A DNA stretch of 35,556 nt from Bacillota bacterium (GTDB lineage Bacteria > Bacillota > Dethiobacteria > Dethiobacterales > Dethiobacteraceae), in assembly GCA_012521405.1 (NCBI GenBank), contig JAAYMK010000007.1, positions 1 to 35,556 of the forward strand, read 5' to 3'. The notes under the pieces were generated by a model, which was given only the letters and a program-made list of their open reading frames with translations, was not told the DNA's origin and did not search any database. The position numbers were made by a program, and so were the translations under genes. Shown one piece after another: positions 1 to 35,556 of the stretch (position 1 is the stretch's first letter; every line of letters starts with the position of its first letter).

Positions 1-23
1 CTTTTAAAACTGGAACGTTCACA

Positions 24-662
24 TTATGCATCTAAATTAAGCAAAGCATTTATTCTTTGCGTCAAAGCTTCTTTCCCGCCTGAACGATAAAGTTGCACCA
101 ATTCTTCCAGCTGCAATGAGGAAATCTTCTTCCTGCGCTTTGTAGCGTCACTAACTTTCTCAAGCAGCTCGGTGCGGGCACGGCCCACCATCTCAATCAC
201 AATTTTATAAGCTTCATCAAAATGTTCAGTTAAATTCACCCTGATTTGTTTTGCGAAAACAGGAGCCTGCCCGGAAGTGGAAATGGCAATTTTTAAAGGG
301 CCTTGCTTTACTACTGCCGGTACAAAAAAATCACATAATTCCGGCTCATCCACCACATTACACAGGATGCCTTTTTCGGCACAATGAGATGCCACTTGCT
401 GATTTACTTCCTTTTGTTCCGTAGCTACAATCACCAGCTTTGCTCCTGCAAGATCTTCTTTTTGATAGGGACGCTGAAAGGCCCTTATTTTCCCCGCAGC
501 AACAAATTGAGACAATGGCGGGTGTAATTGGGGACTAATCACATAAACATCGGCTTGGCAGGCTAAAAGTGACTGTACTTTCCTGGCAGCCACTTCTCCC
601 CCGCCCACCACCAGACATTTTTGCTGCTTAAGCTTGAGAAAAACTGGATATAAATCTGACAT
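24..662 (-). CDS. sirC: Precorrin-2 dehydrogenase / sirohydrochlorin ferrochelatase (Met8/SirC family)
   Basis: This cytosolic enzyme oxidises precorrin-2 to sirohydrochlorin with NAD+, the branch point to sirohaem and cobalamin; some family members also insert iron. The 212-residue length fits the stand-alone Met8/SirC type, not the long CysG fusion. Seen: an N-terminal Rossmann motif VVGGGEVAARK (residues 18-28), the family segment VVDEPELCDFF around residue 103, and TSGQAPVFAKQIR around residue 129. The start is an ATG with GAAGGGAAG upstream. It lies 56 bases after hemA, in the operon headed by the B12 riboswitch; its product is the substrate of CbiX encoded two genes upstream. Whether it also chelates metal cannot be told; with a dedicated CbiX nearby, dehydrogenase only is plausible. 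Confidence 0.9.
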   Translation of the reverse strand: MSDLYPVFLKLKQQKCLVVGGGEVAARKVQSLLACQADVYVISPQLHPPLSQFVAAGKIRAFQRPYQKEDLAGAKLVIVATEQKEVNQQVASHCAEKGILCNVVDEPELCDFFVPAVVKQGPLKIAISTSGQAPVFAKQIRVNLTEHFDEAYKIVIEMVGRARTELLEKVSDATKRRKKISSLQLEELVQLYRSGGKEALTQRINALLNLDA

Positions 663-718
663 AAATTTTTACTTCCCTTCTGTTAGAATACAGTTACCCC
701 GGTCTTACCCGCAGGAAA

Positions 719-2005
719 CTATGAGTTTTCATCGAGGAAATCTTCCAAAGCAAAGAGATGGCAAAAGGAATTTAAATAAAAGTCCCGCTTAGCTTCTAAA
801 GCCGACTCTTTTAAACGCAGCACCGGGTCACGTATGATGCTGTTAACAAGGGCGCGAGTCAAATTTTCCACATGTTTTTTTTCCCGTTCATCCAGGTGGG
901 CAAGTTTACGTAACGTAACTTCCAAGTGCGAAGAGCGTATCTTTTCTGCTTTTGCGTGTAAGGCGGCAATAAGCGGAGCGGCCGCCCTTGTTTTAAACCA
1001 TTTTTTATATTCTTCGATTTCCTCGTCAATAATTTTCTCAGCCAAAATTGCGTCTTGTTTACGCTTGTCCAGATTTTCCGCCACCACGGCTTGTAAATCA
1101 TCAATATCATAAAGAAATACATTTTCCAGCTCCCCCACTTGCGGTTCAATATCCCGGGGAACAGCAATATCAATTAAAAAAAGTGGTTTTCCCTGCCGCT
1201 GCCGGTGTACTTCAGCTAATTCTTTTGCCCGAAGTACATAATGCGGTGCACTGGTGGAAGAAATCACGATATCCGCCTTCAGTAAACATTGATAAAGCTT
1301 TGGGAAATCTTCACTCCGGCCGCCGTACCTGGCGGCAATTTTTTTTGCCCTGCCCCTGTTGCGATTTACCACCCAAACATTTTGTGCACCGTGCTCGTAC
1401 AAGTGCCGAAGAGTAAGCTCACTCATTTTACCGGCCCCCACAATCATTACCGTCCGGCCTTCCAGGGAAGGAAAAATTTTTTTTGCCAATTCCACCGCCG
1501 CATAAGAAACGGAGGCTGCATTTTGATTGATATCTGTTTCTGTTTGTACCCGTTTCGCCGCCGTGATCGCAAGACGAAAAAGAGTGTGAAAATAACTGTC
1601 AACCAAGCCGGCCGCCACTGCATCGGCATAGGCAGTTTTAATTTGTCCGAGAATTTGTGTCTCTCCGATAATCATGGAATCAAGGCCGGCAGTGACGCGG
1701 AAAAGATGCCTCACGGCTTCTTCCTGCTTGTATGTATAGAGATAAGAACGGATCGTAAGCGAATCTATTTTTTTTATTTTTTCCAACATCTTTAATGTAC
1801 CGGCAAAAAGCGACTCCTGATCTTTGCCGCAAGTATAGATTTCCGTCCGATTACACGTACTGACGATGACGGCCTCAGAAATTTCTTCTAGAGTTTGTAA
1901 TAATTTAAAAGCTTGGGAGAGTTGGCTTTTCGTAAAAGCCAGTTTTTCTCTCACTTCCACTGTAGCAGTTTTGTGATTGATCCCCACTACTAAAATTTCC
2001 GGCAT
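719..2005 (-). CDS. hemA: Glutamyl-tRNA reductase
   Basis: It reduces glutamyl-tRNA(Glu) with NADPH to glutamate-1-semialdehyde, the committed step of tetrapyrrole synthesis by the C5 route. The 428 residues match the family. Seen: VGINHKTATVEVREKLAF at the N-terminus, the catalytic cysteine in STCNRTEIYTC (about residue 50), GLDSMIIGETQILGQ near residue 110, an NADPH Rossmann motif VGAGKMSELT near residue 190, and a helical C-terminal dimerisation domain. The ATG has GGGGGAC seven to ten bases upstream. It sits between cbiX and the Met8/SirC gene, so tetrapyrrole precursor supply is likely under the same B12 riboswitch as cobalt import. Confidence 0.97.
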   Translation of the reverse strand: MPEILVVGINHKTATVEVREKLAFTKSQLSQAFKLLQTLEEISEAVIVSTCNRTEIYTCGKDQESLFAGTLKMLEKIKKIDSLTIRSYLYTYKQEEAVRHLFRVTAGLDSMIIGETQILGQIKTAYADAVAAGLVDSYFHTLFRLAITAAKRVQTETDINQNAASVSYAAVELAKKIFPSLEGRTVMIVGAGKMSELTLRHLYEHGAQNVWVVNRNRGRAKKIAARYGGRSEDFPKLYQCLLKADIVISSTSAPHYVLRAKELAEVHRQRQGKPLFLIDIAVPRDIEPQVGELENVFLYDIDDLQAVVAENLDKRKQDAILAEKIIDEEIEEYKKWFKTRAAAPLIAALHAKAEKIRSSHLEVTLRKLAHLDEREKKHVENLTRALVNSIIRDPVLRLKESALEAKRDFYLNSFCHLFALEDFLDENS

Positions 2006-2062
2006 GTTTGTCCCCCTAACCTACAAAACAATATTCGCCACATACTTTTTTCAATCATAAGT

Positions 2063-2428
2063 TTAAAAGGCTGCATCAACACGTTCCCAAACAATTTCTG
2101 CCAGTCGTTGATCTATTCCCAGTACAGCAGCCAGCTTGATGTTAAGCTGTGGATGCTTTGCTTTTACTGCATCTAAAATGGCAGGTAAATCTTCTGTAAT
2201 ATGTATCCCATTATAGAGAAAAACAGGAACTACGGTTATCTCAGTTTTTCCTTGTGAGTTTAGCTCAGAAATTGCAGTTGCCACATCCGGTTCGGCCGCT
2301 TCCATAAAACTTACCTTCACATACTCCTGGGGCCGTAACAGCTGTACATAATTTTGCAATTCAAAAAGTGCTTTATTGGCTTCACTTCGCCTGCTGCCAT
2401 GCCCTACCAATAATACTGCTTTTGTCAT
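2063..2428 (-). CDS. cbiX: Sirohydrochlorin cobaltochelatase, short CbiX type
   Basis: It inserts Co2+ into sirohydrochlorin at the start of the anaerobic (early cobalt) cobalamin pathway. With 121 residues it is the small single-domain form (CbiX-S), which works as a homodimer. Seen: the N-terminal LLVGHGSRRSEANK with the first metal-handling His (residue 10), and VPVFLYNGIHITEDLP with the second conserved His near residue 75. The ATG follows a strong GGAGGAGGATC. The neighbours are a cobalt ECF transporter upstream and hemA/sirC downstream, which supports cobalt rather than iron as the metal. An iron-chelating SirB role is the main alternative and cannot be excluded from sequence alone. Confidence 0.9.
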   Translation of the reverse strand: MTKAVLLVGHGSRRSEANKALFELQNYVQLLRPQEYVKVSFMEAAEPDVATAISELNSQGKTEITVVPVFLYNGIHITEDLPAILDAVKAKHPQLNIKLAAVLGIDQRLAEIVWERVDAAF

Positions 2429-2484
2429 GATCCTCCTCCATTTACACTTATCATATCATTTCTAGATATTTTTAGAGAAGGTTT

Positions 2485-2904
2485 TTACAACACCTTAAGT
2501 TTTTGTTTACTTTTATTGCTAAAATACACACTGACAGCCACAGCCACCACTATAACCCCTATCACAACGGGAAGTTTAGGTAAGCTGCTTACTTTAACTC
2601 CTTCTTTATATTCTGCCCTGTGGCCCATGCCGTCATTGGCCACGGCACGGTAAACCTCTAAATTGGGATCAAAATAAAATTTACCTTTTTCGTCTACCAG
2701 GCCTTGGGCTAAAACTTTATCGTTTTGATCATAAAGTATTACTTCTGTGCTTGTGGAAAAACCGCCGCCGTCATACTCTACCCTGAATACTCCCGGCTCT
2801 TCCAATTTTAATAACATACCATGGGCTAAGGCCGTGCCACAGTACAGTAAAATAAATATAAGGCATGTAAAAATAACTGTTTTTTTGCTTACTTTTAAAT
2901 TCAT
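2485..2904 (-). CDS. NikL/CbiN-position accessory membrane protein of the ECF metal transporter
   Basis: This 139-residue protein has an N-terminal signal segment (hydrophobic residues about 9-26) ending in ALAHG, an exported domain of about 80 residues with a carboxypeptidase-regulatory/NikL-like look (VEYDGGGFSTSTEVILYDQ; a DEKGKFYFDP strand segment), then one C-terminal membrane helix (about residues 110-129) and a basic tail. That architecture is the one described for the NikL component of nickel/cobalt ECF transporters, not the two-helix CbiN. The His directly after the predicted cleavage site could take part in metal hand-over (inference). Its ATG touches the stop of cbiM with no gap, so the two are translationally linked. 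The family assignment rests on architecture and position only. Confidence 0.7.
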   Translation of the reverse strand: MNLKVSKKTVIFTCLIFILLYCGTALAHGMLLKLEEPGVFRVEYDGGGFSTSTEVILYDQNDKVLAQGLVDEKGKFYFDPNLEVYRAVANDGMGHRAEYKEGVKVSSLPKLPVVIGVIVVAVAVSVYFSNKSKQKLKVL

Positions 2905-3513
2905 CTAATCACCCTTTACAGCAATCCAGCTTTTTTTATTCTTTTCTAAAAACTGTACGGCAAAGGCGGTAACAATTGTTTCCACCACTAAAATTGGTAA
3001 GTGCCCCAACATGACAATTTTAACTACGGAAAAATCACCGGCGGCAAATCTTGAATCTGACAGTACCAGCAAAATTATCACCGCAATAACAGTAATTACC
3101 ACTGAAACTGCACCGGCTATACCTCCCCTGACTAGTGTTTTCAGATTAGGCAGCTTGCAGTAAAGCAAGTAAGACAAGTATGCCGGGATTGACAAAATTA
3201 ATGTATTGGCTGCCAAAGCCGTTAATCCGCCGTGTCTAAGTAATAAGGCCTGCAATAAAAGGGCTGGGAAAAAAGCCAGAGGCGATTTTTTTCCCAGAAT
3301 AATCCCGATGAGGCCGCATAACAGCGGGTGTACAGAAGTGGGCGATACAGGAATGGAAATCAGTGAAACTGCAAAGAACGTACCTGCCATTAAACTAATC
3401 TTGGGGATCTCTTCTTCTTTAATCCCTTTAGCCGCCACTCCCATGGCGACAACTGCTGCGCCGTATGTAGCTGCAACGACGGGAGCTGTTAGGACACCAT
3501 CGGCGATATGCAT
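2905..3513 (-). CDS. cbiM: Cobalt ECF transporter substrate-binding membrane protein CbiM
   Basis: CbiM is the integral-membrane S-component that binds the metal ion. The sequence starts MHIADGVLTAPVV, the family's hallmark N-terminus; in CbiM/NikM proteins the first residues including His2 coordinate the metal. For this reason, and because AGGAGG lies exactly seven bases upstream of the ATG at 3513, I start here and not at the in-frame TTG two codons earlier, which would bury the metal-binding N-terminus. Several hydrophobic helices follow, with PVSPTSVHPLLCGLIG carrying another conserved His near residue 60. 202 residues is usual. It lies between the His-rich small protein and the NikL-like gene. 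Confidence 0.93.
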   Translation of the reverse strand: MHIADGVLTAPVVAATYGAAVVAMGVAAKGIKEEEIPKISLMAGTFFAVSLISIPVSPTSVHPLLCGLIGIILGKKSPLAFFPALLLQALLLRHGGLTALAANTLILSIPAYLSYLLYCKLPNLKTLVRGGIAGAVSVVITVIAVIILLVLSDSRFAAGDFSVVKIVMLGHLPILVVETIVTAFAVQFLEKNKKSWIAVKGD

Positions 3514-3531
3514 AAACAAACCTCCTCAAAG

Positions 3532-3867
3532 CTAATAATCATGGTCGTGGTTATGATCATGGATGGTGACGTTCATGCTGCCCTCATGTTCCCGCAAGGG
3601 CAAAATTCGTTTTTCATCTTCTGTAAAGATCTGCATATTGTTTTCATGCGGCTTATGTTCCGTCACTACAGCATAAATGCTGTCTTCCCCAATAACAAAA
3701 TAAATATGTCCATGCTCTTTATCCATTTCCAAAGTATAGGCGTAATCAGGTTTGGCTACAAATTCACCACCTTGTTTAACAAATTCTTTTTCGGTGACCA
3801 TTAAATGAGCCGCATAATGCTCCAGATCCCCAATATTGTCTCCCATTTTAATAAAACCGACATCCAT
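3532..3867 (-). CDS. Small His/Asp-rich protein of unknown family in the cobalt operon
   Basis: I do not recognise this 111-residue protein. It has no signal peptide or membrane helix, is acidic, and is rich in His: EHYAAH near residue 16, DKEHGHIYF near residue 49, VTEHKPHENN near residue 68, and a C-terminal tail HDHNHDHDY like the metal-binding tails of metallochaperones. The core looks like a small beta-rich domain. It lies between cbiO and cbiM, 18 bases before the cbiM start, so a cytosolic role in holding or handing over Co2+ (or sensing it) is the natural inference. The start is uncertain: a perfect AGGAGG at 3904-3909 is followed after one base by an ATG in another frame, while the ATG at 3867 has only a weak site. 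Confidence 0.7.
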   Translation of the reverse strand: MDVGFIKMGDNIGDLEHYAAHLMVTEKEFVKQGGEFVAKPDYAYTLEMDKEHGHIYFVIGEDSIYAVVTEHKPHENNMQIFTEDEKRILPLREHEGSMNVTIHDHNHDHDY

Positions 3868-3930
3868 GGTTTCATCTTCACACGGTCCAAAATGGAAAAC
3901 ATTCCTCCTTTAAATTTTAATTTGCCTGTT

Positions 3931-4743
3931 TTAACCTTTGTACTCTAAACTGAATTTTGCCAGTAACTCTTTCGCTTGAGTTATATTTCTTGGTTTGCAG
4001 TTAAAATGGGAAAACAGTTCATAGAGCAAGGGTTTTGTTAGACCTGCCCTAACATAAACTTCTTCTTTAGTCAGCACTTCTTCCACCGGGCCTGCCTCGA
4101 TGATTTTTCCTGCATGTAAAACTACCACTTCCTCGGCCCATTCATATGTTAGATCCACATCATGGGTGGAAAAGACAATGGTCTTGTCCGCTTTCACCCA
4201 GTCATCAAGCAAGCTTTTAAAATATACAAGTGACGGGCCGTCTAAACCGGAAAAAGGTTCATCGCATACAATCATACTTGGTTCCAGCACAAGTAAACCG
4301 GCAATGGCTACTTTCTTTTTTTGTCCTAAACTTAATTGATAGGGCGGAAAAGACAGGAGGCTTTCAATCTGTAGAGCTTTAGCAATATTTCTAATGCGTG
4401 GCTCTTTTTCGTCTTCAGGAAATCTATAATTATCTAAGCCGAACTTTATATCGTTATAGACAGTGGTGGAAAAAATTTGGTGGTCAGGGTAGTCAAAAAG
4501 GAATCCCACTTTGCGTCTGATGTGAGCAAGATTTTCTTGTTTAACCGGCAGATTAAATACTTCTACCGAACCTGTCTGCGGAAGGTGCATACCGTTTAAA
4601 TGGTACAAAAGAGTGGTTTTGCCGCTGCCGTTCAGGCCAAGGATGGCTGTTTTTTTCCCTTTTTTGATGTTTAAATTAATATCAATTAATGCTTGATACC
4701 CATTAGAGTATGTAAAATTTAAATTGCAGATTTTTATTGCCAT
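3931..4743 (-). CDS. cbiO: Cobalt ECF transporter ATPase CbiO
   Basis: This is the ABC ATPase that powers the CbiMQO importer from the cytosolic face. Seen in order: Walker A GLNGSGKTT (about residues 37-45), a Q-loop region FDYPDHQIF typical of ECF ATPases, signature LSLGQKKKVAIAG near residue 138, Walker B MIVCDEPFSGLD near residue 160, and the switch His in STHDVD near residue 193. The 270 residues match the family, with a short C-terminal extension. The ATG lies one base after the cbiQ stop. With a single ATPase gene, it probably acts as a homodimer on CbiQ. Confidence 0.95.
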   Translation of the reverse strand: MAIKICNLNFTYSNGYQALIDINLNIKKGKKTAILGLNGSGKTTLLYHLNGMHLPQTGSVEVFNLPVKQENLAHIRRKVGFLFDYPDHQIFSTTVYNDIKFGLDNYRFPEDEKEPRIRNIAKALQIESLLSFPPYQLSLGQKKKVAIAGLLVLEPSMIVCDEPFSGLDGPSLVYFKSLLDDWVKADKTIVFSTHDVDLTYEWAEEVVVLHAGKIIEAGPVEEVLTKEEVYVRAGLTKPLLYELFSHFNCKPRNITQAKELLAKFSLEYKG

Positions 4744-4744
4744 C

Positions 4745-5443
4745 TTACACCGTCCTATCTATAAGCAGCACAAAAATTAAAATAATTGTCAATAGGCCCG
4801 CCTCACAAAGTATTTTTTTGTTTTTTATCCCCTTAGTTGGAGGCAAGCCCTGAAAGCCTCTGGCCTTCATGGCCTTAAAAACCCTCTCGCTGTGAGAAAT
4901 GCTTTTAAGAAAAAAACCCCCTATCCATTCCCCGAAAATACTGATGACGGACCCTCCCCTTCTTTCGGCAATACCCCTGCCGGCCAGTGCTTTTCTGCCA
5001 ATTTGCACATCTGCGCTTACCATGTGGCAATATCTGAAAGTCAGGACTAAAATACTGTTAAACAGGGGCGGCAATCCCAGCTTTAGAACTCCTTCCACCA
5101 GGTAAAGGGCTGAATGACGGGACATAACTGCCCCCAGGCACAGTGCTGAAACAAAAATTTTACCGCTAACCATTATGGTAAAATCCAAATCAGCCAAATC
5201 CTGGGCCAAAATAAATCTGATTACTGCCGGCAAGAGTAAGAGAGCCATAAAGGGCAAAACAGATCGGACAAACTTGTATAAATCTTTATATTCACATGTA
5301 AAAAAGCAATATATTGTTACCAAAACAGCAGTAATCAGCAACAGCCGCAAACTTGTGATGAAAGAGACAAAGAACAGTAAAACCAGCAGTTTAACCAGCG
5401 TTTCTTCTGGTTGTTTTGCAGCTTTGATTTTAATCACCTTCAC
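4745..5443 (-). CDS. cbiQ: Cobalt ECF transporter transmembrane coupling protein CbiQ
   Basis: CbiQ is the T-component that couples the ATPase CbiO to the metal-binding CbiM. Seen: several hydrophobic helices in the first two thirds, then the cytosolic coupling helices with the family's Ala-x-x-Gly signatures, RKALAGRG and ERVFKAMKARGF. The frame is open back to a TTG at 5509, but that would add a Pro-rich leader encoded partly by the terminator T-tract, so I place the start at the GTG at 5443 (a second GTG at 5437 is equally possible). It is the first gene after the cobalamin riboswitch and terminator. A short GCCGGC hairpin lies between the terminator and the start. Confidence 0.88.
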   Translation of the reverse strand: MKVIKIKAAKQPEETLVKLLVLLFFVSFITSLRLLLITAVLVTIYCFFTCEYKDLYKFVRSVLPFMALLLLPAVIRFILAQDLADLDFTIMVSGKIFVSALCLGAVMSRHSALYLVEGVLKLGLPPLFNSILVLTFRYCHMVSADVQIGRKALAGRGIAERRGGSVISIFGEWIGGFFLKSISHSERVFKAMKARGFQGLPPTKGIKNKKILCEAGLLTIILIFVLLIDRTV

Positions 5444-5507
5444 TTCTTCTCTTTCATGTTTTTTTGGTTGCCGGCTTTTTGCCGGCGGTGGTTCCGGCCC
5501 CGGCAAC

Positions 5508-5543
5508 AAAAAAAGTCTCCCAGCAAAACGCTAAGAGACTTTT
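5508..5543 (-). terminator. Intrinsic terminator of the cobalamin riboswitch
   Basis: On the minus strand the arms AAAAGTCTCTTAGC and GCTGGGAGACTTTT pair (14 pairs including G-U) around a GTTTT loop and run straight into a T-tract. It sits between the B12 box and cbiQ, as expected for a riboswitch that stops transcription when B12 is bound. Confidence 0.88.
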
Positions 5544-5576
5544 CCCATCTTAAAGTCACTAAAAAAGCACAAAAGG

Positions 5577-5615
5577 GATTTATGACGAATTTGCTCCCCT
5601 TTCGTCCATAAACCA
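5577..5615 (-). promoter_or_regulatory. Second hairpin in the riboswitch expression platform
   Basis: Between the aptamer and the terminator, GGTTTATGGACGAA pairs with TTCGTCATAAATCC (one bulged base) around an 11-base loop. It may act as an antiterminator-side or anti-antiterminator element. This role is inferred; only the pairing is seen. Confidence 0.5.
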
Positions 5616-5620
5616 CACTA

Positions 5621-5777
5621 ATCCAAGGCAGGTCTCCTGGCTTACGGTTCATCCTCCTCCCAGCCTTCCCAGGTGTAAAAACCCAGTGGCATCCAGGGAT
5701 TCGTCACCGATCACAGTGGTGGGTCCGCGACGGTTTTTCACCGTACTTCCCTATTCTCCCTTTTCAGGGCACCTTAG
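5621..5777 (-). promoter_or_regulatory. Cobalamin (B12) riboswitch aptamer
   Basis: The minus strand carries the conserved landmarks in order: GGTGCCC at the 5' end, GGGAATAGGGAA-like purine segments, GCCACTGGG, GGGAAGG, and the B12 box AAGCCAGGAGACCTGCC at 5627-5643. A sigma-A promoter lies just upstream and an intrinsic terminator downstream, and the first genes are cobalt-transport genes, a classic target. Adenosyl- or other cobalamin should reduce expression of the whole operon. The exact ends of the aptamer are approximate. Confidence 0.96.
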
Positions 5778-5811
5778 ATTATCCATATTCAATTTTCCCT
5801 TAACAATTAAA

Positions 5812-5840
5812 ATCATACCAGCTGGCACATTTTTTGTCAA
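5812..5840 (-). promoter_or_regulatory. Sigma-A promoter of the cobalt/tetrapyrrole operon
   Basis: The -35 box TTGACA (5835-5840) and -10 box TATGAT (5812-5817) are separated by exactly 17 bases. The predicted start of transcription, near 5805, is just upstream of the riboswitch aptamer. It lies in the gap after panD. Confidence 0.88.
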
Positions 5841-5887
5841 TGGTGTAAATGTAGATGATGTGCAGTACCAATAGCCTTATTTTGCTT

Positions 5888-6256
5888 TTAGCCTTCTTTT
5901 TCTTTCCTGTTAATTATCCTGTTATTTGCATCGACGTAAATTATTTTCGGTTTAAATTTTTCTATTTTCTCTTCCTCCACAAGGGCGTAAGAAATGATAA
6001 TAATAAGATCACCGGGCTGGACAAGACGGGCAGCGGCACCATTGAGGCAAATGGTGCCGCTGCCTCTTTTACCTTTAATGACATAGGTTTCAAAGCGGGC
6101 ACCGTTATTAATGTTGACAATTTGTACTTTTTCATAAGGAAGGATATCCGCTGCCACCAACAATTCTTCATCGATGGTGATACTGCCTTCGTAATGCAAG
6201 TTGGCGTCCGTGACGGTTGCCCGGTGGATTTTAGCTTTACACATTTCCCGCAGCAT
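5888..6256 (-). CDS. panD: Aspartate 1-decarboxylase precursor
   Basis: PanD makes beta-alanine from aspartate for pantothenate synthesis, in the cytosol. It is a pyruvoyl enzyme that cleaves itself between Gly24 and Ser25; here YEGSITID puts Gly24-Ser25 exactly in place. [22 protein letters not shown] and [10 protein letters not shown] are further family segments. The length of 122 residues is usual, and the tail is basic. The ATG follows GGAGGTATAAAG, two bases after the panC stop. It is the last gene of the pantothenate operon; I see no obvious terminator between it and the next promoter at 5840. Confidence 0.96.
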
Positions 6257-6258
6257 CT

Positions 6259-7110
6259 TTATACCTCCACAATGATATTATCAATTAAACGGGTGCTGCC
6301 AAAACGTACCGCCACTGCTATCAGTGCTTTACCGGAAATTTTTTTGCAGGGCTGCAAGTTTTCCAGATCAACTATATTTACATAATCAATATCCGCTAAA
6401 GGTTCTTGTTTAATAAGCTTGGTAATATAGGCAATGAGGCTTGCGGCATCTCTTTCCCCCTGTGTGATTTTTTCCTTGGCGGCACAAAGACTGCGGTAAA
6501 GCACCGGCGCTGCTTGCCGCTCCTTTTGGTTTAAGTAAGTATTGCGCGAACTCATGGCCAAACCGTCAGTTTCACGTACCGTGGGTAAAATGTGAATGGT
6601 GATGTCAAAATTAAGATCAGCTACCATTCTTTTAATGATAAAAGCTTGCTGAGCGTCTTTTTGCCCAAAATACGCATGATCCGGTTCAACAAGATTAAAC
6701 AATTTAGTCACCACAGTCGTAACGCCGCGGAAATGCCCGGGTCTGCTGGCCCCGCAAAGATGTTCACTGAGGCGTTCCACTTCCACAAAGGTAGCAAAAC
6801 CTTGCGGATACATTTCTTTTACCGTAGGGGCAAAAATCAGGTCACAACCGTTGGCAAAGGCCAGCTTTGCATCCCTGGATAAAGCGCGCGGGTACTCTGC
6901 ATAATCTTCGCCGGCACCAAACTGCAGCGGATTAACAAAAATACTAATGACCACAAAATCGCAATCTTTTCCTGCCTGGCGGATTAAAGACAAATGACCT
7001 TCATGGAGATACCCCATGGTGGGCACAAAGCCAATTGTTTTCTGCGCGGCGCGGATTTCTCGCAGGATTGAACGCAGTTCGTAGATACGGTGAACAATTT
7101 TTTTTGCCAT
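6259..7110 (-). CDS. panC: Pantothenate synthetase (pantoate-beta-alanine ligase)
   Basis: PanC joins pantoate and beta-alanine using ATP via a pantoyl-adenylate. Seen: [17 protein letters not shown] with the HIGH-type nucleotide motif HEGH (about residues 28-44), [12 protein letters not shown], the segment [23 protein letters not shown], and MSSRNTYL near residue 185 (KMSKS-like loop). The frame opens one codon earlier at a TTG, but the ATG at 7110 shares its first base with the panB stop (TGATG), the usual coupled arrangement, so I start there. This gives 283 residues, normal for the family. Confidence 0.97.
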
Positions 7111-7952
7111 CAATATTTCTCCTGTATTTTTGCCATAATTGTTTCATCCATGGTAAAGGTATGTTCCGGTGCCGGGAAGGTTGCCGCTTTAACCTCTGCG
7201 GCATAATTGCGCATGGCTTCCACCATGAGCTGATAAAATTGCCCAAAACTTTTTACAAATTTAGGCCGCAGGTCAGTTTGCAAACCAAGGATGTCATGGT
7301 AGACAAGTACTTGCCCGTCGCAATGGACACCGGCGCCAATACCAATGGTGGGGAGGGCTAGTTTTTCGGTAATGAATTTGCCCAACTGCCAGGGAATACC
7401 TTCCAAAACTACGGCACAGGCACCGGCTTCCTGTAGCGCCAAAGCGTCTTCTACAAGTTGTGCCGCCACTTTTTCGTCTCTTCCCTGCACCACAAAACCG
7501 CCCATCTGACCTACAGCTTGCGGTGTCAGGCCGATATGCCCAAAAACCGGAATGCCGGCACCCACAATTTTCTTCACTGTGTCGGCTATTTCCACTCCGC
7601 CTTCCAGCTTCACGGCAGTGGCTCCGGTTTCCTGGATAATGCGTCCCGCATTGCGCAGCGCCTCTTCAGGGGAAACCTGATAAGTTAAAAAGGGCATATC
7701 GATTATGACCATGGCCCGCTTAGTTCCCCGGACAACGGCTTTACCGTGATGGATCATGTCTTCAATGGTCACGGGTAAAGTATTTTCGTAGCCTAAAACA
7801 ACCATCCCCAAAGAATCTCCCACTAAAATGGTATCAATCCCTGCCTCATCCACCACACGGGCGGCTGCAAAATCATAAGCCGTGGCCATGGTAATCTTCT
7901 CGCCCCTATTTTTCATCTGCGCGATGGTACGGACAGTAACTTTTGTTGTCAT
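7110..7952 (-). CDS. panB: 3-methyl-2-oxobutanoate hydroxymethyltransferase (ketopantoate hydroxymethyltransferase)
   Basis: PanB transfers a hydroxymethyl group from methylene-tetrahydrofolate to ketoisovalerate, giving ketopantoate. Metal ligands of the family are present: Asp in LVGDSLGMV, Asp in VIIDMPF and Glu in VKLEGG. The segments VFGHIGLTPQAV and TIGIGAGVHCDGQVLVYHD are also characteristic. The 280 residues are typical. The ATG overlaps the stop of the upstream oxidoreductase by four bases (ATGA) and has GGGGAGG upstream. The product is what the preceding DUF2520 protein may reduce. Confidence 0.97.
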   Translation of the reverse strand: MTTKVTVRTIAQMKNRGEKITMATAYDFAAARVVDEAGIDTILVGDSLGMVVLGYENTLPVTIEDMIHHGKAVVRGTKRAMVIIDMPFLTYQVSPEEALRNAGRIIQETGATAVKLEGGVEIADTVKKIVGAGIPVFGHIGLTPQAVGQMGGFVVQGRDEKVAAQLVEDALALQEAGACAVVLEGIPWQLGKFITEKLALPTIGIGAGVHCDGQVLVYHDILGLQTDLRPKFVKSFGQFYQLMVEAMRNYAAEVKAATFPAPEHTFTMDETIMAKIQEKY

Positions 7953-8821
7953 TTTTTTACCTCCCCAAAAAGCTTTAAAAATTGTTCCTGGCCTAAAGCA
8001 TCCAGAGTGCCTTTGCGGGCGGCAATGTCCACAGCAACTTCGCCTAAGGTGGCATATAAAGGCAGCAGATGAGGAATTTTTGCCGCCAAAGCAGCCAAAT
8101 GTGTCTCCACCGTTCCCACATCGCCCCGGGCAACGGGGCCCGTTAAGGCTCCCGTTGTGCCGGTTTTGCGAATATTTTGCAAAGTTCCTGCAATTAGCGG
8201 GTAAAGCGCCGGCAGTGCTTCTTGACGCTTAATCCCTGACGCCTCCATAACCTGCAAAGCCGCATCGATGACAGCTGTGAAATAATTACAAGCAATGGCG
8301 GCGGCGCAGTGATACAAAGGTTTACTTTCCGTGGAGATTTCCAGCAACTTGCACTGCAGGTCCTTTACCAGTTGACGTCCCACACCTAGAGCCTGCTTGT
8401 GGCCTTCAACGGTTATATAGGAACCCGGGAGGTTTTCTGCGCCGGCAAGGGGATGGGCAAAAGTCTGCAAAGGATGAAAAGATAGGGGGAAAGCACCTAA
8501 AGGGATTACCGGATTGAGGATTTGAGAATTGTGAGCACCGCTTGTATGGGCAACCACCGTACCGGGGGCAAAACCTTTTTTACCTGCAATTTTGCCACAA
8601 ACTTCGGCTATGGAACGGTCCGGTGTGGTGATAAAAACAAGCTCGGCATGCGGCGTAAACTCTAAGGGATCAGTGCCATAAGGCACCTGCACATGTGCGG
8701 CGGCAGCTTTGGCTGAAGCTTTTGTTCTGCAGGTTAAGCCCACAATTTCGTGACCGGCCCGCTGCAGCAAAATTGCCAGGGCTGTTCCCACATTGCCGGC
8801 ACCGACAATCACAATACGCAT
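7949..8821 (-). CDS. Rossmann-fold DUF2520 oxidoreductase, candidate ketopantoate reductase (PanG-like)
   Basis: This 290-residue protein has an N-terminal NAD(P)-binding motif IVIVGAGNVGTALAILL (residues 3-19) and FITTPDRSIAEVC near residue 67, then an all-helical C-terminal half with HPLQTFAHP, YHCAAAIACNYFTAVID and GPVARGD, the pattern of the Rossmann-like/DUF2520 family. It heads the panB-panC-panD operon, overlapping panB by four bases. No classical panE is visible here. Known: a ketopantoate reductase class called PanG exists that is distinct from PanE/ApbA; I believe it belongs to this family but cannot verify it here. Inference: it reduces ketopantoate to pantoate. The ATG has AAGGAGG ten or so bases upstream. 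Confidence 0.8.
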   Translation of the reverse strand: MRIVIVGAGNVGTALAILLQRAGHEIVGLTCRTKASAKAAAAHVQVPYGTDPLEFTPHAELVFITTPDRSIAEVCGKIAGKKGFAPGTVVAHTSGAHNSQILNPVIPLGAFPLSFHPLQTFAHPLAGAENLPGSYITVEGHKQALGVGRQLVKDLQCKLLEISTESKPLYHCAAAIACNYFTAVIDAALQVMEASGIKRQEALPALYPLIAGTLQNIRKTGTTGALTGPVARGDVGTVETHLAALAAKIPHLLPLYATLGEVAVDIAARKGTLDALGQEQFLKLFGEVKK

Positions 8822-8890
8822 CCCCGTCCCCCTCCTTAACTTTTTCTAGTAACGATAAGTTTCTGTTAAAATTTACCACCAATAAGAAAT

Positions 8891-8918
8891 TAAAAGCCTT
8901 CTGACAGTGTCAGAAGGC
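8891..8918 (-). terminator. Intrinsic terminator in the pantothenate leader
   Basis: A near-perfect palindrome (arms GCCTTCTGACA and TGTCAGAAGGC) is followed on the minus strand by TTTTA. It lies after the M42 genes and before the DUF2520/pan operon. It could end the M42 transcript or act as an attenuator downstream of the structured leader at 8920-9050. Confidence 0.75.
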
Positions 8919-8919
8919 A

Positions 8920-9063
8920 AAAAAATCTCATTCCCTTCCTAACTGTCCCGGTCCCAAAGGCTCCAAGCAGTTATCTGGGTTGGTAGGATATTATGTTTTT
9001 ACCTCTTAGCAATTGGTGCAGTTTGCTGTGCAATACCGCCCTTTTTTGCTATTTTAGCACGAG
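8920..9063 (-). promoter_or_regulatory. Candidate structured leader RNA upstream of the pantothenate operon
   Basis: On the minus strand, TAACTG (8974 region) pairs with CAGTTA (8940 region). These enclose a small hairpin in which GGAGCC faces GGGACC around a TTT loop, and CCC/GGG pair outside. The intrinsic terminator follows and then the ribosome site of the first pan-operon gene, which is the layout of an attenuator or riboswitch. A cis-regulatory RNA called the pan motif is known upstream of pantothenate genes in Firmicutes; I could not confirm its consensus here. No clear promoter was found in the stretch. Confidence 0.35.
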
Positions 9064-10080
9064 TTAAACAAGAGCGCAAGGAAAAGCTTCCTGCATCTTT
9101 ACAGATGTGCTTAAGAAAGCTGTTAATAACTTGACGGAGTTTTCCATATCGTCTAAATCCACCATTTCCACAGGAGTGTGAACATAGCGGCAGGGGATGG
9201 AAATAACGCCGGAAGGAACGCCTTCTCTAGTTAAATGAATAGCGCCGGCATCTGTACCTCCCGCCGTCAACACTTCCATTTGTACAGGAATCTTATGTTT
9301 TGCCGCCAATTCAGACAGCATTGCTTTAATTTTAGGATGACAAATGACGGAAGCATCCTTTACTTTGATGGCAGCCCCTTTACCTAAAGCCACATTAAGA
9401 GCCGGCGGTTCCGGTGTATCGCCCACCAGCGTGACATCCACAGCCAGACCAAGATCGGGATTGATGCGGTAGCTGGAAGTGCGGGAACCACGTAGTCCCA
9501 CTTCTTCTTGAGTAGTAAAAACTGCATATATTTCGTTTTCTGTTTCCCTTAACCGGCGCAGCGCCTCTATGACTACGGCACAACCTGCCCGGTTATCCAT
9601 GGCTTTACCAATTACTCTTGTACCCATCACTGCTGCTTCCCGGTCATAAGTGGCAATATCTCCGATTTTCACAAGTTTTTCTGCTTCTTCTTTGTTTTTC
9701 GCCCCAATATCAATATAAAGCTTGTCAAGGGTTAGTTTCTTGATGTCATCCAGTTTTTCCACACCAATACTGCCCACAACACCGTTACCAAATGTGACAC
9801 GCTGACCCAAGAGAATCTGGGGCGAAACACCACCCACATTACTAAAGCGCAAAAATCCGTCCTTATCAATGTAAGTGACAATAATACCAATTTCATCCAT
9901 ATGGGCGGCAACCATAATTTTTGTGCTTTTTCCTTTTTTTACGGCATAAAGGTTACCCAAGGGATCGGTAAAAACTTCATCCACAAAATCTTTGATTTCA
10001 CCGGCAATCACTTTGCGTATTTTTTCTTCCCTGCCTGAGGGACCATATGTTTCACTTAATTTTTTCAGCAAATCCTTCAA
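9064..10080 (-). CDS. M42 family metalloaminopeptidase (third of three)
   Basis: M42 enzymes are cytosolic dinuclear-metal aminopeptidases that form large tetrahedral dodecamers and trim short peptides. The metal and catalytic residues are all present: AAHMDEIG (His, Asp), GKAMDNRAG (bridging Asp), TTQEEVGLRG (catalytic Glu pair), LAVDVT (Asp) and CRYVHTPVE (His). The 338 residues are normal. The start is a TTG eight bases after AAGGAGG, inside the end of the previous gene (29-base overlap), so the three genes are co-translated. The C-terminus is followed by the leader region of the next operon. Specificity (glutamyl, leucyl or other) cannot be read from sequence by eye. Confidence 0.93.
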   Translation of the reverse strand: MKDLLKKLSETYGPSGREEKIRKVIAGEIKDFVDEVFTDPLGNLYAVKKGKSTKIMVAAHMDEIGIIVTYIDKDGFLRFSNVGGVSPQILLGQRVTFGNGVVGSIGVEKLDDIKKLTLDKLYIDIGAKNKEEAEKLVKIGDIATYDREAAVMGTRVIGKAMDNRAGCAVVIEALRRLRETENEIYAVFTTQEEVGLRGSRTSSYRINPDLGLAVDVTLVGDTPEPPALNVALGKGAAIKVKDASVICHPKIKAMLSELAAKHKIPVQMEVLTAGGTDAGAIHLTREGVPSGVISIPCRYVHTPVEMVDLDDMENSVKLLTAFLSTSVKMQEAFPCALV

Positions 10081-11101
10081 GGGAGAGCCCTCCTTCAGCT
10101 ATGGCCATTAAGACGCCTTTGGCCAAACGTAATGTATTCTCATAATCGTCCAAACTGATAATAGACGTAGGTGAGTGTAGATAGCGACAAGGCACGGAAA
10201 TAACGGCACTGGGAATACCGCCATGGGCCTGGGAAATGGCGCCGGCATCTGTACCGGCGGTGGTAAGGCGGCGCAACTGAAAGGGAAGATTTAATTTTTT
10301 TGCTGTTTCCACAAGAAAATTTATCACCTTTTGGGGAGCAATAAAGGAGGAATCCATGATGGAAATGGCCGGGCCGCCTCCCAGTTTAGTGACATAACCT
10401 GTATCTTCCACCCCGGCCACATCACTGGCTGTAGTTCCTTCCAAAACTAAAGCAAAATCAGGATGTACATTATAGGCGGCAACGGATGCTCCCCGCAAAC
10501 CTATTTCCTCCTGTACGGTGAAAACAGCAGTTAATTCCAGGTCATAATCTTCTTTCACCAGCTCCGCCAAAATGGCGCATCCCACCCGGTTGTCCATGGC
10601 TTTACCGATAAGACAGTTATCGCCAATTTCATGGGTGGTTGCCAAAAAAGCAGCATAATCGCCGATCTTAACCATCTTCTCTGCTTCTTCTTTATTTTTC
10701 ACTCCTATATCAATGTAAAGTTGTTCCACTTCCAAAGGTTTTTTCCGTTCATGGGGCTTTTGCAAATGAATGGCTTTAGCCCCGATTACTCCGGGAACGT
10801 GATTCTCCCCCACTACTACCGGTTTGGAAACTAAAACCCGCTCGTCCACACCGCCCACTGTCTTAACTTGCAAAAGCCCGTTACTTTCAATACCCACAAC
10901 CATCAGTCCAATTTCATCCATATGGGCGGCGACCATGACGCGCGGCTTTTTCCCGATGCCTTTTTTTATATATAAATTACCGAGGGAATCAGTTTCAATT
11001 TTTTCCGCATAGGGAGTTAATTCTTCCCGCAATAAATTGCGCACTCCGGATTCGTCACCGGAGACACCGTATGCTTCTGTTAATTTTTTAATTAAAAGCA
11101 T
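10052..11101 (-). CDS. M42 family metalloaminopeptidase (second of three)
   Basis: This is a 349-residue paralogue of the genes on either side. Metal-site segments are AAHMDEIGLMV, GKAMDNRVG, TVQEEIGLRG and CRYLHSPTS. It differs from its two neighbours at one ligand segment: where they read VDVT or IDVT, it has VLEGTTASD, so Glu replaces Asp at the expected metal-ligand position, a known alternative in some M42 subfamilies that may alter metal or substrate choice (inference). The ATG has GGAGGAACTGGC upstream and overlaps the preceding gene by 10 bases. Confidence 0.93.
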   Translation of the reverse strand: MLLIKKLTEAYGVSGDESGVRNLLREELTPYAEKIETDSLGNLYIKKGIGKKPRVMVAAHMDEIGLMVVGIESNGLLQVKTVGGVDERVLVSKPVVVGENHVPGVIGAKAIHLQKPHERKKPLEVEQLYIDIGVKNKEEAEKMVKIGDYAAFLATTHEIGDNCLIGKAMDNRVGCAILAELVKEDYDLELTAVFTVQEEIGLRGASVAAYNVHPDFALVLEGTTASDVAGVEDTGYVTKLGGGPAISIMDSSFIAPQKVINFLVETAKKLNLPFQLRRLTTAGTDAGAISQAHGGIPSAVISVPCRYLHSPTSIISLDDYENTLRLAKGVLMAIAEGGLSLEGFAEKIK

Positions 11102-12144
11102 GCCAGTTCCTCCACATATTCCGAATTAACAGACGCTATGAAATAAGCCAGTAAACGGCCAGTCTGTTTTATATCTTCCAAATCCAAAAGCTCCACGGAA
11201 GTATGCATATAACGCAGTGGTATAGAGACCAAACCGGTAGGAATACCGCCACGTGTCACTTGGATGGCCCGCGCATCCGTTCCGGTTGGACCCGTTGCCG
11301 TTTCCAGCTGGTAAGGAATATTATATTCTTTGGCAATGCGTATCAGTTCTGATGCCACTTTAGGATGAATATTGGGGCCCACGGTAATGCCGGGTCCTTT
11401 GCCTAATTTACAGGTATCATACTCAGGAACTCCGGGCATGGCACCATGGGTAACGTCAATGGCAATACCAATATCAGGCACTATACCGTAAGAGATTGTG
11501 GTGGCTCCACGCACCCCCACTTCTTCTTGCACAGTAGCCACGGCATAAACATCGGCCAGGTGATGCAAGCGCTGTAATTCCTGTAAACAAGCAAGCATCA
11601 CCGCCACTCCCGCTCTATCATCCATGGCTTTACCTGCCATTGAGGTGCCGTTTAATTTAATAGCTTTCCGTTTAATCATGGCCACATCGCCTACGCTGAC
11701 TAGTTCTCTCACTTTTGCTTCCGGCAAAGCCAGATCAATAAACATTTCCTCCATGGTAAAGGCTTGGCTACGCTCCTTTGCATCCGTCAGATGCGGCGGT
11801 TTGGCGCCAATGACGCCGCAAAGCTCCTTTTTGCCAAACAATACGACTTCTTGACCAACAATTGTCCGCGGATCTATTCCGCCCACGGAAGTGAAACGTA
11901 AAAAACCGCCCTTTTCAATTTTTGTCACCATTAAACCTATCTCGTCCATATGGGCCGCCAAAAGTACCCGCGGGCGCAACTCGCCTTTACCTTTTTTTAA
12001 CACAACTACATTACCAAGATGATCTTGTCTTACTTCATTTGCATATTTAACCAAGGTGGCGCCGATCATTTTTGCCACAGGCTGCTCATAACCGGATAAG
12101 CCCGGGGCAGCAGTAATTTCCGTTAAGAAGCGATCTACTTCCAA
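11092..12144 (-). CDS. M42 family metalloaminopeptidase (first of three)
   Basis: The first gene of the M42 trio, 350 residues. Seen: AAHMDEIGLMV, GKAMDDRAGVAV, TVQEEVGVRG, GIAIDVTHG and LRYMHTSVELLD, so the dinuclear site is intact. I start at the TTG at 12144 because GGGAGGG lies seven or eight bases upstream; no ATG gives the conserved N-terminus LTEITAAPGLSGYEQPV. The 151 bases upstream separate it from the broken methyltransferase gene; I saw no convincing promoter there. The three genes together suggest peptidases of different preference or a mixed-subunit complex (inference). Confidence 0.93.
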   Translation of the reverse strand: MEVDRFLTEITAAPGLSGYEQPVAKMIGATLVKYANEVRQDHLGNVVVLKKGKGELRPRVLLAAHMDEIGLMVTKIEKGGFLRFTSVGGIDPRTIVGQEVVLFGKKELCGVIGAKPPHLTDAKERSQAFTMEEMFIDLALPEAKVRELVSVGDVAMIKRKAIKLNGTSMAGKAMDDRAGVAVMLACLQELQRLHHLADVYAVATVQEEVGVRGATTISYGIVPDIGIAIDVTHGAMPGVPEYDTCKLGKGPGITVGPNIHPKVASELIRIAKEYNIPYQLETATGPTGTDARAIQVTRGGIPTGLVSIPLRYMHTSVELLDLEDIKQTGRLLAYFIASVNSEYVEELACF

Positions 12145-12295
12145 TCACGACCCTCCCCTATACTGATAACAAATAAGGGTTCCACAAAACTTTTTCATAA
12201 TCCTTTTTAGGAGCCTTCTTTAGTGAAAATAATTCCCTATCTTGCACAAGAGAATGCATCGCAAATAACAGCCTGAAAACAACGGAGATTTAGCT

Positions 12296-13359
12296 TTAAA
12301 GTTTCTTCGCTAAAATTTTTTCACTGACCTCCTGCAGCAGGCGGTAAACTGCGCGGACTTCTTCATCAGTTAAAGTACCGGCGCCACAACTGGGCGTCAG
12401 TAAACATTGCTGTTTCAGGCGCCCACCATCAACCCCTGCTTCTTCCAGTTTTTCCCGGTAATTTTGCATTGTTTTCCCCAAACTCTCTGCCGTATGTGCC
12501 TGCACTTCCCGTGAAGTGGGGATTAATCCCCAGGCCAAAGTCCCGCCGCGCCTCAAAAAAGCATCCAATTCTGCAGCAAAGGGCAGTAATGAAGGAAAAA
12601 AGTGATAAATATCTACATTGACAAGCTCAAAGGGCAGGGCAAACAAAAGGGACCAGTCGGTACCGGCACACGTATGGATTCCCACTTCCGCACCTTCTTC
12701 ATGGGCTACGGTGATTAAATGGTTTAAACTGTCCTGCACCGCCCGCCGGGTAAGTCCGGCAAAATCTTTTTTCCCGACAGCATAAAGGCCCGGCTCATCA
12801 ATAAAAAGCATCAAGGGTAGCTTTAAACGGCGAAAATAACGTACTTGCCAGCGTATTTGCAGCGCCAGACTTAACGTGAGGATTTCACGTAAGACATCAT
12901 TACAAAATGACGGCTTGCCGTTAAGATCTTTTATCATTAACCCCATGGTCAAGGGACCAGTGATTTGACCTTTGATATACCGGATCCCTGGCAGCGGTTG
13001 CTCCTGCAGCGCCCGGGCAAAGGCATAAAAACCTGCCGCCCTCTCCTGCGGAAAAGCATAAGCATTAAGCTCACCATCAGCGGGAGAAGAATTTACAGTT
13101 AAACTTTCCAGATACTTCTTCCCCGCTTCCGTATCTATAGTAAAGGAATATATCCCTTCTGCTTTTTCTTGGACCAAACCCGCCTGCAGCAAAGGTGCCA
13201 AATACTGCTGCCCATACTTTCATGATTGCCCTTTTGTGGGAGTTGTGGCCAATGAGGGATTTGCGGAACCCGGGTAAAAATAACTTCCAAAGCTTGTGCG
13301 GGATCCTGGTAGGGAAAACTGCCTACCCCCGTTGCCAGACCATGATAACTTTTTTGCAT
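12296..13359 (-). pseudogene. MetE/UROD-like methyltransferase, interrupted by a frameshift
   Basis: Two overlapping frames together encode one protein of the cobalamin-independent methionine synthase/uroporphyrinogen decarboxylase-like superfamily. The N-terminal part (from the ATG at 13359, after GGGAGGGTAAGG) reads ATGVGSFPYQDPAQALEV then IPHWPQLPQKGNHESM. The rest continues in another frame with QQYLAPLLQAGLV, GQITGPLTMGL, FIDEPGLYAVG, the zinc-type motif HTCAGTDW, and a C-terminal Cys in LTPSCGAGTL. The break is at GGG (CCC at 13211-13213 on the plus strand): one added G restores MGQQYLAPLL. No other lesion is visible over about 350 residues, so this is a very recent mutation or a sequencing error. 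Substrate unknown. Confidence 0.85.
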
Positions 13360-13392
13360 CCTTACCCTCCCTTCAACAAAAATTTAGTGCGA

Positions 13393-13419
13393 TTATTTTA
13401 GTTATTTTAGTTATTTTAG
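13393..13419. repeat. Three tandem copies of TTATTTTAG
   Basis: A 9-base unit occurs three times without change or gap in the divergent intergenic space between the methyltransferase gene and the DUF1657 gene. It could be a slippage product or a regulator binding site; its function is not known. Confidence 0.85.
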
Positions 13420-13462
13420 GCGAAAAATAAAAGGCCACAAACTATTCTGAGGAGGTAAAAGC

Positions 13463-13669
13463 ATGACTGTACTTTCAGACTTAAAAAAAGCCATTGCCGC
13501 TGCCGAAAGTGCCAAAGGTAATTATGCTGCCTTTGCCGAAGCTACGGAAGATCAGATGGCCAAAGCTATGTTTTTACAAATGGCCGATGATATGGACAGG
13601 CATATTCAACAGCTCACCAGTCGTCTTAATTATCTCAGGCAAAATAATCCCATGTACCAAAATCAATAA
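13463..13669 (+). CDS. DUF1657 small protein
   Basis: A 68-residue soluble, helical protein: MTVLSDLKKAIAAAESAKGN, then FAEATEDQMAKAMFLQMADD and HIQQLTSRLNYL. This pattern and length match the DUF1657 family, which in Bacilli and Clostridia is often linked to spore genes such as the spoVA/DUF421 group; function unknown. A strong GAGGAGG lies eight bases before the ATG. It is a single-gene unit with its own downstream terminator. A sporulation role here is inferred from family habit only, and no sporulation-sigma promoter was recognised. Confidence 0.8.
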   Translation: MTVLSDLKKAIAAAESAKGNYAAFAEATEDQMAKAMFLQMADDMDRHIQQLTSRLNYLRQNNPMYQNQ

Positions 13670-13693
13670 CAATAAATACCGTGAAAAATTTCC

Positions 13694-13717
13694 AACTGCC
13701 AATTAGGCAGTTTTTTT
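13694..13717 (+). terminator. Intrinsic terminator of the DUF1657 gene
   Basis: AACTGCC and GGCAGTT pair across an AATTA loop and run into a T-tract. It follows the DUF1657 stop by about 25 bases. Confidence 0.88.
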
Positions 13718-13789
13718 CTGGCCAAAAAGAGTGGATAGCTAATCCAGGACTGCCAGAACTTACAGATATGCTTTTATCTTAAGATTATA

Positions 13790-13837
13790 TATAATTTTTC
13801 TTAACACACCTTAACATTCTTAACAATTTTCTTAACA
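13790..13837 (+). promoter_or_regulatory. TATAAT box followed by four TTAACA repeats
   Basis: A perfect -10 box TATAAT sits at 13790-13795; no good -35 is seen. Just downstream are four copies of TTAACA (13801-13806, 13811-13816, 13820-13825, 13832-13837), three to six bases apart, each preceded by C. Direct TTAACA repeats at this spacing are the form of the PhoP (phosphate response) box in Bacillus. Lying after the -10 box, a bound regulator would repress. The regulator identity is inference. Confidence 0.45.
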
Positions 13838-13852
13838 AGTAGGTGATAAACG

Positions 13853-14896
13853 TTGCCTTTTCCCACAACTAAATTTTTGATCTTCCTTTTTTGCTTGCTG
13901 GCGTTGGGCTCCGCTTTAACGCTGCATCACCTGTATTTCCCCCCAAGTTCCAAGAGTAATGAGATGGCGGCGCCCCAAACGGTAATTTCAGCAAACACGG
14001 CGGAAAAACCTGCCGCTCAAGAGTCTCCCGTACATAATAAACAGGAAAAAAAAGATAAAACTCCTACAGAAACACCTGACACCAAAGAAAAGGCGGCTGA
14101 AAATACTCCCGCTGCAGCAAACTTACAAAAGGAAAATCCGCAAACAAAACCGTCCCCAAGTGAGCGGTCAACATCTGTCTCCCGGGACAAGCCCCCAACA
14201 GCACCAGAATTTAAGCCTGAACCGGAACCCCAGACGGAACCTAAACCAACACCAACGTTCCCGGCCGGTGATACTGAGCTAAATAGCTATGTGCTCAATG
14301 TCATCGCCACTTACCAGGTAGGAAAATATCCTTACCTCTTAAATAATGACTATCAAAACTATAATGGTGTCACGGAAGATTTATATTATAACGGGCGCTT
14401 GCTGGCTAAAGCACATCCCAGCGGTAACCGCGCCAGCCACTGCTCCGGCATCACCTTTGAAGTTTTTTTTAAAGCCATGCAGGAACGTAACCGCAAGCTT
14501 GGCTTGTCACCAGATGATTTTAACGGTATGACATTCGCCGAACTGAAAGATTTTCAACTACTCTGGTATGTTGCGGCGGGCGACAAGAAAAATAGCAACT
14601 TGGCCGTAGCCATTGAAAAATATGGGCTTGGCAAACAGATTCATAACTGGGAAGAAGCAAAAAGCGGCGATTTTTTAGATCTCTCCCGCACCAACAATAC
14701 CGGCCATTCAGTTGTGTTTATCGATTGGGTACGGGATGAAAACGGTGAAATTATCGGCTTGCATTACTGGTCCAGTCAAGCTTCCACCAACGGCATTGCT
14801 TATTGTACCGAATATTTCACTTATAGCGGCAAAGGCACTGTGATGCCTGAGCATATTTACATAGGCCGGGTTTTGCCGGTCAGTTCATATAGATAA
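13853..14896 (+). CDS. Membrane-anchored or secreted cysteine-hydrolase-like protein
   Basis: A 347-residue protein with an N-terminal hydrophobic segment (residues about 7-27) that is a signal peptide or anchor. Then comes a long Lys/Glu/Pro/Thr-rich spacer to about residue 140, and a C-terminal globular domain. The domain has a candidate nucleophile in SHCSGITFEVFF (Cys197) and a candidate His in TGHSVVFIDW (His285), the order and spacing of NlpC/P60- or CHAP-like papain-fold enzymes, but I cannot place it in a named family. A cell-wall hydrolase role is inferred from this and from the spacer, which suits crossing peptidoglycan. The start is TTG after AGTAGGTGATAAACG. Unusual TTAACA repeats precede it. 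Confidence 0.7.
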   Translation: MPFPTTKFLIFLFCLLALGSALTLHHLYFPPSSKSNEMAAPQTVISANTAEKPAAQESPVHNKQEKKDKTPTETPDTKEKAAENTPAAANLQKENPQTKPSPSERSTSVSRDKPPTAPEFKPEPEPQTEPKPTPTFPAGDTELNSYVLNVIATYQVGKYPYLLNNDYQNYNGVTEDLYYNGRLLAKAHPSGNRASHCSGITFEVFFKAMQERNRKLGLSPDDFNGMTFAELKDFQLLWYVAAGDKKNSNLAVAIEKYGLGKQIHNWEEAKSGDFLDLSRTNNTGHSVVFIDWVRDENGEIIGLHYWSSQASTNGIAYCTEYFTYSGKGTVMPEHIYIGRVLPVSSYR

Positions 14897-14904
14897 TTTT
14901 CCTT

Positions 14905-14926
14905 CCCCCGGCAACTCCCCCGGGGG
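14905..14926 (+). terminator. GC-rich hairpin, weak terminator
   Basis: CCCCCGG pairs with CCGGGGG just after the hydrolase stop. The tail TTAATCTT is poor in T, so termination would be weak or Rho-assisted. Confidence 0.45.
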
Positions 14927-15016
14927 TTAATCTTACCCCCAAACAATTTTGCGGCAAGATAATTTGGCTTGCAAGGCGGATTTTTTCCCGTTATAGTGGA
15001 GATAGGGAGTGATACC

Positions 15017-15460
15017 ATGATCCACTGCATTATGGTGTGGCTCTATCAATGGTTAGAGGATGAGCCCCTTTATTTACTGTTAAAAAGAACCCCTGATTTG
15101 GGTGGTTACTGGCAGCCTGTCACAGGCTATATTGAGCCTCCGGAAACGAATCGCGCTGCCGCCTTACGTGAATTGGCGGAGGAAACAGGAATAGAAAAGT
15201 ATGAACAAGTATTTGATCCTCATCATTTTTACTTTTTTGATATGAACGGTAAAAAATGTGCCATGACTGTTTTGGCCGTGGAGGTAAAAAACCCCCCGCC
15301 CATCCGTTTATCAGAGGAGCATACAGCTTGTCAATGGCTTTCTTATGCGGAAGCACGCCGGAAACTATACTGGCCAAACAATAAAGAAGCTTTAGACATT
15401 TTACATGCAAAATTGCTTACCCAAGGCACCGCTAAAAATGTAGATCTTGACGGTAGCTAA
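15017..15460 (+). CDS. Nudix hydrolase
   Basis: A 147-residue cytosolic Nudix pyrophosphohydrolase. The Nudix box is perfect: G(x5)E(x7)RELxEExGI spans residues 37-59, with GYIEPPE, REL and EETGI. The overall form, with KRTPDLGGYWQPVTG before the box, resembles dNTP/dihydroneopterin-triphosphate types (NudB-like), but the substrate cannot be assigned. The frame opens earlier, but the ATG at 15017 follows GGGAGTGATACC and starts the domain directly. Its 3' end overlaps the 3' end of comM on the other strand by 29 bases; no terminator lies between the convergent genes. Confidence 0.9.
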   Translation: MIHCIMVWLYQWLEDEPLYLLLKRTPDLGGYWQPVTGYIEPPETNRAAALRELAEETGIEKYEQVFDPHHFYFFDMNGKKCAMTVLAVEVKNPPPIRLSEEHTACQWLSYAEARRKLYWPNNKEALDILHAKLLTQGTAKNVDLDGS

Positions 15461-16937
15461 TGGCTTCCGCCAGGTGGGAAGGTAAAATATGCTCTTCATC
15501 TTCTAAATCAGCAATTGTTCTTGCTACTTTCAAGATGCGATCATAAGCCCTTGCCGTAAGACGTAAACGCGTAAAGGCATTGCGCAGTAAATCACGACCG
15601 GCAGCATCCGGTTGACAGAATGTTTGGATCATTTCTGTTGTCATTTGCGCGTTGCAAGTAAGATTAAATTTGGCAAAACGCTTTAATTGCCGCTTGCGTG
15701 CCGCCGCCACCCGGGCGGCAATATCAGCGGAAGCTTCTCCATACCCCTTCCCTGCCACTTCATCATAGCGCAGACGGGCAACTTCCACAAAAATATCGAT
15801 CCGGTCTAACAAAGGACCGGAAATTTTATGCCGGTAATGATGGATTTGCCTCTGCGTGCAAACACATTCTACTTCCGGATCAAAGAGCATGCCGCAGGGA
15901 CATGGGTTCATGGAGGCCAGGAGCATAAAGCGTGAAGGATATGTATAACTTGCCTGCAGCCTGGTAACCGTCACCGAACCTTCCTCTAAAGGTTGGCGCA
16001 GCACTTCCAGTGTTTCCCGGCGAAATTCAGGCATTTCATCCAGAAATAAAACACCATTATGGGCCAAACTTACTTCACCGGGGCGGGGATTATGTCCACC
16101 GCCGCACAGGGCCGTGGGCGTCAGGGTATGATGGGGGCTGCGAAAGGGTCTTTTTGTAATTAAGCCGCTGTTTTCCGGCAAAAGACCGGCAGCACTATAA
16201 ATCTTTGTTGTTTCCAAACTTTCCTCTTCCGACATGGGTGGCAAGATGGAAGGGACACAACGGGCCAGCATAGTTTTTCCGGAACCGGGGGGTCCTGTCA
16301 TGAATACATTATGTCCCCCTGCTGCCGCCACTTCCAAAGCTCGTTTAGCATTTTCCTGTCCTTTAACCTGCTGAAAGTCGTCATAGATTATTTTTTCAGA
16401 TTGTTTGTAAGCAGGAATGGGAGGCGGCACTGCCCTGCCGGATAAAATTGCAGCAGCATGTTCCAGGGATTCGGCACCGACAATGCGTACACCCTTTACT
16501 AAAGCTGCCTCGGCCGCATTGGCCAGCGGCAGCAAGATATTCCGGCAGCCAGCTTCCCGGGCCGCCAAAACCATAGGCAGCACCCCGCGGACGGGGCGTA
16601 AAGTACCATCCAAGGCCAGCTCCCCCAAATAAGCCCAGGTGGTAGGCACCTCCACCTGTTTACTGGCAAGCAGAATACCCAGTGCCAAAGCTAAATCCAG
16701 TTGCGGTCCTTCTTTTTTTAAATGGGCCGGTGCCAAATTTACAATAATCCGTTGGGGAGGAAAGTGGAAAGAACTGTTTTTTACAGCCGCCCGCACACGG
16801 TCCCTGGCTTCGCGGACCGCCGTATCCGGCAAACCCACAATATCAAAATTAGGCAGTTGGGAAGAAAGATAAACTTCCACATCTACCATTTTGCCTTCAA
16901 TGCCAAAAATAGTGCAACCGCGTACTCTGGCAAACAT
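15432..16937 (-). CDS. comM: YifB/ComM family Mg-chelatase-like AAA+ ATPase
   Basis: ComM-type helicases form hexamers that promote branch migration during natural transformation in Proteobacteria; the role in Clostridia is not established. Seen: N-terminal domain with GIEGKMVDVEVYLSSQLP and VNLAPAHLKKEGPQLDLALALG, Walker A GPPGSGKTMLAR near residue 215, the segment FRSPHHTLTPTALCGGG, Walker B NGVLFLDEMPEF, and a Cys-rich stretch NPCPCGMLFDPEVECVC. 501 residues is the family length. I start at the ATG at 16937 behind GGGAGGAGTGTCC, not at an upstream in-frame ATG, because conserved sequence begins with MFARVRGCTIFGIEG. It has its own promoter. Confidence 0.94.
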   Translation of the reverse strand: MFARVRGCTIFGIEGKMVDVEVYLSSQLPNFDIVGLPDTAVREARDRVRAAVKNSSFHFPPQRIIVNLAPAHLKKEGPQLDLALALGILLASKQVEVPTTWAYLGELALDGTLRPVRGVLPMVLAAREAGCRNILLPLANAAEAALVKGVRIVGAESLEHAAAILSGRAVPPPIPAYKQSEKIIYDDFQQVKGQENAKRALEVAAAGGHNVFMTGPPGSGKTMLARCVPSILPPMSEEESLETTKIYSAAGLLPENSGLITKRPFRSPHHTLTPTALCGGGHNPRPGEVSLAHNGVLFLDEMPEFRRETLEVLRQPLEEGSVTVTRLQASYTYPSRFMLLASMNPCPCGMLFDPEVECVCTQRQIHHYRHKISGPLLDRIDIFVEVARLRYDEVAGKGYGEASADIAARVAAARKRQLKRFAKFNLTCNAQMTTEMIQTFCQPDAAGRDLLRNAFTRLRLTARAYDRILKVARTIADLEDEEHILPSHLAEAISYRQDLHF

Positions 16938-16951
16938 GGACACTCCTCCCG

Positions 16952-16968
16952 ATGGTATTTTATACCAT
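16952..16968. promoter_or_regulatory. Inverted repeat at the comM transcription start, candidate operator
   Basis: ATGGTAT and ATACCAT (three bases apart) form a perfect 7-base inverted repeat overlapping the -10 box and predicted transcription start of comM. A further TATACCA lies at 16971-16977, ten bases (one helix turn) from the copy at 16961-16967. This is an operator-like arrangement with no regulator identified. Confidence 0.5.
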
Positions 16969-16995
16969 TGTATACCAAACATATGTTCCGGTCAA
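16967..16995 (-). promoter_or_regulatory. Sigma-A promoter of comM
   Basis: TTGACC (16990-16995) and TACAAT (16967-16972) are 17 bases apart on the minus strand, about 30 bases before the comM start codon. Confidence 0.75.
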
Positions 16996-17143
16996 GACCA
17001 TGACAATTTTTTCTTGCAACCACTGCCGTCAAAAATAAATTTTTTCGGGTAAAATTACGATAGCAGTAATATTTTTCACTGTGGGCTTTTACTGCAGATT
17101 ACCGGGAATTGCCGTGAAACTTATGTAAAGCGAGGAGACAAAT

Positions 17144-19273
17144 TTGCGCAAAATTCTCATTTTGGTACTGCTGGTGATGCTTGGCGGTTTTGTGTTTTTT
17201 TATAGTGTTCAGCAAACAAAAAATACAATTGCAGAAACGGTAACACAATTTTTCACTGCCGCCATTAATGGCGATGAGGCTGTTTTTGCGGCTCTGGCTC
17301 CCCGCCTGCAAGGGTATAAGGAACTGGCGGCGGCTTTGCAAGCCCCCCGTTTGTGGCAGTTTGGTGAAATTAAACAAATACGGTTAACGTCACTACATCG
17401 AGCCACAGCAGAAATTGTCTTATTTTTAGTGCAAAAACCTGTTTCTCTGGAAGCAGTTCTTGTCCGCCACCAAGGAAATTGGCAGATTATTGCTTTGCCT
17501 CAATTGGTAGAAGTTCCCCTGGCTATAGTGACAGAAAGCGAAAACGAACAAGTAACCATCATGAAAGCAGACGGTGAAGAGGTAGAACTTTACACCAAAT
17601 TAAACTTGCAGCCTTTTACTGTCGGTTCCGGGATTGTGCTTGACGGAAATCTTGTGTATTTTGCCGCACACGAGCAACTTATGCTGGCAAAACTTCTTAG
17701 CCTTGCAGATAATATTTTGGAGAGTGAAAACTCTGGCCTGCATAAGCTGGCGGAAAAAACAATCTTTTTGCAGGAACAAGCAGGAAAAATAAAAATTGTC
17801 CCTGCAAACAATGCTTTTCCCGGCATGGAAAATTTAACTGCTTATGTCCGGGAGGGTGTCATTGAAGCGGTGTTGCTGCCTCAAGAATTTAAACCGCAAC
17901 AGCTTCGCGTTTTACTTAAAACCAACAATTTTGCTCATTTGCTTCACCAAGAAATTTACCTCACCGCCACAGCTGACTTTACACTGGAAGATAAAATTGC
18001 CCAGGAAAAATACCAATTCGCACCAGGACAAACTTTACATTTTCGTCCCTTGCAAGCTGCCGTTGCCGTAACTTTTCCCTCAGGGGAAAGCAAAACATTC
18101 TCTAACCGCCTGCATCTTTACACTTCCGGTAAGGGGCGCTTTAAAGTAGAAAATTTGCGCCGCGGTTCGCCTGCCTTTGTGCCGCAATACCGGGGCAAAT
18201 TTGAAATCAGCTTGTATAATCAGGGGCTGCTCCTGCTTAATGAGGTTCCGCTGGAAGCTTACCTGTATTCTGTTGTGCCCAGTGAAATGCCGCTTAATTT
18301 TGGTCTGGAAGCATTAAAGGTGCAAGCCATTGCGGCACGCACTTACGCCGTTGCTTCTGTTTTGCGCAACAGCTTGCAAAAATACGGAGCCCATGTGGAC
18401 GACAGTGTTGCTTTTCAAGTTTATAACAACGTGCCGGAAGATGCTTTAGGCATAGCGGCGGTGGAAGCCACCCGGGAATTAATCGTTAAATACGACGGCG
18501 CTCCTGCCGATACTCGCTTTTTTTCCACTTCAGCCGGTGTCACAGCGGCAGCAGAAGAAGTCTGGCATGATGACGAAACTGGAAATTTTCCCGGCAAGAC
18601 TGTCCCCTACCTTAGCGTCCGCTCGCAATTGCAGTCCGGTATGCTGCCGGATGTAGAGACAGAAAAAGGGGCACATGAATTTTTTACTTCAGCGGCTTGG
18701 CTCAGCTATGACAGCAGCTCTCCCTGGTTTCGCTGGCAGCTAACCATGAAACGGGCCGAATTGGAAGCCGTACTAACCCGTTCGCTGCCGGAGCGGTGGC
18801 AAGCTCAACCGCAATTTGTGCTCACCAAAGAAGAGGATAAATTTGTTTCCAAGGAAATACCTTCTGACCCGGTCGGCACACTGCTGGATTTAAATGTTGT
18901 CCGCCGCGGCCGTGGCGGTAATTTGCTGGAAATAGAAATTGTGGGTACAAAGGGCACTTATCGCGTCCGCAAAGAATACAATATTCGTTTTACTTTACGC
19001 CCACAAAGTCCTGACGGCAAATCCGCCATTCTCATCAAGCGCTCCGATGGCTCCATAGTAAGGAATTACTCCCTTCTTCCCAGTGCTTTTTGCGTCTTTG
19101 AAATTAAACGCGCTGACAGCGGACAAATTGAAGCAGTGCAAATTGCCGGCGGCGGCAACGGCCATGGCGTAGGGATGAGTCAATGGGGGGCACGTGGCTT
19201 GGCGGAAAAGGGAGCCACTTATAGGCAAATTCTAGAACATTATTACCCCAGGTGTACAGTAGAGCAATTCTAA
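17144..19273 (+). CDS. SpoIID/LytB-domain protein with N-terminal membrane anchor
   Basis: A 709-residue surface protein. Residues about 4-22 form a membrane anchor. Residues about 25-125 (FFTAAINGDEAVFAALAP and following) look like an NTF2-like or similar small domain, then a long middle region, then a SpoIID lytic-transglycosylase domain from about residue 340. The domain contains NEVPLEAYLYSVVPSEMP with the likely catalytic Glu381, EALKVQAIAARTYA, and the signature GGGNGHGVGMSQWGARGLA near residue 670. SpoIID cuts peptidoglycan glycan strands during spore engulfment. This protein is about twice as long as classical SpoIID, so it may be a vegetative or accessory LytB-type enzyme. The TTG start follows GAGGAG. 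Confidence 0.88.
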   Translation: MRKILILVLLVMLGGFVFFYSVQQTKNTIAETVTQFFTAAINGDEAVFAALAPRLQGYKELAAALQAPRLWQFGEIKQIRLTSLHRATAEIVLFLVQKPVSLEAVLVRHQGNWQIIALPQLVEVPLAIVTESENEQVTIMKADGEEVELYTKLNLQPFTVGSGIVLDGNLVYFAAHEQLMLAKLLSLADNILESENSGLHKLAEKTIFLQEQAGKIKIVPANNAFPGMENLTAYVREGVIEAVLLPQEFKPQQLRVLLKTNNFAHLLHQEIYLTATADFTLEDKIAQEKYQFAPGQTLHFRPLQAAVAVTFPSGESKTFSNRLHLYTSGKGRFKVENLRRGSPAFVPQYRGKFEISLYNQGLLLLNEVPLEAYLYSVVPSEMPLNFGLEALKVQAIAARTYAVASVLRNSLQKYGAHVDDSVAFQVYNNVPEDALGIAAVEATRELIVKYDGAPADTRFFSTSAGVTAAAEEVWHDDETGNFPGKTVPYLSVRSQLQSGMLPDVETEKGAHEFFTSAAWLSYDSSSPWFRWQLTMKRAELEAVLTRSLPERWQAQPQFVLTKEEDKFVSKEIPSDPVGTLLDLNVVRRGRGGNLLEIEIVGTKGTYRVRKEYNIRFTLRPQSPDGKSAILIKRSDGSIVRNYSLLPSAFCVFEIKRADSGQIEAVQIAGGGNGHGVGMSQWGARGLAEKGATYRQILEHYYPRCTVEQF

Positions 19274-19410
19274 CGGAAAGATGCTTTTTGGCGTTACAGT
19301 TTAATATTTTATTCAGACATTTTCACAAAATTTATTGTAAGCTGTAAGCGACAAGAATCTTTACTGCTTCCTTCAACACTTTTTTTACTCTCCTTCTTTC
19401 CCCGCTTTAA

Positions 19411-19439
19411 GGGCCGGCATGCTTTCCGGCCCTGGTTTT
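19411..19439 (+). terminator. Intrinsic terminator after the SpoIID-domain gene
   Basis: GGGCCGG and CCGGCCC pair across an eight-base loop, followed by TGGTTTTA. The tail runs into the yqeY promoter. Confidence 0.8.
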
Positions 19440-19441
19440 AT

Positions 19442-19470
19442 TTGCTTTTGCTCTTTAGACAAATTATAAT
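19442..19470 (+). promoter_or_regulatory. Sigma-A promoter of yqeY
   Basis: A -35-like TTGCTT (19442-19447) and a perfect -10 TATAAT (19465-19470) are 17 bases apart, about 35 bases before the yqeY start. Confidence 0.7.
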
Positions 19471-19505
19471 GATTAGAGAAAAAAGAGCATTTGGAGGCGT
19501 TATTT

Positions 19506-19952
19506 GTGCTTAAGCTGCTTCAGGATGAGATGAAAAAGGCGATGAAAGCCAAGGATAAAGTGAGGTTGTCAACTATTCGTCTTCTCATTTCCGCCGTTAA
19601 AAATGAAGCCATTGCTAAAAAACATGAACTTGGCGAGGAGGAAATTATTACCGTCATCCAAAGGGAGATCAAGCAAAGACGTAATGCCATGGAAGACTTT
19701 AAAAAGGGCGAACGTGCAGATTTAGTGCAGCAAGCAGAAGCAGAAATTGCCGTTTTAGAAGAGTTTCTGCCTAAACAATTAACAGATGCAGAAATTGAAA
19801 CTTTAGCCCGGCAAATTGCCGCCGAAGTGGGCGCTACCACTTTAAAAGATTTAGGCAAAGTTATGGGAAAATTGATGCCCCAAGTTAAAGGTAAGGCAGA
19901 CGGCAGCCGGGTACAAACCGTTGTGAAAAAAATTCTGGGAGAAAATGCATAA
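19506..19952 (+). CDS. yqeY: GatB/YqeY domain protein
   Basis: YqeY proteins share the C-terminal helical domain of the GatB amidotransferase subunit and are thought to act on or near tRNA, but have no proven function. Seen: an N-terminal helical segment LLQDEMKKAMKAKDKVRLST, then IRLLISAVKNEAIAKKHE, REIKQRRNAMEDFKKGER, LEEFLPKQLTDAEIE and DLGKVMGKLMPQVKGKADG. 148 residues is the family length. I start at the GTG at 19506, eight bases after TTGGAGG; the frame opens five codons earlier without a ribosome site. It is a single-gene unit between its own promoter and a bidirectional terminator, and it converges on the SleB-family gene. In many Firmicutes it follows rpsU, which is not the case here. 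Confidence 0.92.
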   Translation: MLKLLQDEMKKAMKAKDKVRLSTIRLLISAVKNEAIAKKHELGEEEIITVIQREIKQRRNAMEDFKKGERADLVQQAEAEIAVLEEFLPKQLTDAEIETLARQIAAEVGATTLKDLGKVMGKLMPQVKGKADGSRVQTVVKKILGENA

Positions 19953-19978
19953 GGGAGGCTATGCCTCCCTTATTTTAG
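19951..19978. terminator. Bidirectional terminator between yqeY and the SleB-family gene
   Basis: AAGGGAGGC and GCCTCCCTT pair perfectly around a three-base TAT loop, with ATTTTAG on the plus side. The hairpin overlaps the yqeY stop codon and lies just past the stop of the converging gene. Confidence 0.8.
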
Positions 19979-20565
19979 TATTGAAAGAATACATGTGAAC
20001 CAATGACAGTAGTTACAGGTTGACGTCTTACCCAAGCATTTCCGGTTTTGGCAGGGTTATAAAAACCGGTGGCTCCACCACTGGGATCTGCTCCTGCCAA
20101 TGCCTCTTTTACGGCTTTTTTGGCACTTTCCCCTGCTGGTAAGTTGATCCGACCGTCGAGGACAGGACTGTATTGATAGCGTCCGCTTTCCACTTGGTAG
20201 ATTACTCCACTTAACGTGTTGGGAAAACGTTTGCTGCGTAAACGATTTAGCACCGTGGCAGCCACTGCCACCTGCCCTTGGTAGGGTTCACCTGCCGCCT
20301 CGGCATGAACCAAACGGGCAAAAAGCTCCAGTTCTGCTGCTGTCAGCTGAAATTCACTCTCTTTTACTTTTCTCGCAGCACCAACGTCAGTATCCGCCAC
20401 CGCAAGTAATTGTCTTTCTTCTTGATCTTTATTTTTATCCTCCATTTTTGCCAAGAAAACTTCCGCTTCCATTGTTTGTTCCTCCGGCTGCAGGGTTTGT
20501 GCCATTACGGCGGTTACTAAAAAAACAGCAAAAAATATGATCAGACTAAAAGTCCTTTTCATCAT
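19975..20565 (-). CDS. SleB-family cell wall hydrolase
   Basis: An exported hydrolase of 196 residues. A signal peptide lies at residues about 1-22, ending near VMAQ. A charged spacer follows to about residue 70, then the Hydrolase_2/SleB catalytic domain: LFARLVHAEAAGEPYQGQVAVAATVLNRL with the likely catalytic Glu, SGVIYQ, YSPV, and the C-terminal TGFYNP and IGSHVFF. SleB-type enzymes cleave cortex or wall peptidoglycan (muramic-lactam-specific in germination); without the N-terminal peptidoglycan-binding domain of SleB it is more like CwlJ-sized wall hydrolases. I start at the first ATG of a pair, six bases after GGAGG. It has its own promoter. Confidence 0.9.
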   Translation of the reverse strand: MMKRTFSLIIFFAVFLVTAVMAQTLQPEEQTMEAEVFLAKMEDKNKDQEERQLLAVADTDVGAARKVKESEFQLTAAELELFARLVHAEAAGEPYQGQVAVAATVLNRLRSKRFPNTLSGVIYQVESGRYQYSPVLDGRINLPAGESAKKAVKEALAGADPSGGATGFYNPAKTGNAWVRRQPVTTVIGSHVFFQY

Positions 20566-20617
20566 TTTTATCCTCCTTTGCAAATTGCCTTAGAGTGAAT
20601 TTGCATAATTACCGCCT

Positions 20618-20646
20618 ATAGTAACACATTATGTAAACCAACTCAA
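20618..20646 (-). promoter_or_regulatory. Promoter of the SleB-family gene
   Basis: TTGAGT (20641-20646) and TACTAT (20618-20623) are 17 bases apart on the minus strand, about 50 bases before the start codon. The sigma-A form suggests vegetative expression. Confidence 0.6.
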
Positions 20647-20740
20647 ACAAGGAGAATATAGTTGAGCAAGGAGCAAAAGAGCATAAGCAGTTAAGCTGCC
20701 GGTGACTGGCCTGAGACGGAAAAATTCACCCATAAACGGC

Positions 20741-20765
20741 AAAATGCAAGGGAATGGCATTTTTT
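20741..20765 (+). terminator. Plus-strand terminator-like hairpin with no gene before it
   Basis: AAAATGC pairs with GCATTTT around a nine-base loop and ends in T residues on the plus strand. No plus-strand gene lies in the 20647-20740 stretch before it, so it may end a small RNA or be incidental. Confidence 0.4.
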
Positions 20766-20770
20766 AAAAA

Positions 20771-20793
20771 TAAAAAGACACACTTAAGTGTCT
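20771..20793 (-). terminator. Intrinsic terminator at the end of the yraN operon
   Basis: On the minus strand AGACAC and GTGTCT pair around a TTAAGT loop and are followed by TTTTTATTTTT, directly after the yraN stop. Confidence 0.88.
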
Positions 20794-20795
20794 CT

Positions 20796-21134
20796 TTAAA
20801 AAGCATTTTTAATTAATGTAACAGTCCCGGTTTTACCGTCCACGGCAGCCACATCGAAACGGTAGGCAAAAGCCGTAATTTTCTTTTCATACAGGTAGTG
20901 ACGGGCCACCAAACGCAGTTTTTGCTGTTTTCTGTCATGAACGGCCTCAGTGGGCGTGCCGAAACGGTTTGAACGTCTTGTTTTTACTTCAACAAAAACT
21001 AAAACATCACCGTCTTTGGCAATAATATCAATTTCCCCGTATGCACAGCGCCAGTTGCGTTCCAAAAGCACAAAGCCCAATTTTTGCAAATAACGCGCTG
21101 CCAGTTCCTCGCCGTGAGTTCCTAAATTATTCAT
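20796..21134 (-). CDS. yraN: YraN/UPF0102 nuclease-fold protein
   Basis: A 112-residue restriction-endonuclease-fold protein of the YraN (UPF0102) family, of unknown function. Seen: GEELAARYLQKLGF, then the nuclease-type core YGEIDIIAKDGDVLVFVEVKTRR, with Glu, Asp and the ExK pair in catalytic order, and KLRLVARHYL. The frame is open further upstream into rnhB, but conserved sequence begins at MNNLGTHGEELA, so I start at the ATG at 21134, with AGAGGGATAAA upstream. It lies one base after the rnhB stop. Pairing with rnhB is widespread in Firmicutes. Confidence 0.93.
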   Translation of the reverse strand: MNNLGTHGEELAARYLQKLGFVLLERNWRCAYGEIDIIAKDGDVLVFVEVKTRRSNRFGTPTEAVHDRKQQKLRLVARHYLYEKKITAFAYRFDVAAVDGKTGTVTLIKNAF

Positions 21135-21135
21135 T

Positions 21136-21915
21136 TTATCCCTCTTTTTCCGGTAACAATAAAAAGGACTGCCGGTGTAGCGGGCAAGCTCCCAAGCGGG
21201 CAATGGCGTCACGATGCCGCGGTGTTGGATAGCCTTTATGCTTGGCAAAGCCGTATCCGGGAAACAATTGATCAATTTTTTGCATAAGACGGTCGCGCGT
21301 TACCTTGGCAAGTACCGAGGCGGCAGCAATGGATGCACAAAGACTATCTCCACCTTTAATACTTTCCTGGGGACAAGGTAGACTATCCAGCTTAACAGCA
21401 TCAATCAGTACAAAATCAGGCCTGAGGGCAAGGCCGGCCAGGGCCCTTTGCATAGCCAGTTTTGTCGCCGCCAAAATGTTATATGTATCAATTTCAAAAA
21501 CTTCGGCAGCCCCTATGGACCAGGCAACTGCCGTCTCCGTAATGGCAGCGTAAAGCTTTTCCCGCTTTGCCGGGGACAACTTTTTGGAATCGTTTAAACC
21601 AGGCAGGTTAAACTTTTCCGGTAAAATCACGGCAGCGGCAATGACTGGACCGGCCAATGGCCCTCTTCCGGCCTCATCAACTCCGGCAATGAGGGAAAAA
21701 CCGGCCTGGCGGAGTTTACGTTCATATTGTTGTAATTGTTGCAGGCGTTTGCCCTCCTGCAAAGCAGCTTCTTTTTTGGCCAAGTATTTCTGCAATAAAT
21801 TCCGCACACCTCTACGTTGATCCCGCTTTAATTCTTTTATCGCTGCCTCATCAAGTTCTGCTTCCTGCAGGTAAAGGCCAAGCTGCTCAAGAGACATTTT
21901 GCTAAAATTACACAT
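21136..21915 (-). CDS. rnhB: Ribonuclease HII
   Basis: RNase HII cuts the RNA part of RNA-DNA hybrids and removes single ribonucleotides from DNA. The 259 residues include an N-terminal helical extension (about 70 residues, common in Bacillus-type RnhB, likely substrate-binding) and the catalytic domain with GVDEAGRGPLAGPV (Asp, Glu), LNDSKKLS, VLIDAVKL (Asp) and GDSLCASIAAASVLAKVTRD (Asp). The C-terminal HKGYPTPRHRDAIARLG is conserved. The ATG overlaps the rbgA end by eight bases. Confidence 0.96.
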   Translation of the reverse strand: MCNFSKMSLEQLGLYLQEAELDEAAIKELKRDQRRGVRNLLQKYLAKKEAALQEGKRLQQLQQYERKLRQAGFSLIAGVDEAGRGPLAGPVIAAAVILPEKFNLPGLNDSKKLSPAKREKLYAAITETAVAWSIGAAEVFEIDTYNILAATKLAMQRALAGLALRPDFVLIDAVKLDSLPCPQESIKGGDSLCASIAAASVLAKVTRDRLMQKIDQLFPGYGFAKHKGYPTPRHRDAIARLGACPLHRQSFLLLPEKEG

Positions 21916-22750
21916 CTTCCTCTTCCTGTTCCCAAGGGTTCTCCAAAGTCAAGCGGCCTAAACGCGCCTCCCGAAAATCTTTCAGCAAAAGACGTGCCGC
22001 TGCTTCTAAATCAACTTCCCCGCCTTTTAATAAACAACCTCTTTTTCTCCCAATTTCCCGCAGTACTTCTTGAGGATTTAAATTCTGCGGCAACTTGTAG
22101 CGGCCGTAAAGCAATCCCGGCTCCTTTTCCAGGAGAAACGATACCAGTTTATGGCCTAGCTCAACCAGGTCGATAATTTCATCTTTAATGGTTCCCACTG
22201 CGGCAAGATAAAAAGCTTGCTGCTTGTTTTCTATTTTCGGCCACAGTAACCCCGGTGTGTCTAAAAGCTCCAAATTACCCGGAAGCCTGACCCATTGTTT
22301 ACCTTTGGTGATCCCCGGTCTATCACCAGTCTGAGCGGCACTACGACCGGTTAGCCTGTTGATTAATGAAGATTTTCCCACATTAGGTATCCCTACAACC
22401 ATCAGGCGCAAAGGTCGTGGACCGAATTTTTTTTTGCGCGGAATTGTTTTTAGGTACCCCAACAGCCTTTTGATTCCCCGCCCCCTTTGGGCATCCACGG
22501 CAGTGGCGGCAAAATACTTTTTTTGCAAGGCCGTAATCCAGGCAGCGGTAAGCTTTGGTTCAGCCAAATCGGAGCGGGTTAAAACGGCTACTACAGGCCT
22601 TTGCCTGAGAAGCTGGCGTATATCAGGATTGCGGCTAGAAGCAGGTATGCGTGCATCAAGTACTTCGATGACCGCATCAACAAGTTTTAAATTCTCCTGC
22701 AAAAGACGCTTTGCTTTAGCCATTTGCCCGGGATACCATTGTATTTCCAT
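21908..22750 (-). CDS. rbgA: Ribosome biogenesis GTPase RbgA (YlqF)
   Basis: RbgA is a circularly permuted GTPase needed for late assembly of the 50S subunit. The order of motifs shows the permutation: G4-like LTRSDLAEP comes first, then G1 GIPNVGKSSLINRLTG near residue 120, then G2 and G3 RPGITKGKQW and LLDTPGLLWPK, followed by a helical C-terminal RNA-binding domain. 280 residues is typical. The frame opens 24 codons earlier, but conserved sequence starts at MEIQWYPGQMAKAKR, so I use the ATG at 22750, with GAGGG upstream. It lies 25 bases after lepB. Confidence 0.95.
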   Translation of the reverse strand: MEIQWYPGQMAKAKRLLQENLKLVDAVIEVLDARIPASSRNPDIRQLLRQRPVVAVLTRSDLAEPKLTAAWITALQKKYFAATAVDAQRGRGIKRLLGYLKTIPRKKKFGPRPLRLMVVGIPNVGKSSLINRLTGRSAAQTGDRPGITKGKQWVRLPGNLELLDTPGLLWPKIENKQQAFYLAAVGTIKDEIIDLVELGHKLVSFLLEKEPGLLYGRYKLPQNLNPQEVLREIGRKRGCLLKGGEVDLEAAARLLLKDFREARLGRLTLENPWEQEEEDV

Positions 22751-22775
22751 AAAAACACATCCCTCAGCAATAATT

Positions 22776-23297
22776 TTAAGAATGACGCAAAAGGCGCATG
22801 TTGGAGAGCGGCCAAAAAACAAACATCGCTTTTCCTTTAACTTCCTCCAGTTTTACAAAGCCGATACTGCGACTGTCCATACTGTTATTACGATTATCCC
22901 CCATGACAAAAACATAACCTTCCGGAACCACTTCCGGCCCAAAAAGCTTTTCATGTTCTTTTTCCAAGACATAATTCTCTTGTAATTTTACACCATTTAC
23001 ATAAACACCGTCATAATCAACACGCACTTCATCACCGGCCGTGGCAATGACACGCTTAATAAAATCACGGTCGGAAGAGACTTTAAAAACAATAATTTCT
23101 CCCGGTTCAGGATCGCGATAGTAATACTGCACTTTGCTGACTAAAAGCCTTTCGCGGTCTTTTAGCGTCGGCAACATAGATTCGCCTTGGACCAGAAAAA
23201 CTTCCACCAAAAAGGCGCGAATCACCAAAGCCAGTACTACTGCCACCAGAATTGATTTTATCCATTCCCACAAGTCATTCTGCTCCGTCTTACGCAT
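22776..23297 (-). CDS. lepB: Signal peptidase I
   Basis: It removes signal peptides from exported proteins at the outer face of the membrane. A single N-terminal membrane helix (residues about 13-31) is followed by the catalytic Ser40 in QGESMLPTL and the general-base Lys81 in RDFIKRVIA, then GDEVRVDYDGVYVNG and the closing MGDNRNNSMDSRSIGFV. 173 residues and a single helix fit the Gram-positive SipS type. The ATG has AGAAGGAAG upstream. It follows the rplS terminator, so it may start a unit lepB-rbgA-rnhB-yraN, although I found no strong promoter in front of it. Confidence 0.96.
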   Translation of the reverse strand: MRKTEQNDLWEWIKSILVAVVLALVIRAFLVEVFLVQGESMLPTLKDRERLLVSKVQYYYRDPEPGEIIVFKVSSDRDFIKRVIATAGDEVRVDYDGVYVNGVKLQENYVLEKEHEKLFGPEVVPEGYVFVMGDNRNNSMDSRSIGFVKLEEVKGKAMFVFWPLSNMRLLRHS

Positions 23298-23355
23298 TTT
23301 CTTCCTTCTTTCTCATGGTCAATAATCCGGTAAAATACCAAAGCGATTTTAGTTA

Positions 23356-23379
23356 AAAAAGGGACTGTCTGAACAGTCC
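23356..23379 (-). terminator. Intrinsic terminator of rplS
   Basis: On the minus strand GGACTGT and ACAGTCC pair around a four-base loop, followed by CTTTTTTAAC. It separates rplS from lepB. Confidence 0.88.
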
Positions 23380-23383
23380 ACTT

Positions 23384-23728
23384 TTAATCACGCTTTTCTT
23401 TGATGCGAGCCGCTTTACCGACAAGTTTACGCAAATAATACAGTTTCGCACGGCGAACTACACCGCGGCGCACCACTTCCAGCTTCTCAATTTTCGGTGA
23501 ATGGAGAGGGAAAGTACGCTCAACTCCCACACCATAGCTAATACGACGTACGGTGAAGGTTTCCCGCAGACCGCCGCCTTTGCGCTTAATAACAACACCT
23601 TCAAAAACCTGCGTCCGCTCACGTGAACCTTCTACTACTTTATAGTGCACACGCACTGTATCCCCAGGAGAAAACTGAGGCAGATCTGTTCTCATTTGTT
23701 CGGCTTCAATTTGGCGAATAAGATCCAT
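23384..23728 (-). CDS. rplS: 50S ribosomal protein L19
   Basis: L19 sits at the interface of the 30S and 50S subunits. 114 residues, with [28 protein letters not shown], the signature [21 protein letters not shown] and [27 protein letters not shown] lies upstream of the ATG. It has its own strong promoter overlapping the trmD stop, and a terminator after it, so it can be made as a single-gene transcript, in line with the need for more r-protein than TrmD. Confidence 0.98.
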
Positions 23729-23769
23729 GAATTGCCCTCCTTTCCATCAACATCATGGCAACAAAAGCA

Positions 23770-23798
23770 ATTATATCAAACCAGCATGAGATTTACAA
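23770..23798 (-). promoter_or_regulatory. Sigma-A promoter of rplS
   Basis: TTGTAA (23793-23798) and TATAAT (23770-23775) are 17 bases apart. The -10 is extended (TG one base before it). The -35 box overlaps the trmD stop codon. Confidence 0.8.
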
Positions 23799-24539
23799 TA
23801 AAAGATCAATATTTCTTCGCTTCGCTTCTTGACGTAAAAAATCCTTTTCTTCCTCACTCAAACGCGCTTTAGGCAGTAAATCAGGACGATAGAGCAGTGT
23901 ATTTAATAAAGATTGTTCCCGGCGCCACCGGCGGATTTTTTCGTGATTACCTGAAAGTAAAACTTCCGGTACAGCCATGCCCCGAAATTCGGCCGGCCGT
24001 GTAAACTGCGGGTACTCTAACAAATTATCCGTAAAAGATTCTTCACGCACGGAAAGATCCGGCAACACCCCCGGTAAAAGGCGAACCACAGCATCTGTCA
24101 CGGCCATGGCTGGAATTTCACCGCCTGTGAGGATAAAGTCGCCTAAAGATATTTCCTCATCAACCAATGCCGAGCGTACTCTTTCGTCTACACCTTCATA
24201 ATGACCGCACAAAAGGATTAAACGCTCCTTTTTGGCCAGTTCAAAGGCTTTTGCTTGGTTAAAGGGTTTGCCGTGGGGCGACAAAAAGATGACATGCCCG
24301 CGGCGCTCATCAATGCGGCGCAAATGCTCTACGGCCAAGAAAAATGGCTCCGGCTGCATAACCATGCCGGGACCGCCCCCGTAGGGATAGTCATCCACAC
24401 TGCGGTGCTTATTGCGGGCAAAATTCCGCAAATCCCATACTTCAATTTTTACATGTCCAGCTTCCATGGCACGTTTAACAATACTTTCCTGCAGGGCAGC
24501 AAACATGCCGGGAAAAATGGTAAGAATATCAATACGCAC
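23793..24539 (-). CDS. trmD: tRNA (guanine-N1)-methyltransferase
   Basis: TrmD methylates G37 of tRNAs using S-adenosylmethionine, which prevents frameshifting. The 248-residue SPOUT enzyme shows MRIDILTIFPGMFAAL, the segment DDYPYGGGPGMVMQPEP, and the knot motifs CGHYEGVDERV and GDFILTGGEIPAMAVTDA. The GTG start at 24539 lies two bases after the rimM stop, with GAGG five bases upstream inside the rimM end, so translation is coupled. Confidence 0.97.
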   Translation of the reverse strand: MRIDILTIFPGMFAALQESIVKRAMEAGHVKIEVWDLRNFARNKHRSVDDYPYGGGPGMVMQPEPFFLAVEHLRRIDERRGHVIFLSPHGKPFNQAKAFELAKKERLILLCGHYEGVDERVRSALVDEEISLGDFILTGGEIPAMAVTDAVVRLLPGVLPDLSVREESFTDNLLEYPQFTRPAEFRGMAVPEVLLSGNHEKIRRWRREQSLLNTLLYRPDLLPKARLSEEEKDFLRQEAKRRNIDLLL

Positions 24540-24541
24540 CG

Positions 24542-25048
24542 CTACCTCAGCCCCTCAGGCAAATCCACTTCCATGCGCCCGGCCTCTAAATCAATATCTT
24601 TAACTACAGATTTCAGAGCGGGAATTAAGATTTCAGGCAGGTCATCAGCTGCAACCACGTAGACATCATTGCTGCCTGTCTGGATGATCTCTTTTACTTG
24701 GCCCAAGAATTCACCCGAGACGGTAAAGACCTCCAGTCCCATAATCTGGTCCAGGTAATAAGTGTCCGGCGGTAATTTTACCCTTTCCGACAAGGGAATC
24801 GTAATCAGTGCTCCAACCTGCTCCTTGGCTGCATCCAGGTCAGCAATCCCCTCCAACCATAGTAACCAAAAACGGCCGTGAATTTTCGCCTCAAGCACAC
24901 GGTAGGGTTTAGATTGCCCTTTTTTTTCTACAAATACTCTTTCCAGCAGTTTAACACGTTCCGGAAAATCGGAAAGCATTTGTACTTTCAAGCCACCACG
25001 AACACCATGAGTATTGATAATTTTACCGATGGCGGCTTTCTGCTCCAC
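24542..25048 (-). CDS. rimM: Ribosome maturation factor RimM
   Basis: RimM binds S19 and helps build the 30S head and process 16S rRNA. 168 residues with two domains: N-terminal IGKIINTHGVRGGLKVQML and C-terminal PRC-barrel with YYLDQIMGLEV, GQVKEIIQTGSNDVYVV and ILIPALKSVVKDIDLEAG. The GTG start has GGCGGTGATCCA upstream. It lies between khpA and trmD, as in most Firmicutes. Confidence 0.96.
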   Translation of the reverse strand: MEQKAAIGKIINTHGVRGGLKVQMLSDFPERVKLLERVFVEKKGQSKPYRVLEAKIHGRFWLLWLEGIADLDAAKEQVGALITIPLSERVKLPPDTYYLDQIMGLEVFTVSGEFLGQVKEIIQTGSNDVYVVAADDLPEILIPALKSVVKDIDLEAGRMEVDLPEGLR

Positions 25049-25062
25049 TGGATCACCGCCTT

Positions 25063-25290
25063 TTACACGATTTCCACCATGACACGTTTTTTCTCACCGG
25101 CAGCCGCCGCATTGACCACTGTGCGGATAGCTTTGGCAATCCGGCCCTGCTTGCCGATTACTTTCCCCATATCGTCCGGAGCAACATGAAGTTCAAGGGT
25201 AATGGTTTGTTCGTCTTCAATTTGCTCCACATGTACATCATCGGGGTTGTCAACCAACGCTCTGGCAATAAATTCTACCAGTTCTTTCAT
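25063..25290 (-). CDS. khpA: KH-domain RNA-binding protein KhpA (YlqC)
   Basis: A 75-residue single KH domain. The GxxG loop is GKQGRIAKAIRTVVN near residue 45. KhpA pairs with KhpB in Gram-positives and affects cell length, division and sRNA binding. MKELVEFIARALVDNPDDV and the segment ITLELHVAPDDMGKVIG match the family. The ATG has AAGGTG upstream. It lies 25 bases after rpsP. Confidence 0.95.
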   Translation of the reverse strand: MKELVEFIARALVDNPDDVHVEQIEDEQTITLELHVAPDDMGKVIGKQGRIAKAIRTVVNAAAAGEKKRVMVEIV

Positions 25291-25315
25291 AAATTAGCAC
25301 CTTCCATTTACTCTA

Positions 25316-25561
25316 CTATTTACTAATACCCGCTTTCGCCAACAGGGATTTAACCGTGTCGGAAGGTTGAGCTCCTTTGCGCAGCCATTCCTGTGCTTTT
25401 TCACTATCAACATTCAGCGTTACGGGATCAGTGGTGGGATTATAGTAGCCGATTTCATCAATGCAAGCACCGTCGCGCGGTGCGCGTGAATCAGCAACAA
25501 CAATCCGGTAGAAGGGACGTTTTTTGGCGCCCACTCTTTTTAGACGAATTCTGACTGCCAT
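25316..25561 (-). CDS. rpsP: 30S ribosomal protein S16
   Basis: S16 is an early-binding protein of the 30S body. Seen: [20 protein letters not shown], the segment [11 protein letters not shown] and [16 protein letters not shown], and [17 protein letters not shown] use the ATG at 25561 (81 residues) because AAGGAGGTG lies six bases upstream and the conserved sequence begins there; the frame opens three codons earlier. It lies 42 bases after ffh. Confidence 0.98.
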
Positions 25562-25603
25562 TACTTTCACCTCCTTCTGCAGGGTTTTTTACATAAGGGT
25601 TAT

Positions 25604-26944
25604 TTACATAAAGGGAAATCTCCCTCTACCTTTAAAGCGCCCTTTTTCCATTTTTGTCAATTGCTTCATCATCTTATTCATTAAATTGAATTGTTTTAAA
25701 AGGTTATTGACATCCTGCACTTTGGTACCGCTGCCGGCGGCAATCCGTCGACGGCGGCTGCTGTTAATAATAGAAGGATTATGCCGCTCTTCTTTTGTCA
25801 TGGACTGTATAATGGCTTCTACTTTCACAAACTCTTTTTCATCCACTTGCATGCCCTTTAACTTTTTCCCCATGCCGCCCATGCCGGGAAGCATTTCTAA
25901 AAGCTGCTGCAAGGGACCCATTTGTTTAAGTTGCTGCAATTGTTCCAGAAAATCTTCCAGCGTAAACTGCTGGGTACGCATTTTCTTTTCCAATTCTTTT
26001 GCTTTTTTTTCATCAAATGTGGCCTGAGCTTTTTCAATGAGCGTCAGCACATCGCCCATGCCTAAAATCCGTGAAGCCATCCGGTCCGGGTAAAAAGGCT
26101 CAAAAGCATCTGTTTTTTCACCCAAACCGACAAATTTTATGGGACAACCGGTAACGGCCCGGACTGAGAGGGCGGCACCACCCCGTGTATCGCCATCCAG
26201 TTTCGTTAACACTATGCCCGTTAAACCTAGCCTGTTTTTAAAGGATTCCGCCACCGTAACGGCATCCTGCCCTGTCATGGCATCTACCACCAGCAGGATT
26301 TCCTGCGGTTGCAAAGCTTCCTCCATTTGGACCAATTCATCCATCAGCTCTTCGTCCACATGTAGACGCCCCGCCGTATCCACCAAAACATAATCATTGT
26401 GATTTTTTTTCGCTTGTTCCACGGCAGCCCGGGCAATTTGTACCGGATTCTGTTGCCCCATTTGGAAAACAGGAAGCTTGAGTTGCTCTCCTAAAACCTG
26501 CAGCTGTTTGATGGCTGCCGGTCTATAAACGTCGGCTGCCACCAATAAAGGCGAATGATTTGCTTTTTTTAAATGATTGGCCAGTTTAGCCACAGTAGTT
26601 GTTTTCCCTGATCCTTGCAACCCCACCAGCATAATAATGGTGGGCGGCTTGTCCGCCGGTTTTAACTTGGCAACCGATTCACCCATTAATTTTGTCAATT
26701 CTTCATTGACGATTTTAATGACCATTTGCCCCGGAGTCAGGCTCTCCAGAACCTCACTGCCTAAACAACGTTCCTTGACCGTTGCCACAAAATCCTTCAC
26801 AACTTTAAAATTAACATCGGCCTCCAGCAGCGCCAAGCGCACTTCACGTAAAGCTGTATTGACGTCTTTTTCCGTTAGTTTGCCTTTGCCCCGCAAACGT
26901 CTAAAAGTTTCTTGCAGCTTGCTGGAGAGATTTTCAAACAGCAT
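25604..26944 (-). CDS. ffh: Signal recognition particle protein Ffh
   Basis: Ffh is the SRP GTPase that binds signal sequences of nascent membrane and secreted proteins and 4.5S/scRNA. 446 residues: N domain (residues 1-95), G domain with GLQGSGKTTTVAKLA near residue 105, DVYRPAAIKQL, DTAGRLHVDEEL and TKLDGDTRGGAALS, then the Met-rich M domain from about 300 with RRRRIAAGSGTKVQDVN, the RNA-binding segment. The ATG follows GGAGGAATAAAA, 20 bases after ylxM. Its receptor FtsY is encoded two genes upstream. Confidence 0.98.
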   Translation of the reverse strand: MLFENLSSKLQETFRRLRGKGKLTEKDVNTALREVRLALLEADVNFKVVKDFVATVKERCLGSEVLESLTPGQMVIKIVNEELTKLMGESVAKLKPADKPPTIIMLVGLQGSGKTTTVAKLANHLKKANHSPLLVAADVYRPAAIKQLQVLGEQLKLPVFQMGQQNPVQIARAAVEQAKKNHNDYVLVDTAGRLHVDEELMDELVQMEEALQPQEILLVVDAMTGQDAVTVAESFKNRLGLTGIVLTKLDGDTRGGAALSVRAVTGCPIKFVGLGEKTDAFEPFYPDRMASRILGMGDVLTLIEKAQATFDEKKAKELEKKMRTQQFTLEDFLEQLQQLKQMGPLQQLLEMLPGMGGMGKKLKGMQVDEKEFVKVEAIIQSMTKEERHNPSIINSSRRRRIAAGSGTKVQDVNNLLKQFNLMNKMMKQLTKMEKGRFKGRGRFPFM

Positions 26945-26964
26945 TTTTTATTCCTCCACCGCGC

Positions 26965-27300
26965 TTATTCCAAAAGCTTCTCCACAATCATTAAAGCTTC
27001 CCGACGCTCCTTTTCACTTATCTCTGGCTGTGACAAAATTTCCTTTAGACGTTGTAAATATCTTTCCTGGGTGATAAACCTGGCCACCAAGCCTAATTTT
27101 TGTTCTGCTTTTTCCAGTGATCTTACTGCGCGTTTAATAATGTCATGAACTCCTTGTCGGGAAATATCACTATTGTCGGCAATTTCCCCCAAACTTAAAT
27201 CATCTTGATAGTAAAGTTCCAGGCATTCCCGCTGTTTGGCAGTTAACAAATTGCCGTAAAAATCGTATAAAAGATTAATGCGCGTCGTATCCTCAAGCAT
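26965..27300 (-). CDS. ylxM: YlxM helix-turn-helix protein (SRP-associated)
   Basis: YlxM proteins have a sigma-70 region-4-like helix-turn-helix and lie next to ffh in Firmicutes; they bind SRP or its RNA and modulate the GTPase in some species. 111 residues: MLEDTTRINLLYDFYGNLLT, KQRECLELYYQDDLSLGEIA and the helix-turn-helix NSDISRQGVHDIIKRAVRSL, then a coiled C-terminus. The family N-terminus fixes the ATG at 27300 although its ribosome site (GGATGTGG) is weak. It lies 128 bases after ftsY. Confidence 0.94.
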   Translation of the reverse strand: MLEDTTRINLLYDFYGNLLTAKQRECLELYYQDDLSLGEIADNSDISRQGVHDIIKRAVRSLEKAEQKLGLVARFITQERYLQRLKEILSQPEISEKERREALMIVEKLLE

Positions 27301-27320
27301 TGTACCACATCCAGTTTATA

Positions 27321-27344
27321 CTGTAAAGCATAAATCCTTTACAG
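27321..27344. promoter_or_regulatory. Inverted repeat upstream of ylxM-ffh
   Basis: CTGTAAAG and CTTTACAG form a perfect 8-base inverted repeat with an 8-base spacer, 20 bases before the ylxM start. On the minus strand TATAAA follows directly. It looks like an operator or a small hairpin; without a T-tract it is not a terminator. No regulator is recognised. Confidence 0.45.
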
Positions 27345-27428
27345 ACAAAAAATTTTTTTCCTAAACCTATAATTACCCTATCCGCAAACATATTTTACGC
27401 CCAAAATTCCGTGGCCAAAGCCCCCACA

Positions 27429-28346
27429 TTACTGCTCCTTTGTCGTAAAGATACTTTCCACATAAGCCACCGGATCAAAGGGCTGTAAATCGTCGATACC
27501 TTCACCCACACCAACAAATTTTACCGGTATTTTAAGCTGGCGGGCAACAGCAATGACGATACCGCCTTTGGCTGTACCGTCAAGTTTAGTTAACACCACA
27601 CCAGTCAGCGGAGCCGCCTCGTTAAAAACTTTGGCTTGTGCCAAGGAATTTTGTCCCGTTGTCGCATCTAAAACCAGTAAAACTTCATGGGGAGCCCCTG
27701 GCAGCGCCTTATCCACCACACGATATACCTTTTTTAATTCTGCCATCAGATTTGCTTTATTGTGCAGTCTACCTGCCGTATCACACAGCAGCACATCGGC
27801 TCCGCGTGCGGCGGCGGCAGCAACACCGTCAAAAATCACCGCAGACGGGTCCGCCCCTTGCTGGTGTTTAATAATGTCGCTGTGTGAACGCTGAGCCCAA
27901 ATTTCCAGCTGTTCTATGGCAGCAGCCCGGAAGGTATCGCCGGCCGCCAACAACACTTTTTTCCCCTCAGCAGTAAAACGGGCCGCCAATTTACCGATGG
28001 TAGTAGTTTTGCCGACTCCATTAACGCCTAAGACCAAAATTACTGTAGGCTTATGCTCCAGCTGCAAAGGAACCGGATCACGGCCTAGAATATCCAAAAT
28101 TAATGATTTTAAGGCTGCTAAAACCTGCTCAGGTGCTTTTAGTTTTTCCTCCCGGATTTTATCGCGCAATTTTTCTACCAATTCTAAAGTAGTTTCGATT
28201 CCCACATCGGCGGCAATTAATATTTCCTCCAATTCTGCAAAAAAATCTTCATCAAAATTTTGCCGAGTAAAAAGTTCTTCCATACGATTCATAATAATAT
28301 TACGTGTTTTCTTTAAGCCCTCTTTGATGCGTCCAAATAAGCTCAC
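27429..28346 (-). CDS. ftsY: Signal recognition particle receptor FtsY
   Basis: FtsY docks SRP-ribosome complexes at the membrane; its GTPase pairs with that of Ffh. 305 residues with a short N-terminal A region, N domain, and G domain: GVNGVGKTTTIGKLA near residue 105, AGDTFRAAAIEQL, DTAGRLHNKANL, VLDATTGQNSL and TKLDGTAKGGIVIA. The GTG start has GAGG five bases upstream. It lies 41 bases after smc, the classical smc-ftsY order. Confidence 0.98.
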   Translation of the reverse strand: MSLFGRIKEGLKKTRNIIMNRMEELFTRQNFDEDFFAELEEILIAADVGIETTLELVEKLRDKIREEKLKAPEQVLAALKSLILDILGRDPVPLQLEHKPTVILVLGVNGVGKTTTIGKLAARFTAEGKKVLLAAGDTFRAAAIEQLEIWAQRSHSDIIKHQQGADPSAVIFDGVAAAAARGADVLLCDTAGRLHNKANLMAELKKVYRVVDKALPGAPHEVLLVLDATTGQNSLAQAKVFNEAAPLTGVVLTKLDGTAKGGIVIAVARQLKIPVKFVGVGEGIDDLQPFDPVAYVESIFTTKEQ

Positions 28347-28387
28347 TACTGCCTCATCCTTTCCCTTGACTTTTGTTTTTGGGCTGT

Positions 28388-31300
28388 TTAAGCACTCACA
28401 TTGTCTTTTAAATTGTAGTCGCGTAAACGAACAGAGATGATTTTAGAAACGCCCGCTTCTTCCATGGTAACACCATAAAGAAGATCTGCCTGTTCCATGG
28501 TTTTTTTCCGGTGAGAAATAAGAATAAATTGGGTCTGTTTGGCCAAGGAACGTAAATACTTACTAAAACGGGCCAAATTTGCCTCGTCCAAGGCAGCTTC
28601 AATCTCATCTAAAATACAAAATGGTGTGGGGCGTACTTTTAAGAAGGCAAAAAGCAAAGCTATGGCAGTCAGTGCCTTTTCACCGCCGGATAAAAGCGAT
28701 AAATTTTGCAGTTTCTTGCCGGGAGGCTGTGCTTCTATTTCTACCCCGGATTCCAAAGGAACTTGAGGATTGGTAAGACGTAATTGTGCCCGTCCGCCGC
28801 CAAAAAGTTCTGCAAATACCTGTTGGAAGCTCCTGTTGATTTCGGCAAAGGAGGAAGCAAATTTTTCTCCCATGCGTTTATCAATTTCCGCAATAATACG
28901 TAATAAATCAGTTTTGGCTATTTCCAAATCTGTTTTTTGCCCGTTTAAAAAGTCTAAACGGTCCACCACACGTTGATGTTCTTCAATGGCCCCAAGATTA
29001 ACCGTACCTAAAGCTTGCATGCGGGCTTTCAAAGCTTGAATTTTTTCCCGGGCAATTTTCTTTTCGGGCACAGGCCTTGCCATACCAGCGGCAGTGGCAA
29101 AATCCAAATCCCAACTGTCGCGCAAGCGCTCAACAATGGCCTGTATTTCCGTTTCCAAGCGTTGTCGTTCCAGCTCCCTCCGGTTCTGTTTACGTTCCAA
29201 AGCTTGCACTGTTTTTTCCAATTGACGCAGTTTTTGTGACTCTTCCCGGAATTGTGTGGTCTGCATTTTCAGCATTTTTTCCTCTTCCTGCAATTGGAAG
29301 GCGAGTTGATTATACTCTTCTTGTAATGCAGCCGCCTTTTCCTGATCCTCAGCCAACAGCTTTTCCAGCCGGTTGCACTGCTTGGCAGTCTCTTCCCTTT
29401 CCTCCGTCCACTGCCGGAGACGCTCCTGCAGTTCATGATACTGCTTGTGGTTACGTTTCCTTTCCTGCTCCAGAAACTCCAGCTGCTGCCGGTAAGCAGC
29501 CAACTGTACACGACATTCGGTATAACGCTCCTGCGCATCACGTTTTTTCAGCTCTAAAGCACGCTGTAAGCCTGCCATCTGAGATAATTCTTGTCGTTTG
29601 CTTTCTTCCTCCAGCTGTAGTATGGCAAACTTTTGCGCAAGTTCCTCTTCCAGAGTGGAAATTTGCTGCCATTTTAACTCTATTGTGTGCAGCTCTTGCT
29701 TTAAAGTTTCTTCCCTTTGTCTCGCCAAAACAAGCTGTTCTGCGTTATATTTTTCCTCCTGTGCCGTCAATTTTAACGCCAAATCTATTTGCTGTAATTT
29801 GTTTAGAAGCTGTTTTTCTTCCTCAAGCATTAACTGTACTTTTTGGGCCAGTTTTTCCTTTTCTTTTTGCAAGTTGTTGATATCGGTGAGCTCTTTTTTA
29901 ACCTCTGCTTGCAAAAGCGCAGCTTCTTTACGCCGGGTTAGCACACCGCTTTGCTTTTTCTCCACGCCCCCGCTTAAAGCACCGCCGGGGAAAAGCATAT
30001 CACCTTCAAGGGTCACAATACGTTCCTGATAATGGAAAATCCTGGCTGCCGCCAGTGCCGCATCCAAGTTGCTGACTACATGAATGCGCCCCAATAAGGA
30101 TTCAACAATAGGTTGAAAGCGTTTCTCTGCAACCACCAAATCTGCGGCAACACCAAGATAACCCGGTAAGGAAGTTATTTCTGCCGGCACAGGACGACGT
30201 TTTGATGGTTTTATAATGTTAAGGGGTAAAAAAGTGGCACGTCCCCCTTTGACTTTTTTCAAGTATGCAATGGCGGTTTTAGCTTCATTTTCATTTTCCG
30301 TCACAATATTTTGTAAACTGGCACCTAAAGCTGCTTCTATTGCCGTTACATATTCTGCCGGCACAGTGAGAATATCGGCCACAGTTCCATAAAGCCCGGA
30401 GAGTTTGCCTGCCTTTGCCGCCGCTAAAACTGTTTTTACCCCCTGGTAATAGCCGGCCATGGCTTTTTCCAGTTCCTGGTGAACATGCAACCGGTTCTTC
30501 TTTTGCCACAAATTTCTTTCCCTTTGCTGCAACTTTGCTTCCAGGATGCTTTTTTGTTTTTGCAAAACTTCCGTCTCTTTTTGTGTTTGCTCCCTTTGAG
30601 CAGTTAAATTTTCTTTTTGCTCCAGTTCCAAACGCTTTTTTTCCTGCAAACTCTGCTTTTGTCTTTGTAGCTTTTCTTGTTGCCAAGAATTTGTCTCTAG
30701 CTCTTTTTGTAAATTTTGCTTTTGCTCTGTAATTTGCTTTTTTTCCAGAAGGATTTTTTCTTGTTCAGTTTTAAGCCGGCGTATTTTTTCCAAAAGCTCG
30801 TCCAATTCTTTTTGTAATACTTTTTCTTTTATGCTCTCCGGAGCTGCTTCCAAGGCCGCCAGTTCTGCTTTAAACTCCGCCAATTCTTTTTCTGCCGCCT
30901 CTATCTTCCCCTGCATTTGCACCATTTTTTCGGCAATTTGCCTTCTTTCCTCATTAAGGGCGGCTTCTTCTTTTTTAAGTTCCTGTTGATTTGCTTGCCA
31001 TTGCGCCAGCCATTGTTCTGCACTATGTATTTTTTCCTTTTTTAGGGCAATTTGCCCTAATTGTCTCTCCAGTTCAGTTGCCAGCTGCTGCAAAAGGCGC
31101 TGTTTCTCCGTAACCTGGGATTGCTTTGCATCCAAATCTAATTGGCACTGGGCAAGTTGTGTTTCCGTCTGCGTCACCAGCGCCTGCTGTTCCACAATTT
31201 CATCAGCCAGCAGCTTTAGTTCTGCTTCAAGTTCCTGCCATTTTTGGCGCAGCTCCAAGGCATCACTGACCAGCACATCCACTTCACACGCTTTAAGCTC

Positions 31301-31960
31301 TTCCCGATAAGCCAAATATGTTTTTGCTTGCCGGGCTTGCTCGGCCAATGGTTCCACTTGAGCCGATAATTCGGCAATGACATCCCCCAGGCGCAAGATA
31401 TTTTCCGCTGTTTCCGCCAAGCGTCTTTGCGCTTCCCGCTTGCGATTTTTATATTTAATTATCCCTGCCGCTTCTTCAAAAATGTAGCGGCGCTCCTCCG
31501 GTTTGGCCTGAATAATTTCATCCACACGCCCTTGACCGATAATGGAGTATGCTTCTTTACCTACCCCGGTATCCGTAAACAATTCTAAAATATCTTTTAA
31601 GCGGCAAGGTTGCTTATTAAGCAGATATTCGCTTTCTCCATTGCGGTAAATGCGCCTGGTGACGGTTATTTCCTGGTAGTCAAGACCCAATATACCGTCA
31701 CTATGGTCAAAAGTTACAGACACTTCGGCAAAACTTAAAGGCTTGCGGTGGGCAGTGCCGTTAAAGATGACGTCATCCATGCGCGTTCCGCGCAAATAGC
31801 GGGCCGACTGCTCTCCCAACACCCAGCGAACGGCATCGGCAATATTACTTTTGCCACAGCCGTTGGGACCGACAATAACCGTAATGCCCGGAGTTAAAGT
31901 AAAAGTTGTTTTATCGGCAAAAGATTTAAAACCATGCAAATCTATTCGTTTAACAAACAA
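28388..31960 (-). CDS. smc: Chromosome partition protein SMC
   Basis: SMC dimers with ScpA and ScpB extrude DNA loops and separate chromosomes. 1190 residues: N-terminal ATPase half with HGFKSFADKT and GPNGCGKSNIADAVRWVLGE, long coiled coil, hinge at about residues 520-670 (YGTVADILTV, GGRATFLPLNI), second coiled coil, and C-terminal half with LLSGGEKALTAIALLFAFL near residue 1090 and CILDEIEAALDEAN. The frame opens at an ATG at 32002, but I start at the TTG at 31960: GGAGG lies eight bases upstream and it gives MFVKRIDLHGFKSF, matching the family N-terminus. A terminator lies upstream after rnc. Confidence 0.97.
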   Translation of the reverse strand: MFVKRIDLHGFKSFADKTTFTLTPGITVIVGPNGCGKSNIADAVRWVLGEQSARYLRGTRMDDVIFNGTAHRKPLSFAEVSVTFDHSDGILGLDYQEITVTRRIYRNGESEYLLNKQPCRLKDILELFTDTGVGKEAYSIIGQGRVDEIIQAKPEERRYIFEEAAGIIKYKNRKREAQRRLAETAENILRLGDVIAELSAQVEPLAEQARQAKTYLAYREELKACEVDVLVSDALELRQKWQELEAELKLLADEIVEQQALVTQTETQLAQCQLDLDAKQSQVTEKQRLLQQLATELERQLGQIALKKEKIHSAEQWLAQWQANQQELKKEEAALNEERRQIAEKMVQMQGKIEAAEKELAEFKAELAALEAAPESIKEKVLQKELDELLEKIRRLKTEQEKILLEKKQITEQKQNLQKELETNSWQQEKLQRQKQSLQEKKRLELEQKENLTAQREQTQKETEVLQKQKSILEAKLQQRERNLWQKKNRLHVHQELEKAMAGYYQGVKTVLAAAKAGKLSGLYGTVADILTVPAEYVTAIEAALGASLQNIVTENENEAKTAIAYLKKVKGGRATFLPLNIIKPSKRRPVPAEITSLPGYLGVAADLVVAEKRFQPIVESLLGRIHVVSNLDAALAAARIFHYQERIVTLEGDMLFPGGALSGGVEKKQSGVLTRRKEAALLQAEVKKELTDINNLQKEKEKLAQKVQLMLEEEKQLLNKLQQIDLALKLTAQEEKYNAEQLVLARQREETLKQELHTIELKWQQISTLEEELAQKFAILQLEEESKRQELSQMAGLQRALELKKRDAQERYTECRVQLAAYRQQLEFLEQERKRNHKQYHELQERLRQWTEEREETAKQCNRLEKLLAEDQEKAAALQEEYNQLAFQLQEEEKMLKMQTTQFREESQKLRQLEKTVQALERKQNRRELERQRLETEIQAIVERLRDSWDLDFATAAGMARPVPEKKIAREKIQALKARMQALGTVNLGAIEEHQRVVDRLDFLNGQKTDLEIAKTDLLRIIAEIDKRMGEKFASSFAEINRSFQQVFAELFGGGRAQLRLTNPQVPLESGVEIEAQPPGKKLQNLSLLSGGEKALTAIALLFAFLKVRPTPFCILDEIEAALDEANLARFSKYLRSLAKQTQFILISHRKKTMEQADLLYGVTMEEAGVSKIISVRLRDYNLKDNVSA

Positions 31961-32021
31961 AAACTGTCCCTCCAGTTTCCGCGCCTTTACAGTGAAAACC
32001 ATCTAAACTTTTCTCTTTTCC

Positions 32022-32052
32022 TATAAAAATACCTGCTTGCGAACAAGCAGGT
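32022..32052 (-). terminator. Intrinsic terminator between rnc and smc
   Basis: On the minus strand ACCTGCTTG and CAAGCAGGT pair around TTCG, followed by ATTTTTATAG. It would reduce read-through from the fab-rnc unit into smc. Confidence 0.88.
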
Positions 32053-32123
32053 GTCAGTTATTAATTAGATTCTTCTTTATCAAGCGGATTCCTGCCGCCA
32101 AAAGCCCCTTTTCCAAGCTTTTC

Positions 32124-32822
32124 TTAATTTTTTACCAATCGCTCGTAAGCCAAACGCGCCGCTTCCTGTTCAGCTTCTTTTTTTGTCCTGCCGCTACCGA
32201 CACCATAAACTTTTTCATTAATAGAGAGTTGGGCCACAAAAACTTTATCGTGATCAGGACCTTCTTCAGCGACAATACGATATGCAGGTGTTGTGGCAAA
32301 CTTCCCTTGTGTATATTCCTGCAATAAAGTTTTATAATCATGATACAAAGTACCTTTTTCCAATTCACTGAAAAGGGGAGCAAAAAGTTGTCTTACCACC
32401 ATTTTTACCTGTTTGAAGCCCAAGTCTAAATAGATAGCTCCCAGCAGTGCTTCAAAGGCATCTGCCAAAAGTGAAGGTCTATTCCTGCCACCGCTGGCCG
32501 CTTCTCCCTTCCCCAGGCGCAGCAACTCCCCAAGGCGAAGGAAGTTTGCCAATTTAACCAGAGAATCTTCACAGACTAAAACAGCGCGATAACGGGTTAA
32601 TTTTCCTTCGGGAAGTTTTGGATAACGTAAAAAAAGTTCTTCTGAAATAGCCAATTCAAGTACGGCATCACCTAAAAACTCTAAACGCTCATTATGCGCT
32701 TTATTGCCAAGGTTACGTTCGTGAGCATAAGAAGAATGTGTTAAAGCCTGCGCATAAAGCTTTTCATTTTGCGGTTTAATTTTTAGTAAAGCAAATAATA
32801 ACTGCAAATCAAATTTTTCCAT
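32124..32822 (-). CDS. rnc: Ribonuclease III
   Basis: RNase III cuts double-stranded RNA, including the precursors of rRNA and SRP RNA. 232 residues: catalytic domain with LTHSSYAHERN and the signature NERLEFLGDAVLELAIS near residue 40, DAFEALLGAIYLDLGF near residue 110, and a C-terminal dsRNA-binding domain (DYKTLLQEYTQGK to KKEAEQEAARLAYERL). The frame opens at a TTG inside the fabF end, but the ATG at 32822 gives the expected N-terminus and has GGTGG five bases upstream. The order fabF-rnc-smc is usual in this group. Confidence 0.97.
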   Translation of the reverse strand: MEKFDLQLLFALLKIKPQNEKLYAQALTHSSYAHERNLGNKAHNERLEFLGDAVLELAISEELFLRYPKLPEGKLTRYRAVLVCEDSLVKLANFLRLGELLRLGKGEAASGGRNRPSLLADAFEALLGAIYLDLGFKQVKMVVRQLFAPLFSELEKGTLYHDYKTLLQEYTQGKFATTPAYRIVAEEGPDHDKVFVAQLSINEKVYGVGSGRTKKEAEQEAARLAYERLVKN

Positions 32823-32841
32823 AAAATCCACCACGCGTGTA

Positions 32842-34083
32842 TTATTCCACAAATTGCTTTAAAATAAGCGTTGCATTGGTGCCGCCAAAACCAAAGGAAT
32901 TGGATAAAGCCACTTTGATTTTACGTTTTTGCGCTTTATTTGGTACGTAATTTAAATCACATTCCGGATCGGGGTTTTCATAGTTGATGGTGGGGGGAAT
33001 AACCTGGTGGGCAAGTGTCAAGGCGCAAGCAATGGCTTCTACACTGCCGGCTGCACCTAAAAGATGTCCGATCATGGATTTGGTAGAGCTGATGGCAAGT
33101 TTGTAAGCATGCTCACCAAACACTTGTTTAATTGCCATGGTCTCAATTTTGTCGTTCAGCGGGGTTGACGTTCCGTGAGCATTTATATAATCTACTTCTT
33201 CCGGAGTCATTTGGGCATCCTGCAGTGCCATGGACATGCAGAGGGCCGCACCCTTACCTTCGGGATCCGGTGCCGTAATATGGTAAGCATCGCCGGAAAG
33301 ACCGTAACCGGCCACTTCAGCATAAATTCTGGCACCTCGTTTTAAGGCATGTCCAAGTTCTTCTAAAATAACCACCCCTGCCCCTTCTCCCATTACAAAG
33401 CCGTCACGCTGGGCATCAAAGGGCCGCGAAGCCCGTGCCGGATCATCATTTCTAGTGGACATGGCCCGCATGGAACAAAAACCGGCAAAAGCAATGGGGA
33501 CAAAGGCAGCCTCGGCCCCGCCTGCCACCATCACATCGGCCATACCTGCCCGGATCATGTTGAAAGCCTCACCAATGGAATGAGTACCGGTGGCGCAGGC
33601 AGTAACAATAGTTGCGTTAGGTCCTTGGAAACCAAATTCAATGGAGATATACCCGGAAGCTATATTGGCAATTAACATGGGTACAAGGAAAGGACTAACA
33701 CGGCGAGGACCTTTTGTTTTTAACACCTCAATTTGCTCTTGAATTGTCTGAATGCCGCCGATACCTGAACCTACGGAAACTCCAGCCCGTGTTTTATCTA
33801 TTTTCTTTACATCAAGTTCCGCATCCTCCACAGCCAATTTGGCAGCAGCCAAGGCAAACTGCCCAAAACGGTCCATGCGGCGACTTTCTTTCTTGTCAAA
33901 AAACATGGCAGGATCAAAATTTTTTACTTCGGCACCGATTTGTGTGGGAAATTCACTGACATCAAAACTTTGTACGCGGTCAATACCGTTTTTTCCTGCT
34001 ATTAAACCCTGCCAAAATTCTGTTTTGCCGATGCCGATGGGCGTTATGGCGCCGAGACCGGTGATGACAACACGTCTTTTCAT
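32842..34083 (-). CDS. fabF: Beta-ketoacyl-ACP synthase II
   Basis: FabF extends acyl-ACP with malonyl-ACP in type II fatty acid synthesis. 413 residues with the Cys-His-His triad: [14 protein letters not shown] (Cys near 163), [11 protein letters not shown] (His near 303) and [14 protein letters not shown] (His near 340). [11 protein letters not shown] at the start and [12 protein letters not shown] at the end are conserved. A GTG precedes the ATG; I choose the ATG, five bases after GAGGTG. It lies after acpP with a hairpin between. Confidence 0.98.
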
Positions 34084-34118
34084 CACTTCACCTCATTTCA
34101 TCATACCCGATATTTTTA

Positions 34119-34146
34119 AAGAAGCCCTGCAGAGTGCAGGGCTTCT
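34119..34146 (-). terminator. Strong hairpin between acpP and fabF, possible partial terminator
   Basis: GAAGCCCTGCA and TGCAGGGCTTC pair perfectly (11 pairs, three-base loop). On the minus strand it is followed by TTTAAAAAT, a short T run, so it may terminate part of the transcripts or protect the acpP 3' end. Confidence 0.6.
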
Positions 34147-34159
34147 CTACTGGATATAT

Positions 34160-34387
34160 TTAGATGTGGGCTTCTATGTATCTCACCACATCACCCACGG
34201 TTTTAATTTCTTCCACTTCTTCATCGGATATATCCAGATTAAATTCCTCTTCAATGGCCATGACCAACTCCACGATATCAAGGGAGTCGGCATCAAGATC
34301 ATCAAAAGTGGTTTCCAGTGAAATTTCATCTTCATCCATACTTAATTGTTCAGAAATGAGTCCTTTTACTTTCTCAAAAATGTCCAT
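34160..34387 (-). CDS. acpP: Acyl carrier protein
   Basis: ACP carries growing acyl chains on a phosphopantetheine arm. The 75-residue acidic protein has the attachment Ser in [12 protein letters not shown] near residue 36. The ATG at 34387 follows AGGAGGTGAGAGC; the frame opens six codons earlier without support. A TATAAT lies about 35 bases upstream, and a strong hairpin follows, so it may be made in excess of its neighbours. The phosphopantetheine it needs derives from the pantothenate pathway also encoded in this window. Confidence 0.98.
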
Positions 34388-34421
34388 GCTCTCACCTCCT
34401 CTCAAGCTTAATTATCTATTC

Positions 34422-34427
34422 ATTATA
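34422..34427 (-). promoter_or_regulatory. Candidate -10 box upstream of acpP
   Basis: A perfect TATAAT lies about 35 bases before the acpP start. The best -35 (TTGATA at 34449-34454) is 21 bases away, too far for a good sigma-A promoter, so this is weak. Confidence 0.35.
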
Positions 34428-34473
34428 GAGATATATGCAAGTATTATTTATCAAGAATTACTTATTTAATCTT

Positions 34474-35223
34474 TTACTGCATGGTCATGCCGCCGTCCAC
34501 GGCAATAACTTGCCCGGTAATATATGCTGCTTGTTCTGAAGCTAAAAATGCGACCAAATATGCTACATCCTTTGTTGTTCCCATGCGCCCCAGGGGGATT
34601 TGCCGCTGGAGATTTTCTTTTATTTCCGGCGTTAAAACCGCCGTCATTTCCGTAGCAATAAATCCTGGCGCCACTGCATTGACAGTAATCTGTCTGCCTG
34701 CCAGTTCCCGGGCCAGGGTTTTCGTCATGCCAATGAGTCCTGCTTTAGCCGCCGCATAATTGGCTTGACCAATATTGCCGGCCAACCCCACCACGGAAGC
34801 AATATTAATGATGCGCCCGCCTGACTTTTGTTTTAAAAGGGGACGTAGCACCGCTTTAACACAGTTAAAAGCACCTGTCAGGTTGGTATCAATTACTTCC
34901 TGCCATTCAGCAGGTTTCATCCGCAAGGTCAAATTGTCACGGGTGATGCCGGCATTATTCACAAGTATATCAACTTTGTTATAGATTTCAAGGGCACTTT
35001 TAACCATATTTTCACATGCGGATAAATTTTTTACATCCGCCTGCACAATAATTCCCCGCCCTCCGGCCGCTTTCACCGCGGTCAGAGTTTCCTCTGCCGC
35101 TTCTTTGTTTTTTGTGTAGTTTATCACCACAGAAGCACCTTGACCGGCCAGTTGTACAGCAATTTCTCTGCCAATACCGCGGGAAGCTCCTGTCACAATG
35201 GCCACTTTACCGTCCAAACGCAA
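34474..35223 (-). CDS. fabG: 3-oxoacyl-ACP reductase
   Basis: FabG reduces beta-ketoacyl-ACP with NADPH in fatty acid elongation. 249 residues of the short-chain dehydrogenase family: VTGASRGIGREIA, the NNAG motif in VDILVNNAGITRDN, the Ser in INIASVVGLAGN, and YAAAKAGLIGMTK with Tyr and Lys of the triad. I start at the TTG at 35223 (MRLDGKVAIVTG), about nine bases after AGGAGG; the GTG three codons earlier sits too close to that site. It overlaps the fabD 3' end by 17 bases. Confidence 0.97.
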   Translation of the reverse strand: MRLDGKVAIVTGASRGIGREIAVQLAGQGASVVINYTKNKEAAEETLTAVKAAGGRGIIVQADVKNLSACENMVKSALEIYNKVDILVNNAGITRDNLTLRMKPAEWQEVIDTNLTGAFNCVKAVLRPLLKQKSGGRIINIASVVGLAGNIGQANYAAAKAGLIGMTKTLARELAGRQITVNAVAPGFIATEMTAVLTPEIKENLQRQIPLGRMGTTKDVAYLVAFLASEQAAYITGQVIAVDGGMTMQ

Positions 35224-35556
35224 GTTTATCACCCTCCTTGGGGTTCAGCTCCTCTATGGCCCGGGCCAAGCTTTTTAAATCTTCCACTTGCTGCACCCAT
35301 ACTTTGCGATTTATTTTTTTCAGCAAACCGGTAAGGGTTTTGCCCGGACCAATTTCCAAGAAACGGTCAAAACCAGCGGCAATTAATTTTTCCATGGACT
35401 CCTGCCACAATACCGGCCGGCTCACCTGCCGGATTAAAGCAGTTTTTATTTCTGCGGCGGAAAAAACATATTCTGCAGAAACATTGGCGATGACAGGAAT
35501 TTTCACTGTTTGCACTTCTATTTTTTCCAGTTCGGCCGCTAAAAGCGGTTCCACAC
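35207..35556 (-). CDS. fabD: Malonyl-CoA:ACP transacylase, C-terminal part (runs off the right edge)
   Basis: Only the last 115 or so residues are in the window. They match the C-terminus of FabD, which loads malonyl groups on ACP: IPVIANVSAEYV, the segment LIRQVSRPVLWQESMEKLI, and FLEIGPGKTLTGLLKKI. The Ser nucleophile and catalytic His lie beyond the edge. It overlaps fabG, the next gene of the fatty acid cluster. Confidence 0.95.
   Translation of the reverse strand, partial: VEPLLAAELEKIEVQTVKIPVIANVSAEYVFSAAEIKTALIRQVSRPVLWQESMEKLIAAGFDRFLEIGPGKTLTGLLKKINRKVWVQQVEDLKSLARAIEELNPKEGDKLAFGR

Follow-up and report, generated by a model that had tools for sequence, protein, structure and literature searches.

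To our knowledge, it is not well understood how ECF transporters for cobalt and nickel acquire their metal outside the cell, above all in systems that have NikL but neither CbiN nor NikK. CbiN, the small accessory of CbiM in cobalt ECF systems, has two transmembrane helices. NikK, NikL and CbiN have been described as accessories of nickel and cobalt ECF systems (PMC2667541, PMC7689651). For zinc, the streptococcal Pht proteins, including PhtD, and AztD are described as extracytoplasmic scavengers that hand the metal to a binding protein (PMC3842936, PMC6689063). COG0523 proteins with His stretches and WD40 neighbours have also been described (PMC2770081).

The stretch of Bacillota DNA analysed here (35,556 nucleotides, hereafter the window) contains an operon with the gene order riboswitch, cbiQ, cbiO, a 111-codon ORF, cbiM, a NikL-like gene, cbiX, hemA and a sirohaem-synthesis gene (Table 1). 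The ORF runs from ATG to TAG and its product ends in ...IHDHNHDHDY. Histidine makes up 11 of its 111 residues and is thus enriched over the background frequency of 1.9% (binomial P ~1e-5). Unlike CbiN, the protein has no transmembrane or long hydrophobic segment. Membership of a known family was rejected: for the window protein, Pfam and NCBIfam gave nothing at E<=1 and the PDB nothing credible, and sequence searches of the three databases with its full-length relatives were likewise negative. The preliminary description, which reported an unrecognised His-rich protein between cbiO and cbiM of a B12-controlled operon, is thus borne out: the profile searches matched no characterised family, and a cobalamin riboswitch stands at the operon head. 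Its coordinates, 3532-3909, are right for the end of the ORF at 3532, but 3909 is the edge of an open frame set by the in-frame stop codon TAA at 3912-3910, and the start lies at 3867.

Table 1. Features of the cobalt ECF operon in the window, listed from the operon head
Feature	Coordinates	Strand	Evidence
Cobalamin riboswitch, operon head	5610..5791	-	Rfam RF00174, 124.7 bits, E 3.8e-31
CbiQ (ECF T component)	4745..5509	-	Pfam PF02361, E 2.6e-11
CbiO (ECF ATPase)	3931..4743	-	Pfam ABC_tran, E 3.7e-27; NCBIfam TIGR04521, E 1.7e-63
Strong Shine-Dalgarno-like sequence AAAGGAGG	3904..3911	-	Sequence; 36 bases 5' of the first in-frame ATG
In-frame codons NVFHFGPCEDET, no start codon	3868..3903	-	FHFGPCEDET, against FHFGACEDET in an intact relative
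His-rich 111-residue protein with His/Asp tail, N-terminally truncated family member	3532..3867	-	
CbiM (S component)	2905..3513	-	Pfam PF01891, E 1.1e-47
NikL-like ECF accessory subunit, exported and membrane-anchored	2485..2904	-	NCBIfam NF058648, E 1.1e-9 (at 38.5 bits short of the curated cut-off, which is 100; relatives show the same gene in this position)
Short CbiX/CfbA-type sirohydrochlorin chelatase	2063..2428	-	Pfam CbiX, E 2.9e-28

Comparison of the ORF with its closest relative gave pN 0.19 and pS 0.70, a constraint equal to that on cbiM, cbiO and nikL in the same genome pair; the domain has therefore been under strong selection at the protein level. A chance ORF is ruled out by this purifying selection together with the existence of homologues. 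The mechanical call of cbiM at 2905-3519, with TTG at 3519 as start, is probably wrong, and ATG 3513 behind AGGAGG yields MHIADGVL, the N-terminus typical of CbiM. Elsewhere in the window, an Rfam 'pan' motif lies at 8939-9042 on the minus strand, 5' of a pantothenate gene cluster.

The window protein belongs to an unnamed family, normally membrane-anchored, whose members go with uptake systems for cobalt, nickel and zinc in both bacteria and archaea; a profile built from other members, with the window sequence excluded, matched it at E=1e-30. A lipobox cysteine is present in all 16 full-length relatives examined, at residue 17-27. The collected relatives range from 123 to 293 residues in length and share a conserved domain of ~127 residues that begins at EWSG. 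Most have a His-rich linker, and most have histidine at or near the C-terminal end. Relatives were found in further genomes of the class, several of which are titled Syntrophomonadaceae, and in other Bacillota, among them the isolate Anoxynatronum buryatiense. The distribution is patchy: homologues occur in 6 of 60 near genomes, counting the window's own, and in 8 of 398 genomes of a phylum-wide Bacillota sample, while within the class 20 of 98 genomes gave a match, about half of these by signal peptide only. Genome matches at E about 1e-4 (e.g., L031-L038), in which the lipoprotein signal peptide alone aligned, were discarded. Two of the lipoproteins (L014:5476-6369 and L080:990-1901) have an extra N-terminal domain (TAYVHGDHWHGSLP...LGVALAEGAEEGIVS...) with a metal-binding look and no Pfam match. 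On a plasmid of Alkalihalophilus pseudofirmus (L102:3588-4631), a decayed lipoprotein copy adjoins a decayed NikL-like gene, with a YncE-like lipoprotein gene near.

The neighbourhood of these genes ties the family to cobalt and nickel ECF importers, as had been suspected from the position of the window gene: the majority of the standalone relatives are neighbours of such ECF genes. Eight relatives (L008, L010, L011, L013, L014, L015, L080, L085) sit between cbiO and cbiM, as in the window, and in five further loci (L009, L012, L077, L078, L079) cbiM/nikM-type genes are adjacent in another arrangement. A cobalamin riboswitch lies 5' of the operon in L008, L010, L011, L013, L015 and L085, and a second one immediately 5' of the lipoprotein gene in L008, L010, L015 and L085; in L009 such a riboswitch precedes cbiM-lipoprotein-nikL. 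Distances between lipoproteins correlate with those between the CbiM proteins (Mantel r 0.39, p 0.02; identical nearest neighbour in 11 of 14), as expected for co-inheritance. In one genome (G178) the family gene is ~2.6 kb away from the ECF operon, and the standalone members L081 and L082 have no metal genes nearby. The locus L085 additionally contains two CobW/COG0523-like GTPase genes near its ECF operon (2277-4885) and a Fur-family-like gene at 964-1389.

A described counterpart by gene context is NikK (PF10670, DUF4198) of the NikKMLQO nickel/cobalt systems, an accessory whose gene likewise accompanies cbiM/nikM and nikL where CbiN/NikN is absent (PMC2667541). However, the present family consists of lipoproteins that do not have the NikK architecture and show no sequence match to PF10670. 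NikK was found in none of the family's ECF operons examined, and a PF10670 search of the window's genome returned nothing. The related genome G012, which lacks the family, has a cbiM-cbiQ-cbiO-nikL operon that begins with a NikK-type gene (L087).

The window copy itself is truncated. It lacks ~47 N-terminal residues comprising the signal peptide and lipobox, which all 16 full-length relatives have, the His linker, and the EW.G strand, which is near-invariant in the other members; D27, H100 and E104 are all retained. In the closest relative (L075/L076) this N-terminal part is intact and reads MKTKFLALVLVVTVGLFLGGCGGHEHDHDHAHGGFEWIGEFELTAGEYLFHFGACEDETMDVGF..., and aligned against it the open frame in the window starts ...NVFHFGPCEDETMDVGF.... 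The two proteins are 67% identical over the shared part, and CbiQ, CbiO, CbiM and NikL of the same genome pair are 50-66% identical (62-66% for CbiM, CbiO and NikL). Only 63 bases separate cbiO from the ATG in the window. The 10 codons just 5' of this ATG differ from those of the closest relative by four synonymous changes and one nonsynonymous change, which indicates that they were translated until recently, and the Shine-Dalgarno sequence at 3904-3911 appears to have been stranded when the original 5' end of the gene was lost. An out-of-frame ATG at 3902-3900, right behind the Shine-Dalgarno sequence, was rejected as a start; it encodes an unrelated 33-residue peptide. Faster evolution of the window copy was also considered, and its five unique departures against one in the closest relative are not significant (p 0.22). 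A profile search of the window's genome revealed one copy only. As the N-terminal motif is missing, any function of the window copy is doubtful, and without export signal and first strand it probably no longer does the job of the lipoprotein as annotated.

Since the upstream codons are still conserved, the truncation is either recent or a sequence error in the draft. An error of sequencing or assembly, with an intact lipoprotein gene in the organism and a contig that has lost its 5' end, is conceivable although unlikely. The draft genome comprises 165 contigs, decay of the domain is confined to its front end, and both the conserved codons and the stranded ribosome-binding site would fit; against this, ~140 bases are absent and no repeat was noticed that could account for a collapse, in the one genome available for the species.

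The same domain occurs in proteins of other kinds. A profile built solely from the Bacillota lipoproteins retrieves ZnuA, COG0523, membrane-protein and haloarchaeal forms at E values from 4e-21 to 3e-7 (computed for a database size of 100000). The domain lies between two ZnuA stretches, in the place usually taken by the His-rich loop, in two genomes of Bacillota (L083, L084) as well as in haloarchaea (L097, L098). In L083 and L084 the ZnuA gene is followed, as judged by eye, by genes for an ABC-type ATPase, a permease and a Fur-like protein. The ZnuA/AdcA-type proteins with a His-rich loop (PF01297) resemble the present family in that haloarchaea and family f25 hold the same domain there, whereas the window protein has no ZnuA fold. 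Likewise, COG0523/CobW proteins (PF02492 and PF07683; PMC2770081) of Paraburkholderia and Pantoea hold the domain as an insertion between their GTPase and CobW_C parts, each gene being followed by a WD40-type gene, whereas the window protein has no GTPase domain. Haloarchaeal lipoproteins also carry the domain, and one of their genes is immediately 3' of a urease operon. Finally, the domain is found in a membrane protein of Alicyclobacillus that has an HX4DH motif and whose gene lies two genes behind that of a metal-sensitive regulator. In the membrane protein at L104:4788-5699 the motif reads HSILPDH, the domain is inserted in a loop, and the membrane part is not recognised by Pfam. The window ORF was initially proposed as a new part of the CbiMQO/NikL system; the link to cobalt and nickel ECF importers stands, but the ZnuA and COG0523 forms show that the domain is not confined to cobalt ECF systems.

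In 17 divergent sequences D27, H100 and E104 never vary, and E6, W7 and Y94 hardly do (residues numbered as in the L008 domain in alignment A7). An HxxxH pair in a helix is an additional feature of most ECF-linked members. AlphaFold2 modelled the intact L008 domain as strands and one helix (mean pLDDT 92.3, pTM 0.86) and gave lower scores for the window protein (pLDDT 80.8, pTM 0.75). A structural search returned a best PDB match at E 0.078 (TM 0.37) and a best viral-library match at E 0.044, neither of which is meaningful. Because Asp27, His100 and Glu104 are invariant in all settings, a transition-metal-binding hand-off domain is proposed, with these residues as a candidate metal site on the strength of their conservation. 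It seems somewhat probable that this is a portable, putatively metal-binding domain, marked by the invariant Asp/His/Glu and the EW.G start, that has been used by at least four metal machineries in bacteria and archaea (Co/Ni ECF lipoproteins, ZnuA proteins, COG0523 GTPases and the HX4DH membrane protein), where it would stand beside, or replace, their usual His-rich segments.

Beta-sandwich-like domains are frequent adhesion or docking modules. A domain that is itself free of metal and holds metal-binding His-rich linkers and tails near the transporter would accord with the mainly beta-stranded fold and with the His-rich stretches that flank it in most members. Nevertheless, an invariant Asp, His and Glu over several kinds of protein would be unusual for a mere spacer, and the COG0523 forms of Paraburkholderia and Pantoea have almost no His stretch beside the domain, so that such a structural role is judged unlikely.

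It is still less probable that the short protein made from ATG 3867 works in the cytosol as a metal buffer or chaperone. In favour of this reading, the protein has no signal peptide as annotated, its ORF is intact and conserved like its operon partners (pN 0.19), the closest relative has a shorter His tail, and the domain does exist in the cytosol within COG0523 GTPases. Against it, all full-length standalone Bacillota relatives examined are lipoproteins, the EW.G strand that is near-invariant in every architecture is gone, 36 bases separate the strong ribosome-binding site from the start codon, and the 10 conserved codons 5' of the proposed start indicate that selection acted on a longer protein. 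The cytosolic part of the importer envisaged in the preliminary description is therefore probably a misreading, as relatives in the same position are exported lipoproteins whose N-terminus the window copy lacks.

The likely reading is that the window gene is a 5'-truncated member of the lipoprotein family, intact members of which would capture Co(II) or Ni(II) for CbiM. An intact lipoprotein would be anchored outside the cell via its lipidated cysteine, use its His-rich ends and the Asp/His/Glu site to bind Co(II) or Ni(II) on the outside of the membrane, and pass the ion to CbiM together with NikL, in place of the NikK of other operons. The setting would be B12-riboswitch-controlled cobalt operons and a few nickel-type operons, and the same domain may do an equivalent job in zinc systems when inserted in ZnuA or COG0523 GTPases. 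This proposed role, surface capture followed by transfer to an importer, corresponds to that of the Pht proteins and AztD in zinc systems (PMC3842936, PMC6689063); these share no homology with the family, yet resemble it in being His-rich and encoded next to an importer. The window protein, as read from its sequence, has no HxxHxH triad of the Pht type, including in the tail HDHNHDHDY, and AztD is a beta-propeller unrelated in sequence to the family.

The window gene gives a real lead to a metal-handling domain that has been overlooked and that the profile libraries used here do not recognise. The family appears to be undescribed: no description of the domain was found in the literature searched, part of it available in excerpt and with subscription journals thinly covered, so that an earlier description is possible. 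We rate the unrecognised domain as the new element, accessory metal-capture proteins being known as a kind. If the proposal is true, one common hand-off module would serve cobalt, nickel and zinc systems, and the domain offers defined residues for mutation.

In the genome of the closest relative, the cbiQ-cbiO-cbiM-nikL operon has its own riboswitch and the lipoprotein gene is elsewhere, 3' of a ribonucleotide-reductase-like gene (assigned by eye, with a riboswitch of its own). There it precedes the genes of an ABC importer (Peripla_BP_2), joined in G212 by a CobN-like chelatase. At L075:3223-8428 and L076:903-12647, the ribonucleotide-reductase-like gene, the family lipoprotein and a BtuFCD-like importer form a module headed by a B12 riboswitch, to which L076 adds apparent ExbB/ExbD-like genes and the CobN-like chelatase. 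This module is possibly a cobalt or corrinoid uptake system.
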